Origin: an uncultured Geobacter sp.
GTDB taxonomy: Bacteria > Desulfobacterota > Desulfuromonadia > Geobacterales > DSM-12255
Assembly (NCBI GenBank): GCA_937860145.1
Contig: CALMBF010000007.1
Location: 1-41,070, forward strand
Reading direction: 5' to 3'
Length of the DNA: 41,070 nucleotides
Part shown: positions 1 through 41,070 of the stretch, in pieces
How the letters are laid out: every line of letters begins with the position of its first letter
How positions within the stretch are numbered: position 1 is the stretch's first letter
Made by a program: the position numbers and the translations under genes
Notes under the pieces: model-generated
Databases searched by the model: none
What the model was told of the DNA's origin: nothing
Seen by the model: only the letters and a program-made list of their open reading frames with translations

Positions 1-53
1 GGGTGGGTCAAAAAACACGCCTATGGTGGGTCAAAATTCAATGCCGATTGACA
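1..53. mobile_element. Probable end of an insertion sequence (IS21-like)
   Basis: The 12-base string GGTGGGTCAAAA occurs twice, at 2-13 and 25-36, and the segment closes with TGACA at 49-53. Read on the minus strand this is TGTCA followed by two TTTTGACCCACC repeats. IS21-family elements have multiple repeated transposase-binding sites at ends starting with TG. No transposase gene is in the window. The contig edge falling here fits an assembly break at a multicopy element. The family assignment is a guess from the pattern. Confidence 0.3.
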
Positions 54-73
54 CCCGCGAAACAGTAATCTAT

Positions 74-1336
74 CTAACCTTCAGCCCTTTTCAGCGGGAT
101 CACCTTTGCCCCATTCTTTAGACCGTCCAGGTAATCAGACCAAACCTGCATCATCTTCCGGCGTTCTGCAAGGTGGCTTGTCCGGTTATATGCTCTTCCA
201 AGGGGATCTTTAACCTTGTGTGCAAGTTGATGTTCGACAATATCAGGTCGAAACTGCAAAACTTCATCGAGGATCGTTCTAGCCATGGCCCTGAAACCGT
301 GGCCAGTGATTTCTTGCTTGTCGAATCCAAGCCGGCGCAAACCTGCATTGACGGCATTTTCAGACATGCAACGAAGGGGTGAACGGTGGCAGGGAAAAAC
401 ATACTTGCCGTGTCCGGTGAGTGGCTGTAAAGACTTCAAAATTTCGATCGCCTGACGTGACAGGGGTACAAGGTGAGCAACCCGCATTTTCATCTTCTCG
501 GCAGAGATGTTCCACTCAGCCGCCTCAAGGTCAATTTCTGACCATTCGGCCTGACGAAGTTCCCCGGGGCGCACAAAGAGCAAGGGGGCAAGTTGCATTG
601 CACATTTGACAATAAAGGAGCCGGTAAAGCCATCAATCGCCCTTAATAGCGGAGCAACTTCCTTCGGGTCTGTTGGTGCTGCCATGTGCTTATTCTTCAC
701 TGTTGGCAGGACACCGCGTAAAGATGCAGCCGGGTTCTGTTCGCACTTGCCCCTCACAACGGCATATTTGAAAGTCATGTCTATTGCGATCTTCAAGCGG
801 TGGGCAGTCTCTAGAGTTCGGCTTGCGATCCGTTCAAGCAACTCTGCAAGTTCCGGTGTCCTTATCTCATTTATCGGCTTGCTACCTATGAAGGGGAACA
901 CATCTACTTCCAGACCCCGCAATAACCGCTTTGCGTGATTCTCTGTCCAATCGGCCTGTTTTTGTGCATGCCAGTCACGGGCAATCTTTTCGAAGTTATT
1001 GGCATTGTTTTCCGCCATAGCTGCCTTGTGAGCTTTCTTAGCTTCGCTAGGGTCAATCCCATTGGCTAACAGCTTCTTGGCTTCTTCACGGCGTTGCCTG
1101 GCATCGGAAAGGGTAACGGCAGGATACGCCCCAAATGATAGCAACCGCTCTTTACCAGAATAGCGGTATTTCATCCGCCATAACTTAGATGCAGGTAGGG
1201 GTTTACCGGCAGGATCATGCTTCTGTTTGCCGACCAGGAGATATAACCCCCCGCCGTCAAAAAGGGTCATGTCCTTTTCTTGTGGCTTGGCGTTCTTAAC
1301 CTGCACGTCTGAAAGCGGCACGATCTGTTTAGGCAT
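74..1336 (-). CDS. P4-type tyrosine integrase of a genomic island
   Basis: Site-specific tyrosine recombinase of 420 residues that would integrate and excise an island at the adjacent tRNA-Leu. The N-terminal ~100 residues resemble the DUF4102 arm-binding domain (FDGGGLYLLV, SFGAYPAVTL). The C-terminal catalytic domain shows Arg256 (RPGELR), His346 and Arg349 (GHGFRAMART), His373 (HQLAH) and the nucleophile Tyr383 (AYNR), so the catalytic set is complete. The ATG at 1336 is preferred over an in-frame ATG 23 codons upstream because it follows a GGGGGGAGAG ribosome site. The gene start faces the tRNA 3' end, the usual arrangement for tRNA-targeting islands. The rest of the island would lie left of position 1 and is not visible. 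Confidence 0.93.
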   Translation of the reverse strand: MPKQIVPLSDVQVKNAKPQEKDMTLFDGGGLYLLVGKQKHDPAGKPLPASKLWRMKYRYSGKERLLSFGAYPAVTLSDARQRREEAKKLLANGIDPSEAKKAHKAAMAENNANNFEKIARDWHAQKQADWTENHAKRLLRGLEVDVFPFIGSKPINEIRTPELAELLERIASRTLETAHRLKIAIDMTFKYAVVRGKCEQNPAASLRGVLPTVKNKHMAAPTDPKEVAPLLRAIDGFTGSFIVKCAMQLAPLLFVRPGELRQAEWSEIDLEAAEWNISAEKMKMRVAHLVPLSRQAIEILKSLQPLTGHGKYVFPCHRSPLRCMSENAVNAGLRRLGFDKQEITGHGFRAMARTILDEVLQFRPDIVEHQLAHKVKDPLGRAYNRTSHLAERRKMMQVWSDYLDGLKNGAKVIPLKRAEG

Positions 1337-1350
1337 GGCTCTCCCCCCTA

Positions 1351-1421
1351 TTTTGGGTATATGACCTTTCAGTATAGGTATAGATACCCTTACTGATATA
1401 CCCAAAACAAGTAGCTGTCAA
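1351..1421 (-). promoter_or_regulatory. Integrase promoter with nested inverted repeats
   Basis: A TTGACA -35 box lies at 1421-1416 on the minus strand, with TATATC (15-bp gap) or TATCAG (17-bp gap) as possible -10. A perfect 11-bp inverted repeat, TTTTGGGTATA at 1351-1361 and TATACCCAAAA at 1397-1407, overlaps the -10 region. A smaller repeat, GGTAT-AG-ATACC (1377-1388), lies between its arms. The repeats are seen directly. A role as operator for integrase/excisionase autorepression, or as recombination arm sites, is inferred. Confidence 0.5.
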
Positions 1422-1458
1422 TAGACTGAACTAGACACTACCAGACAGCAGATAATAA

Positions 1459-1484
1459 AAAAGCCTTGATTTCTCAAGGCTTTT
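1459..1484 (-). terminator. Terminator downstream of tRNA-Leu
   Basis: Perfect 11-bp hairpin, AAAAGCCTTGA and TCAAGGCTTTT around a four-base loop. On the minus strand it is followed by a run of T, as expected for a factor-independent terminator of the tRNA transcript. It separates the tRNA from the integrase promoter. Confidence 0.8.
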
Positions 1485-1494
1485 AATAACTCTT

Positions 1495-1510
1495 TAGACT
1501 ATTTTAGACT
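1495..1510. repeat. TAGACT direct repeats between tRNA and integrase
   Basis: TTTAGACT occurs twice in tandem (1493-1500 and 1503-1510) directly beside the tRNA 3' end. A third TAGACT lies at 1422-1427. Short repeats here could be integrase arm-binding sites of the attachment region. That role is inferred from position only. Confidence 0.3.
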
Positions 1511-1516
1511 TACTAC

Positions 1517-1603
1517 TGGTGCCCGGGACCGGAATCGAACCGGTACAGCCTTGCGGCCGAGGGATTTTAAGTCCCTTGCGTCTACCAATTCCGCCACCCG
1601 GGC
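1517..1603 (-). tRNA. tRNA-Leu (anticodon TAA)
   Basis: The 87-nt minus-strand sequence folds as a class II tRNA. GCCCGGG at 1603-1597 pairs with CCCGGGC before an encoded ACCA end at 1520-1517. The T-arm contains GGTTCGATTCC. The anticodon stem AGGGA/TCCCT encloses the loop CTTAAAA with anticodon TAA, reading UUA. The long variable arm is typical of tRNA-Leu. It is the likely attachment site for the neighbouring integrase. Confidence 0.95.
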
Positions 1604-1618
1604 ATGCGGGAAGTGGTG

Positions 1619-1900
1619 CTAAATGCAGTTTACCCGCTCGCGCAGCTCCTTGCCCGTCTTGAAGAACGGGGTTTTCTTGGCCGGGATGGTAACGACTTCG
1701 CCATTCTTGGGATTTCTCGCCTCACGGGCTTCACGCTCGCGGACGGTGAAACTGCCGAACCCCCTGATTTCGACCTTGTCCCCTTCCCTGAGAGCAGTGG
1801 CCATGGAGTCGAAAATGATGTTAACGACCATTTCAGACTCCTTGCGATTCAGGAAACCGTTCGCTTCCATTATCTTCTCAACAAGTTCACTTTTTGTCAC
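1619..1900 (-). CDS. ihfB: Integration host factor subunit beta
   Basis: A 93-residue DNABII protein that bends DNA as a heterodimer with IHF-alpha and assists sigma-54 promoters and recombination. The helical N-terminus, the GFGSFTVRERE beta strand and the ARNPKNGE...PAKKTPFF DNA-binding arm with its intercalating proline are all visible. The start is GTG at 1900, preceded by GAGGTG. It lies 38 bp downstream of rpsA on the same strand, the common rpsA-ihfB order. That order favours IHF-beta over HU or IHF-alpha, though sequence alone does not exclude a HU-type assignment. Confidence 0.85.
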   Translation of the reverse strand: MTKSELVEKIMEANGFLNRKESEMVVNIIFDSMATALREGDKVEIRGFGSFTVREREAREARNPKNGEVVTIPAKKTPFFKTGKELRERVNCI

Positions 1901-1938
1901 GAAAACACCTCATGATAGAACATAACTGGCGGCAATGA

Positions 1939-3693
1939 CTAGGCGTTGTTATTCTTGTTCAACTCACCCTTGAGCAGCTCGCCGAAGCTGGAGAACGACT
2001 CGTTCTGGGAACCCAGATACCCCTGCATCTCCTCCTTCTCGATGGCGATCTGCAGAGCCTTGAGGGAGAGGGCAATCTTGCGTTCCTGGGTGTCCACGTT
2101 GAGGACAACCGCCTCCATCTCGTCGCCAACATTGGCGAAACCCTTGGCAGAGGGGACCTTCTCCTGGGAAAGTTCGGAGACGTGAATGAGGCCTTCAATG
2201 CCGTCCTCGATCTCGACGAAAACACCGAAATCGGTTACCGAGGAGACCTTGCCCTTCACGCGGGTACCGGCCTTGTATTTCTCCGGCACAAGGGACCAGG
2301 GATCGGGGCTCAGCTGCTTGATGCCGAGAGAGAGACGCTCGTTGGCAGGATCGATGTTAAGAACAACAGCCTGGATCGTCTGTCCCTTGGTGAAGACCTC
2401 GCCCGGGTGCTTGATCCGCTTGGTCCAGGAGATGTCGGACACGTGCACGAGGCCGTCGATGCCATCCTCGACACCGATGAAAACACCGAAGTCGGTGATG
2501 TTCTTGATCTGACCTTCCAGTTTGGTCCCCATGGGGTAGCGCTCTTCAAGCACTGTCCAGGGATTCTGTTCAGTCTGCTTCAGACCGAGGGAGATGCGCC
2601 GATTCCCCGGGTCGATACCGAGAATAACGGTCTCCACCTGGTCGCCGACGGTAAGGATCTCGGAAGGATGCCGAACTCTCTTGGTCCAGGACATCTCCGA
2701 CACGTGGATCAGCCCTTCGACACCGTCCTCGAGGGCAACAAAGGCCCCGTATTCCATGAGGCTTACGACCTTGCCACTGATCCTGTCACCCACGTTGTAG
2801 CGCTTGTCGACATCAATCCACGGATCGGGCACGGTCTGCTTCAGGCCGAGGGATATCTTACCCTTTGACGGGTCGAATTTAAGCACCTTGACATTCAGCT
2901 TGTCTCCCACCTTGATCATCTCGGACGGGTGGTTCAGCTTTCCCCAGGACATATCGGTGACATGGAGAAGACCATCCACACCGCCGACATCCACGAATGC
3001 GCCGTAATCGGTAAGATTCTTGACGATCCCTTCACGGATCTGCCCCTCTTCAAGGGTCTCCAGAGTCTGCTCACGTACGTGGCCACGCTCCTCTTCCATG
3101 AGTACCCGACGGGAAAGAACGACATTGCCGCGTTTGCGGTTTACCTTTAAAATCCGGAAACGATAGGTCTGGCCGAGATAACGGTCAAGATTTGCTCCGG
3201 GGCGGAGGTCAACCTGGGAAGCCGGGAGAAATGCCGGAAGCCCGATATCAACCGTCAGTCCGCCTTTTACCTTGGCGACGATCTTACCCTCGATGATGCC
3301 GCCTTCGCCGCCTGCCTCGGCAATGCGGTCCCAGCCGATAAGCTGCTCTGCCTTCCGCTTGGAAAGGACCAGATGTCCCTTTGCGTTCTCATTACGCTGG
3401 AAAAGGACCTTTACCTTGTCGCCGACCTGGACGGTGACAACGCCGTCTTCATCCATGAACTCTTCGGCATGCACACAACCCTCGGACTTGTAGCCGACAT
3501 CGACCATGACAAAGTCCTGGGTGATCTGCACGACGGTACCTTCTACAACATCGCCGACCTTCGGCTGCCTGAGGCTGTCCTGGAAAAGCTCCGCAAATTC
3601 ATCAGTGCCGGCATTTTCGTGCTCGTCATCAATATCCTTGAAACGCCTTATCGGCGCATCGTTTTTTCTGTGCTGCATTGAATCATTACTCAT
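1939..3693 (-). CDS. rpsA: 30S ribosomal protein S1
   Basis: 584-residue ribosomal protein S1, which holds mRNA on the 30S subunit. Six S1/OB repeats can be followed. The first two are divergent (VGDVVEGTVVQ and GGIIEGKIVAKVKGG). Repeats three to six carry the canonical pattern G-x-FV-x(6)-G-L-HVS(E/D), for example TDYGAFVDVGGVDGLLHV. The ATG at 3693 follows GGGGGTAGGAATTG; a TTG codon just upstream is less likely. Full-length for proteobacterial S1, and part of the cmk-ispH-rpsA-ihfB run. Confidence 0.97.
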   Translation of the reverse strand: MSNDSMQHRKNDAPIRRFKDIDDEHENAGTDEFAELFQDSLRQPKVGDVVEGTVVQITQDFVMVDVGYKSEGCVHAEEFMDEDGVVTVQVGDKVKVLFQRNENAKGHLVLSKRKAEQLIGWDRIAEAGGEGGIIEGKIVAKVKGGLTVDIGLPAFLPASQVDLRPGANLDRYLGQTYRFRILKVNRKRGNVVLSRRVLMEEERGHVREQTLETLEEGQIREGIVKNLTDYGAFVDVGGVDGLLHVTDMSWGKLNHPSEMIKVGDKLNVKVLKFDPSKGKISLGLKQTVPDPWIDVDKRYNVGDRISGKVVSLMEYGAFVALEDGVEGLIHVSEMSWTKRVRHPSEILTVGDQVETVILGIDPGNRRISLGLKQTEQNPWTVLEERYPMGTKLEGQIKNITDFGVFIGVEDGIDGLVHVSDISWTKRIKHPGEVFTKGQTIQAVVLNIDPANERLSLGIKQLSPDPWSLVPEKYKAGTRVKGKVSSVTDFGVFVEIEDGIEGLIHVSELSQEKVPSAKGFANVGDEMEAVVLNVDTQERKIALSLKALQIAIEKEEMQGYLGSQNESFSSFGELLKGELNKNNNA

Positions 3694-3758
3694 CAATTCC
3701 TACCCCCTAACTAGTCGTCTTCAGAATTTTTCTAAGCTATCAACAATTTTGTAAAAGT

Positions 3759-4613
3759 TCAATCTTTTTTGTCCTTGGACAGTTCGGCGATCCGCTCAAC
3801 CACCCCGTCAATCAGCCATTTGGGTGTTGACGCGCCGGCAGTCACCCCCACCCGTTCGATTCCATGGAACCAGCTGCCGTCAAGATTCTCAGCCGACTCC
3901 ACGTGATAGGTATGGGGCTGGATTTCCTTGCAAATCTCCGCCAGTCTTTTGGTATTGGCGCTGTTGTAACCGCCGATAACGACCATGCAATCCACGGTGG
4001 TGGCAAGTGCCCTGGCCTCGTCCTGACGTACCGACGTGGCATCGCAGATGGTATTGTATACTCGCACCTCCGCCCCTTTGGTCAGGGCTGCGGTGACTAC
4101 CTCCTGCAGATGCTCTAGCGCCTGGGTCGTCTGGGCAACGATACCGATCCTCTTCATGGCCGGCAGCGCAAGCACGTCATCAGCGGACGCAACCACATGC
4201 ACCCTGCCTCCGGCGTAAGAGACGATCCCCTGCACTTCGGGGTGATCATAATCCCCCAGCACGATGACGTCGTACCCCTGGGACGATAACTCCTTCACGT
4301 ACTCCTGGGCTTTTTTTACAAAGGGGCAGGTAGCGTCCACCACATCGAGCTGTTTTTCTTCAGCCTCGGCGATCTCTGCTTCTGTGACACCGTGGGAACG
4401 GATGATGACCGTACCGGAATCAATGGAAGAGAGGTCCTTCAGGACCTTTACCCCCAACTCCTCCAGACGGTTGACAACCTGGGGCGAATGGATGATCGGC
4501 CCAAGGGTATAGGTACCGGTGGTACTCTGCCTGCTGGCAGCCTCGAAAGCTATCTGCGTCGCCCGTTTCACGCCAAAGCAAAAACCCGCATTTCTGGCAA
4601 GGATTATTTCCAT
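3759..4613 (-). CDS. ispH: 4-hydroxy-3-methylbut-2-enyl diphosphate reductase
   Basis: 284-residue LytB/IspH, the last enzyme of the MEP isoprenoid pathway. It reduces HMBPP to IPP and DMAPP with a 4Fe-4S cluster. The three cluster cysteines are Cys12 (NAGFCFGVKRA), Cys96 (DATCPFVKKA) and Cys190 (YNTICDATSVRQ). The ATG at 4613 is chosen because it follows a GGGGAGAAGAGGG ribosome site and gives the family N-terminus; the reading frame runs about 59 codons further upstream into cmk without family similarity. It lies 16 bp after cmk, so the two are probably co-transcribed. Confidence 0.96.
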   Translation of the reverse strand: MEIILARNAGFCFGVKRATQIAFEAASRQSTTGTYTLGPIIHSPQVVNRLEELGVKVLKDLSSIDSGTVIIRSHGVTEAEIAEAEEKQLDVVDATCPFVKKAQEYVKELSSQGYDVIVLGDYDHPEVQGIVSYAGGRVHVVASADDVLALPAMKRIGIVAQTTQALEHLQEVVTAALTKGAEVRVYNTICDATSVRQDEARALATTVDCMVVIGGYNSANTKRLAEICKEIQPHTYHVESAENLDGSWFHGIERVGVTAGASTPKWLIDGVVERIAELSKDKKD

Positions 4614-4629
4614 ACGCCCTCTTCTCCCC

Positions 4630-5322
4630 TTACTGTCGGCCCGCCTTCGCCCTGACAACGGCTTCCATCTTCTCCAGCACTTCGTCAAGGGTGAGGGATG
4701 TTGAATCGATGTCGATGGCATCATCTGCCCTGCGCAACGGAGCAATCGTGCGCTGCAGGTCCTGACGGTCCCGCTGTTCAACCTCGACAATCGTCTGTTC
4801 CAGGGTCACGCTTGCCCCTTTTGCCCTGAGCTCTTCGAAACGACGCCTCCCCCGCTCCTCGACCGACGCGGTGAGAAAAAACTTCACCTGCGCGGTGGGG
4901 AAAACCACCGTCCCGATATCGCGCCCCTCCAGGACGACGCCGCCACGCTCCCCCATACGGCGCTGCAGGGCCAGGAGGTAGTCGCGAACGACCTTCTTCG
5001 CGGATACGACCGACGTAAGGAGGCTGATCTCCGGCGTACGGATGGCGGTGGAGACATCCTCGCCATTCACCAGGACACGGCAACAGCCGTCGGACCGGTC
5101 AAAATCGATATCCAGCCCCGTGCAGAGCTTCCCCAAAGCGTTCTCGTCCTCGGGATCGATACCGCCACGCCTTGCCATGAGAGCCACGGCACGGAACATG
5201 GCTCCGGTGTCGATGTTGATGTAACCGAGACGGTCCGCAAGCGCCCTCGTCACCGTGCTCTTGCCGGCACCGGAGGGCCCGTCGATGGCGACAATCAGTT
5301 TTCGCTCGGCAGAACCGCTCAT
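4630..5322 (-). CDS. cmk: Cytidylate kinase
   Basis: 230-residue (d)CMP kinase, which phosphorylates CMP/dCMP with ATP. The P-loop GPSGAGKST is at residues 15-23. The NMP-binding segments INIDTGAMFRAVAL, VVLEGRDIGTVVFP and the Arg-rich lid (RGRRRFEELRAKG, QRDRQDLQR) are typical of bacterial Cmk. Its ATG overlaps the aroA stop in an ATGA, indicating translational coupling. Confidence 0.96.
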   Translation of the reverse strand: MSGSAERKLIVAIDGPSGAGKSTVTRALADRLGYINIDTGAMFRAVALMARRGGIDPEDENALGKLCTGLDIDFDRSDGCCRVLVNGEDVSTAIRTPEISLLTSVVSAKKVVRDYLLALQRRMGERGGVVLEGRDIGTVVFPTAQVKFFLTASVEERGRRRFEELRAKGASVTLEQTIVEVEQRDRQDLQRTIAPLRRADDAIDIDSTSLTLDEVLEKMEAVVRAKAGRQ

Positions 5323-6608
5323 CTACGGGCCACCTGTTCGAGAAGCGCGAGGAAATTGGGGAAGGAAGTCGCGATACAGTCAATATCGTCCACCCGTGAA
5401 CTGTCCGGCGCCACCAGGCCTGCCACCAGCATGGACATGGCGATGCGATGGTCCCCCTTGCTGTCGGCGGTGAACGGGACGAAACTCCCCCCTCCCCCGA
5501 TGATCATGCCGTCTTCGGTCTCCTCAACGGCGATCCCGGACAGGCGGAGGTTTTCGGCCATGGCCGTGATCCGGTCAGTCTCCTTGACCCGGAGTTCACG
5601 GGCGTCACGGATGACCGTCCGACCCGAAGCACAGGCAGCGGCCACACAGATGACCGGAAACTCGTCGATCGCCCGCGGCACCAGGTCACCACCGATCTCG
5701 ATCCCCCTCAGTCGGGACGTTTTCACGAGGATATCCGCCACCGGCTCGCCGGAGACCTCCCGCTGGTTCAGGAGGGTAAGGTCTGCCCCCATCAGCTCCA
5801 GGATATCGATGATGCCGGTGCGGGTAGGGTTCACCCCGACCCCCTTGATGAGAAGCTCGGAACCGGGGACGATCAGACCGGCCACCAGGAAGAAGGCAGC
5901 CGAGGATATGTCGCCGGGGACAACGATCTCCTGCCCCGCAAGCTCACGCCCCCCCCTGATCTTCACGTGGGGCCCGTCGGCCTCTATGTCGGCGCCGAAA
6001 TGGCGCAGCATCCGCTCCGAGTGGTCGCGGGAAAGATGCGGTTCGCGCACGACCGTCTCCCCCTCGGCATAGAGACCGGCGAGGAGGATGGCCGACTTCA
6101 CCTGGGCGCTGGAAACGGGCGAATCATAGGAGATGCCGGTGAGTTTCGATCCGGTAATGGCCAGGGGCGCCTTTTCTCCCCCTCCCCTGCCGGCGATCTT
6201 TGCTCCCATGGCGCCGAGGGGCCCGACCACCCGCTTCATGGGCCGCTTGCGCAGGTACTTGTCACCCGTCAGGACGGAAAAGAAGGATTGTCCGGCCAGC
6301 AGACCGGTGAGCAGGCGGATCGAGGTGCCTGAGTTGCCGCAGTCGAGGATGTCCTCAGGCTCCTTCAGACCGTGCAGCCCCCTGCCGTGGATTGTCAGGG
6401 TGGTGCCGTCATCCTCCACCTCAACACCCATGGCTCGGAAAGCATTCAGGGTCGCCATGTTGTCCTCTCCGCGCAGGAATCCCGTGACCCTCGTGATGCC
6501 GGTGGCAATCGAGCCGAGCATGATGGAGCGGTGGGAGATGGACTTGTCCCCCGGCACGGTAATTTCACCGGAAACTGCCCGCGCAGCCTGAATGGTATAG
6601 CTTTCCAC
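5319..6608 (-). CDS. aroA: 3-phosphoshikimate 1-carboxyvinyltransferase (EPSP synthase)
   Basis: 429-residue EPSP synthase joining shikimate-3-phosphate and PEP in the shikimate pathway. N-terminal VPGDKSISHRS supplies substrate-binding Lys/Ser/Arg. LDCGNSGTSIRLL is the conserved domain-1 signature, and RVKETDRI and GDHRIAMS mark the C-terminal domain. The start is taken as GTG at 6608, five bases after AGGGGG; longer reading upstream has no family match. It sits 13 bp after tyrA, in the aromatic amino acid operon. Confidence 0.95.
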   Translation of the reverse strand: MESYTIQAARAVSGEITVPGDKSISHRSIMLGSIATGITRVTGFLRGEDNMATLNAFRAMGVEVEDDGTTLTIHGRGLHGLKEPEDILDCGNSGTSIRLLTGLLAGQSFFSVLTGDKYLRKRPMKRVVGPLGAMGAKIAGRGGGEKAPLAITGSKLTGISYDSPVSSAQVKSAILLAGLYAEGETVVREPHLSRDHSERMLRHFGADIEADGPHVKIRGGRELAGQEIVVPGDISSAAFFLVAGLIVPGSELLIKGVGVNPTRTGIIDILELMGADLTLLNQREVSGEPVADILVKTSRLRGIEIGGDLVPRAIDEFPVICVAAACASGRTVIRDARELRVKETDRITAMAENLRLSGIAVEETEDGMIIGGGGSFVPFTADSKGDHRIAMSMLVAGLVAPDSSRVDDIDCIATSFPNFLALLEQVARR

Positions 6609-6621
6609 GATAACCCCCTGT

Positions 6622-7482
6622 TTACAGGATACTTTCCCTATGCTGACGCGAACGGTCAAAGAAATCTTCCAGCCCCGGGCCGTCACCCTCTGCCACCAGG
6701 CGGCGCAGTTCGCCGTAGTGGACGGCGAAAAAATCCATCATTTCCAGCACCGCCGTGCGGTTCTGCAGGGCGATGTCGCGCCACATGACCGGGTCGGAGG
6801 AGGCAATGCGGGTGAAGTCGCGGAAACCTCCGGCGGAATACTTGAGGATGTTCTCGTCGCAGCCGTGGTAATCTCCCACGGCGTTCACCAGGCTGTAGGC
6901 AACCATGTGGGGGAGATGGGAGATGGCGGCCACCACCTTGTCGTGTTTCACCGGGTCCATCAGCACCACTTCGCTACCGGCGATCCGCCACATCCTGCTC
7001 ACCTTTTCCAGCGCCTTCGCGTCGGTCGTGGCCGTCGGCGTGATGATGCAGCGCTTCCCCCTGTAGAGGGTGGAAAAGGAAGCATCGACACCGGACTTCT
7101 CCGTGCCGGCGATGGGGTGGCCGCCAACGAAGTGGCGCCCCGGCGGCATGAGCGGCTCGCAGGCCGCCACGATCTCTTCCTTGACGCTCCCCCCGTCGGT
7201 GACGATGGCACCCGGCGCCAGAAACGGGGCGATTTCAGCGGTGATGGAGGCGATGGTGCAGACCGGCGTGGCGAGGAAAATCATATCGGCGCCGGCAACC
7301 CCGATAGCGGGCTCGTGCTCGTAGCGGTCAATGACCCCCAGCTCCACGGCCCGCTGCAGATTGGCGGCACCACGACCGATGCCGACGATCTCCCCCACCT
7401 CCCCCTGCTCCCGGAGGATACGGGCCAGGGAGCCGCCGATGAGGCCGACGCCGACGATGGCAAGACGATTGATCAGTGGCAT
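6622..7482 (-). CDS. tyrA: Prephenate dehydrogenase
   Basis: 286-residue NAD(P)-dependent dehydrogenase that converts prephenate to 4-hydroxyphenylpyruvate for tyrosine synthesis. The Rossmann motif GVGLIGGSLA begins near residue 11. TDGGSVK, GGHPIAGTEKSGVDA and ISHLPHMVAYSLV match the TyrA core. It lacks fused chorismate mutase or ACT domains. It starts one base after the pheA stop. Arogenate as an alternative substrate cannot be excluded. Confidence 0.94.
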   Translation of the reverse strand: MPLINRLAIVGVGLIGGSLARILREQGEVGEIVGIGRGAANLQRAVELGVIDRYEHEPAIGVAGADMIFLATPVCTIASITAEIAPFLAPGAIVTDGGSVKEEIVAACEPLMPPGRHFVGGHPIAGTEKSGVDASFSTLYRGKRCIITPTATTDAKALEKVSRMWRIAGSEVVLMDPVKHDKVVAAISHLPHMVAYSLVNAVGDYHGCDENILKYSAGGFRDFTRIASSDPVMWRDIALQNRTAVLEMMDFFAVHYGELRRLVAEGDGPGLEDFFDRSRQHRESIL

Positions 7483-7483
7483 G

Positions 7484-8548
7484 TTATTTGGCCCTCGGGT
7501 AGGAGCCGAGCAGCTTCACGAACTGGCAGTATCCCTTGAGCTCCTCCACCGCAGCCTGGACGTTGGTATCTGAGATATGCCCCACCAGGTCGAGGAAGAA
7601 GATGTACTCCCAGGCCTTCTTCTTCATCGGCCGGGACTCGATCTTGCAGAGGTTGACCCCGCGACTGGCGAACGGCTCCAGCATCCGGTAGAGGATCCCC
7701 GGCTCGTCCTTGACGGCGAACATGAGGGAGGTCTTGTCATCGCTCCCCGCGTCGGCGATCTTCTTGCCGATCACCAGAAACCGGGTGAAGTTGTTCACCT
7801 GGTCCTCGATCCGCTCCCTCACCACCTTCAGGTCATAGACCGACGCGGCGTATTCGCTGGCAATGGCCGCGGCGGAGTAGTCCTCGCTGACGATCTGGGC
7901 CGCCAGGGTCGTGGAGGCAACGTCGACCACCGGGATGTGGGGGAGGTTGTCCTCCAGCCATTTACGGCACTGGGCCAGGGGCTGGGGGTGGGAATAGACC
8001 TTCTTGATGTCCTCCATGCGACCGGTCTTGGAGAGGAGGAAGTGGGAGACCTCCAGCAGCACCTCGGCGCTGATCTTCAGCTCGCTCTCCATGAACATGT
8101 CCAGGGTATGGGAGACGACACCCTCGGTGGAATTTTCCACCGGGACCACGCCGTAGAGGGCCCGCCCCTTCTCCACCTCTTCGAACACTGCCGGGATGGA
8201 CTTCTGGGGGACCAGCTCGGCGGCGAGGCCGAACTGCTGCATGGCCGCAAGATGGGAGAAGGTGGCCTTGGGCCCGAGGAACGCCACGCGCATGGGGGCT
8301 TCGAGGGCGAGGGAGGCGGAGATGATTTCCCGGAAGACGCTCCGCACCGCCTCGTTGGGAAACGGTCCGGGATTCGCGGCGGTCAGCCGTTCATAGATCT
8401 CCCGTTCGCGGCTCGGCACATGGAAATCACGGCTTTCGGCCTGCTTGAGGCGGCCGACCTCCATGACATAGCGGGCCCGCTCGTTGAGCAGTTCGAGAAT
8501 ACGATCGTCGATGTTGTCAATCGAATTGCGCAGGTCAAGAAGCGACAT
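7484..8548 (-). CDS. pheA: Bifunctional chorismate mutase / prephenate dehydratase
   Basis: 354-residue P-protein for phenylalanine synthesis. An AroQ-type chorismate mutase spans about residues 1-85 (LRNSIDNIDDRILELLNERA). The prephenate dehydratase domain follows (VAFLGPKATFSHLAA, VPVENSTEGVVSHTLD, NFTRFLVIG). The C-terminal ACT domain (CKIESRPMKKKAWEY, with the ESRP feedback motif) suggests phenylalanine inhibition. The ATG follows GGAGGAGTAGAAA. First gene of the pheA-tyrA-aroA-cmk-ispH-rpsA-ihfB run. Confidence 0.96.
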   Translation of the reverse strand: MSLLDLRNSIDNIDDRILELLNERARYVMEVGRLKQAESRDFHVPSREREIYERLTAANPGPFPNEAVRSVFREIISASLALEAPMRVAFLGPKATFSHLAAMQQFGLAAELVPQKSIPAVFEEVEKGRALYGVVPVENSTEGVVSHTLDMFMESELKISAEVLLEVSHFLLSKTGRMEDIKKVYSHPQPLAQCRKWLEDNLPHIPVVDVASTTLAAQIVSEDYSAAAIASEYAASVYDLKVVRERIEDQVNNFTRFLVIGKKIADAGSDDKTSLMFAVKDEPGILYRMLEPFASRGVNLCKIESRPMKKKAWEYIFFLDLVGHISDTNVQAAVEELKGYCQFVKLLGSYPRAK

Positions 8549-8609
8549 TTTCTACTCCTCCGTGAATCCGCTGGAAAGTGCCTGCCAACGTGGGTGCCAA
8601 GCGGGTTAA

Positions 8610-8636
8610 TCTATAGCATGGCAGGAGAAAAGGCAA
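8610..8636 (-). promoter_or_regulatory. Candidate promoter for the pheA operon
   Basis: On the minus strand TTGCCT (8636-8631) is followed by an extended -10, TGC-TATAGA, at 8618-8610, with a 15-bp gap. It lies about 60 bp upstream of pheA, in the only sizeable gap before the operon. The short spacing is offset by the TG extension. This is a prediction by eye. Confidence 0.4.
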
Positions 8637-8710
8637 CAGTTTTGCGCCCCGGCGGGGAGCCGCTGCGGGGGCGGACACCGCGGGAAAAGCCGCACCGGTC
8701 CCGTTCACGA

Positions 8711-9457
8711 TCACGACCCGATGACCACCCGCGCCTCGGGATTCAGGGGATTGTTCCGCACCGCCAGGGAAAAAAGATAGGGGTAATCTTCCTTGAGGTG
8801 CCTGAGATAGATGACCCACTGGGAGAGGAGATGGGTATAGGCCCGGCGGATATCTCCGGAGAGGTGGTCAAGGTCGGACTGGGGAAGCCCGACCAGGGTG
8901 CTTCGCGCCTCCAGCTCCTCAAGCAGGTGGAACACGGCCCAGAGCAGGTCGGTGAAGCCGTCGTGCTCCAGGAGATTCGGGTTTTCCAGCAGGCCGAGGA
9001 GGAAATTCCGCCGGCTGACGAGAAACCCCTTCAGCTCCCCCAGGTCGCAGAGCGAACTGTTCATCTGCAGCTGGCTTCCGTCGAGGAATGCCGCCAGCTC
9101 TCTGAACTCCCGATCGGTCCATGATGGTGATATGCGCACCCGCTCGGAGAGCTGCTCCTTGTCCACCAGGAACGCGAAGCCGTCGCGCAGCAGCACGGTC
9201 CCCACTTCGCTGAAGAAGACCCCGATGACCATGTTCATCTTCTGTCGCAACGCCTCCTTGTCCCGCTCCTTCAGCAGACGTTCGATCATCAGGGTCACGA
9301 AAAGGACATAAATGGGGAGAAAGGCGAGATTGCCGAGGAGGCCGAAGCCGATTTCACGTGCCTGGCCGAAAACCAGGTAATCCACGCCATAGAGCACCAG
9401 TGACGATACGAGCATCAGCAGGACAATCAGTTCGCTCCGCTTGTGAATGTTGAACAT
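8711..9457 (-). CDS. Two-TM membrane protein of unknown function
   Basis: 248 residues with no recognised family. Two hydrophobic segments lie near the N-terminus, about residues 9-30 (LIVLLMLVSSLVLYG) and 37-61 (LLGNLAFLPIYVLFVTLMI). A long charged, mostly helical domain follows, rich in Arg, Glu and Leu (ERLLKERDKEALRQKM), likely cytoplasmic. It is last in a minus-strand series after a response regulator, sensor kinase and FtsX-type permease, 38 bp behind the permease stop, so it is probably co-transcribed. The function is unknown. Confidence 0.8.
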   Translation of the reverse strand: MFNIHKRSELIVLLMLVSSLVLYGVDYLVFGQAREIGFGLLGNLAFLPIYVLFVTLMIERLLKERDKEALRQKMNMVIGVFFSEVGTVLLRDGFAFLVDKEQLSERVRISPSWTDREFRELAAFLDGSQLQMNSSLCDLGELKGFLVSRRNFLLGLLENPNLLEHDGFTDLLWAVFHLLEELEARSTLVGLPQSDLDHLSGDIRRAYTHLLSQWVIYLRHLKEDYPYLFSLAVRNNPLNPEARVVIGS

Positions 9458-9495
9458 GGGATCATTACCTTTCAGGTGGTATCACTGCGTGAGGG

Positions 9496-10662
9496 TCACG
9501 TCGCCCGCAGAGCCTCGACGATTTCCATGCGCGCGGCACGGAATGCGGGCAGGATGCCGCCGACGAGCCCCATGCCTAGGGAGAAGCCCAGGGATTTGAC
9601 TATGATCCCGGGGGTCAGGGTAAACGAGAAGGCCAGCTCGGCGAACGACTGCCAGTTCATGGTCGAAATGGTGATCAACTGCATGAAGGATGCTGACACA
9701 ACCCCCAGTATACCCCCGAGAAATCCGAGAAAGAGCGACTCCATCACGAATGCCCCGAGGATGCTTCTCCGCTTGAAACCGAGGGCCCGGAGCGTGCCGA
9801 TCTCCGTCACCCGGTTGGCAACGGCGGCATACATGGTGATCATGGCGCCGATCACCGCACCGAGGGAGAAGATGATGGTCAGGGTCAGGCCGAGAATGCG
9901 CAGGAACTTGGCCATGGCTTCCGACTGGTCGAGGTAGTACTTCGTCTCACGCTTGGCCTCGACGGTCAGCCGCGGGTCCGTCTCCAGCCGCTGTTTCAAT
10001 CCGTCGAACCGGGAGGGGTCCTTCAACCTGAAGGTCACCGACGAGTAGACCGGCCTGCGGAACGACTGCATCAGCTGCTCCGCATCCCCCCAGATCTCGG
10101 AGGAGAAGCCCGTGGAACCTGCGTCGAAGATGCCGACCACGGTCCAGTCGCGCATGGCGAAGCGGAGATGCTCGCCGATGCCCGCCCCCTCGAAGCGGCG
10201 GGCAATACTCCTGCCGGCCAGGATCTCAGTGGAACCGGGCCGCGGCATCCGCCCCTCGGCCAGGCGGACCTGGGGTCTCAGGGCCAGGGAAGCAGGGGAA
10301 ATTCCGCGTATGACGACGTTGGCCGGCTTGCTCGTCCCCCGCTTGTTCAGGTTTATCAGCACCACCAGCTCCTTGGCGAGAAGTGCCCTGCCATCGGCAC
10401 CGATGGCCACCTCCGGCTGGCTCTCGACGATGGATGCCTGCAACCGCTCCACCCCGCTCTGCACTTCCGACTGGGACGCCTTGCGGATGACCACCACATT
10501 GTCGGGCGAGCCGGTCTCCACCAGGGTCTTCTGCAGGCCTTCGGCCAGCATCAGGGTCGCGGCGAAGACGAACACCACCAGCGCCATCCCCGAGGCTGTC
10601 AACACCGTGGTCAGGCGCCGTGTCCAGAGATTGCGGAAACTGTAGGAGACGGGGATCGGCAT
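9496..10662 (-). CDS. FtsX/MacB-type ABC transporter permease (no adjacent ATPase)
   Basis: 388-residue permease. One N-terminal TM segment (about 16-38, LTASGMALVVFVFAATLML) is followed by a large MacB-like periplasmic domain and three C-terminal TM segments. The FtsX signature ANRVTEIGTLRALGFKRRSILGAF precedes the last pair, and the end LPAFRAARMEIVEAL is typical. The ATG at 10662 lies four bases after the sensor kinase stop, so translation is probably coupled. No ATPase or fusion protein is adjacent. A complete MFP-ATPase-permease set lies at 23572-26647 on the same strand, and this protein may be a second permease for it. Confidence 0.9.
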   Translation of the reverse strand: MPIPVSYSFRNLWTRRLTTVLTASGMALVVFVFAATLMLAEGLQKTLVETGSPDNVVVIRKASQSEVQSGVERLQASIVESQPEVAIGADGRALLAKELVVLINLNKRGTSKPANVVIRGISPASLALRPQVRLAEGRMPRPGSTEILAGRSIARRFEGAGIGEHLRFAMRDWTVVGIFDAGSTGFSSEIWGDAEQLMQSFRRPVYSSVTFRLKDPSRFDGLKQRLETDPRLTVEAKRETKYYLDQSEAMAKFLRILGLTLTIIFSLGAVIGAMITMYAAVANRVTEIGTLRALGFKRRSILGAFVMESLFLGFLGGILGVVSASFMQLITISTMNWQSFAELAFSFTLTPGIIVKSLGFSLGMGLVGGILPAFRAARMEIVEALRAT

Positions 10663-10666
10663 GGCG

Positions 10667-12700
10667 TCAACTCCCGGAGTATTGTTCCGCCGATGCGCCG
10701 GAACTGGTATTGGCAAGATCCAGCGGCAGGGTGACCCGGAAACAGCTCCCCTTCCCGGGCGAGCTCTCCACGACGATGTCGCCGCCATGGTCCCTGACGA
10801 TGCCGTAGGAGACGGAAAGCCCCAGACCGGTCCCGTCTCCGCGGGTCGTGAAGAAGGGGTTGAAAATCTGCCCCAGGTTTTCCGCCGGGATCCCCACACC
10901 GCTGTCGCAAATCATCACTTCACAGACCCCCCTGGCTGCATCCGCACGGGTCGTGACCGAGAGGGTGCCGCCTGCCGGCATCGCCTGCAGGCCGTTGACG
11001 ACGATGTTGGTAAAAACCTGCCGCAACTGGTCACCATCGGCCAGGATCACCAGCTCACCGCCGCAGAACCTTTTCTCCAGAGTATACCCCTCAAGGGGGA
11101 TCTGGTGCCCCACCTGGGCGAGGATCTCGTCGAGGATGGTATTGACCGGCGCCGGTCCGATCCGTTTGCGCTCCTGGCGGGCAAACCTGAGCAGGTTGGC
11201 CACGATCCGCTCCATCCGCCCCACTTGCCGGGAGATGATGCCGATCTCTTCCTGCTGGGATGAATCGTCCGGCAGGGACATCTGCAAAAGCTCCGCATTG
11301 CCGCGGATGATGGCCAGGGGGTTGTTGATCTCGTGGGCCACGCCGGCAGCCAGTTCGCCGATGGCGGCGAGTTTCTCCACCCGGACCAGCTCCTGCTGGG
11401 TCTGCACCAGGAGGGCGTTCTTCTCCTCGAGTTCGGCGGTCCGCTGCTGCACCTTCTGCTCCAGGCCCCTGTTCAGCCCCCTGATCTCCTCATCTTGGCG
11501 GGTCAGGGCCGAGGACATCCGGTTGAACGCATCGGCCAGGTCGCCGATCTCGTCCTCGCTGTTGCTTTCGATGGCCACCCCCCGTTCTCCCGCAGCCACC
11601 CTGCCGGCCAGTTCCTCCAGTTCCTTGATGGGACGGGCCAGGCGCACGCTCGCCATGTTTGCCACCCCGATCCCCATGACGGCGCCGAACATGAGGACCC
11701 CGATAACCAGGAAGGTCATGTTCATCTTCAGGCGGGTAAACGGCTTTTCCAGCATCCCGACGTAGAGGGCGCCGATGGGGACCCCTTCGAGGGAGAGTAT
11801 GGGCTCGTAACCGCTGAAGTACCATTCGTTGACGACAAAGGCCCGGCCGATCCACCGTTCCTTCATCATCACGACCCGGTTGTAGACCTCCGACGAGAGC
11901 GTGGTGCCGATGGCCCGCCTCCGCTCCGGGGTCTGGATGGTGGTGGCGATGCGCAGGTCGTTGAGGAAGATGGTGGAACCACCCCCGGCCGAATCGTCCT
12001 GCTTCCCCCCTTCGTAGATCACCTTGCGAATCCGGTCGACCAGCGCATTGTTGTTATTGAGGAGCACCCCGCCCATGAGAGCGCCGACCACATTCCCGGC
12101 GCTGTCCTTCACCGGTGTGGCCGCCACCATGAACATGCCGGCACGCTCCACATCACGTCTGGCCGGCTTTGCCATGGGTGTCGGGATAACCCTGATGACC
12201 GCCTGACGAACCAGGTCGGCCCCCTCCAGGGGAAGCCGGCTCGCCGGGATGATCGTGGTCCCCGAGATCTCCTTGCCTGCTATCGCCTTGTTCACGAGCA
12301 GGTCCCGGGAGATGTCGTCCCCAAAGGCCTCCGGGTTGCGTGCCCGGTACAGCACCGTTCCCCGGGCATCGACGGCGGTGAAGATATGCAGCTGCTCGCT
12401 CTTCATCAGGGGACGAAGCACGCCGGCGACCTGCTCGCGGCTCCCCGAAGCCAGGGCCTGGGCCATGTACGGGGCGGTCGCGGTAAACCGGACCACGTCA
12501 TGGAGATGGTCGATCTCGTTCTGGTAGATCTCCCGGCCGGCATTGAGGTCGCTCCGCACCTTTTCCTGGGCCTGGGTGCCGATCTTGGCAACGAGGATGA
12601 AAAAACCGATCAGGCTGCAGATGAAGATCGCGATCAGCAGGGGGAGCACGGTGGCAATGGTCAGCTTCTCCCTGATGGGGAAACGGCGGCGGATGATCAC
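10667..12700 (-). CDS. Membrane sensor histidine kinase with Cache-like sensor domain
   Basis: 677-residue inner-membrane kinase. TM1 spans about residues 13-38 and TM2 about 327-349, enclosing a ~290-residue extracytoplasmic domain of Cache type. HAMP covers about 350-402, then a coiled coil and HisKA with phospho-acceptor His456 (GVAHEINNPLA). The ATPase domain has the N box (FTNIVVNGLQAM), G1 DSGVGIP and G2 GDGTGLGLSVS, so it looks active. It lies between its response regulator (9-bp gap upstream) and an FtsX permease (4-bp gap downstream). The signal sensed is unknown; the divergent hydrogenase operon hints at redox or electron-donor sensing. Confidence 0.95.
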   Translation of the reverse strand: MIIRRRFPIREKLTIATVLPLLIAIFICSLIGFFILVAKIGTQAQEKVRSDLNAGREIYQNEIDHLHDVVRFTATAPYMAQALASGSREQVAGVLRPLMKSEQLHIFTAVDARGTVLYRARNPEAFGDDISRDLLVNKAIAGKEISGTTIIPASRLPLEGADLVRQAVIRVIPTPMAKPARRDVERAGMFMVAATPVKDSAGNVVGALMGGVLLNNNNALVDRIRKVIYEGGKQDDSAGGGSTIFLNDLRIATTIQTPERRRAIGTTLSSEVYNRVVMMKERWIGRAFVVNEWYFSGYEPILSLEGVPIGALYVGMLEKPFTRLKMNMTFLVIGVLMFGAVMGIGVANMASVRLARPIKELEELAGRVAAGERGVAIESNSEDEIGDLADAFNRMSSALTRQDEEIRGLNRGLEQKVQQRTAELEEKNALLVQTQQELVRVEKLAAIGELAAGVAHEINNPLAIIRGNAELLQMSLPDDSSQQEEIGIISRQVGRMERIVANLLRFARQERKRIGPAPVNTILDEILAQVGHQIPLEGYTLEKRFCGGELVILADGDQLRQVFTNIVVNGLQAMPAGGTLSVTTRADAARGVCEVMICDSGVGIPAENLGQIFNPFFTTRGDGTGLGLSVSYGIVRDHGGDIVVESSPGKGSCFRVTLPLDLANTSSGASAEQYSGS

Positions 12701-12709
12701 GCGGCCCCC

Positions 12710-14065
12710 CTAGAGCGGCACGGCAAGATTGTACTCGACGATCTTCCGGTCGAGGGTCTTGCGGGAAATGCCGAGAATCTCGGCAGTACGGCTCTTGTGA
12801 AAATTGTTGGCAGCGAGGACCTGCCTGATGTGCTCCCGTTCGAGGGACTCGAGGGAGACGTTCGTCCCTGCCGGCACCTGGGGCTGGAGCGGCGTTGGAC
12901 CGCGCATCGGCAGCACGTCAGGGGTGATCGTTGTGCCGCGGGCGAGGATGACGGCCCTCTCCATGACGTTCTCCAGTTCCCGGGCATTCCCCGGCCAGTG
13001 GTATGTGGTGAGAAGACGTACCCCTTCGGGGGAGATGTCGGTGACCTCCTTCTTCATCCGGGAAGCGAACCGGTTAAGGAAATGCCGGGCCATGGGCTCT
13101 ATATCCTCGGGCCGCTGGCGCAGCGGCGGCAGGTTGATGGTGATGACGTTCAGACGGTAGTAGAAATCCTCCCGGAAGCGCCCCGCCTGGATCTCTTTCT
13201 CCAGGTCCTTGTTGGTGGCGGCGACGAAGCGGATATCCACCGACTTGGGGCGCGTGCTCCCCACCGGGATGAATTCCCCCTCCTGGATGACCCGCAGCAG
13301 TTTTGCCTGCACGGCCAGGCTCATGTCCCCCACCTCGTCGAGAAACAGGGTGCTGCCGTCCGCCTCGGCCAGGATACCCTTCTGGGTGGCGAAGGCGCCG
13401 GTGAAGGCCCCGCGCACATGGCCGAAGAGCTGGCTTTCCAGGAGCGTTTCGGTCAGGGCGGCACAGTTGATGGAGTAGAAGGGGGCACCGCGCCGGGGGC
13501 TGGAATGATGGACCGTCGAGGCGATAAGCTCCTTGCCGGTGCCGGACTCGCCGAGGATGAGGATGTTGCTCTCGCTGGCGGCGACCTGCAGGGTGAAATC
13601 GTACACCTCGCGGAACGTGCGGCTGCGGAAGACGAGGGAGCCGGTCGACGTGCCATGGAGCTCGTCCCTCAGCTGCCGGTTCTCCTGGAGCAGCTGCTCC
13701 CGCTCGAAAAGGTTTTCCAGGACTCCCAGGATCTTCTCCTTGGGAAACGGCTTGGTTATGTAATCGTAGGCCCCCTGCTTGATCGCCTCGACGGCCGAAT
13801 CGATGGAGCCGTAGGCGGTCATGATGATGACCGGCAGGCCGGGACGGAGCTCCTTGACCCGGCTGAACACGGCCAGGCCGTCCATGTCCGGCATCCGGAC
13901 ATCCTGCAGGAGAACGTCCCCGCCGCCACCCGTCTCCAGGCGATGGAGAAGAGCGCCGCCGGAGGTGAAGGTCTCCACGTCGTACCCCTTGCCCCCCAGC
14001 AGTTTCTGCAGATAACGAAGAATTTCCGCCTCGTCGTCACAGATGAGAATCCTCGGTTTTGCCAC
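12710..14065 (-). CDS. NtrC-family sigma-54-dependent response regulator, candidate hyb activator
   Basis: 451 residues. The receiver domain has acidic CDDE, phospho-acceptor Asp in LLQDVRMPDMDG and Lys in YITKPF. The AAA+ domain is complete: GESGTGKE Walker A, GAFTGA loop, LFLDEVGD Walker B, AATN sensor I and FREDFYYRLN arginine fingers. The C-terminal Fis-type HTH reads SRTAEILGISRKTLDRKI. The start is GTG at 14065, after GAAGGGGGA. It is transcribed away from the hyb operon, whose -24/-12 promoter lies about 150 bp off. It probably activates hyb when phosphorylated by the kinase encoded 9 bp downstream. Confidence 0.94.
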   Translation of the reverse strand: MAKPRILICDDEAEILRYLQKLLGGKGYDVETFTSGGALLHRLETGGGGDVLLQDVRMPDMDGLAVFSRVKELRPGLPVIIMTAYGSIDSAVEAIKQGAYDYITKPFPKEKILGVLENLFEREQLLQENRQLRDELHGTSTGSLVFRSRTFREVYDFTLQVAASESNILILGESGTGKELIASTVHHSSPRRGAPFYSINCAALTETLLESQLFGHVRGAFTGAFATQKGILAEADGSTLFLDEVGDMSLAVQAKLLRVIQEGEFIPVGSTRPKSVDIRFVAATNKDLEKEIQAGRFREDFYYRLNVITINLPPLRQRPEDIEPMARHFLNRFASRMKKEVTDISPEGVRLLTTYHWPGNARELENVMERAVILARGTTITPDVLPMRGPTPLQPQVPAGTNVSLESLEREHIRQVLAANNFHKSRTAEILGISRKTLDRKIVEYNLAVPL

Positions 14066-14086
14066 GCACCGTCCCCCTTCCGATAT

Positions 14087-14138
14087 GGACAAAATGATAC
14101 ATATCAGGACAAAAGGACGCAAGACAATTTGGGACAAA
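14087..14138. promoter_or_regulatory. Repeated TTTTGTCC boxes, candidate regulator binding sites (UAS)
   Basis: GGACAAAA occurs at 14087-14094 and 14107-14114, exactly 20 bp apart, and GGACAAA again at 14132-14138. Between the first two lies the dyad TGATA-CA-TATCA (14095-14106). The boxes are about 105-160 bp upstream of the expected hyb start, a normal enhancer distance for NtrC-type activators. They also overlap the promoter of the divergent regulator, so they may serve both activation of hyb and autoregulation. Binding is inferred. Confidence 0.5.
14094..14122 (-). promoter_or_regulatory. Promoter of the response regulator-kinase operon
   Basis: TTGCGT (14122-14117) and TATCAT (14099-14094) with a 17-bp gap on the minus strand form a good sigma-70 promoter. 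The expected start is near 14087, leaving a ~22-nt leader with a ribosome site before the GTG at 14065. The GGACAAAA boxes lie in the spacer and just after the -10. Confidence 0.55.
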
Positions 14139-14216
14139 GTGGCACACACCGAAAACCATCGCGATCATTTCTCCACGATTTCAACATATTACAACATTGC
14201 AACCTATCATTAAATC

Positions 14217-14233
14217 TTGGCAAGGGTGTTGCT
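14217..14233 (+). promoter_or_regulatory. Sigma-54 (-24/-12) promoter of the hyb operon
   Basis: TTGGCAAGGGTGTTGCT matches the RpoN consensus YTGGCACG-N4-TTGCW closely. The GG (14219-14220) and GC (14231-14232) are separated by exactly 10 bases. The expected start is near 14244, giving a ~68-nt leader before hybS. I see no equally good sigma-70 promoter in this intergenic region. Confidence 0.85.
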
Positions 14234-14311
14234 GTATACGCGGCGATACTATATCTGTGCGACTGCTGCAGCACACGGAGCGGTTCGCACGTTACCATGA
14301 AAGGGAGGAAC

Positions 14312-15427
14312 ATGAAGAAAGACGACGATATTATCTGCGATGGCGTGACCCGCCGGGACTTCCTCAAGACCTGCGTGACCGTGACGGCCATGATGGGTCT
14401 CCCCTTCGCCATGCACGCGAAAATTGCCGAGGCGGTCGAAACGAACCAGAATCCCGCCGTCATCTGGCTCCATTTCCAGGAGTGCACCGGCTGTTCCGAA
14501 TCGCTCCTCCGCTCCACCCACCCCACCATCTCAACCCTCATCCTGGACATGATCTCCCTCGACTACCATGAAACCCTCATGGCGGGCGCCGGTCACCAGG
14601 CCGAGAAGTCGCTCCACGACTCCATGACGGCCAACAAGGGGAAATACATCCTGGTGGTGGAAGGAGCCATCCCGACCAAAGACAACGGCATCTACTGCAA
14701 GGTATCGGGCAAGACCTCCCTGGAGACCCTGCGCACCCTGGCCGAAGGGGCGGCAGCCATCATCCCCATCGGCACCTGCGCCAGCTACGGCGGCATCCAG
14801 TCCGTCGCCCCCAACCCGACCGGGGCCGTGGGGGTCAGGGACATCGTCAAGGACAAGCCGATCATCAACATCCCCGGCTGCCCGCCGAACCCCTACAACT
14901 TCCTCTCCACGGTGATGTACTTCCTCACCTTCAAGAAGCTTCCCGAGTTGGATACACTGGGCCGTCCCAAGTTCGCCTACGGCCGGAAGATCCACGAGCA
15001 CTGCGAGCGCCGTCCCCACTTCGACGCCGGCCGGTTCGCCCTCAAGTACGGCGATCCGACCCATGCCGAGGGGTACTGCCTCTACAAGCTCGGCTGCAAG
15101 GGACCCGAGACCTTTGCCAACTGCTCCGTGCAGCGCTTCAACGACACCGGTGTCTGGCCGGTCTCCGTCGGCCACCCCTGCATCGGTTGCACCGAACCGG
15201 ACATCCTCTTCAAGAAGGCGATTGCCGAAAAGGTCCAGATCCACCTCCCCACGCCGCCGGACACCTATGCACCGGTCAACCTGAAGGACAAGGGAAAAGG
15301 TGCCGATCCGCTCACCACCGGCGTTCTCGGCCTCGCTGCCGGCGCGGCACTCGGCGCCGGAGCCATGTTGGCGAAGAAACTCCCGAAGGACGGCGACCAC
15401 GGCGAGGAGGAGACGAAGGATGAGTAA
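14312..15427 (+). CDS. hybS: NiFe hydrogenase small subunit, Tat-exported, membrane-anchored
   Basis: 371-residue small subunit of a Hyb (group 1) uptake hydrogenase, carrying the iron-sulfur relay from the large subunit; equivalent to E. coli HybO. A twin-arginine signal (RRDFLKTCVTV) is followed by QECTGCSES for the proximal cluster, PIGTCASYGG, NIPGCPPNP and medial/distal cluster cysteines (HCERRPHF, CLYKLGCKGPETFANC, HPCIGCTEPD). The C-terminus has a glycine/alanine-rich hydrophobic helix (LGLAAGAALGAGAML) as periplasm-side membrane anchor. The ATG at 14312 follows AAAGGGAGGAAC; a second in-frame ATG 18 bases upstream is less well placed. It overlaps hybA by eight bases. Confidence 0.95.
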   Translation: MKKDDDIICDGVTRRDFLKTCVTVTAMMGLPFAMHAKIAEAVETNQNPAVIWLHFQECTGCSESLLRSTHPTISTLILDMISLDYHETLMAGAGHQAEKSLHDSMTANKGKYILVVEGAIPTKDNGIYCKVSGKTSLETLRTLAEGAAAIIPIGTCASYGGIQSVAPNPTGAVGVRDIVKDKPIINIPGCPPNPYNFLSTVMYFLTFKKLPELDTLGRPKFAYGRKIHEHCERRPHFDAGRFALKYGDPTHAEGYCLYKLGCKGPETFANCSVQRFNDTGVWPVSVGHPCIGCTEPDILFKKAIAEKVQIHLPTPPDTYAPVNLKDKGKGADPLTTGVLGLAAGAALGAGAMLAKKLPKDGDHGEEETKDE

Positions 15428-16367
15428 GCAGACACGGCGAACCTTTCTCAAGACCATCGGCCTGGGGGGCGCCACCCTGCTGGCAACCGCAGGGGGTGTC
15501 TGCCAGGCATCGGAGCAGATGGGGGTCAACAACGAGGCCCTGGGGATGCTCTACGACGCCACCATGTGCGTCGGCTGCAAGGCGTGCATGACCGCCTGCA
15601 AGCGGGTGAACGGTGACTTCGGCTCCCTCTCCTACGAGAAGGCACCCTTCGACCAGGACGGCCTCTGGGATGCCCCCCAGGATCTCTCCGGAAGCACCCG
15701 CACCCTGATCAAGCTCTACAAGGAGTCGGACAGCACCTGGTCGTACGTCAAGTACTCCTGCATGCACTGCCAGAAGCCGTCCTGCGTCTCCGTCTGCCCG
15801 GTCAGCGCCATGACCAAGGACAAACAGACCGGCATCGTCGACTACAACAAGGACACCTGTATCGGCTGCCGCTACTGCCAGGTGGGCTGCTCCTTCAACA
15901 TCCCCAAATTCCAGTGGGAGAAGACCATCCCCCAGATCGTCAAGTGCGACCTCTGCAAGAACACCAACCTGAAGGAAAAGGGGATCTGCGCCTGCGCCGA
16001 AACCTGCCCCGTTGGGGCAATCACCTTCGGCAAGCGGAAGGAACTGCTGGAAATTGCCCATACCCGCCTGAAGGAGAACCCGGGACGCTATCTTCAGCAC
16101 GTCTACGGCGAGCACGAACTGGGAGGGACCAACCACCTCTACCTGGCCGGTGTGCCGTTCAACAAGCTGGGGCTCCCCATCCTGCCGGAAAACGCTCCGG
16201 CGGAGTTCTCGGAAAAGATCCAGCACACCATCTACAAGGGGTTCGTCGCCCCGGTGGCGCTCTACAGCACCCTCTGTTTCATCGCACTGAAGAACCAGAA
16301 GAAGCAGGATACAAACGGGCACGCCGCCGCAGACGGTAACCACGGACACGGGGAGGAGCACAAGTAA
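15420..16367 (+). CDS. hybA: Hydrogenase iron-sulfur protein HybA
   Basis: 315-residue ferredoxin-like electron carrier linking the hydrogenase heterodimer to the membrane subunit HybB. A twin-arginine signal (RRTFLKTIGL) sits at the N-terminus. Four cysteine clusters follow: CVGCKACMTACKR, CMHCQKPSCVSVCPV, CIGCRYCQVGC and CDLC...CACAETCPVG, enough for four 4Fe-4S centres. A single C-terminal hydrophobic segment (FVAPVALYSTLCFIAL) would anchor it. The His-rich tail (NGHAAADGNHGHGEEHK) is unusual but may just be a linker. Start and stop overlap hybS and hybB. Confidence 0.94.
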   Translation: MSKQTRRTFLKTIGLGGATLLATAGGVCQASEQMGVNNEALGMLYDATMCVGCKACMTACKRVNGDFGSLSYEKAPFDQDGLWDAPQDLSGSTRTLIKLYKESDSTWSYVKYSCMHCQKPSCVSVCPVSAMTKDKQTGIVDYNKDTCIGCRYCQVGCSFNIPKFQWEKTIPQIVKCDLCKNTNLKEKGICACAETCPVGAITFGKRKELLEIAHTRLKENPGRYLQHVYGEHELGGTNHLYLAGVPFNKLGLPILPENAPAEFSEKIQHTIYKGFVAPVALYSTLCFIALKNQKKQDTNGHAAADGNHGHGEEHK

Positions 16368-17689
16368 TGGCCGGACATCATGACGAATTCATCCGACTGG
16401 AAGGAAAGATCTTCACCAAATCCTTCTTCGTCCTCCTTGCCCTGGTACTGATCGGCTTCTTCTTCATCGGCGTCCGCTACGTCAAGGGGATCGGCGCCGT
16501 CTCCAACATGAGCGACGGCTACCCCTGGGGGATCTGGATCGCCTACGACGTGGCCACCGGCACCGCCATCGCCTGCGGCGGCTATGCCGTGGCGATCCTG
16601 ATCTACATCCGCAACCACATGAAGTTCCACCCCCTGATCCGCTCGGCCCTCCTCACCTCCCTGTTCGGCTACGGCCTGGCAGGCTTCTCCGTCGTCGTCG
16701 ACCTGGGACGCTACTGGAACTCCTACGGCTTCTTCATCCCCTCCCGCTGGCAGATCAACTCCGCCATGTTCGAGGTCGCCCTCTGCGTCATGACCTACAC
16801 CCTGGTGCTGGTCATCGAGTTCCTGCCGGCGGTTCTCTGGTCCCTGGAGAACAGCCGCGGGGTCACCATCCGCAAGGTGGCGGACTGGCTCCACCCCCGC
16901 CTGGTGCCCGACGAGGACAAGCTGGCCTCCGGCCTGGAATGGGTCCGCTCCTCCGCAGCATGGCTCCGTCCCCGCCTGGACAAGGTGCTGGTCTTCTTCA
17001 TCGTCCTGGGGATCACCCTGCCGACCATGCATCAGTCGTCCCTCGGGTCGCTGCTACTGATCGCCGCCACCAAGCTCAACCCCCTGTGGCACACCGGCTT
17101 CCTGCCGCTTCTGTTCCTGATCAACTGCATCTACATCGGCTATGCCATCGTCATCCTGGAGTCGATCATCTCCGCCTCGGCCTTCAAGCGCCCCATCGAG
17201 CTGAAGGAGCTCTCCGGACTCTCCAACATCATCCCCTGGCTCACCGTCATCTGGCTCTGCGTCAGAGTCGGGGACCTGGCCTACCGGGGACAGATCGGCA
17301 ACGCGCTCAAGTTTGACTTCTACTCCTGCTTCTTCCTCCTGGAGTTCCTGCTGATCGCCGTCGGCTCCATGATCCTCTTCAGCCCCCGCATGCGCCGCTC
17401 CCCCCGCTGGCTCTTCATCACCGCCAGCATGATGGTTCTCGGCGGAGCTCTCTACCGTTTCAACGTCTACCTGATCGGCTTCAACCCGGGCCAGGGGTGG
17501 CACTACTTCCCTTCCTTCGCCGAACTGATGATCACCGTCGGGGTCATCGCCCTGGAACTCCTGGGGTACCAGGTGCTGGTGAAACTCTTCCCGGTCCTGC
17601 CCAATCCCAAGCATGCGGCCCACGGCGGCAACGGTTCATCACAGGCACACGCCGATATTCCCCACGGTGCGGTGCACGCGGGGAAATAG
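16367..17689 (+). CDS. hybB: Hydrogenase integral membrane subunit HybB (NrfD/PsrC family)
   Basis: 440-residue polytopic membrane protein, about ten TM helices, of the NrfD/PsrC/HybB family. It passes electrons from HybA to the quinone pool. Conserved segments include DGYPWGIWIAYDVATGTAIACGG near residues 45-70, DLGRYWNSYGFF, and LPTMHQSSLGS. Its ATG shares one base with the hybA stop. A 208-bp gap with a large inverted repeat separates it from hybL. Confidence 0.94.
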   Translation: MAGHHDEFIRLEGKIFTKSFFVLLALVLIGFFFIGVRYVKGIGAVSNMSDGYPWGIWIAYDVATGTAIACGGYAVAILIYIRNHMKFHPLIRSALLTSLFGYGLAGFSVVVDLGRYWNSYGFFIPSRWQINSAMFEVALCVMTYTLVLVIEFLPAVLWSLENSRGVTIRKVADWLHPRLVPDEDKLASGLEWVRSSAAWLRPRLDKVLVFFIVLGITLPTMHQSSLGSLLLIAATKLNPLWHTGFLPLLFLINCIYIGYAIVILESIISASAFKRPIELKELSGLSNIIPWLTVIWLCVRVGDLAYRGQIGNALKFDFYSCFFLLEFLLIAVGSMILFSPRMRRSPRWLFITASMMVLGGALYRFNVYLIGFNPGQGWHYFPSFAELMITVGVIALELLGYQVLVKLFPVLPNPKHAAHGGNGSSQAHADIPHGAVHAGK

Positions 17690-17702
17690 GGAAAAAGGTG
17701 CC

Positions 17703-17852
17703 GAAGCGGGCGGGGCTTTCCCGGAGAAAAATGTACGGCTACAAGCACCGCAGCCACTGACCGGCACTCAGGCTCCGGGGCAACGCAGCCCGCGGAACGC
17801 AACAATAGTGGCGCAATTGTAGATTTTTCGGAGGGGAAGCCCCGCCCGCTTC
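17703..17852. repeat. Large inverted repeat between hybB and hybL
   Basis: GAAGCGGGCGGGGCTT at 17703-17718 is perfectly complementary to 17837-17852. Including a following TCCC/GGGG stretch with one G-T pair, the stem reaches about 20 bp around a ~110-nt loop. A weaker ACAAT/ATTGT hairpin followed by AGATTTTT lies inside the loop near 17801-17826. In the transcript this would be a very stable structure before hybL, perhaps a processing, stabilising or attenuating element. The function is inferred. Confidence 0.7.
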
Positions 17853-17897
17853 CCTCCGACAAAGTGGAAACATTTCATAACAAACAGGAGAACATAC

Positions 17898-19580
17898 ATG
17901 TCCAAACGAATCACCCTGGATCCCATCACCCGTATCGAGGGTCACCTGCGCATCGACGTGGAAGTAAGCGGCGGCAAGGTTGCCAAGGCCTGGTCCTCGG
18001 CCCAGATGTGGCGCGGCATCGAGACCATCCTCAAGGGGAAAGACCCCCAGGACGCCTGGTCCCTGGCCCAGCGCTTTTGCGGCGTCTGCACCACGGTCCA
18101 CGCCATCTCCTCCATCCGTTCGGTGGAGAACGCCCTCAAGGTCGAGGTACCTCTCAACGCCCAGTACATCAGGAACATCATGATCGCCCAGCACTCGGTG
18201 CAGGACCACATCGTCCACTTCTACCACCTCTCCGCCCTGGACTGGGTGGACATCGTCTCAGCCCTCAAGGCCGACCCGAAGAAGGCCGCCAGCATCGCCC
18301 AGGGCATCTCCGACTGGCCGGGCAACTCGGAAAAGGAGTTCAAGGCGGTCCAGGACAAGCTGAAGGCCTTCGTCGCCGGCGGCAAGCTGGGGATCTTCGC
18401 CTCCGGCTACTGGGGCCACCCGGCCATGAAGCTGCCGCCGGAGATCAACCTCATCGCCACGGCCCACTACCTGAAGGCCCTGGACTACCAGCGCAAGGCG
18501 GCCCAGGCCGTCGCCATCCTCGGCGGCAAGAACCCCCACATCCAGAACCTGGTGGTGGGGGGGGTCGCCACGGCGGTCAACCTGGAGAACATGACCACCC
18601 TGAACATGGAGCGGATCGCCTACCTGCGCACCCTCATGGAGGAGACCCGGGATTTCGTGCAGAAGGTCTACTACCCTGACATGGTCGCCATCGCCTCCGC
18701 CTACAAGGAGTGGTTCAAGTACGGCGCCGGGGTCACCAACTACCTGGCGGTCCCCGAATTCCCCGAGGATACGAAGAACACCCAGTTCGGCCTCAGCGGC
18801 GGGGTCTTCTTTGGCGGCGATCTGAAGACCTTCAAGCCGATCACCACCCACCAGGACCAGTACCTGATCAACAACATCAGCGAGGGGGTGGCCCACGCCT
18901 GGTACGAAGGCTCCGCAACTCACCACCCCTGGGAAGGCGAGACCAAGCCGGAGTACACCGATTTCCAGGAGAACGGGAAGTACAGCTGGTGCAAATCCCC
19001 CCGCTTCGACGGGAAACCGGTCCAGGTCGGCCCGCCGGCCCAGCTCTTCGCCGCCTACGCCACCGGCAACCCCAGGGTGAAGAAACTCGTGGACGCCACC
19101 TGCCAGAAGATCGGCGTCGGGGTCAAGGACCTCCACTCCACCATGGGGCGCCTGGGCGCCCGTGCCATCCGGGCCCACCTCCTGGCCGACATGTCCCTGG
19201 ACTACCTGGACAAGCTGGTCGCCAACCTGGGCAAGGGTGACAAGACCTACGCCAACCACACCGAGATCCCCAAGGGCGAGTACAAGGGGGTCGGCTTCCA
19301 CGAGGCGCCCCGGGGCACCCTCTCCCACTGGATGGTCATCGAGGACAGGAAGATCAAGAACTACCAGGCCGTCGTCCCCTCCACCTGGAACGCCTCCCCC
19401 CGGGACGAGAAGGGGAACATGGGCCCCTACGAGGCATCACTGATCGGCAACCCGGTGGCCCAGGAAGAAAAGCCGTTGGAGGTGCTCCGGACGATCCACT
19501 CCTTTGATCCGTGTATCGCCTGTGCGGTGCATACCATCGACCCGGAGGGGAAGGAAATTACGAAGGTCAAAGTTCTGTAG
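17898..19580 (+). CDS. hybL: NiFe hydrogenase large (catalytic) subunit
   Basis: 560-residue large subunit holding the Ni-Fe active site that oxidises H2; equivalent to E. coli HybC. The N-terminal L1 motif is RFCGVC (Cys61, Cys64) and the C-terminal L2 motif is DPCIACAVH (Cys539, Cys542, His545), giving all four Ni/Fe ligands. The 15 residues after His545 are the C-terminal extension normally cut off after nickel insertion. It has no signal of its own and would be exported with the Tat-tagged small subunit. ATG follows ACAGGAGAACATAC. Confidence 0.96.
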   Translation: MSKRITLDPITRIEGHLRIDVEVSGGKVAKAWSSAQMWRGIETILKGKDPQDAWSLAQRFCGVCTTVHAISSIRSVENALKVEVPLNAQYIRNIMIAQHSVQDHIVHFYHLSALDWVDIVSALKADPKKAASIAQGISDWPGNSEKEFKAVQDKLKAFVAGGKLGIFASGYWGHPAMKLPPEINLIATAHYLKALDYQRKAAQAVAILGGKNPHIQNLVVGGVATAVNLENMTTLNMERIAYLRTLMEETRDFVQKVYYPDMVAIASAYKEWFKYGAGVTNYLAVPEFPEDTKNTQFGLSGGVFFGGDLKTFKPITTHQDQYLINNISEGVAHAWYEGSATHHPWEGETKPEYTDFQENGKYSWCKSPRFDGKPVQVGPPAQLFAAYATGNPRVKKLVDATCQKIGVGVKDLHSTMGRLGARAIRAHLLADMSLDYLDKLVANLGKGDKTYANHTEIPKGEYKGVGFHEAPRGTLSHWMVIEDRKIKNYQAVVPSTWNASPRDEKGNMGPYEASLIGNPVAQEEKPLEVLRTIHSFDPCIACAVHTIDPEGKEITKVKVL

Positions 19581-19582
19581 AA

Positions 19583-19702
19583 TAACGGCCGCTTTCGGCC
19601 GATCTCGGCGTCAGGATTCGCGACCATCTTGTGCGGCGTAGCGCTGCTACGCCTCCGCGTGGTCGCTCCCCTTCCTTGACCTCGACTCGAAATCGGACGT
19701 TA
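19583..19702. repeat. 120-nt imperfect palindromic element between hybL and hybP
   Basis: The element is symmetric about position 19643. The core is an 8-bp hairpin, GGCGTAGC (19635-19642) and GCTACGCC (19646-19653), around GCT. Flanking arms GCGACCA (19620-19626) and TGGTCGC (19660-19666) pair perfectly. The outer ends read TAACGGCCGCTTTCG and, inverted, TAACGTCCGATTTCG. This size and symmetry fit a REP/BIME-like or small non-autonomous mobile element. It could also stabilise or terminate the hybL transcript. Confidence 0.65.
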
Positions 19703-19732
19703 GTGGGAAAAGGCTAAATAAGGGAAGACATT

Positions 19733-20218
19733 ATGAAGACATTGATTTTTGGAGCCGGCAACCTGCTCCTCGGCGACGAGGGGTTCGGGGTCCACGCCAT
19801 CAGGCACCTGGAGGCGAACTACGACTTCCCCGAGGAGGTGGAGCTGTACGACGGCGGCACCCTGGGGATCATGGTGACCCACAAGTTCGAGGAGGCGGAG
19901 CGGATCTACATCCTGGATGTCATCGAGGGACAGGGTGCGCCGGGGGAACTGCGCCGTTACGAGAAGGAGGAGATCATGCTGGGGGGGATCCCGGTGAAGC
20001 TCTCCCCCCACCAGATCGGCATTCAGGAGACCCTGCTGATGAGCGAGATCCGGGGGTTCTGCCCGGAGAAGGTCACCCTCCTGGGGGTCCTCCCCGCCTC
20101 CCTGGACGCCAGCGACCAGCTCTCGCCGGTCGTCCGGCCGAAGCTTGACGACGTTGCCGGGATCATCATCGACGAACTCGCAGCGGACGGAGTTGCCGTA
20201 CTAAAAAAAGCCGCCTGA
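19733..20218 (+). CDS. hybP: Hydrogenase maturation endopeptidase (HybD family)
   Basis: 161-residue nickel-dependent checking protease that removes the C-terminal tail of the large subunit. The N-terminal FGAGNLLLGDEGFGVHA is the family signature. Glu16, Asp62 and His93 fall at the same residue numbers as the nickel ligands of E. coli HybD. Directly downstream of the palindromic element and hybL, its probable substrate gene. ATG follows AAGGGAAGACATT. Called HybP in Geobacter and HybD in E. coli. Confidence 0.93.
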   Translation: MKTLIFGAGNLLLGDEGFGVHAIRHLEANYDFPEEVELYDGGTLGIMVTHKFEEAERIYILDVIEGQGAPGELRRYEKEEIMLGGIPVKLSPHQIGIQETLLMSEIRGFCPEKVTLLGVLPASLDASDQLSPVVRPKLDDVAGIIIDELAADGVAVLKKAA

Positions 20219-20239
20219 CAAGGGCGCAAAGGAGACAAC

Positions 20240-20401
20240 ATGTTTGGAATTGGCATGCCGGAGATGATCATCATCCTGGCCATACTCCTGGTGGTCGTCG
20301 GCCCCGGGAAACTCCCCCAGATCGGCCAGGCCCTGGGGAGCAGCATCAGGAACTTCAAGAAGGCCGCCACCGAGGACCCGGCCAAGCTGCCGGAAAACTA
20401 G
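20240..20401 (+). CDS. tatA: Twin-arginine translocase subunit TatA/E, minimal form
   Basis: 53-residue protein with the TatA pattern: FGIGMPE, one hydrophobic TM segment (about residues 8-20), the GPGKLPQIG hinge and an amphipathic helix (LGSSIRNFKKA), then a very short tail. ATG at 20240 follows AAAGGAGACAAC, 21 bp after the hybP stop. Last gene of the hyb operon, before the hairpin at 20422. Its place suggests it serves export of the Tat-tagged HybS and HybA. TatA and TatE cannot be told apart at this length. Confidence 0.88.
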   Translation: MFGIGMPEMIIILAILLVVVGPGKLPQIGQALGSSIRNFKKAATEDPAKLPEN

Positions 20402-20421
20402 GTCACACCGCACCACACACA

Positions 20422-20452
20422 AACGCCCCGCCGGATATCCCGGCGGGGCGTT
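20422..20452 (+). terminator. Terminator of the hyb operon
   Basis: AACGCCCCGCCGG and CCGGCGGGGCGTT form a 13-bp perfect hairpin around a five-base loop. It lies between the convergent tatA and yjdM, so it may act in both directions. The T tract after it is weak (TTGTCGTT). Confidence 0.75.
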
Positions 20453-20491
20453 GTCGTTACAGGCAGGAGCGACGGCATCCGCCATCCTCCC

Positions 20492-20833
20492 CTACGCCTT
20501 TTTCACGAACTCCGACTTGAGCTGCATGGCGCCGAACCCGTCGATCCGGCAGTCGATGTCATGGTCCCCCTCCACGAGGCGGATGTTTTTCACCCTGGTG
20601 CCGACCTTTATGGGCGTCGATGCCCCTTTCACCTTCAGGTCCTTGATGACCGTCACCGTGTCACCGTCACTGAGCAGGTTGCCGAAGGCATCGCGCACGA
20701 CGGGGCTCTGCTCCGGGGCCTCCGTCCCCCCCTGGCCGCTCCATTCATGGGCGCATTCCGGGCAGACGAACAGCTCCCCGTCTTCATAGGTGTAGGTTGA
20801 ACTGCAATGGGGACAGGGGGGCAACGTACTCAT
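20492..20833 (-). CDS. yjdM: Zinc-ribbon protein YjdM (PhnA family)
   Basis: 113 residues. An N-terminal zinc ribbon (CPHC...CPEC, residues 7-27) is followed by the conserved PhnA C-terminal domain ([33 protein letters not shown]-like [28 protein letters not shown]). The family was historically linked to phosphonate use, but no phosphonate genes are here and its role is not established. It is last in a minus-strand series, 50 bp after the NCS2-type permease. Confidence 0.9.
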
Positions 20834-20883
20834 AGGTTTTCCTTTCTGTATAAACGGCAGCGGACTCCGTCACCGGGCGATCA

Positions 20884-22443
20884 TCAGGCGACGATCCCCG
20901 TGCTCTCGGACTCCCTGCCGCGGTTGTAGTAGTGGAGCGCGACCATGAGCAGCGTCGCGATCAGGTAGGCGAGCGCATAAGACCTGGCAGCGCCGAATCC
21001 GAAGCGGTTCTGGACCCCTGTCGGGGTCAGCGCATAGGCGTGGATGATGCCGAACCAGGAGAAGACGGAGGCGACGCCGGTCCAGATCGCGGCCCTGAGG
21101 AACTGCCGTTCCACCACGAAGACCATCATGGCGGAGAGGACCATGCAGGTGAGCATGAACCCCTGGCTCATGGAGATGATGCCGTAGACGTACAGGTCGC
21201 CGCCGAACTTCGGGGCAACATCGTACAGGCTGGCGCCCGCCTTGCGCAGCGCCGTCTCCACCAGCAGCAGGGCCCACGCCGCCAGGGCCGGCATGATGCC
21301 GAGGGCCACGGCCGCACTGTGCTTCTTCGGGACCTCCTGGAACGCCTGGGCGGTGATGATCAGCCCGACCCAGAGGAGGATGCCGATCATCGCCTCCATC
21401 GGTACGACCCTGAGGACGAGGGTTACCCCGCCGATCAGGCAGAGCCCCGTGATCACCACCCCGTTCAGGAGCGAGTACCCCCACCGGGCCCCCATGGCCT
21501 TCCAGCCGGGATGGCCGATATAGATGGTGGTCGGGAACGGGTTTCCCAGACAGGCCGCGACGATGGAGCCGAAGCCGTTCACCAGCAGGGAGGAACGGGT
21601 ATCGTACCGGTCGCCGGCCGCCTCGGCGCTCTCCAGGTTCTGGAGGGAACCGATGACGTTGAAGAGCGCCATGGGGAAGATGACGGAGAAGTACCTCCAC
21701 CCCTGGCCGTTGGCCAGGAAGGCAAGCATGTCGCTGACGGACGTCGTCGGAAGATGGAGGGCGAACCGGTACGTCTCCTGGACCGGCTGGAAAAACGGGT
21801 AGCCGCACCAGCGGAGGACCCACCCCATGGCCACCCCCAGCAGGACGGCGATGAAACCACCCGGAAGCCCGAGGGGGAGCTTCACCTGCCCCCCGTAGAC
21901 CGTGATCACGAACAGCGCCGGCACCAGGGCAACCGCCGGCATGGCAAAGATCTGGAACACGAACCCCATGGAGATGAAGGTGATGGCAATGCCGGCCAGG
22001 GAGGAGAGAAGAGCCGCCCGGGGGGTATGGCGGCGCAGCCAGTCTCCCACGAAGGCGCCGACACACTCCAGCAGGGCGCTGGCCAGGCAGGCAAACAGCC
22101 CTGCCTGCCAGGCGAGCTGCGGGTTCTTCGTCTCGAAGTAGATCGGTGCGATGATGAGGAAGACGAAGGCGATGAGGCTGACGGTGTTTATCCCGTAGGG
22201 GAGCGCGGTGACATCCGTCCGTCCCGTCCGGATCGCCAGGCGTCGCGCCTGCCACGTGTAGAACGCGTTGCCGAAGAGGATGGAGAGGGCCGCCCCGGGC
22301 ATGATCCGGCCATAGACCAGCTCCGGCGGCATGCCGCACACCTGGACGCAGAGCACGGCGATCAGCATCAGCTGCAACAGGTTGTCGACGAACAGGCCGA
22401 AAAATCCGTCGATATCGCCGCGCACAAACCAGCCCGCTTTCAT
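20884..22443 (-). CDS. NCS2/AzgA-like membrane permease
   Basis: 519-residue polytopic protein, about 12-14 TM helices, resembling nucleobase-cation symporters of the NCS2/AzgA group. Features include the N-terminal WFVRGDIDGFFGLFVDN, RTDVTALPYGINT, NVIGSLQNLESAEAAGD and GNPFPTTIYIGHPGWKAMGAR. The ATG at 22443 is preferred over a GTG three codons upstream because AAAGGAG lies eight bases before it. The substrate is uncertain. It lies 31 bp after the cNMP-GGDEF gene. No purine or pyrimidine genes are nearby. Confidence 0.8.
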   Translation of the reverse strand: MKAGWFVRGDIDGFFGLFVDNLLQLMLIAVLCVQVCGMPPELVYGRIMPGAALSILFGNAFYTWQARRLAIRTGRTDVTALPYGINTVSLIAFVFLIIAPIYFETKNPQLAWQAGLFACLASALLECVGAFVGDWLRRHTPRAALLSSLAGIAITFISMGFVFQIFAMPAVALVPALFVITVYGGQVKLPLGLPGGFIAVLLGVAMGWVLRWCGYPFFQPVQETYRFALHLPTTSVSDMLAFLANGQGWRYFSVIFPMALFNVIGSLQNLESAEAAGDRYDTRSSLLVNGFGSIVAACLGNPFPTTIYIGHPGWKAMGARWGYSLLNGVVITGLCLIGGVTLVLRVVPMEAMIGILLWVGLIITAQAFQEVPKKHSAAVALGIMPALAAWALLLVETALRKAGASLYDVAPKFGGDLYVYGIISMSQGFMLTCMVLSAMMVFVVERQFLRAAIWTGVASVFSWFGIIHAYALTPTGVQNRFGFGAARSYALAYLIATLLMVALHYYNRGRESESTGIVA

Positions 22444-22474
22444 ATCCTCCACTCCTTTGTCAATGCCGGCAGCA

Positions 22475-23434
22475 TCAATCGGAAACGAAATTACGCCCCA
22501 TATCCTTGGCCCTCTTCAGGGCAACCATCACGTCATGCAGGAGATCGTCCACCGTCTGCTCCGCAGATGCCTGGGAGATCCCCACTGAGATGGTCAGGGG
22601 GGGGAGCAGCCGACCGCCGGGTGCGGGGATGTCCGTGTACATCACGGTGTACCTGAGCCGCTCGGCGACATTCCGGGCCTGCTGCAGGTCGGTCTCGGGC
22701 AGCATCACCAGCATGCGGTCCTCCTCGTAACGGGCCGCCATCTCGGTGGCCCGCAGGTGCTCCAGTATCGTACGGGCGATCTTGTTGAGGGCCATGTCAC
22801 CGAAGATGCGCCCATAGCGCTCGTTGTACTCCCTGAAGTTGTCGATATCCGCCATGAGGACAGCAAACGGACTGCCCGGGATCGTGCAGCGCTTGAGGGC
22901 CCGTCCAATGGTCTGATCGAACCACCTGCGGCTGTGCATCCCGGTCAGGACATCCACCATACCGTAGTCGAAGTAGGAATCCTCCACCCGCGTCTTGCTG
23001 CTTATCAGCTGGTTTGCCCGGCGCAGCCGCTCCGAGAGGTTGACCAGGAGGTTGCGCGCGAAAGAATGGGAATCCTGCACCAGTGACCAGACCTGTTTTT
23101 CATCGAGCACCAGCAGGCGACTGTCCTCTTCGGCTACCACGTAGGCAGAGGTGGTGTGCTTGTCGATCACGGAGAGCTCCCCGATCGGCTCACCGGGACC
23201 GAAGCTGCTCACCGGCTCGTCCAGGGTCGACTCGAGGTAGACGCAGAGCCTGCCCGAGAGTACCAGGTAGAGGCAATGATTGTCCTGGTCCGGTGCGATC
23301 AGCACCTCCCGGCTCTTCAGGCGACGGATGACGAACGACTCCACCACCCGCTCGATCGTTTCCTCCGCCACGTCGGCGAAGAGTTTCATCCTCTTCAGTT
23401 CAGCGACATTCGGTTTTGACAATACGTCAAACAT
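22475..23434 (-). CDS. cNMP-binding protein with degenerate GGDEF domain
   Basis: 319 residues. A cyclic-nucleotide-binding (CRP-like) domain spans about residues 18-130 (LYLVLSGRLCVYL, GEPIGELSVID), then a linker and a GGDEF domain at about 158-319. Its N-terminal features are normal (DVLTGMHSRRWFDQ, ADIDNFREYNERYGRIFGD). The active-site motif reads EEDRM at 237-241 instead of GGDEF, and the RxxD inhibitory site reads RATE. Diguanylate cyclase activity is therefore unlikely; a binding or sensory role is more plausible. ATG at 23434 follows GAGAGGATCC; upstream in-frame starts exist. It lies 137 bp after the ABC permease. Confidence 0.88.
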   Translation of the reverse strand: MFDVLSKPNVAELKRMKLFADVAEETIERVVESFVIRRLKSREVLIAPDQDNHCLYLVLSGRLCVYLESTLDEPVSSFGPGEPIGELSVIDKHTTSAYVVAEEDSRLLVLDEKQVWSLVQDSHSFARNLLVNLSERLRRANQLISSKTRVEDSYFDYGMVDVLTGMHSRRWFDQTIGRALKRCTIPGSPFAVLMADIDNFREYNERYGRIFGDMALNKIARTILEHLRATEMAARYEEDRMLVMLPETDLQQARNVAERLRYTVMYTDIPAPGGRLLPPLTISVGISQASAEQTVDDLLHDVMVALKRAKDMGRNFVSD

Positions 23435-23571
23435 GGATCCTCTCGTCATCTCATCTTCGGCTGAAACGCCTTGCCGGAACATCTCTGAAGGATGCGGCGG
23501 CGAGTAATCGTACGACCTGAATGGGGTCAAATCAATCATTTTCTGGACAACGGACGGCAAACCACCTCACC

Positions 23572-24729
23572 CTACCCGATCCGGCGCAGCCCTTCGGCGA
23601 TGCGGATCGTCGCCCCCCGCCAAGTGGGGAAGGCCCCGGCGGCGATGCCGACGGCGACGGCGGAGGCCAGCTGGAGCATGATGGTGGAAGTCGAAATGGC
23701 GAAGACCGGGAAGAACTGGGAGAGCTCGGTCTCGATGATATGGGCCGCCGGGAAGGTCCCCATAACCCCTACGATACCGCCGAGGAGGGCGATGAAAAGG
23801 GATTCGCCGAAGACCGTGCCGGCGATGTGGTAGCCACGGAAACCGAGGCTCTTCATGGTGGCGTACTCGCCGAGGCGCTCCCGGGCGGTCATGGCCATGG
23901 TGTTGGCCGCCACCACCATGATGATGACGATCACCACGTAGGAGACGATCTGGATGGCGACCATGATCGCCTCGGTCATGGCGACGAAGCTGAGCTGAAA
24001 GGCCTTCTCCGTCTCGGTACGGGTCTCGGCCAGGGAGTTCTTGAACAGGGCATCCACCGCCTGGGAGACCTCAGCGGCCAGATCGGGCCGGGCAACTGCC
24101 AGAGTGAAGAGACCCACCTGGTCGGCCCGGCGGGGGATGGTCTTGCGCATGACTTCGTTGAGATAATTCCAGTGGAAGAAAAACTGGGTCTCGTCGGTGC
24201 TCTTCTGGGCGCCGGAGTAGATCCCCCGCAGGACGAACTCCCACTGGCCGGGGAAGATGGTCCCCTTGAGGGTAATCCTGTCCCCCACCTTCCACCCGTA
24301 CTTGGCCGCAAGCTTGCGCCCCGCAACCGCCCCCTGCCGGTCGGCCAGGAACGCCTTCTTCTGGGCCGGATCGAGGACGAACTCGGGGTAGATCTTCAGG
24401 AAGGTCTCCGGCTCCACGGCGAAGTTGGGGAAGAAGTTCTTCTCGGAAATGTAGACCCCGCCGAACCAGTTCATGGTGCTGACCTCGGTGACGCCGGGGA
24501 CATGGCGGATCCGCTCCCGGTAGGAGATGGGGAGGGAGAAGACCAGTGAGATGGAGCTCCTCGTCACCAGCCTGGTGGCCGACGAGGTCTCCACCCCCAG
24601 GTACCACAGACCGACCAGGGTCCGGAGCAGTCCGAAGGCCAGGATGGCGACGGCGACGCCGATGATGGTGAGGAGTGCCCGCAGCTTGTGGCGGAAGGCA
24701 TTGCGGATGATCAGCTTCAGGTAGAACAT
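23572..24729 (-). CDS. ABC transporter permease, MacB/FtsX type
   Basis: 385-residue permease. An N-terminal TM segment (HKLRALLTIIGVAVAILAFGLL) is followed by a MacB-like periplasmic domain and three C-terminal TM segments containing the FtsX pattern ARERLGEYATMKSLGFRGYHI. It overlaps the ATPase gene by 13 bases, and with the fusion protein upstream it forms a tripartite exporter or lipoprotein-release system. Only one permease gene is in this operon; the related one at 9496-10662 may complete the pair. Confidence 0.92.
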   Translation of the reverse strand: MFYLKLIIRNAFRHKLRALLTIIGVAVAILAFGLLRTLVGLWYLGVETSSATRLVTRSSISLVFSLPISYRERIRHVPGVTEVSTMNWFGGVYISEKNFFPNFAVEPETFLKIYPEFVLDPAQKKAFLADRQGAVAGRKLAAKYGWKVGDRITLKGTIFPGQWEFVLRGIYSGAQKSTDETQFFFHWNYLNEVMRKTIPRRADQVGLFTLAVARPDLAAEVSQAVDALFKNSLAETRTETEKAFQLSFVAMTEAIMVAIQIVSYVVIVIIMVVAANTMAMTARERLGEYATMKSLGFRGYHIAGTVFGESLFIALLGGIVGVMGTFPAAHIIETELSQFFPVFAISTSTIMLQLASAVAVGIAAGAFPTWRGATIRIAEGLRRIG

Positions 24730-25436
24730 GACGGGACGGAGGGGGGGACCGGGACCAGGACCCCCTTTTCCAGGTGGATGATGCGGTGGGCCCTCTCGGC
24801 AGCCCGGGGGTCGTGAGTGACCATGATGACGGTCTTGCCGAACTCCCGCACCAGCCGGTCCATGAGTGAGAGGATCTCTTCGGCCGAGTGGCGGTCCAGG
24901 TCGCCGGTCGGCTCGTCGGCCACGAGAATGGCCGGGTCGCTCACCATGGCCCGGGCGATTGCCACCCGCTGCTGCTGGCCGCCGGAGAGTTCGGAGGGGT
25001 AGTGGTCCATACGGTCGGTCAGATTGACCAGGGAGAGAACCGTTGCCACGTGCTCCTGGCGCTTGCGGCGGGAAAGCCCGGTGAGGAGGAGGGGAAGTTC
25101 CACGTTTTCGAACGCGGTGAGCACGGGGATCAGGTTGTAGAACTGGAAGATGAAACCGACGTTGCCCGAGCGCCAGTCCGCCAGCTCGGTTTCGTCCAGG
25201 GTGGTTATGTCGATGCCGTCGATCAGCACGTTCCCGGTGTCGACCTTATCGATGCCGGCGATGAGGTTCAGGAGGGTACTCTTCCCCGAGCCGGAAGGCC
25301 CCATGAGGGCGAGGAACTCGCCGGCGGGAATGTCAAAGGAGATATCCTCCAGGACCGGTACGATCTGGCTCCCCCTCTGGTAGGCCTTGGAGAGGTTCCT
25401 CACGGAGACCAGTATGTCCGACGTGCTCCCGGTCAT
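24717..25436 (-). CDS. ABC transporter ATP-binding protein (LolD/MacB type)
   Basis: 239-residue ATPase of the LolD/MacB group. Walker A GPSGSGKST, Q-loop FQFYNLIPVLTAFENVELPL, signature LSGGQQQRVAIARA, Walker B ILVADEP with GDLD, and H-loop VTHD are all intact. The start overlaps the fusion-protein stop as ATGA, and its end overlaps the permease by 13 bases, so the three proteins are translationally coupled. Cargo is unknown. Confidence 0.95.
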   Translation of the reverse strand: MTGSTSDILVSVRNLSKAYQRGSQIVPVLEDISFDIPAGEFLALMGPSGSGKSTLLNLIAGIDKVDTGNVLIDGIDITTLDETELADWRSGNVGFIFQFYNLIPVLTAFENVELPLLLTGLSRRKRQEHVATVLSLVNLTDRMDHYPSELSGGQQQRVAIARAMVSDPAILVADEPTGDLDRHSAEEILSLMDRLVREFGKTVIMVTHDPRAAERAHRIIHLEKGVLVPVPPSVPSCST

Positions 25437-26647
25437 TTCTCCCCGCTCTTGACCCGCGAGCCGTTTTTCAGCTTCTCCAGGGGCTTCACCGCGACCTTGT
25501 CGCCCGCCTTCACCCCGGAGGTGATCTCCTGCATGTCCCCCACCTTCTCCCCCAGGGCCACCCCGGTCTCCACCACCCTCTCCCCCTTGACCAGGTAGAC
25601 GTAGGGGGAGCCGTTGCGTGTGACCAGGGCTGCCGGCGGCACGACGGTCTTCGGGATCTGCTCCCCGGCACTCAGCGGATGCTCAAGAAAAGCGACCTTG
25701 GCGCTCATCTCCGGAAGAATGCGCGGGTCACGGTCGACGAAGCTCACCTTCACCAGCACCGTTGCCTTGCTCCGGTCCGCCGTGGGTACGATGGTATGGA
25801 CCACGCCACGGAAACGGCTCCCCGGCAGGGCATCCAGGAGGACCTCGCAGGGCTGCCCCACCCTGACATTCACCAGGTTCGACTCGGAGACGTCCGCTTC
25901 CACCTTCAGGGAAGCCAGGTCGGCAATGGTGACCACCGACGCCTTGGCGTTGGCCGCCGCCCCAAGGGGGGTGACAATATCCCCCACGTCGGCGTTCTTG
26001 GTCAGTACCACGCCGTCGAAGGGGGCGCGGATGCGGGTGTAGTCGAGAGCAACGTCAGCCCCGGTCAACGCCCCTTCCGCCACCTTCACGTTGGCCCGGG
26101 CCGCGGCCACCGCCGCCTTTGCCCGGTCGTTACGCGCTTCGGCGCTGTCGTAGTCCGACTGGGAGACCACCCCCTGGGCCAGGAGCTCCTTCTGCCGCTT
26201 CAGGTTTCTCGTGGCATCGGCATACTCCACCGCAGCCTGCTCGCTCTGGGCCCGGGCCGCCTTCAGGGAGGCGTCCGCCTGGAGAAGGGAGGCATCTGCG
26301 TCCCGCCCCTCGAGGCGGGCAATGACCTCGCCCGTCTTCACCCGGCTCCCCTCCTCCACCCCGAGCCAGTCGAGCCGGCCGGTGGCCTTGGCAGCCAGGG
26401 CCGCCTTGCGCTGGGCCACCACGTAGCCGCTGGCATTGAGGAGGGTGAATGCCTGGGAGGGGTAGGCCTGGGTGACGGTGACCGTTTCAATCTGGATCAC
26501 CGGGCTCAGCACCGTTTTCCAGAGGATAACGGCGAGGAGCACCACCACGACGGGGCCGACCAGGAGAATCCTGCGCCGGCGCCCACCCGGGCGACGGCCG
26601 AGCGCCTGCTTGTCGATCTTCAGTCTGGAGATATCGTCAGTGGCCAT
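25433..26647 (-). CDS. Periplasmic membrane-fusion (adaptor) protein, MacA/HlyD-like
   Basis: 404 residues. The N-terminal membrane anchor is at about residues 24-46 (RRILLVGPVVVVLLAVILW). The biotinyl-lipoyl half-motifs (KATGRLDWLGVEEGSRVKTGEVIARLEG and YTRIRAPFDGVVLTKNADVGD) flank an Ala/Gln-rich coiled-coil hairpin at about 118-195. Beta-barrel and membrane-proximal domains follow. It would connect the ABC permease to an outer-membrane channel, but no TolC-like gene is in the window. It starts two bases after the cytochrome stop. Confidence 0.93.
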   Translation of the reverse strand: MATDDISRLKIDKQALGRRPGGRRRRILLVGPVVVVLLAVILWKTVLSPVIQIETVTVTQAYPSQAFTLLNASGYVVAQRKAALAAKATGRLDWLGVEEGSRVKTGEVIARLEGRDADASLLQADASLKAARAQSEQAAVEYADATRNLKRQKELLAQGVVSQSDYDSAEARNDRAKAAVAAARANVKVAEGALTGADVALDYTRIRAPFDGVVLTKNADVGDIVTPLGAAANAKASVVTIADLASLKVEADVSESNLVNVRVGQPCEVLLDALPGSRFRGVVHTIVPTADRSKATVLVKVSFVDRDPRILPEMSAKVAFLEHPLSAGEQIPKTVVPPAALVTRNGSPYVYLVKGERVVETGVALGEKVGDMQEITSGVKAGDKVAVKPLEKLKNGSRVKSGEK

Positions 26648-26649
26648 GA

Positions 26650-28107
26650 CTAGTGCTTGCTCACCACCAGCTTCTCCTCCTTTACCACCATGTCAACCAC
26701 CGGCAACCGGGGCACCTTGTCGAGGCCATACTGCGCCGCGAGGTCGATGTCCTTGGGAACCGCGGCCAGGAGCGCCTCGGCAACCCCCTGGTCGGCCTGG
26801 CGGTAGCGCAGCTTGACCTCGACAGTCACATGTTTCACCCCGGCAATCGGGTTGATGCCGTAGTAGACATCCTTGTACCCCCGGGGAGGAATCGTGTCGT
26901 GGCGCTGGAAGGCGGTCACTACCCAGGGGTCGATCGCAAAGTGGAAATCCTTGCCCATGCCGTCGGAATTGAAGATCCTGACGTCCTCGGGAAGGGAGCC
27001 ATCCGGGCGGAGAGTTCCGCTGGTCAGCAGCACCTTGCCCGTTTCGTCCCTCGCGGTGATCTCCAGCCACATCTGGCGGACGTTGGTGAGGGAGGTGGGG
27101 AGGTTGTGGCCGGCACGCAGGTTCTTCACCCGCACCTTGACCTCGGACAGGGCCCCGTCACGGTAGACGGGGGATATTTCCAGGTCGGCCGCGCTCTTCA
27201 ACCGCTCCACGGCCATGTCGTACTGGGACATGAGCCGTTTCGCCAGGGTCGTGTCACCCGCCTTTTTGGCCGCAGCGGCCCCCAGGTAGGAGAGGAGGTA
27301 GTTGGCACCGTTGAAATAGTGGCGGTAGTCCCCCCGTTCCGGTTTCCTGAAGGTATCGGCAACTTCGCGGAACATCTTGATATCCACCATGTGGCAGTCC
27401 TGGCAGAGGATGTCCAGCTGGGCATAGGGACCGCTTTTCCATTCGTTGTAGGTCGCCTCCAGGGGGAAGTGGGAGTCGTAGTGGTACACCTGGTGGCAGG
27501 AGGCGCACAGGTCGGCCTTGAGCTGGAACGACGTCTGTTCGCACTTGTGGAACCCGCCGCCGCACGTCGGTCCCGGCTTGAACGGAGCACGTTTCACCGG
27601 CGTCCCGTTCTCACCGGGGGACAGGATCATGGAGCCGTTTTCCGGGTCCCGGCTGGGTGTCTGCTGGTGGGTCACACCGCTGATGGAGTGACAGATATCG
27701 CAGGAAACGCCGGCACGGGCCATGGGCGACAGTCCGGCCAGCCCGGCCCCCTTGATCTCCCCGGTGAGCATACCCGCGGGCGAATGGCACCCTTCGCACT
27801 GGCGCGTGATATCGTGTCCCACGGCTTTGACCGCCTTGTTCAGCTCTCCCTGGTAAATCGGGTCCACAAGAGCCATGTTATGCACCGAGCCGTTCCATTC
27901 GGCGAACTGCTTCACGTGGCACTGGCCGCACGTTTGTGGCGGGGTGAAGGGCACATCGCTTTTGTCCCACTTGATGAGCGAGGGGTAGTAGGGGTAGAAG
28001 GAACGGTCGAAGGAGAAAACGGCCGGTTCTGCCGCTGCAATGGCAGCAAGCAGCACGACAAGGGCAACGACCGTCACGGCACTGCAGAGATGTTTACTGC
28101 GGATCAT
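26650..28107 (-). CDS. Pentahaem c-type cytochrome, exported
   Basis: 485 residues. A Sec signal (about 1-26, VTVVALVVLLAAIAAAEP) is followed by five CxxCH haem sites at residues 60-64 (CGQCH), 104-108 (CEGCH), 136-140 (CDICH), 201-205 (CASCH) and 235-239 (CQDCH). The first is in the cytochrome c554-like context CHVKQFAEWNGSVH. The C-terminal ~230 residues have no haem sites and look beta-rich. It is probably periplasmic or outer-membrane-side, in extracellular or respiratory electron transfer. ATG at 28107 follows GGGAGGAGTT. First gene of an operon with an ABC exporter, an unusual pairing. Confidence 0.93.
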   Translation of the reverse strand: MIRSKHLCSAVTVVALVVLLAAIAAAEPAVFSFDRSFYPYYPSLIKWDKSDVPFTPPQTCGQCHVKQFAEWNGSVHNMALVDPIYQGELNKAVKAVGHDITRQCEGCHSPAGMLTGEIKGAGLAGLSPMARAGVSCDICHSISGVTHQQTPSRDPENGSMILSPGENGTPVKRAPFKPGPTCGGGFHKCEQTSFQLKADLCASCHQVYHYDSHFPLEATYNEWKSGPYAQLDILCQDCHMVDIKMFREVADTFRKPERGDYRHYFNGANYLLSYLGAAAAKKAGDTTLAKRLMSQYDMAVERLKSAADLEISPVYRDGALSEVKVRVKNLRAGHNLPTSLTNVRQMWLEITARDETGKVLLTSGTLRPDGSLPEDVRIFNSDGMGKDFHFAIDPWVVTAFQRHDTIPPRGYKDVYYGINPIAGVKHVTVEVKLRYRQADQGVAEALLAAVPKDIDLAAQYGLDKVPRLPVVDMVVKEEKLVVSKH

Positions 28108-28150
28108 AACTCCTCCCGGGATAACATTGTGCAATTAAAGACAGTTTAAC

Positions 28151-28179
28151 AGGTTATTGAATTACTCCCATGCTGTCAA
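28151..28179 (-). promoter_or_regulatory. Promoter of the cytochrome-ABC exporter operon
   Basis: TTGACA (28179-28174) and TAACCT (28156-28151) with a 17-bp gap on the minus strand. The expected start is near 28144, giving a ~37-nt leader that contains the GGGAGGAG ribosome site. Confidence 0.6.
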
Positions 28180-28240
28180 CAACCGCCTGCTCCAAAACAG
28201 TCGAAAAGATCGTGGACACTCCATGCATGAGAATAAGAAG

Positions 28241-28347
28241 ACAGCCTTACCCCATGGTAACGGGCAGGCTGTACTGTTCGCCGGCACCCTGAAACGACCT
28301 GCTCCCGTCATGCCGCGAATGACAGCCGGAGCGAAAGGCAGGCTGTC
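28241..28347. repeat. Two related hairpins sharing GGCAGGCTGT
   Basis: GGCAGGCTGT occurs at 28263-28272 and 28337-28346. The first forms a hairpin with ACAGCC at 28241-28246, extended by TTACC/GGTAA around CCAT with a six-base bulge. The second pairs with GACAGCC at 28321-28327. They lie downstream of the haemerythrin gene on the minus strand. The second may act as its terminator, though no clear T tract follows. Confidence 0.4.
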
Positions 28348-28354
28348 CCTCACG

Positions 28355-28765
28355 TCAGGATGCCGCTCTCTCCTTGATGAACCGGGCAAAGGCGAGATCG
28401 ACGCTACTGATATGCTGGATGAGCCAGTTGACCAGGGCCTGGTTGGTCTGGATCACCAGAGGCAGGGTGGCCCCTTCGGAGAGAAACTGTTTCTTCAGGC
28501 GGTCGACGTCAGCGACGAAGCTGACGTGCTGGGCCTTGTGCTCGCCGTAATGGGGGTAGTTATGCTTGATCTGCAGCTGCTCCTCGGCGGCGAAATGCTC
28601 CCTGATGTAGTCATCGAGGAACTGCAGCAGGCGCATGACCTCATCCCTCCCCTTTCCCTGGTTACAGGCCGCAACGAGGGAATCGAACCTGCCGAAGAGC
28701 TCCTTGTGCTGGCTGTCAATCAGCTCGACACCGGTCAGAAGATTGTTGTTCCACGTAATCGACAT
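28355..28765 (-). CDS. Bacteriohaemerythrin
   Basis: 136-residue four-helix O2-binding protein with a non-haem di-iron centre. The ligand pattern is visible: His in DSQHKELF, HFAAEEQLQIKHNYPHYGEHKAQH (HxxxE...HxxxH) and the final His/Asp in WLIQHISSVDLAF. A single-domain form without attached signalling domain. ATG follows AAAGGAGCAGACA. It lies 41 bp behind the HD-GYP gene, so the two are likely co-transcribed. It may store or scavenge oxygen. Confidence 0.93.
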   Translation of the reverse strand: MSITWNNNLLTGVELIDSQHKELFGRFDSLVAACNQGKGRDEVMRLLQFLDDYIREHFAAEEQLQIKHNYPHYGEHKAQHVSFVADVDRLKKQFLSEGATLPLVIQTNQALVNWLIQHISSVDLAFARFIKERAAS

Positions 28766-28806
28766 TGTCTGCTCCTTTACTGGATGATGTACGGGTAATT
28801 CCCGAA

Positions 28807-30084
28807 CTAGGCGTAACCGACAAGCTGGTGCTGCAGGTCACGGTACTCATTGACCGTGACCCCCTGGGCAGCGATTCGGACGGAGTTGATCTCATCGAAA
28901 TTACTGGCCAGAAGATTTACCACGTTGCCGTCGAGAGCTGCGTTCGCCACCATCTCGTCAAGAACGGCGAAAGCCCTGTCAGCGGACATCCCCTCGCGGT
29001 AAGGGCGGTCTTCGGTGATGGCGGTGAACACGTCGGCAACGGACATGATCCGGGAACCCAAGGGGAGACTCCGCTGGGTGAGGCGAAACGGGTATCCTGT
29101 ACCGTCAAGGCTCTCGTGGTGAAACGAACACCAGCTGTTGATGGTGGAGAGGTCGTCGATGCGCTCCAGCGTGCGGTAGGTGTAAAAGGGGTGGCAGCGG
29201 ACGATCTCCTGCTGCCGGGGTGACAGCCTGCCCGGCTTTTCCAGTATCTCAGCGGGGACCGCCAGCTTGCCCAGGTCGTGGAAGAATCCGGCGACCTTCA
29301 TCATTTCGCACTCCCTCTCGGAACAGCCCGCAAGCCTGGCCAGCGCCGCAGCGCTGGCGGCAACGCCGCTGGAATGGGTGGCAGTAAAGGGGCATCTGAA
29401 GTCGATGATCTTGGCAAATATGTTGGACAGGGCAAGGAGACCGTTCAGGTCGAGCTCGATGGTTTCCAGGGTGATCCGGCGGGTGAGGAACGAGCCAAGG
29501 GAGGGGGCACAGAGGTCAAGCCAGAAATACTCCTTTTCCGCCAGCTTGAGAAACGCCTTGACCACCTGGGGGAGGAACATCCCCCCTGACTGCTCGACGA
29601 TCTGCCGGCAGATCCGTTTTTGCTGGGCAAGGGGGTTGACGGTCTTCCTCAGCAGCACCGCTACCCGGTCGGCGAGGTGCAGGATGTGGCTGCCGACCAT
29701 CACGTCCGGGGATACCGTGATACCGGTCTCTCCGGCATCGCAGCGGACATGGTGGAAACGGATGAGTTCCGCAACCCCGCTGAGGGGCTCGAAGCCGCGC
29801 AGCAGGAGCCACCCCATCTCCGCATGCCGCTGGGGATTGGACAGTTCGAACTGCATGGTCTTGGCGCGCTCCTTGCTAGCAAGGGCGCCGATATCGTGCA
29901 GCTTGCCGGCGAGAACAAGCTCGTTGCGCTGCTTGGCCGGCAACCCCATGTGCGCGGCGATGTTGTAGGCGGCATAGGCGACCATCTGGTGATGGTTGAC
30001 CAGGGCCGGATTGACCAGGTCGATGACGTCTGAAAGGCTGGTGATCAGGTCTGTAAGGGGGATTTGAATGTCTTTTTTAACCAT
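28807..30084 (-). CDS. Tandem HD / HD-GYP domain protein, probable cyclic-dinucleotide phosphodiesterase
   Basis: 425 residues made of two HD modules. The C-terminal one is a full HD-GYP: THSSGVA, HDLGK (269-273), CHPFYTYRTL and FHHESLDGTGYP (321-332), expected to hydrolyse c-di-GMP or cGAMP. The N-terminal half repeats the metal-ligand order, with His31/32, HD at 63-64, RHAEMG and FHH at 110-112, but lacks the GYP motif. No receiver domain is present. ATG at 30084 follows CAGGAATCGTCAGA. Upstream of haemerythrin. Confidence 0.9.
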   Translation of the reverse strand: MVKKDIQIPLTDLITSLSDVIDLVNPALVNHHQMVAYAAYNIAAHMGLPAKQRNELVLAGKLHDIGALASKERAKTMQFELSNPQRHAEMGWLLLRGFEPLSGVAELIRFHHVRCDAGETGITVSPDVMVGSHILHLADRVAVLLRKTVNPLAQQKRICRQIVEQSGGMFLPQVVKAFLKLAEKEYFWLDLCAPSLGSFLTRRITLETIELDLNGLLALSNIFAKIIDFRCPFTATHSSGVAASAAALARLAGCSERECEMMKVAGFFHDLGKLAVPAEILEKPGRLSPRQQEIVRCHPFYTYRTLERIDDLSTINSWCSFHHESLDGTGYPFRLTQRSLPLGSRIMSVADVFTAITEDRPYREGMSADRAFAVLDEMVANAALDGNVVNLLASNFDEINSVRIAAQGVTVNEYRDLQHQLVGYA

Positions 30085-30163
30085 TCTGACGATTCCTGTC
30101 CAAGGGGATACACAGCGAAGAGGATTTCCCGTTCTCAGGAGTGCGGCGCCGTTGACTCTGGCA

Positions 30164-30192
30164 AACATGACAAAAAAGGTCCTATTTGTCAA
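30164..30192 (-). promoter_or_regulatory. Promoter of the HD-GYP gene with an overlapping dyad
   Basis: TTGACA (30192-30187) and CATGTT (30169-30164) with a 17-bp gap on the minus strand. A perfect dyad TGACAAA-N10-TTTGTCA (30168-30174 and 30185-30191) covers the spacer, the position of a repressor operator. The -10 is weak, so control by an activator is also possible. Confidence 0.45.
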
Positions 30193-30267
30193 CTCTGTTT
30201 TTGCTTAGTTTTCCCCCATGGTGACGACTACCCCATGGTGCAACGCCCTCCTCGGTGCCAGATAACG

Positions 30268-30301
30268 CAAAAGCCCCGCGGCTAAGACCGTGGGGCTTTT
30301 G
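30268..30301 (-). terminator. Terminator after the degenerate response regulator
   Basis: CAAAAGCCCCGCGG and CCGTGGGGCTTTTG form a 14-bp stem with one G-T pair around a six-base loop. The A-rich and T-rich outer stems suit a factor-independent terminator for the minus-strand gene ending at 30348. Confidence 0.75.
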
Positions 30302-30347
30302 GCAGATGATGCCGGATTTCTCGCGAGGCGGCTCAACCGGGGAGGAG

Positions 30348-31718
30348 TTACCCCCCCCTGCTCCTCATGTCGATCCCGTAGCTCCTGATCTTGCGGTGCA
30401 GGTTGCTCCGCTCCAGCTCGATGGCCTCGGCGGTACGGGTAATGTTCCAGTCGTTCTCGTCGAGCTTCTGGATGATGAACTCCCGCTCGAACTCTTCCCG
30501 GGCCTCCCGGAGGGAGTGCACCTCAAGGGCATGGTCGAGCTTGTGGGGGGAGCGGATCTCCATGATGGCGTCAGGTAACTGGTCTACGGTTATGGTCCTG
30601 CCGGGGGACATGATGACCAGGCGTTCCATGATGTTCTTCAACTCCCTGATGTTGCCGGGCCAGTCGTAGCTCTGCATCAGCTCGACGGCTTCGGGGTGGA
30701 TCGTCTTCCGCTCCCGCATCTCCCTGAGGCAGAACTGTTCGAGAAAATGCTCGATGAGGGCGGGGATATCCTCGCGCCGTTCCCTCAGGGGAAGAAGGTC
30801 GAAAGGGACGACATTGAGCATGTAGTAGAGCTGTTCACTGAACGTCCCGGCCTTCACCGCCTCCTCCAGGGGGAAACTGCTCGATGCCATGATCCTCACG
30901 TCGACGTCGATGCTCCGCCCCCCTCCGACCCGCTCGAAATGGTGCTGCTCGATCACGCGGAGGAGCTTTGCCTGGCAGGCCAGGGGCATTTCCCGTATCT
31001 CGCCCAGGAACAGTGAACCGCCGTCAGCCAGCTCCAGACGCCCCTTCCGCTGGGATGTGGCTCCGGGGATGGCCCCCTTTTCGTAGCCGAACAACTCCGC
31101 CTCGATCAGCTCCTCGGGGATTGCCGCGCAGTTGATGGTGACGAACGGCTTGTCGCTCCGTGAACTGAAGCGGTGCACCATGTGGGCAACCGATTCCTTG
31201 CCGGTGCCGCTGTCGCCGTTGATCAGGATGGAGGCGCTGGTCGGGGCCACGATACGGATCTGTTCCCGCAGCAGCCGCGCCGGTTCCGAATCCCCCACCA
31301 TCTCGAAACGCTCCTGGATCATGCCGCGCAGTGAGGCATTCTCCTCTTTCAGCCGGCTCATGCCGATGGCGTTGTGGACGATCACCAGCACCTTCTCCAG
31401 GGAGAGGGGCTTTTCGATGAAGTCGAAGGCGCCCAGCTTGGTCGCCCTGACGGCCGTCTCGATGGTGCCATGGCCGGAGATCATGACCACCGGCAGGTCG
31501 GGATAGAGCTCCTTCAACCGCTGCAGCGTCTCCAGGCCGTCCAGCCTCGGCATCCAGATATCGAGCAGCACCAGGTCGGGGAGCTCTTTCTGCAGCGTTG
31601 CCAGGGCATCGAGACCGTCATTCGCCGTGGTCACCCGGTACCCTTCGTCCTCCAGGATCCCCTGGAGCGCCATGCGGATGCTCTCTTCGTCGTCTACGAC
31701 AAGGATGGTCGGCGTCAT
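30348..31718 (-). CDS. NtrC-type response regulator with degenerate AAA+ domain
   Basis: 456 residues. The receiver is intact (VDDEE, Asp53 in LLDIWMP, Lys103 in IEKPL), as are Walker A GDSGTGKE (168-175) and the C-terminal HTH (TRTAEAIELERSNLHRKI). The sigma-54 contact loop is GAIPGA (215-220) instead of GAFTGA. Walker B reads LFLGE, with Gly239 for the conserved Asp. Sensor I Asn is Ser281. The arginine-finger segment FREDLYYRL reads FSEQLYYML (Ser294, Met300). It is unlikely to remodel sigma-54 polymerase and may bind DNA as a repressor or partner. Its ATG overlaps the aminotransferase stop. No kinase is adjacent. Confidence 0.92.
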   Translation of the reverse strand: MTPTILVVDDEESIRMALQGILEDEGYRVTTANDGLDALATLQKELPDLVLLDIWMPRLDGLETLQRLKELYPDLPVVMISGHGTIETAVRATKLGAFDFIEKPLSLEKVLVIVHNAIGMSRLKEENASLRGMIQERFEMVGDSEPARLLREQIRIVAPTSASILINGDSGTGKESVAHMVHRFSSRSDKPFVTINCAAIPEELIEAELFGYEKGAIPGATSQRKGRLELADGGSLFLGEIREMPLACQAKLLRVIEQHHFERVGGGRSIDVDVRIMASSSFPLEEAVKAGTFSEQLYYMLNVVPFDLLPLRERREDIPALIEHFLEQFCLREMRERKTIHPEAVELMQSYDWPGNIRELKNIMERLVIMSPGRTITVDQLPDAIMEIRSPHKLDHALEVHSLREAREEFEREFIIQKLDENDWNITRTAEAIELERSNLHRKIRSYGIDMRSRGG

Positions 31719-32917
31719 CAGCTGGCACCGCAGATGCCGGTCTCTACCGCAAGGGCCCGCCAGGCGGGGAGGCTCCGCTCGATCATCCCCATGTCCACAC
31801 AGTAGGCGACGCGGAAGTAGCCGGGAGCGCCGAACCCGGCGCCGGGAACCAGCAGCAGGTTGTGTTTCTGGGCGGCACGCACAAAGGCCACGTCATCTGC
31901 CAGGGGAGACTTGGGGAAGAGGTAGAAGGCGCCATCAGGCTTGACCATGGTGAACCCCAGGCGGGTAAGGTTGTCGTAGAGGATGTCCCGTTTCTGCTGG
32001 TAGGCGTTGATGTCGACCGATTCGTGCTGCAGCTTGGCCACCAGACGCTGCATGAGGGCGGGGGCATTGACGAACCCCAGGGTCCGGTTGCAGAAGATCG
32101 CCCCCTCCATGAACAGTTCGACGTGGGTCATGGACGGGTTGGCGGCCAGGTACCCTATCCGCTCCCCCGGCAGGGCAAGATCCTTCGAGTGGGAGGTCAC
32201 CACGATGGAGTTGGTGACGTAGGGGAAGATGTTGGGCACGGCATGGCCGTCGTAGGAGATACGGGCATAGGGCTCGTCGGAGATGACGTAGATCTGTCGC
32301 TCGAGCTCCCGCTCCTTCCGCTCTATCATTTCGCCGAGCTGCCGCAGGGATTCGGCAGGATAGATGACGCCGGTCGGGTTGTTCGGGGTGTTGATGATGA
32401 GGGCCCGGGTCTTGTCGGTGATGGCCGCCTCGATGGCCGGGATGTCGAGCTGGAAGGTCTCCCTGTCGGTCCAGACCTCGCGGGGGACCCCGCCGTGATT
32501 GTCAATGTAGAACTTGTACTCGACGAAGTGGGGGGTAAGGATGATAACCTCTTCCCCGGGGTTGAGTATGGTCTTCAGGACCACATTGAGTGCGCCGCTG
32601 GCGCCGCAGGTCATGACGACCTGGCTTGCGGTGACCGCCATACCGGAAACTCCGGCGAGCATGGAGGCTATGGCGCCGCGGGTCTCGTCGTACCCCGCAT
32701 TGCTCATGTAGCGGTGAATCCCCGGCTTGGGCGCGTTGGCCAGGCCTTGCAGTTCGGCATAGAATTTCGCCGGGGGGTCGATGTTCGGATTGCCCAGGGT
32801 AAAGTCGTAGACATTCTCGTCTCCGAACTGCTGGCGCAGACGCCCCCCCTCCTCGAACATTCTCCTGATCCAGGATGCTCCTTCGATACACGCCTGTACT
32901 TTCGCTGCAATCGCCAT
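31718..32917 (-). CDS. Pyridoxal-phosphate aminotransferase, class I/II
   Basis: 399-residue fold-type I aminotransferase. PLP-lysine is in SHSKDLALPGERIG. NNPTG, the Asp/Tyr of SDEPYARI, and the C-terminal Arg of YFRVAYC are the expected cofactor and carboxylate contacts. The specific amino donor cannot be told by eye; aspartate-type is likely. ATG at 32917 follows CACGGGGGTTGT. Its stop overlaps the start of the degenerate NtrC-type regulator, so the two are co-translated. Confidence 0.9.
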   Translation of the reverse strand: MAIAAKVQACIEGASWIRRMFEEGGRLRQQFGDENVYDFTLGNPNIDPPAKFYAELQGLANAPKPGIHRYMSNAGYDETRGAIASMLAGVSGMAVTASQVVMTCGASGALNVVLKTILNPGEEVIILTPHFVEYKFYIDNHGGVPREVWTDRETFQLDIPAIEAAITDKTRALIINTPNNPTGVIYPAESLRQLGEMIERKERELERQIYVISDEPYARISYDGHAVPNIFPYVTNSIVVTSHSKDLALPGERIGYLAANPSMTHVELFMEGAIFCNRTLGFVNAPALMQRLVAKLQHESVDINAYQQKRDILYDNLTRLGFTMVKPDGAFYLFPKSPLADDVAFVRAAQKHNLLLVPGAGFGAPGYFRVAYCVDMGMIERSLPAWRALAVETGICGAS

Positions 32918-32996
32918 ACAACCCCCGTGGGATGGAAATAATTTCGCCAACTGTAGCATATTTACAACACTGGCAGCAACTGGTTATAAACGTGGT

Positions 32997-33013
32997 GGTG
33001 ACGTTACGTCACC
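32997..33013. promoter_or_regulatory. Perfect dyad in a divergent intergenic region
   Basis: GGTGACG-TTA-CGTCACC is a perfect 7-bp inverted repeat between the aminotransferase (minus) and the propeller-protein gene (plus). It has the size and position of a regulator binding site. No regulator is identified. Confidence 0.45.
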
Positions 33014-33037
33014 GGCAGTTCTCACCCCGGATAATGG

Positions 33038-33067
33038 TTTATATTTTGCAAGGTTACCCGGTATAAT
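33038..33067 (+). promoter_or_regulatory. Candidate promoter of the propeller-protein gene
   Basis: TTTATA (33038-33043) and a perfect TATAAT (33062-33067) with an 18-bp gap. The expected start leaves a short leader containing GGGAGG before the ATG at 33089. Confidence 0.45.
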
Positions 33068-33088
33068 GAAGGAAAAGGGAGGCATGAC

Positions 33089-35137
33089 ATGAAACGAACG
33101 GAAATGGGGACTGTTGCGCTCACGCTTGCGCTCTTCGCAGCTTTGCCGGCAGGGGCCGTCACGTTCACGGCAGCAGCAACGACCACTGTCTCCCCTTACG
33201 TTCCCACATCAGCCGTCTTCGCGGACTTCAACCAGGACGGCAACCAGGACATGGCACTCTCCCTGGCCAACGGCACCTCCCATTATCTGCGGGTCATGCT
33301 CGGCAACGGCAGCGGCGGTTTTTCCTCCCAGAGTGACCTGGCACTGCCCGGCGACCCGGGAGCGGCAACAGTTTCCGGGTCGGTCGTGGCAGCCGACGTC
33401 AACGGCGACGGGATAACGGATCTTGCGGTATCGAACCCCGGCGCCGGCAGCATCTCGATATTCCTGGGAAGCGGGGACGGCTCCTTCACCAAAATAGTCC
33501 AGGACGTCGCCGTGGGTGCGATGCCGAAAGCCATGGCCGTTGGCGATTTCAAGGGGGGCGGGAGCAGAAACGATCTTGCCGTTGTCAACAGTGGCGACAA
33601 CACCGTCTCCATACTCCTAAACGACGGCACCGGCACAATGACCGTGCAGGGGACCGTGAGCACGTCACCCGCGGATGCCATCTCGGCCGTTGCGGTCGGC
33701 GACGTCAATGGCGACGATATCGACGATATCGCCATATCACGGAGCAGCGCAGGCAAAGCAACGGTTTTCAGGGGGAACGGTGTCGGGACGTTTGCGCCGG
33801 GAGCCGACATTTCTGTCGGCACCCTCCCCGTTGCGCTGGTTGCAGCCGATCTCGACAACGACGGGATAAGAGATCTGGCAGTGCTCAACAGCAGTGATGC
33901 CACCGTCTCCATCATTAAGGGGAACAGAAGCGGCACCTTGAGCACCGGCAACACGCTGAGCATAACGAATCCGGCCGATCCCGCCCTGAATCCCGCGGAC
34001 ATTATTGCCCTTGACCTGAACAGGGACGGGGTCCCCGATCTGGCAGTTGCGGGCAACGGGAACAACAGCGTGTCAGTTCTGGCCGGCAAGGGGGATGCGA
34101 CCTTTGTGCCGGCCACTGCAGCGGAAACCTTCGCCACGGGAGCCCTTCCCACCGCCATCGCCTCGGGAGACCTTGACGGCAGCGGCAACGACCTCCTCTC
34201 CCTGAGCAGCACCAATGCCGGTTATTCCCTCCTCTTCAACCGCTCGGGGGAAGCAGGCGGCATCACCGTGACCCCGGCAAGCCACGACTTCGGCAAGATC
34301 CAGGTCAACTCAACCGTCATGTATCTTTCGACCCTCCTGACCCTGGCCAATCCGGGAAGCGCTGCGGTAACGGTCGACTCCATGGCGCTGGCCGGAGGGG
34401 TCAACAGCCCCTTCCAGCTTGCTCCCCAGTACGGGACCTGCGGAAGCTCGACCCCGGTCATTGCCGCCGGCAGCAGCTGTACCGTCGAGGTACGCTTTGT
34501 CGATCCGATCACCCTGGGCACCAGGACCGATACACTCACCATAACCTCAGCGAACGCCGCCAACCGCACCGCTCTCGCTGTCCCGCTCACCGGCACTGCC
34601 GTCGCCTCAACCACTCCCTACAACGTGAGCATATCCTTCCTCGGCAGGGGGAACGGGTCCGTGACCTTTTCAACCGGTGATGCCAGCTGTTCGGCAGACT
34701 GCAGCAGGACACCCGAGGAAACAGGGTATATCACCCTGACCCCGGCACCCGGCAGTGGCTCATACCTGTACGGCTGGTCAGGGTGCGATTCGGTCTATAA
34801 CGGCAACTGCCTCATCAACTTCTCCCCCTCCGCCGCCTACGACCGCACGTTGGCCGTGAACTTCGGGGCAGTCCTGCGCAGGATCATGGTGGCAGCCCCG
34901 ACACTCCCCACGTACACGACGACGATGGCCGACGCGTATGCCTCGGCAGGGCAAGGCGACACGATCAGGATGCCGGCCGGGCTTCTGGACGAGCATCTCA
35001 TGATGAACAAGGCGATAGAGGTTACTCTTCAGGGAGGATACGACAGCAGCTTCGCAGCCAGGGGAGCGCCGACCATTCTCAGATCGATTACCGTGGCGGC
35101 CGGTACCGCGAATGTGGACAATGTTGTCCTGCAGTAG
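33089..35137 (+). CDS. Secreted FG-GAP/VCBS seven-bladed propeller protein
   Basis: 682 residues. Signal peptide at 1-23 (LTLALFAALPAGA). Seven FG-GAP/VCBS blades follow, each with an Asp-rich turn such as ADFNQDGNQDMAL, ADVNGDGITDLAV, GDVNGDDIDDIAI and ADLDNDGIRDLAV. Next comes a choice-of-anchor-D/ASPM-like beta domain (HDFGKIQVNSTV to LTGTA), then an InlB-B-repeat-like domain with paired cysteines (SCSADC, SGCDSVYNGNC). The final ~70 residues begin like a right-handed beta helix. Probably an extracellular adhesion or binding protein. It is monocistronic, with a good GGGAGG site. Confidence 0.88.
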   Translation: MKRTEMGTVALTLALFAALPAGAVTFTAAATTTVSPYVPTSAVFADFNQDGNQDMALSLANGTSHYLRVMLGNGSGGFSSQSDLALPGDPGAATVSGSVVAADVNGDGITDLAVSNPGAGSISIFLGSGDGSFTKIVQDVAVGAMPKAMAVGDFKGGGSRNDLAVVNSGDNTVSILLNDGTGTMTVQGTVSTSPADAISAVAVGDVNGDDIDDIAISRSSAGKATVFRGNGVGTFAPGADISVGTLPVALVAADLDNDGIRDLAVLNSSDATVSIIKGNRSGTLSTGNTLSITNPADPALNPADIIALDLNRDGVPDLAVAGNGNNSVSVLAGKGDATFVPATAAETFATGALPTAIASGDLDGSGNDLLSLSSTNAGYSLLFNRSGEAGGITVTPASHDFGKIQVNSTVMYLSTLLTLANPGSAAVTVDSMALAGGVNSPFQLAPQYGTCGSSTPVIAAGSSCTVEVRFVDPITLGTRTDTLTITSANAANRTALAVPLTGTAVASTTPYNVSISFLGRGNGSVTFSTGDASCSADCSRTPEETGYITLTPAPGSGSYLYGWSGCDSVYNGNCLINFSPSAAYDRTLAVNFGAVLRRIMVAAPTLPTYTTTMADAYASAGQGDTIRMPAGLLDEHLMMNKAIEVTLQGGYDSSFAARGAPTILRSITVAAGTANVDNVVLQ

Positions 35138-35154
35138 GGGGAAAACGCGGGGGA

Positions 35155-35862
35155 CTACCTGTTCAGGAGGGTATCGGGGGGGGTCTCGTTCCTGACGATT
35201 GAGGCGATGTACTTATCTATCTCTTTGCGGTAATAGCTGTCGAGACTAATGAACTGTATGCCATACTGGTGGGCGCCGTCCAACGTCCTGGCAGTACGGA
35301 CCACCTCCCCTTCGGTTTCGACCTGGATCGAACCGGGAATGGTGAAGAAGCACTGGATAATGCCCCCCACTTCGAGAAAGTATTCCGTCTCGATCAGCAT
35401 GCCGGAGATGCTTATATTGTGGGACATGCAGTAGAATTCGACAGATTCCTTCTTGCTGGCCACCTTCACCCGCAACGACACCCGTCTGCTTCTGACCATG
35501 TGAATGGTAAGAAACTGGCCGACCGTTTTGACCAGCTGCAAAGGTTTTATCGGTTTGGCGATGAGGGCATCGGCGCCACTGTCACGTAACCTGGTGTACT
35601 CCTCGGGTTCATCCTTGCAGACGAGAATGATTTTGATCGGGCCGAACCCTGTCTCACTCCTCACAACCCCGCAGAATGTCTCCCCTTCCATATCATCGAG
35701 GTGGATATCGACCAGTACCAGCTCCGTCCCCTGTTCCTTGATGGCTGCGAGCGCCTGGGAAGAATCGGATGCAGAAAAAATCCTGAACTCGCTTCTGCGC
35801 AGGAGTGTGCTGTTTCTTTCGACAAAGGAGTCCGACGTGCTCACAACGAGGATTTTCTTCAT
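35155..35862 (-). CDS. Response regulator with PilZ (c-di-GMP-binding) output domain
   Basis: 235 residues. The receiver at 1-118 has phospho-acceptor Asp52 (LVDIHLDD) and Lys in IAKPIKP; the usual Asp pair near the N-terminus is replaced by STSDS, so phosphorylation is uncertain. PilZ domain at about 122-225 with Arg127-x3-Arg131 (RRVSLR) and NISISG (149-154), matching the c-di-GMP ligand motifs RxxxR and (D/N)xSxxG. No kinase is adjacent. Convergent with the propeller gene and divergent from the ParM-like gene. Confidence 0.9.
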   Translation of the reverse strand: MKKILVVSTSDSFVERNSTLLRRSEFRIFSASDSSQALAAIKEQGTELVLVDIHLDDMEGETFCGVVRSETGFGPIKIILVCKDEPEEYTRLRDSGADALIAKPIKPLQLVKTVGQFLTIHMVRSRRVSLRVKVASKKESVEFYCMSHNISISGMLIETEYFLEVGGIIQCFFTIPGSIQVETEGEVVRTARTLDGAHQYGIQFISLDSYYRKEIDKYIASIVRNETPPDTLLNR

Positions 35863-35927
35863 GCCGCAATCTTATGCAGCAACACCCTAAATGTCAATTC
35901 ATAGCTGCTTGGACCGCAGCAATCATA

Positions 35928-35967
35928 TTGACAACGCTTGAAACCGGGTGGTATCTTTGCCCGGTTT
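35928..35967 (+). promoter_or_regulatory. Promoter with overlapping dyad before the ParM-like gene
   Basis: TTGACA (35928-35933) and TATCTT (35952-35957) with an 18-bp gap. A perfect 8-bp dyad, AAACCGGG (35941-35948) and CCCGGTTT (35960-35967), brackets the -10. This is a typical operator position and suggests repression; autoregulation is one possibility. Confidence 0.5.
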
Positions 35968-36014
35968 AATAAAGGCTTACCCCCCTATACCCCCGGGACA
36001 CAAGGAGTAGATGC

Positions 36015-37076
36015 ATGGAAATTCTCGCTATTGACATCGGTTTCGGATTTACCAAGGCATCAAACGGCACCCGTACCCTTGTGTTCAAATCACTGCTCGG
36101 CGAAGCGACCGACATCCAGTTCAAGGGGGGGATTCTGGGTGAATCGTCCCCTGACGAAAACATTCATATCGAGGTGGACGGGAAATCCTACTTCATCGGG
36201 GAGATGGCCGAGCGCCAGAGCAACGTACGCTCCTTCACCCTCGACCAGTCACAGTTTTTCAGCACCTATGCAAAACCCCTGGCACTTGCCGCGGCAGCGC
36301 GGCTGGTCGGCTCGTACATGCCGGTTGGACTGGTGACCGGCCTCCCCATCGGTTACTACCGCGATTATCGTGAATCCTTGATCAAGGTGCTCCAGGGGGA
36401 CCACAAGGTCATACTCACCAGCCTGAACGGCAAACGGGAAGAGAAGGTCATCAAAATCAACGAAGTCAAGGTAATCCCCCAACCATTCGGCTCGCTGTTC
36501 AACCTCATGATGAACGATCTGGGAGAACTGGGGGACAAGCGGTACCTGCACGAAAAGATCGGCATCGTCGATGTGGGCTTCAAAACGGCAGACTTCACCG
36601 TGGCCGACAAGATGCGCTACTCCGAGCGGGGGAGTCGCACCACCGACACCGGCATTGCCAAGGCGTTCGGCATGATCGCAGGCAAACTGCGGGAGAAAAG
36701 CAACGTCAACGTGGAAATCTATCGCCTCTACGACGCCGTCGAACGGGGGATGATCAAGATCAAGGGGAAGGAGTACGACCTCAAGGCCCCCACCGAGCTC
36801 ATCTTCGGCCAACTGGCGACCGCTATTGCCAACGAGGTCGACCGGCTCTGGAGTGATGACTGGGATATCGACACCATCGTCCTGACCGGTGGAGGCGGAA
36901 CTGCCCTGTCAAAGCACCTGCAACCGCTCATCAACGGCAATGTCGTGACGGTGGATCACTCGAAGGACTCACGGCTCTGCAACGTCAGAGGCTACTGGAA
37001 GTACGGCAAGCACCTCTGGTCGCGGGGGGTGCCTCTGGCTGCTCCCACAGCGGAGGCGGAGCCCTTGAAGCAGTAG
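36015..37076 (+). CDS. Chromosomal ParM/StbA-like actin
   Basis: 353-residue actin-like ATPase. Phosphate-1 loop AIDIGFGFTK with Asp7, phosphate-2 loop GIVDVGFKTADFTV with Asp186, and adenosine motif VLTGGGGTAL near 290-298 are intact, so filament formation with ATP is plausible. The family segregates plasmids together with a ParR adaptor and centromere repeats. Here no small DNA-binding partner gene or iterated repeats flank it, and the neighbours are chromosomal genes. ATG follows AAGGAGTAGATGC. The cellular role is unknown. Confidence 0.88.
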   Translation: MEILAIDIGFGFTKASNGTRTLVFKSLLGEATDIQFKGGILGESSPDENIHIEVDGKSYFIGEMAERQSNVRSFTLDQSQFFSTYAKPLALAAAARLVGSYMPVGLVTGLPIGYYRDYRESLIKVLQGDHKVILTSLNGKREEKVIKINEVKVIPQPFGSLFNLMMNDLGELGDKRYLHEKIGIVDVGFKTADFTVADKMRYSERGSRTTDTGIAKAFGMIAGKLREKSNVNVEIYRLYDAVERGMIKIKGKEYDLKAPTELIFGQLATAIANEVDRLWSDDWDIDTIVLTGGGGTALSKHLQPLINGNVVTVDHSKDSRLCNVRGYWKYGKHLWSRGVPLAAPTAEAEPLKQ

Positions 37077-37100
37077 CAAACCGCAACGGCCAATGCGAAA

Positions 37101-37128
37101 GGGGGGATCAACCGATCCCCCCTTTTTT
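37101..37128 (+). terminator. Terminator after the ParM-like gene
   Basis: GGGGGGATC and GATCCCCCC form a 9-bp stem around AACC, followed by six T. The preceding AAA extends the stem. A strong factor-independent terminator, leaving the actin gene as a single-gene transcript. Confidence 0.92.
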
Positions 37129-37176
37129 CATGCCTGCCGTCAGACCACAGGAAATTTGTTAATACTTTTTATCTTG

Positions 37177-37206
37177 TTTACGCTGAGTAAATATATTAAT
37201 CATTAA
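37177..37206. promoter_or_regulatory. Small AT-rich dyads upstream of the GAPDH gene
   Basis: TTTAC-GCTGA-GTAAA (37177-37191) and TTAAT-C-ATTAA (37196-37206) lie about 85-110 bp before the GAPDH start in an AT-rich stretch. They may be regulator sites of the gap promoter. I could not place -35/-10 boxes with confidence here. Confidence 0.25.
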
Positions 37207-37289
37207 CGGTTTTAGATAACCCTGCCGGCTGCCGCGACCGTTCAACCGGCGTTCGTCAGCTGAGATTTAACTGTCAAAGAGGACCCATC

Positions 37290-38735
37290 ATGAACCTTCA
37301 GAAACAGGTAGCACATCTCAAGGAGTGGCAAACCCAGGAAGAACTTGCAGAGCAGATGCTCCCCCTTATCGGCCATCTGTACCGTAACAACAACGTCGTC
37401 ATCACGGTATATGGCCGCTCCCTGGTCAACATCTCATCGATCGACATCCTCAAGGCACACCGCTTTGCCCGGCTGATCCTGGACAGCGAGCTTTCCGCCT
37501 GCGACTCTTTCCCTATCCTGTCCGCCATTGCACGGCTGGACCTTGCCCCGGCCCGTATCGACCTCGGCCGGTTGACCACCCGCTACCAGACAGTGAAGAC
37601 AACCCAGAGTGCCGATGAGTTCGTACTCCGGGAGCTCGCCGGCATCAACACCGGTCGCGCAACGCTCCTGAGCGAACCGCAGGACATCGTTCTCTACGGT
37701 TTCGGCCGCATCGGCCGCCTGCTGGCCCGCATCCTCATCGAGAAGGCGGGCAGCGGCGAAAAGCTCCGTATCCGTGCGGCAGTGGTGCGCAAGGGGAGCA
37801 GCGACGACCTGGTCAAACGCGCCAGCCTGCTCCGCCGAGACTCGGTCCACGGCCCCTTCAACGGTATCATCACCATCGATGAAGAGGAAAACGCCATTAT
37901 CGCCAACGGCAACATGATCCGGATCATCTACGCCGATGCGCCGGAGAATGTGGACTACACCCAGTACGGCATCAACAACGCGATCCTCATCGACAATACC
38001 GGCAAGTGGCGCGACCGGGAGGGACTCGGCCGTCACCTGAAGGCCAAGGGGATCTCCAAGGTCATCCTCACCGCCCCTGGCAAGGGAGATATCCCCAACG
38101 TCGTTGCAGGGGTGAACGACCAGCTGCTCACCCCTGAGGAGCGGCTTTTTTCCGCCGCCAGCTGCACCACCAACGCCATCGTACCGGTACTCAAGGCTGT
38201 CAACGACAAGTTCGGCATCGTCAGCGGCCACGTGGAGACCTGCCACTCCTACACCAACGACCAGAACCTGATCGACAACTACCACAAGAATAACCGCCGG
38301 GGCCGCAGCGCCCCGCTGAACATGGTCATCACCGAAACCGGCGCCGCCAAGGCCGTTGCCAAGGCGATCCCCGAACTGGCGGGCAAGTTGACCGGCAATG
38401 CCATCCGCGTTCCGACCCCCAACGTCTCCCTGGCGATTCTCAACCTGGAACTCGGGGCAGAGGTGGACTGCGACCAGCTGAACGGCTACCTGCGGGGGAT
38501 ATCCCTCGACTCACCCCTGCAGAACCAGATCGACTACACCAACTCGCCTGAAGTCGTTTCCAGCGATTTTGTCGGTTCACGGCATGCGGGCGTTGTCGAC
38601 TCCCTCGCAACGATCGTCCAGAAGAACCGTTGCGTTCTCTATGTCTGGTACGACAACGAATTCGGCTACAGCTGCCAGGTCGTGAGGATGGTGCAGAAAA
38701 TGGTCGGGCTGGAGCTCCCGTCCCTGCCGAACTGA
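37290..38735 (+). CDS. gap: Glyceraldehyde-3-phosphate dehydrogenase, long form
   Basis: 481-residue GAPDH. NAD-binding GFGRIGR is at 137-143, catalytic Cys292 in SAASCTTNAIVPVL, and base His319 in CHSYTNDQ. WYDNEFGYS marks the C-terminus. About 130 residues precede the Rossmann fold, a helical extension (NLQKQVAHLKEWQTQEELAEQ start) seen in a long subgroup of bacterial GAPDHs; standard enzymes have ~335 residues. ATG follows AAGAGGACCCATC. Flanked by terminators on both sides, so transcribed alone. Confidence 0.92.
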   Translation: MNLQKQVAHLKEWQTQEELAEQMLPLIGHLYRNNNVVITVYGRSLVNISSIDILKAHRFARLILDSELSACDSFPILSAIARLDLAPARIDLGRLTTRYQTVKTTQSADEFVLRELAGINTGRATLLSEPQDIVLYGFGRIGRLLARILIEKAGSGEKLRIRAAVVRKGSSDDLVKRASLLRRDSVHGPFNGIITIDEEENAIIANGNMIRIIYADAPENVDYTQYGINNAILIDNTGKWRDREGLGRHLKAKGISKVILTAPGKGDIPNVVAGVNDQLLTPEERLFSAASCTTNAIVPVLKAVNDKFGIVSGHVETCHSYTNDQNLIDNYHKNNRRGRSAPLNMVITETGAAKAVAKAIPELAGKLTGNAIRVPTPNVSLAILNLELGAEVDCDQLNGYLRGISLDSPLQNQIDYTNSPEVVSSDFVGSRHAGVVDSLATIVQKNRCVLYVWYDNEFGYSCQVVRMVQKMVGLELPSLPN

Positions 38736-38766
38736 TTCTCGGAACCACACCACCAGGTACCTCCAC

Positions 38767-38796
38767 AACGGCCCGCCCTCACCCGGCGGGCCGTTT
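38767..38796 (+). terminator. Terminator after the GAPDH gene
   Basis: AACGGCCCGCC and GGCGGGCCGTT form an 11-bp perfect stem around seven bases, followed by TTCCGTTCT. Confidence 0.8.
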
Positions 38797-38892
38797 CCGT
38801 TCTACGGCCATCGCCACTGCACCCCTGTCAACAGCAAGGCTTCCCCCTCCCGGCATCCAGCCACTGCCAACCGGTAGAATAAGTTAATTATT

Positions 38893-38966
38893 GCTATATA
38901 ATTTACATGATCAGTGTCGTCCTTGTTGCGACCAGCACTGTACCCGCAAGGTGCTGCTGACGACAC
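38893..38966 (+). promoter_or_regulatory. Promoter and structured leader of the acs-pdh operon
   Basis: TATAAT lies at 38897-38902, preceded by TGCTA; no good -35 is visible. Transcription would start near 38909. The leader then opens with GTGTCGTC (38914-38921), perfectly complementary to GACGACAC (38959-38966), with a nested AGCAC/GTGCT pair (38934-38938, 38951-38955). The hairpin ends 22 bases before the acs start. I do not recognise a known riboswitch; an RNA-level control element is inferred. Confidence 0.45.
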
Positions 38967-38988
38967 GCAGATTCCGGAAGGTGCTCGT

Positions 38989-40751
<1,763 letters not shown>

Positions 40752-40755
<4 letters not shown>

Positions 40756-41023
40756 CAACGGAAAGCAGACAGGAGAGACTGCACCGCCTGCTGCGGATGA
40801 TGCTCCTCATCCGCCGCTTCGAGGAGAAGTCGGCCGAACTTTACAGTGCCACCAAGATCCGGGGGTTCCTCCATCTCTACAACGGGGAGGAGGCGGTCGC
40901 CGTGGGGGTCATGGAGGCTCTCACCCCAGGGGACGCCGTTGTCGCCACCTACCGCGAGCATGGCCAGGCACTGGCCAGGGGGGTGGACCCAGGAGCCATC
41001 ATGGCCGAGATGTACGGTAAACA
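40752..41023 (+). CDS. 2-oxo acid (pyruvate/acetoin) dehydrogenase E1 alpha, truncated by contig end
   Basis: About 90 codons of the thiamine-diphosphate E1-alpha subunit: [56 protein letters not shown] and MAEMYGK. The family continues for ~320 residues, so most of the gene is missing, including the ThDP-binding motif. True sequence stops at 41023; the apparent continuation is translated adapter. Coupled to the acyl-CoA ligase by an ATGA overlap, suggesting a pyruvate or acetoin dehydrogenase operon beyond the window. Whether it is pdhA or acoA is undecided. Confidence 0.9.
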
Positions 41024-41070
41024 CTGTCTCTTATACACATCTCCGAGCCCACGAGACCGTACTAGATCTC
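41024..41070. other. Illumina Nextera adapter contamination (with i7 index)
   Basis: 41024-41057 is the read-through of the Nextera transposase adapter: the mosaic end CTGTCTCTTATACACATCT and then CCGAGCCCACGAGAC. 41058-41065 is CGTACTAG, which matches the Nextera i7 index N702, and 41066-41070 (ATCTC) starts the flow-cell sequence. This is technical, not genomic. Trim before annotation. Confidence 0.98.

Follow-up and report, generated by a model that had tools for sequence, protein, structure and literature searches.

The histidine kinase and NtrC-type regulator encoded divergently from the hyb operon very probably activate that operon through a tandem pair of 14-bp units upstream of a sigma-54 promoter of hybS. 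We put the probability of this reading, which is built on sequence comparison, at roughly 0.87. The DNA analysed, 41,070 nucleotides in all and hereafter the window, makes up contig C7 in a draft genome of 3.96 Mb; the nearest named hyb loci are those of an 'uncultured Geobacter' (HybS identity 92%) and of a Geobacteraceae metagenome genome (90%). The features of the locus are collected in Table 1.

Table 1. Genes and DNA elements of the hyb locus, in window coordinates.
Feature	Position	Strand	Remarks
Histidine kinase, 677 aa	10667..12700	-	periplasmic Cache, HAMP, HisKA, HATPase_c
NtrC-type response regulator	12710..14065	-	GTG start at 14065, 451 aa
Enhancer unit 1 (putative), GACAAAATGATACA	14088..14101	+	24.0 bits; 131 bp before -24 GG
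Enhancer unit 2 (putative), GACAAAAGGACGCA	14108..14121	+	18.7 bits; offset of 20 bp from unit 1
Weak third unit-like sequence, GACAAAGTGGCACA (octamer box GGACAAAG)	14133..14146	+	6.7 bits
IHF-like site, TTTCAACATATTA	14179..14191	+	one mismatch to WATCAANNNNTTR; tentative
Sigma-54 -24/-12 promoter of hybS, TGGCAAGGGTGTTGCT	14218..14233	+	exact consensus match
GTATAC palindrome	14234..14239	+	directly 3' of promoter
hybS, NiFe hydrogenase small subunit	14312..15427	+	twin-arginine-like leader
hybA, iron-sulfur subunit	15300..16367	+	
hybB, NrfD-type membrane subunit	16367..17689	+	
hybL, NiFe hydrogenase large subunit	17898..19580	+	
Hydrogenase maturation protease	19733..20218	+	

The start codons of the divergent regulator and hybS genes are separated by 246 bp, and the hybS ATG at 14312 is preceded by GGGAGG. 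Kinase and regulator probably form one operon, because the kinase gene lies only 9 bp behind the regulator gene. In the regulator, the receiver (PF00072), sigma-54 AAA+ (PF00158) and Fis-type helix–turn–helix (PF02954) domains all score above cut-off and a GAFTGA sigma-54 contact loop can be read in the translation, which bears out the complete sigma-54 activator domain that an earlier, sequence-only reading of this DNA had ascribed to it. A second sigma-54 activator gene lies within the window (30348-31718, minus strand). PF00374 has six matches in the genome, three of them full-length, counted without sorting by hydrogenase type.

The -24/-12 promoter with exact spacing that had been proposed before hybS was recovered: within the window TGGCANGNNNNTTGCW is matched exactly by TGGCAAGGGTGTTGCT alone, which has GG at 14219-14220, GC at 14231-14232 and 10 bp between them. 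From the position of the -12 GC, transcription of hybS is predicted to start near 14244. Within the order, 79 of 81 hyb loci have a sigma-54 promoter scoring at least 9 of 12.

Upstream of the promoter, two GGACAAAA octamers (14087-14094 and 14107-14114) stand exactly 20 bp apart, as the sequence-only reading had noted. We rejected the octamer by itself as evidence, its frequency being near chance (four in the window against 0.99 expected, with 3 of 100 shuffles reaching four). Its spacing stood, and the real element is a tandem pair, at 14088-14122, of the 14-bp unit GACAAAANGATACA, of which the octamer is the core and in which CA at positions 3-4 and 13-14 are strongest. No other copy of the pair occurs in the genome when up to three mismatches are allowed, and a reversed control pattern had no match. 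A third box had also been proposed. In the 22 loci that share the 131-bp spacing its columns show no conservation, and G050 is the sole one of them to carry a unit there, a weak one of 6.0 bits; with its low score, the third box was dropped from the core element.

A search for boxes upstream of hyb in related genomes, suggested with the original proposal, found the pair almost throughout. Of the 141 genomes of the order, 82 encode a HybS of this type at E up to 1e-145, and 81 upstream regions were compared, that of G026 being left out as cut by a contig end. A unit pair scoring above 15 bits lies upstream of the -24 element in 78 of the 81; none of 342 shuffled regulator upstream regions reaches 15 bits. 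G016 has no unit pair in the 279 bp available upstream, G055 has neither sigma-54 promoter nor unit pair at hyb, and in G021 the box is present with a poor -12 element and is hence unscored. Seventy-five pairs point towards hyb and three (g6) are reversed. At L191, L195 and L130 (G013-G015) a reversed unit pair stands before hyb with no directly divergent regulator. The period of the units is 20 bp in 59 of the 78 pairs and 19, 21 or 23 bp in the others.

The distances between box and promoter form a helical-turn ladder. Counted from where unit 1 begins up to the -24 GG they are 131 bp (25 loci), 141 (15), 110 (nine), 132 (five), 130 and 142 (three each), 122, 129 and 133 (two each), and 118, 121, 123, 128, 135, 140, 143, 271 and 345 (one each). 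Seventy of the 75 forward pairs thus stand at 110, 121-123, 129-133 or 140-143 bp, the exceptions being G023 (271 bp), G071 (345, with a second unit pair at 133), G042 (118), G087 (128) and G069 (135). The best period, taken over 19 genus-level values below 200 bp with 271 and 345 dropped, is 10.5 bp (R 0.775), and 0 of 20,000 uniform draws were as high, a p-value that is too small because loci and genera are related by descent and kinship was left uncorrected. Of the 25 loci with 131 bp, 22 are non-redundant; across these, identity is 90% in the units and 36% in the linker, which argues that length has been kept without sequence.

The position of the box is tied to the hyb promoter and not to the start of the regulator. 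At the 50 loci with a divergent regulator, the quartiles of the box-to-promoter distance are 130-131.75 bp, whereas those from regulator start to box are 30-111 bp, with a range of 10-1133 bp. The idea that the box occurs only where the regulator adjoins was overturned by the unit scan: units are kept before hyb genes that have no adjoining regulator, for example in the g12 genomes, G050, G119 and G121. In the g12 genomes checked, a regulator adjoins fdn, hyb has no directly divergent one, and the hyb units are retained. The box is also present before a second hydrogenase type (54-61% identical) in five genomes, with a sigma-54 site at 130 and 132 bp in two of them; at the second-type hyb of G004, G005 and G053 no good sigma-54 site was found at the usual box distance.

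Scanning the order yielded 83 box places in 79 of the 141 genomes, with no match to the reversed control pattern. Fifty-five are at hyb, 18 at fdn, five at the second hyb type and four at a regulator only, and one (G075:C49) is unexplained. At the fdn place of G055 a NuoE-like gene comes first. Two regulator-only places, G005:C134 and G026:C25, are on contigs that break off 321 and 421 bp beyond the box yet still show a sigma-54 site at 141 and 142 bp, respectively. A blind scan outside the order found the box pattern, at up to two mismatches, in five of 136 genomes, and all five have the same module: regulator, box, sigma-54 promoter at 109-111 bp, hybS. Together with the constant distance between box and promoter, this strongly favours the proposal that the pair activates hyb.

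The genome contains a second regulator/kinase pair, on contig C28, whose regulator and kinase share 63% and 46% identity with those at hyb; it diverges from a gene for formate dehydrogenase with a sigma-54 promoter; in the fdnG query, taken from G027, an in-frame TGA was read as selenocysteine. In G. sulfurreducens, an RpoN-type promoter at fdnG was placed by primer extension, as described in the accessible part of that study (PMC2725144). At C28 the site keeps the 14+6 geometry with a different core, GACAGTTTTACACA-N6-GTCAAATCTGCACA, and this core recurs with small changes in G001 and G071. The C28, G001 and G071 regulators carry a RRTLDRR helix, most others having RKTLDRK, and face a core of the GACAGTTTT type; because these three regulators are one clade, the change of helix and core counts as one event. 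Three RRTLDRK regulators face GTCAAAATGTTACA, as does L154 with RKTLDRK. A general link between helix and core thus did not emerge, only the RRTLDRR clade being clearly different. Common-type fdn boxes lie mostly at 140-142 bp (156 in G052, 163 in G051). In a FastTree phylogeny of 90 regulators, in which the ten rows labelled 'none' include contig ends and short loci, the fdn label needs six changes, at least four of them on supported branches, and the hyb label at least ten; the fdn changes indicate that partners were exchanged. Besides the upstream pair, three genomes have a single unit just downstream of the fdn promoter, at L250 and L261 (GACAGTTTTGCACAA) and, as the variant GACAATTTTGCACAA, at L249; it could serve feedback. 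At L205, L208 and L214 (G134, G138 and G137) there is one stop inside the regulator match in each genome.

The regulator probably also controls its own transcription, to judge from the DNA upstream of 11 regulator genes with no hyb or fdn neighbour seen, for several of which the other side is incompletely annotated. Five have the full pair (L243, L245, L258 and L273 at 40-55 bp, L275 at 197 bp) and in four the first unit alone is intact and the second is degenerate (L187, viewed over 1.5 kb only, L256, L260 and L276, at 23-68 bp). Nothing was found upstream of L278, nor of L262, where the sequence ends after 312 bp at a contig end. The self-control put forward by the sequence-only reading is thus supported indirectly, nine of the 11 genes keeping at least one unit.

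Two other explanations of the repeat have to be weighed. It might mainly be the regulator's sigma-70 core promoter, with the nearness of hyb incidental. An overlapping sigma-70 promoter had indeed been claimed here; the promoter scan found none at the repeat on the regulator strand, the best minus-strand reading, TTGCGT-17-TATCAT, having 8 of 12 matches. That reading and the units upstream of regulators with no seen hyb or fdn neighbour are what such an explanation can call on, but against it stand the constant distance to the hyb promoter, the variable distance to the regulator start, and the box at hyb promoters without an adjacent regulator, as also at the second hyb operon of G004, and we regard it as very improbable. 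We likewise give little credence to binding of the units by another sigma-54 activator, or by a DNA-bending protein, in place of the neighbouring regulator. The 26 nearly full-length sigma-54 activator domains counted in the whole genome do provide other candidates for hyb, and boxes also stand at hyb promoters distant from regulator genes; nevertheless, by our own classing 82 of the 83 box places in the order, and all five outside it, adjoin hyb, fdn or a regulator of this type, and an altered recognition helix goes with an altered core in the one clade of three genomes.

Two further elements lie near the promoter. GTATAC follows directly in 57 of the 79 hyb promoters of the order and is absent from this position at the five hyb loci outside it; in this genome, the exact promoter with GTATAC occurs only at hyb and fdn (G000:C28:20951-20972). 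GTATAC is perhaps the operator of a second regulator; no support was found for it as an HgtR operator. A one-mismatch promoter of the GTATAC type precedes a 61-aa Cys-rich ORF at L272 (G000:C79, about 7815-8118, minus strand), a possible third member of the regulon. In the linker, a site with at most one mismatch to WATCAANNNNTTR, which we take to be the IHF consensus, occurs at 19 of 73 loci against 7.8 ± 2.6 (maximum 15) in 200 shuffles, an enrichment that is weak given mononucleotide shuffles and related sequences.

The kinase of the window has no PAS domain. Among PDB sequences, a sensor profile made from ten kinases matched only 8py0 (E 3e-11) and 8py1 (4e-10), chemoreceptor ligand domains that are presumably formate complexes; a literature search on the two codes returned nothing relevant. 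The kinase contains a triad, R250, T253 and T266, with the spacing R-x2-T-x12-T that is also found in both the 8py0 and 8py1 chains. As R-x2-T-x12-T/S it occurs in 32 of 34 long kinases (final Thr in 27, final Ser in five), the exceptions being L016, with Ser for the first Thr, and L029, which is 34% identical and probably no ortholog. In the genome's third sCache_3_3 protein, that domain is without the triad. In the structure model of the kinase (pLDDT 69), region 230-272, which holds the triad, is below 50, and the distal half of the sensor resembles those of the citrate/C4-acid sensors CitA and DcuS (Z about 15-18). The spacing is that of PacF, in which R142, T145 and T158 affect formate binding (PMC12501870, accessible part); in Atu0526, Ala in place of Arg raised affinity and abolished chemotaxis (PMC8698456, accessible part). 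Ten short kinases, leaving aside an eleventh, L174, whose locus is cut, have no sensor region; Pfam was run on three of the short kinases. These ten (L015, L018, L021-L026, L030 and L262; about 390-415 aa) have lost the periplasmic Cache with the regulator kept, and the first nine, all but L262, are hyb-linked and keep the box. Having lost the Cache, they must respond to a different signal or to none.

We consider a small carboxylate the most likely signal, with formate the best candidate; formate itself as the ligand is a tentative assignment, at somewhat under an even chance. The close relatives of the pair that adjoin a formate enzyme may point the same way. In the part of the G. sulfurreducens proteome study available (PMC7894505), the level of HybL on formate exceeded that on hydrogen 4.7-fold and that on acetate 25.6-fold and was 0.7-fold that on the mixture, a HybL result that its authors call unexpected; FdnH was 1.3-fold higher on formate, but FdnG was 5.3-fold more abundant with hydrogen than with formate, and this last value weakens formate as the signal. 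By analogy, with the module not established in that species, these data would fit formate for Hyb and are mixed for Fdn. Nearly an even chance should be allowed for the kinase sensing hydrogen, redox state or another carboxylate instead: hydrogen is the substrate of hyb and, as described in the same source, a cue in other Geobacter regulation through HgtR, the FdnG values lean towards it, and the likeness to CitA and DcuS would suit another acid. The periplasmic Cache sensor without PAS, its profile matches confined to 8py0 and 8py1, and the spacing of the formate receptor in nearly all long kinases speak against these choices.

We infer the following mechanism for activation of hyb by the pair. 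The periplasmic Cache domain of the kinase would sense a small carboxylate, and the phosphorylated regulator would then bind the tandem units at 14088-14121. DNA looping, perhaps aided by IHF, would bring it to sigma-54 polymerase at 14218-14233, where ATP hydrolysis by the regulator would open the hybS promoter. Self-control would probably act through the tandem units too, or through a copy of them next to the regulator gene.

In having a receiver, an AAA+ domain, a Fis-type helix–turn–helix and GAFTGA, the regulator resembles NtrC, ZraR, AtoC and DctD, and the tandem sites 110-160 bp upstream of the start and the -24/-12 promoter are likewise those of NtrC-family systems. In contrast to that family, the units here are direct repeats, most of them with a 20-bp period; their CA steps lie at intervals of 10 bp, and the eye finds no clear palindrome. 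The regulator falls below the cut-off of each of the best 25 of 109 NCBIfam models, and the target, unlike those of the four named regulators, is a respiratory hydrogenase. Among sigma-54 systems it is commonplace for a divergent activator to have its enhancer 110-160 bp upstream, and we therefore do not retain the description of this switch as 'unusually compact'. NtrC-type control of uptake hydrogenase is known from the HoxA/HupR activators with the HoxJ/HupT kinases, which are PAS-type and have no periplasmic sensor; with its periplasmic Cache and no PAS, the kinase here falls outside that type. The fdnG gene of G. sulfurreducens (GSU0777; PMC2725144) similarly has a sigma-54 promoter before a selenocysteine formate dehydrogenase; the accessible part of that study names no regulator, and here the twin module would drive hyb. 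The Arg and two Thr, at PacF spacing, are shared with the Cache chemoreceptors PacF (PMC12501870) and Atu0526 (PMC8698456), but the protein is a kinase, not a chemoreceptor, and its triad is membrane-proximal, whereas PacF, in the part of its study available, binds at the distal module.

In the open-access literature searched, no regulator is named for the Geobacter-type respiratory hydrogenase or for the RpoN-type fdn promoter. We conclude that the mechanism is of the ordinary sigma-54 kind and that it is put here to a widely conserved use, of which that literature yielded no earlier report. A candidate regulator can now be named together with a predicted site, target promoters and a testable ligand, and the spacing ladder is a natural data set on the helical phasing of enhancer and promoter. 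It is conceivable, though we think it unlikely, that one ancestral formate-sensing pair ran both the hydrogenase and fdn, that it was duplicated and exchanged partners repeatedly, and that the uptake hydrogenase of this class is commanded by formate and not by hydrogen. If true, there would be separate hyb and fdn copies with diverged codes in some lineages, this one included, and one regulator for both in others, and the unexpected abundance of Hyb on formate in G. sulfurreducens would be explained. Between anaerobes, electrons are carried mainly by hydrogen and formate, and a formate-sensing switch on a hydrogenase, if true, would tie the use of the two together.
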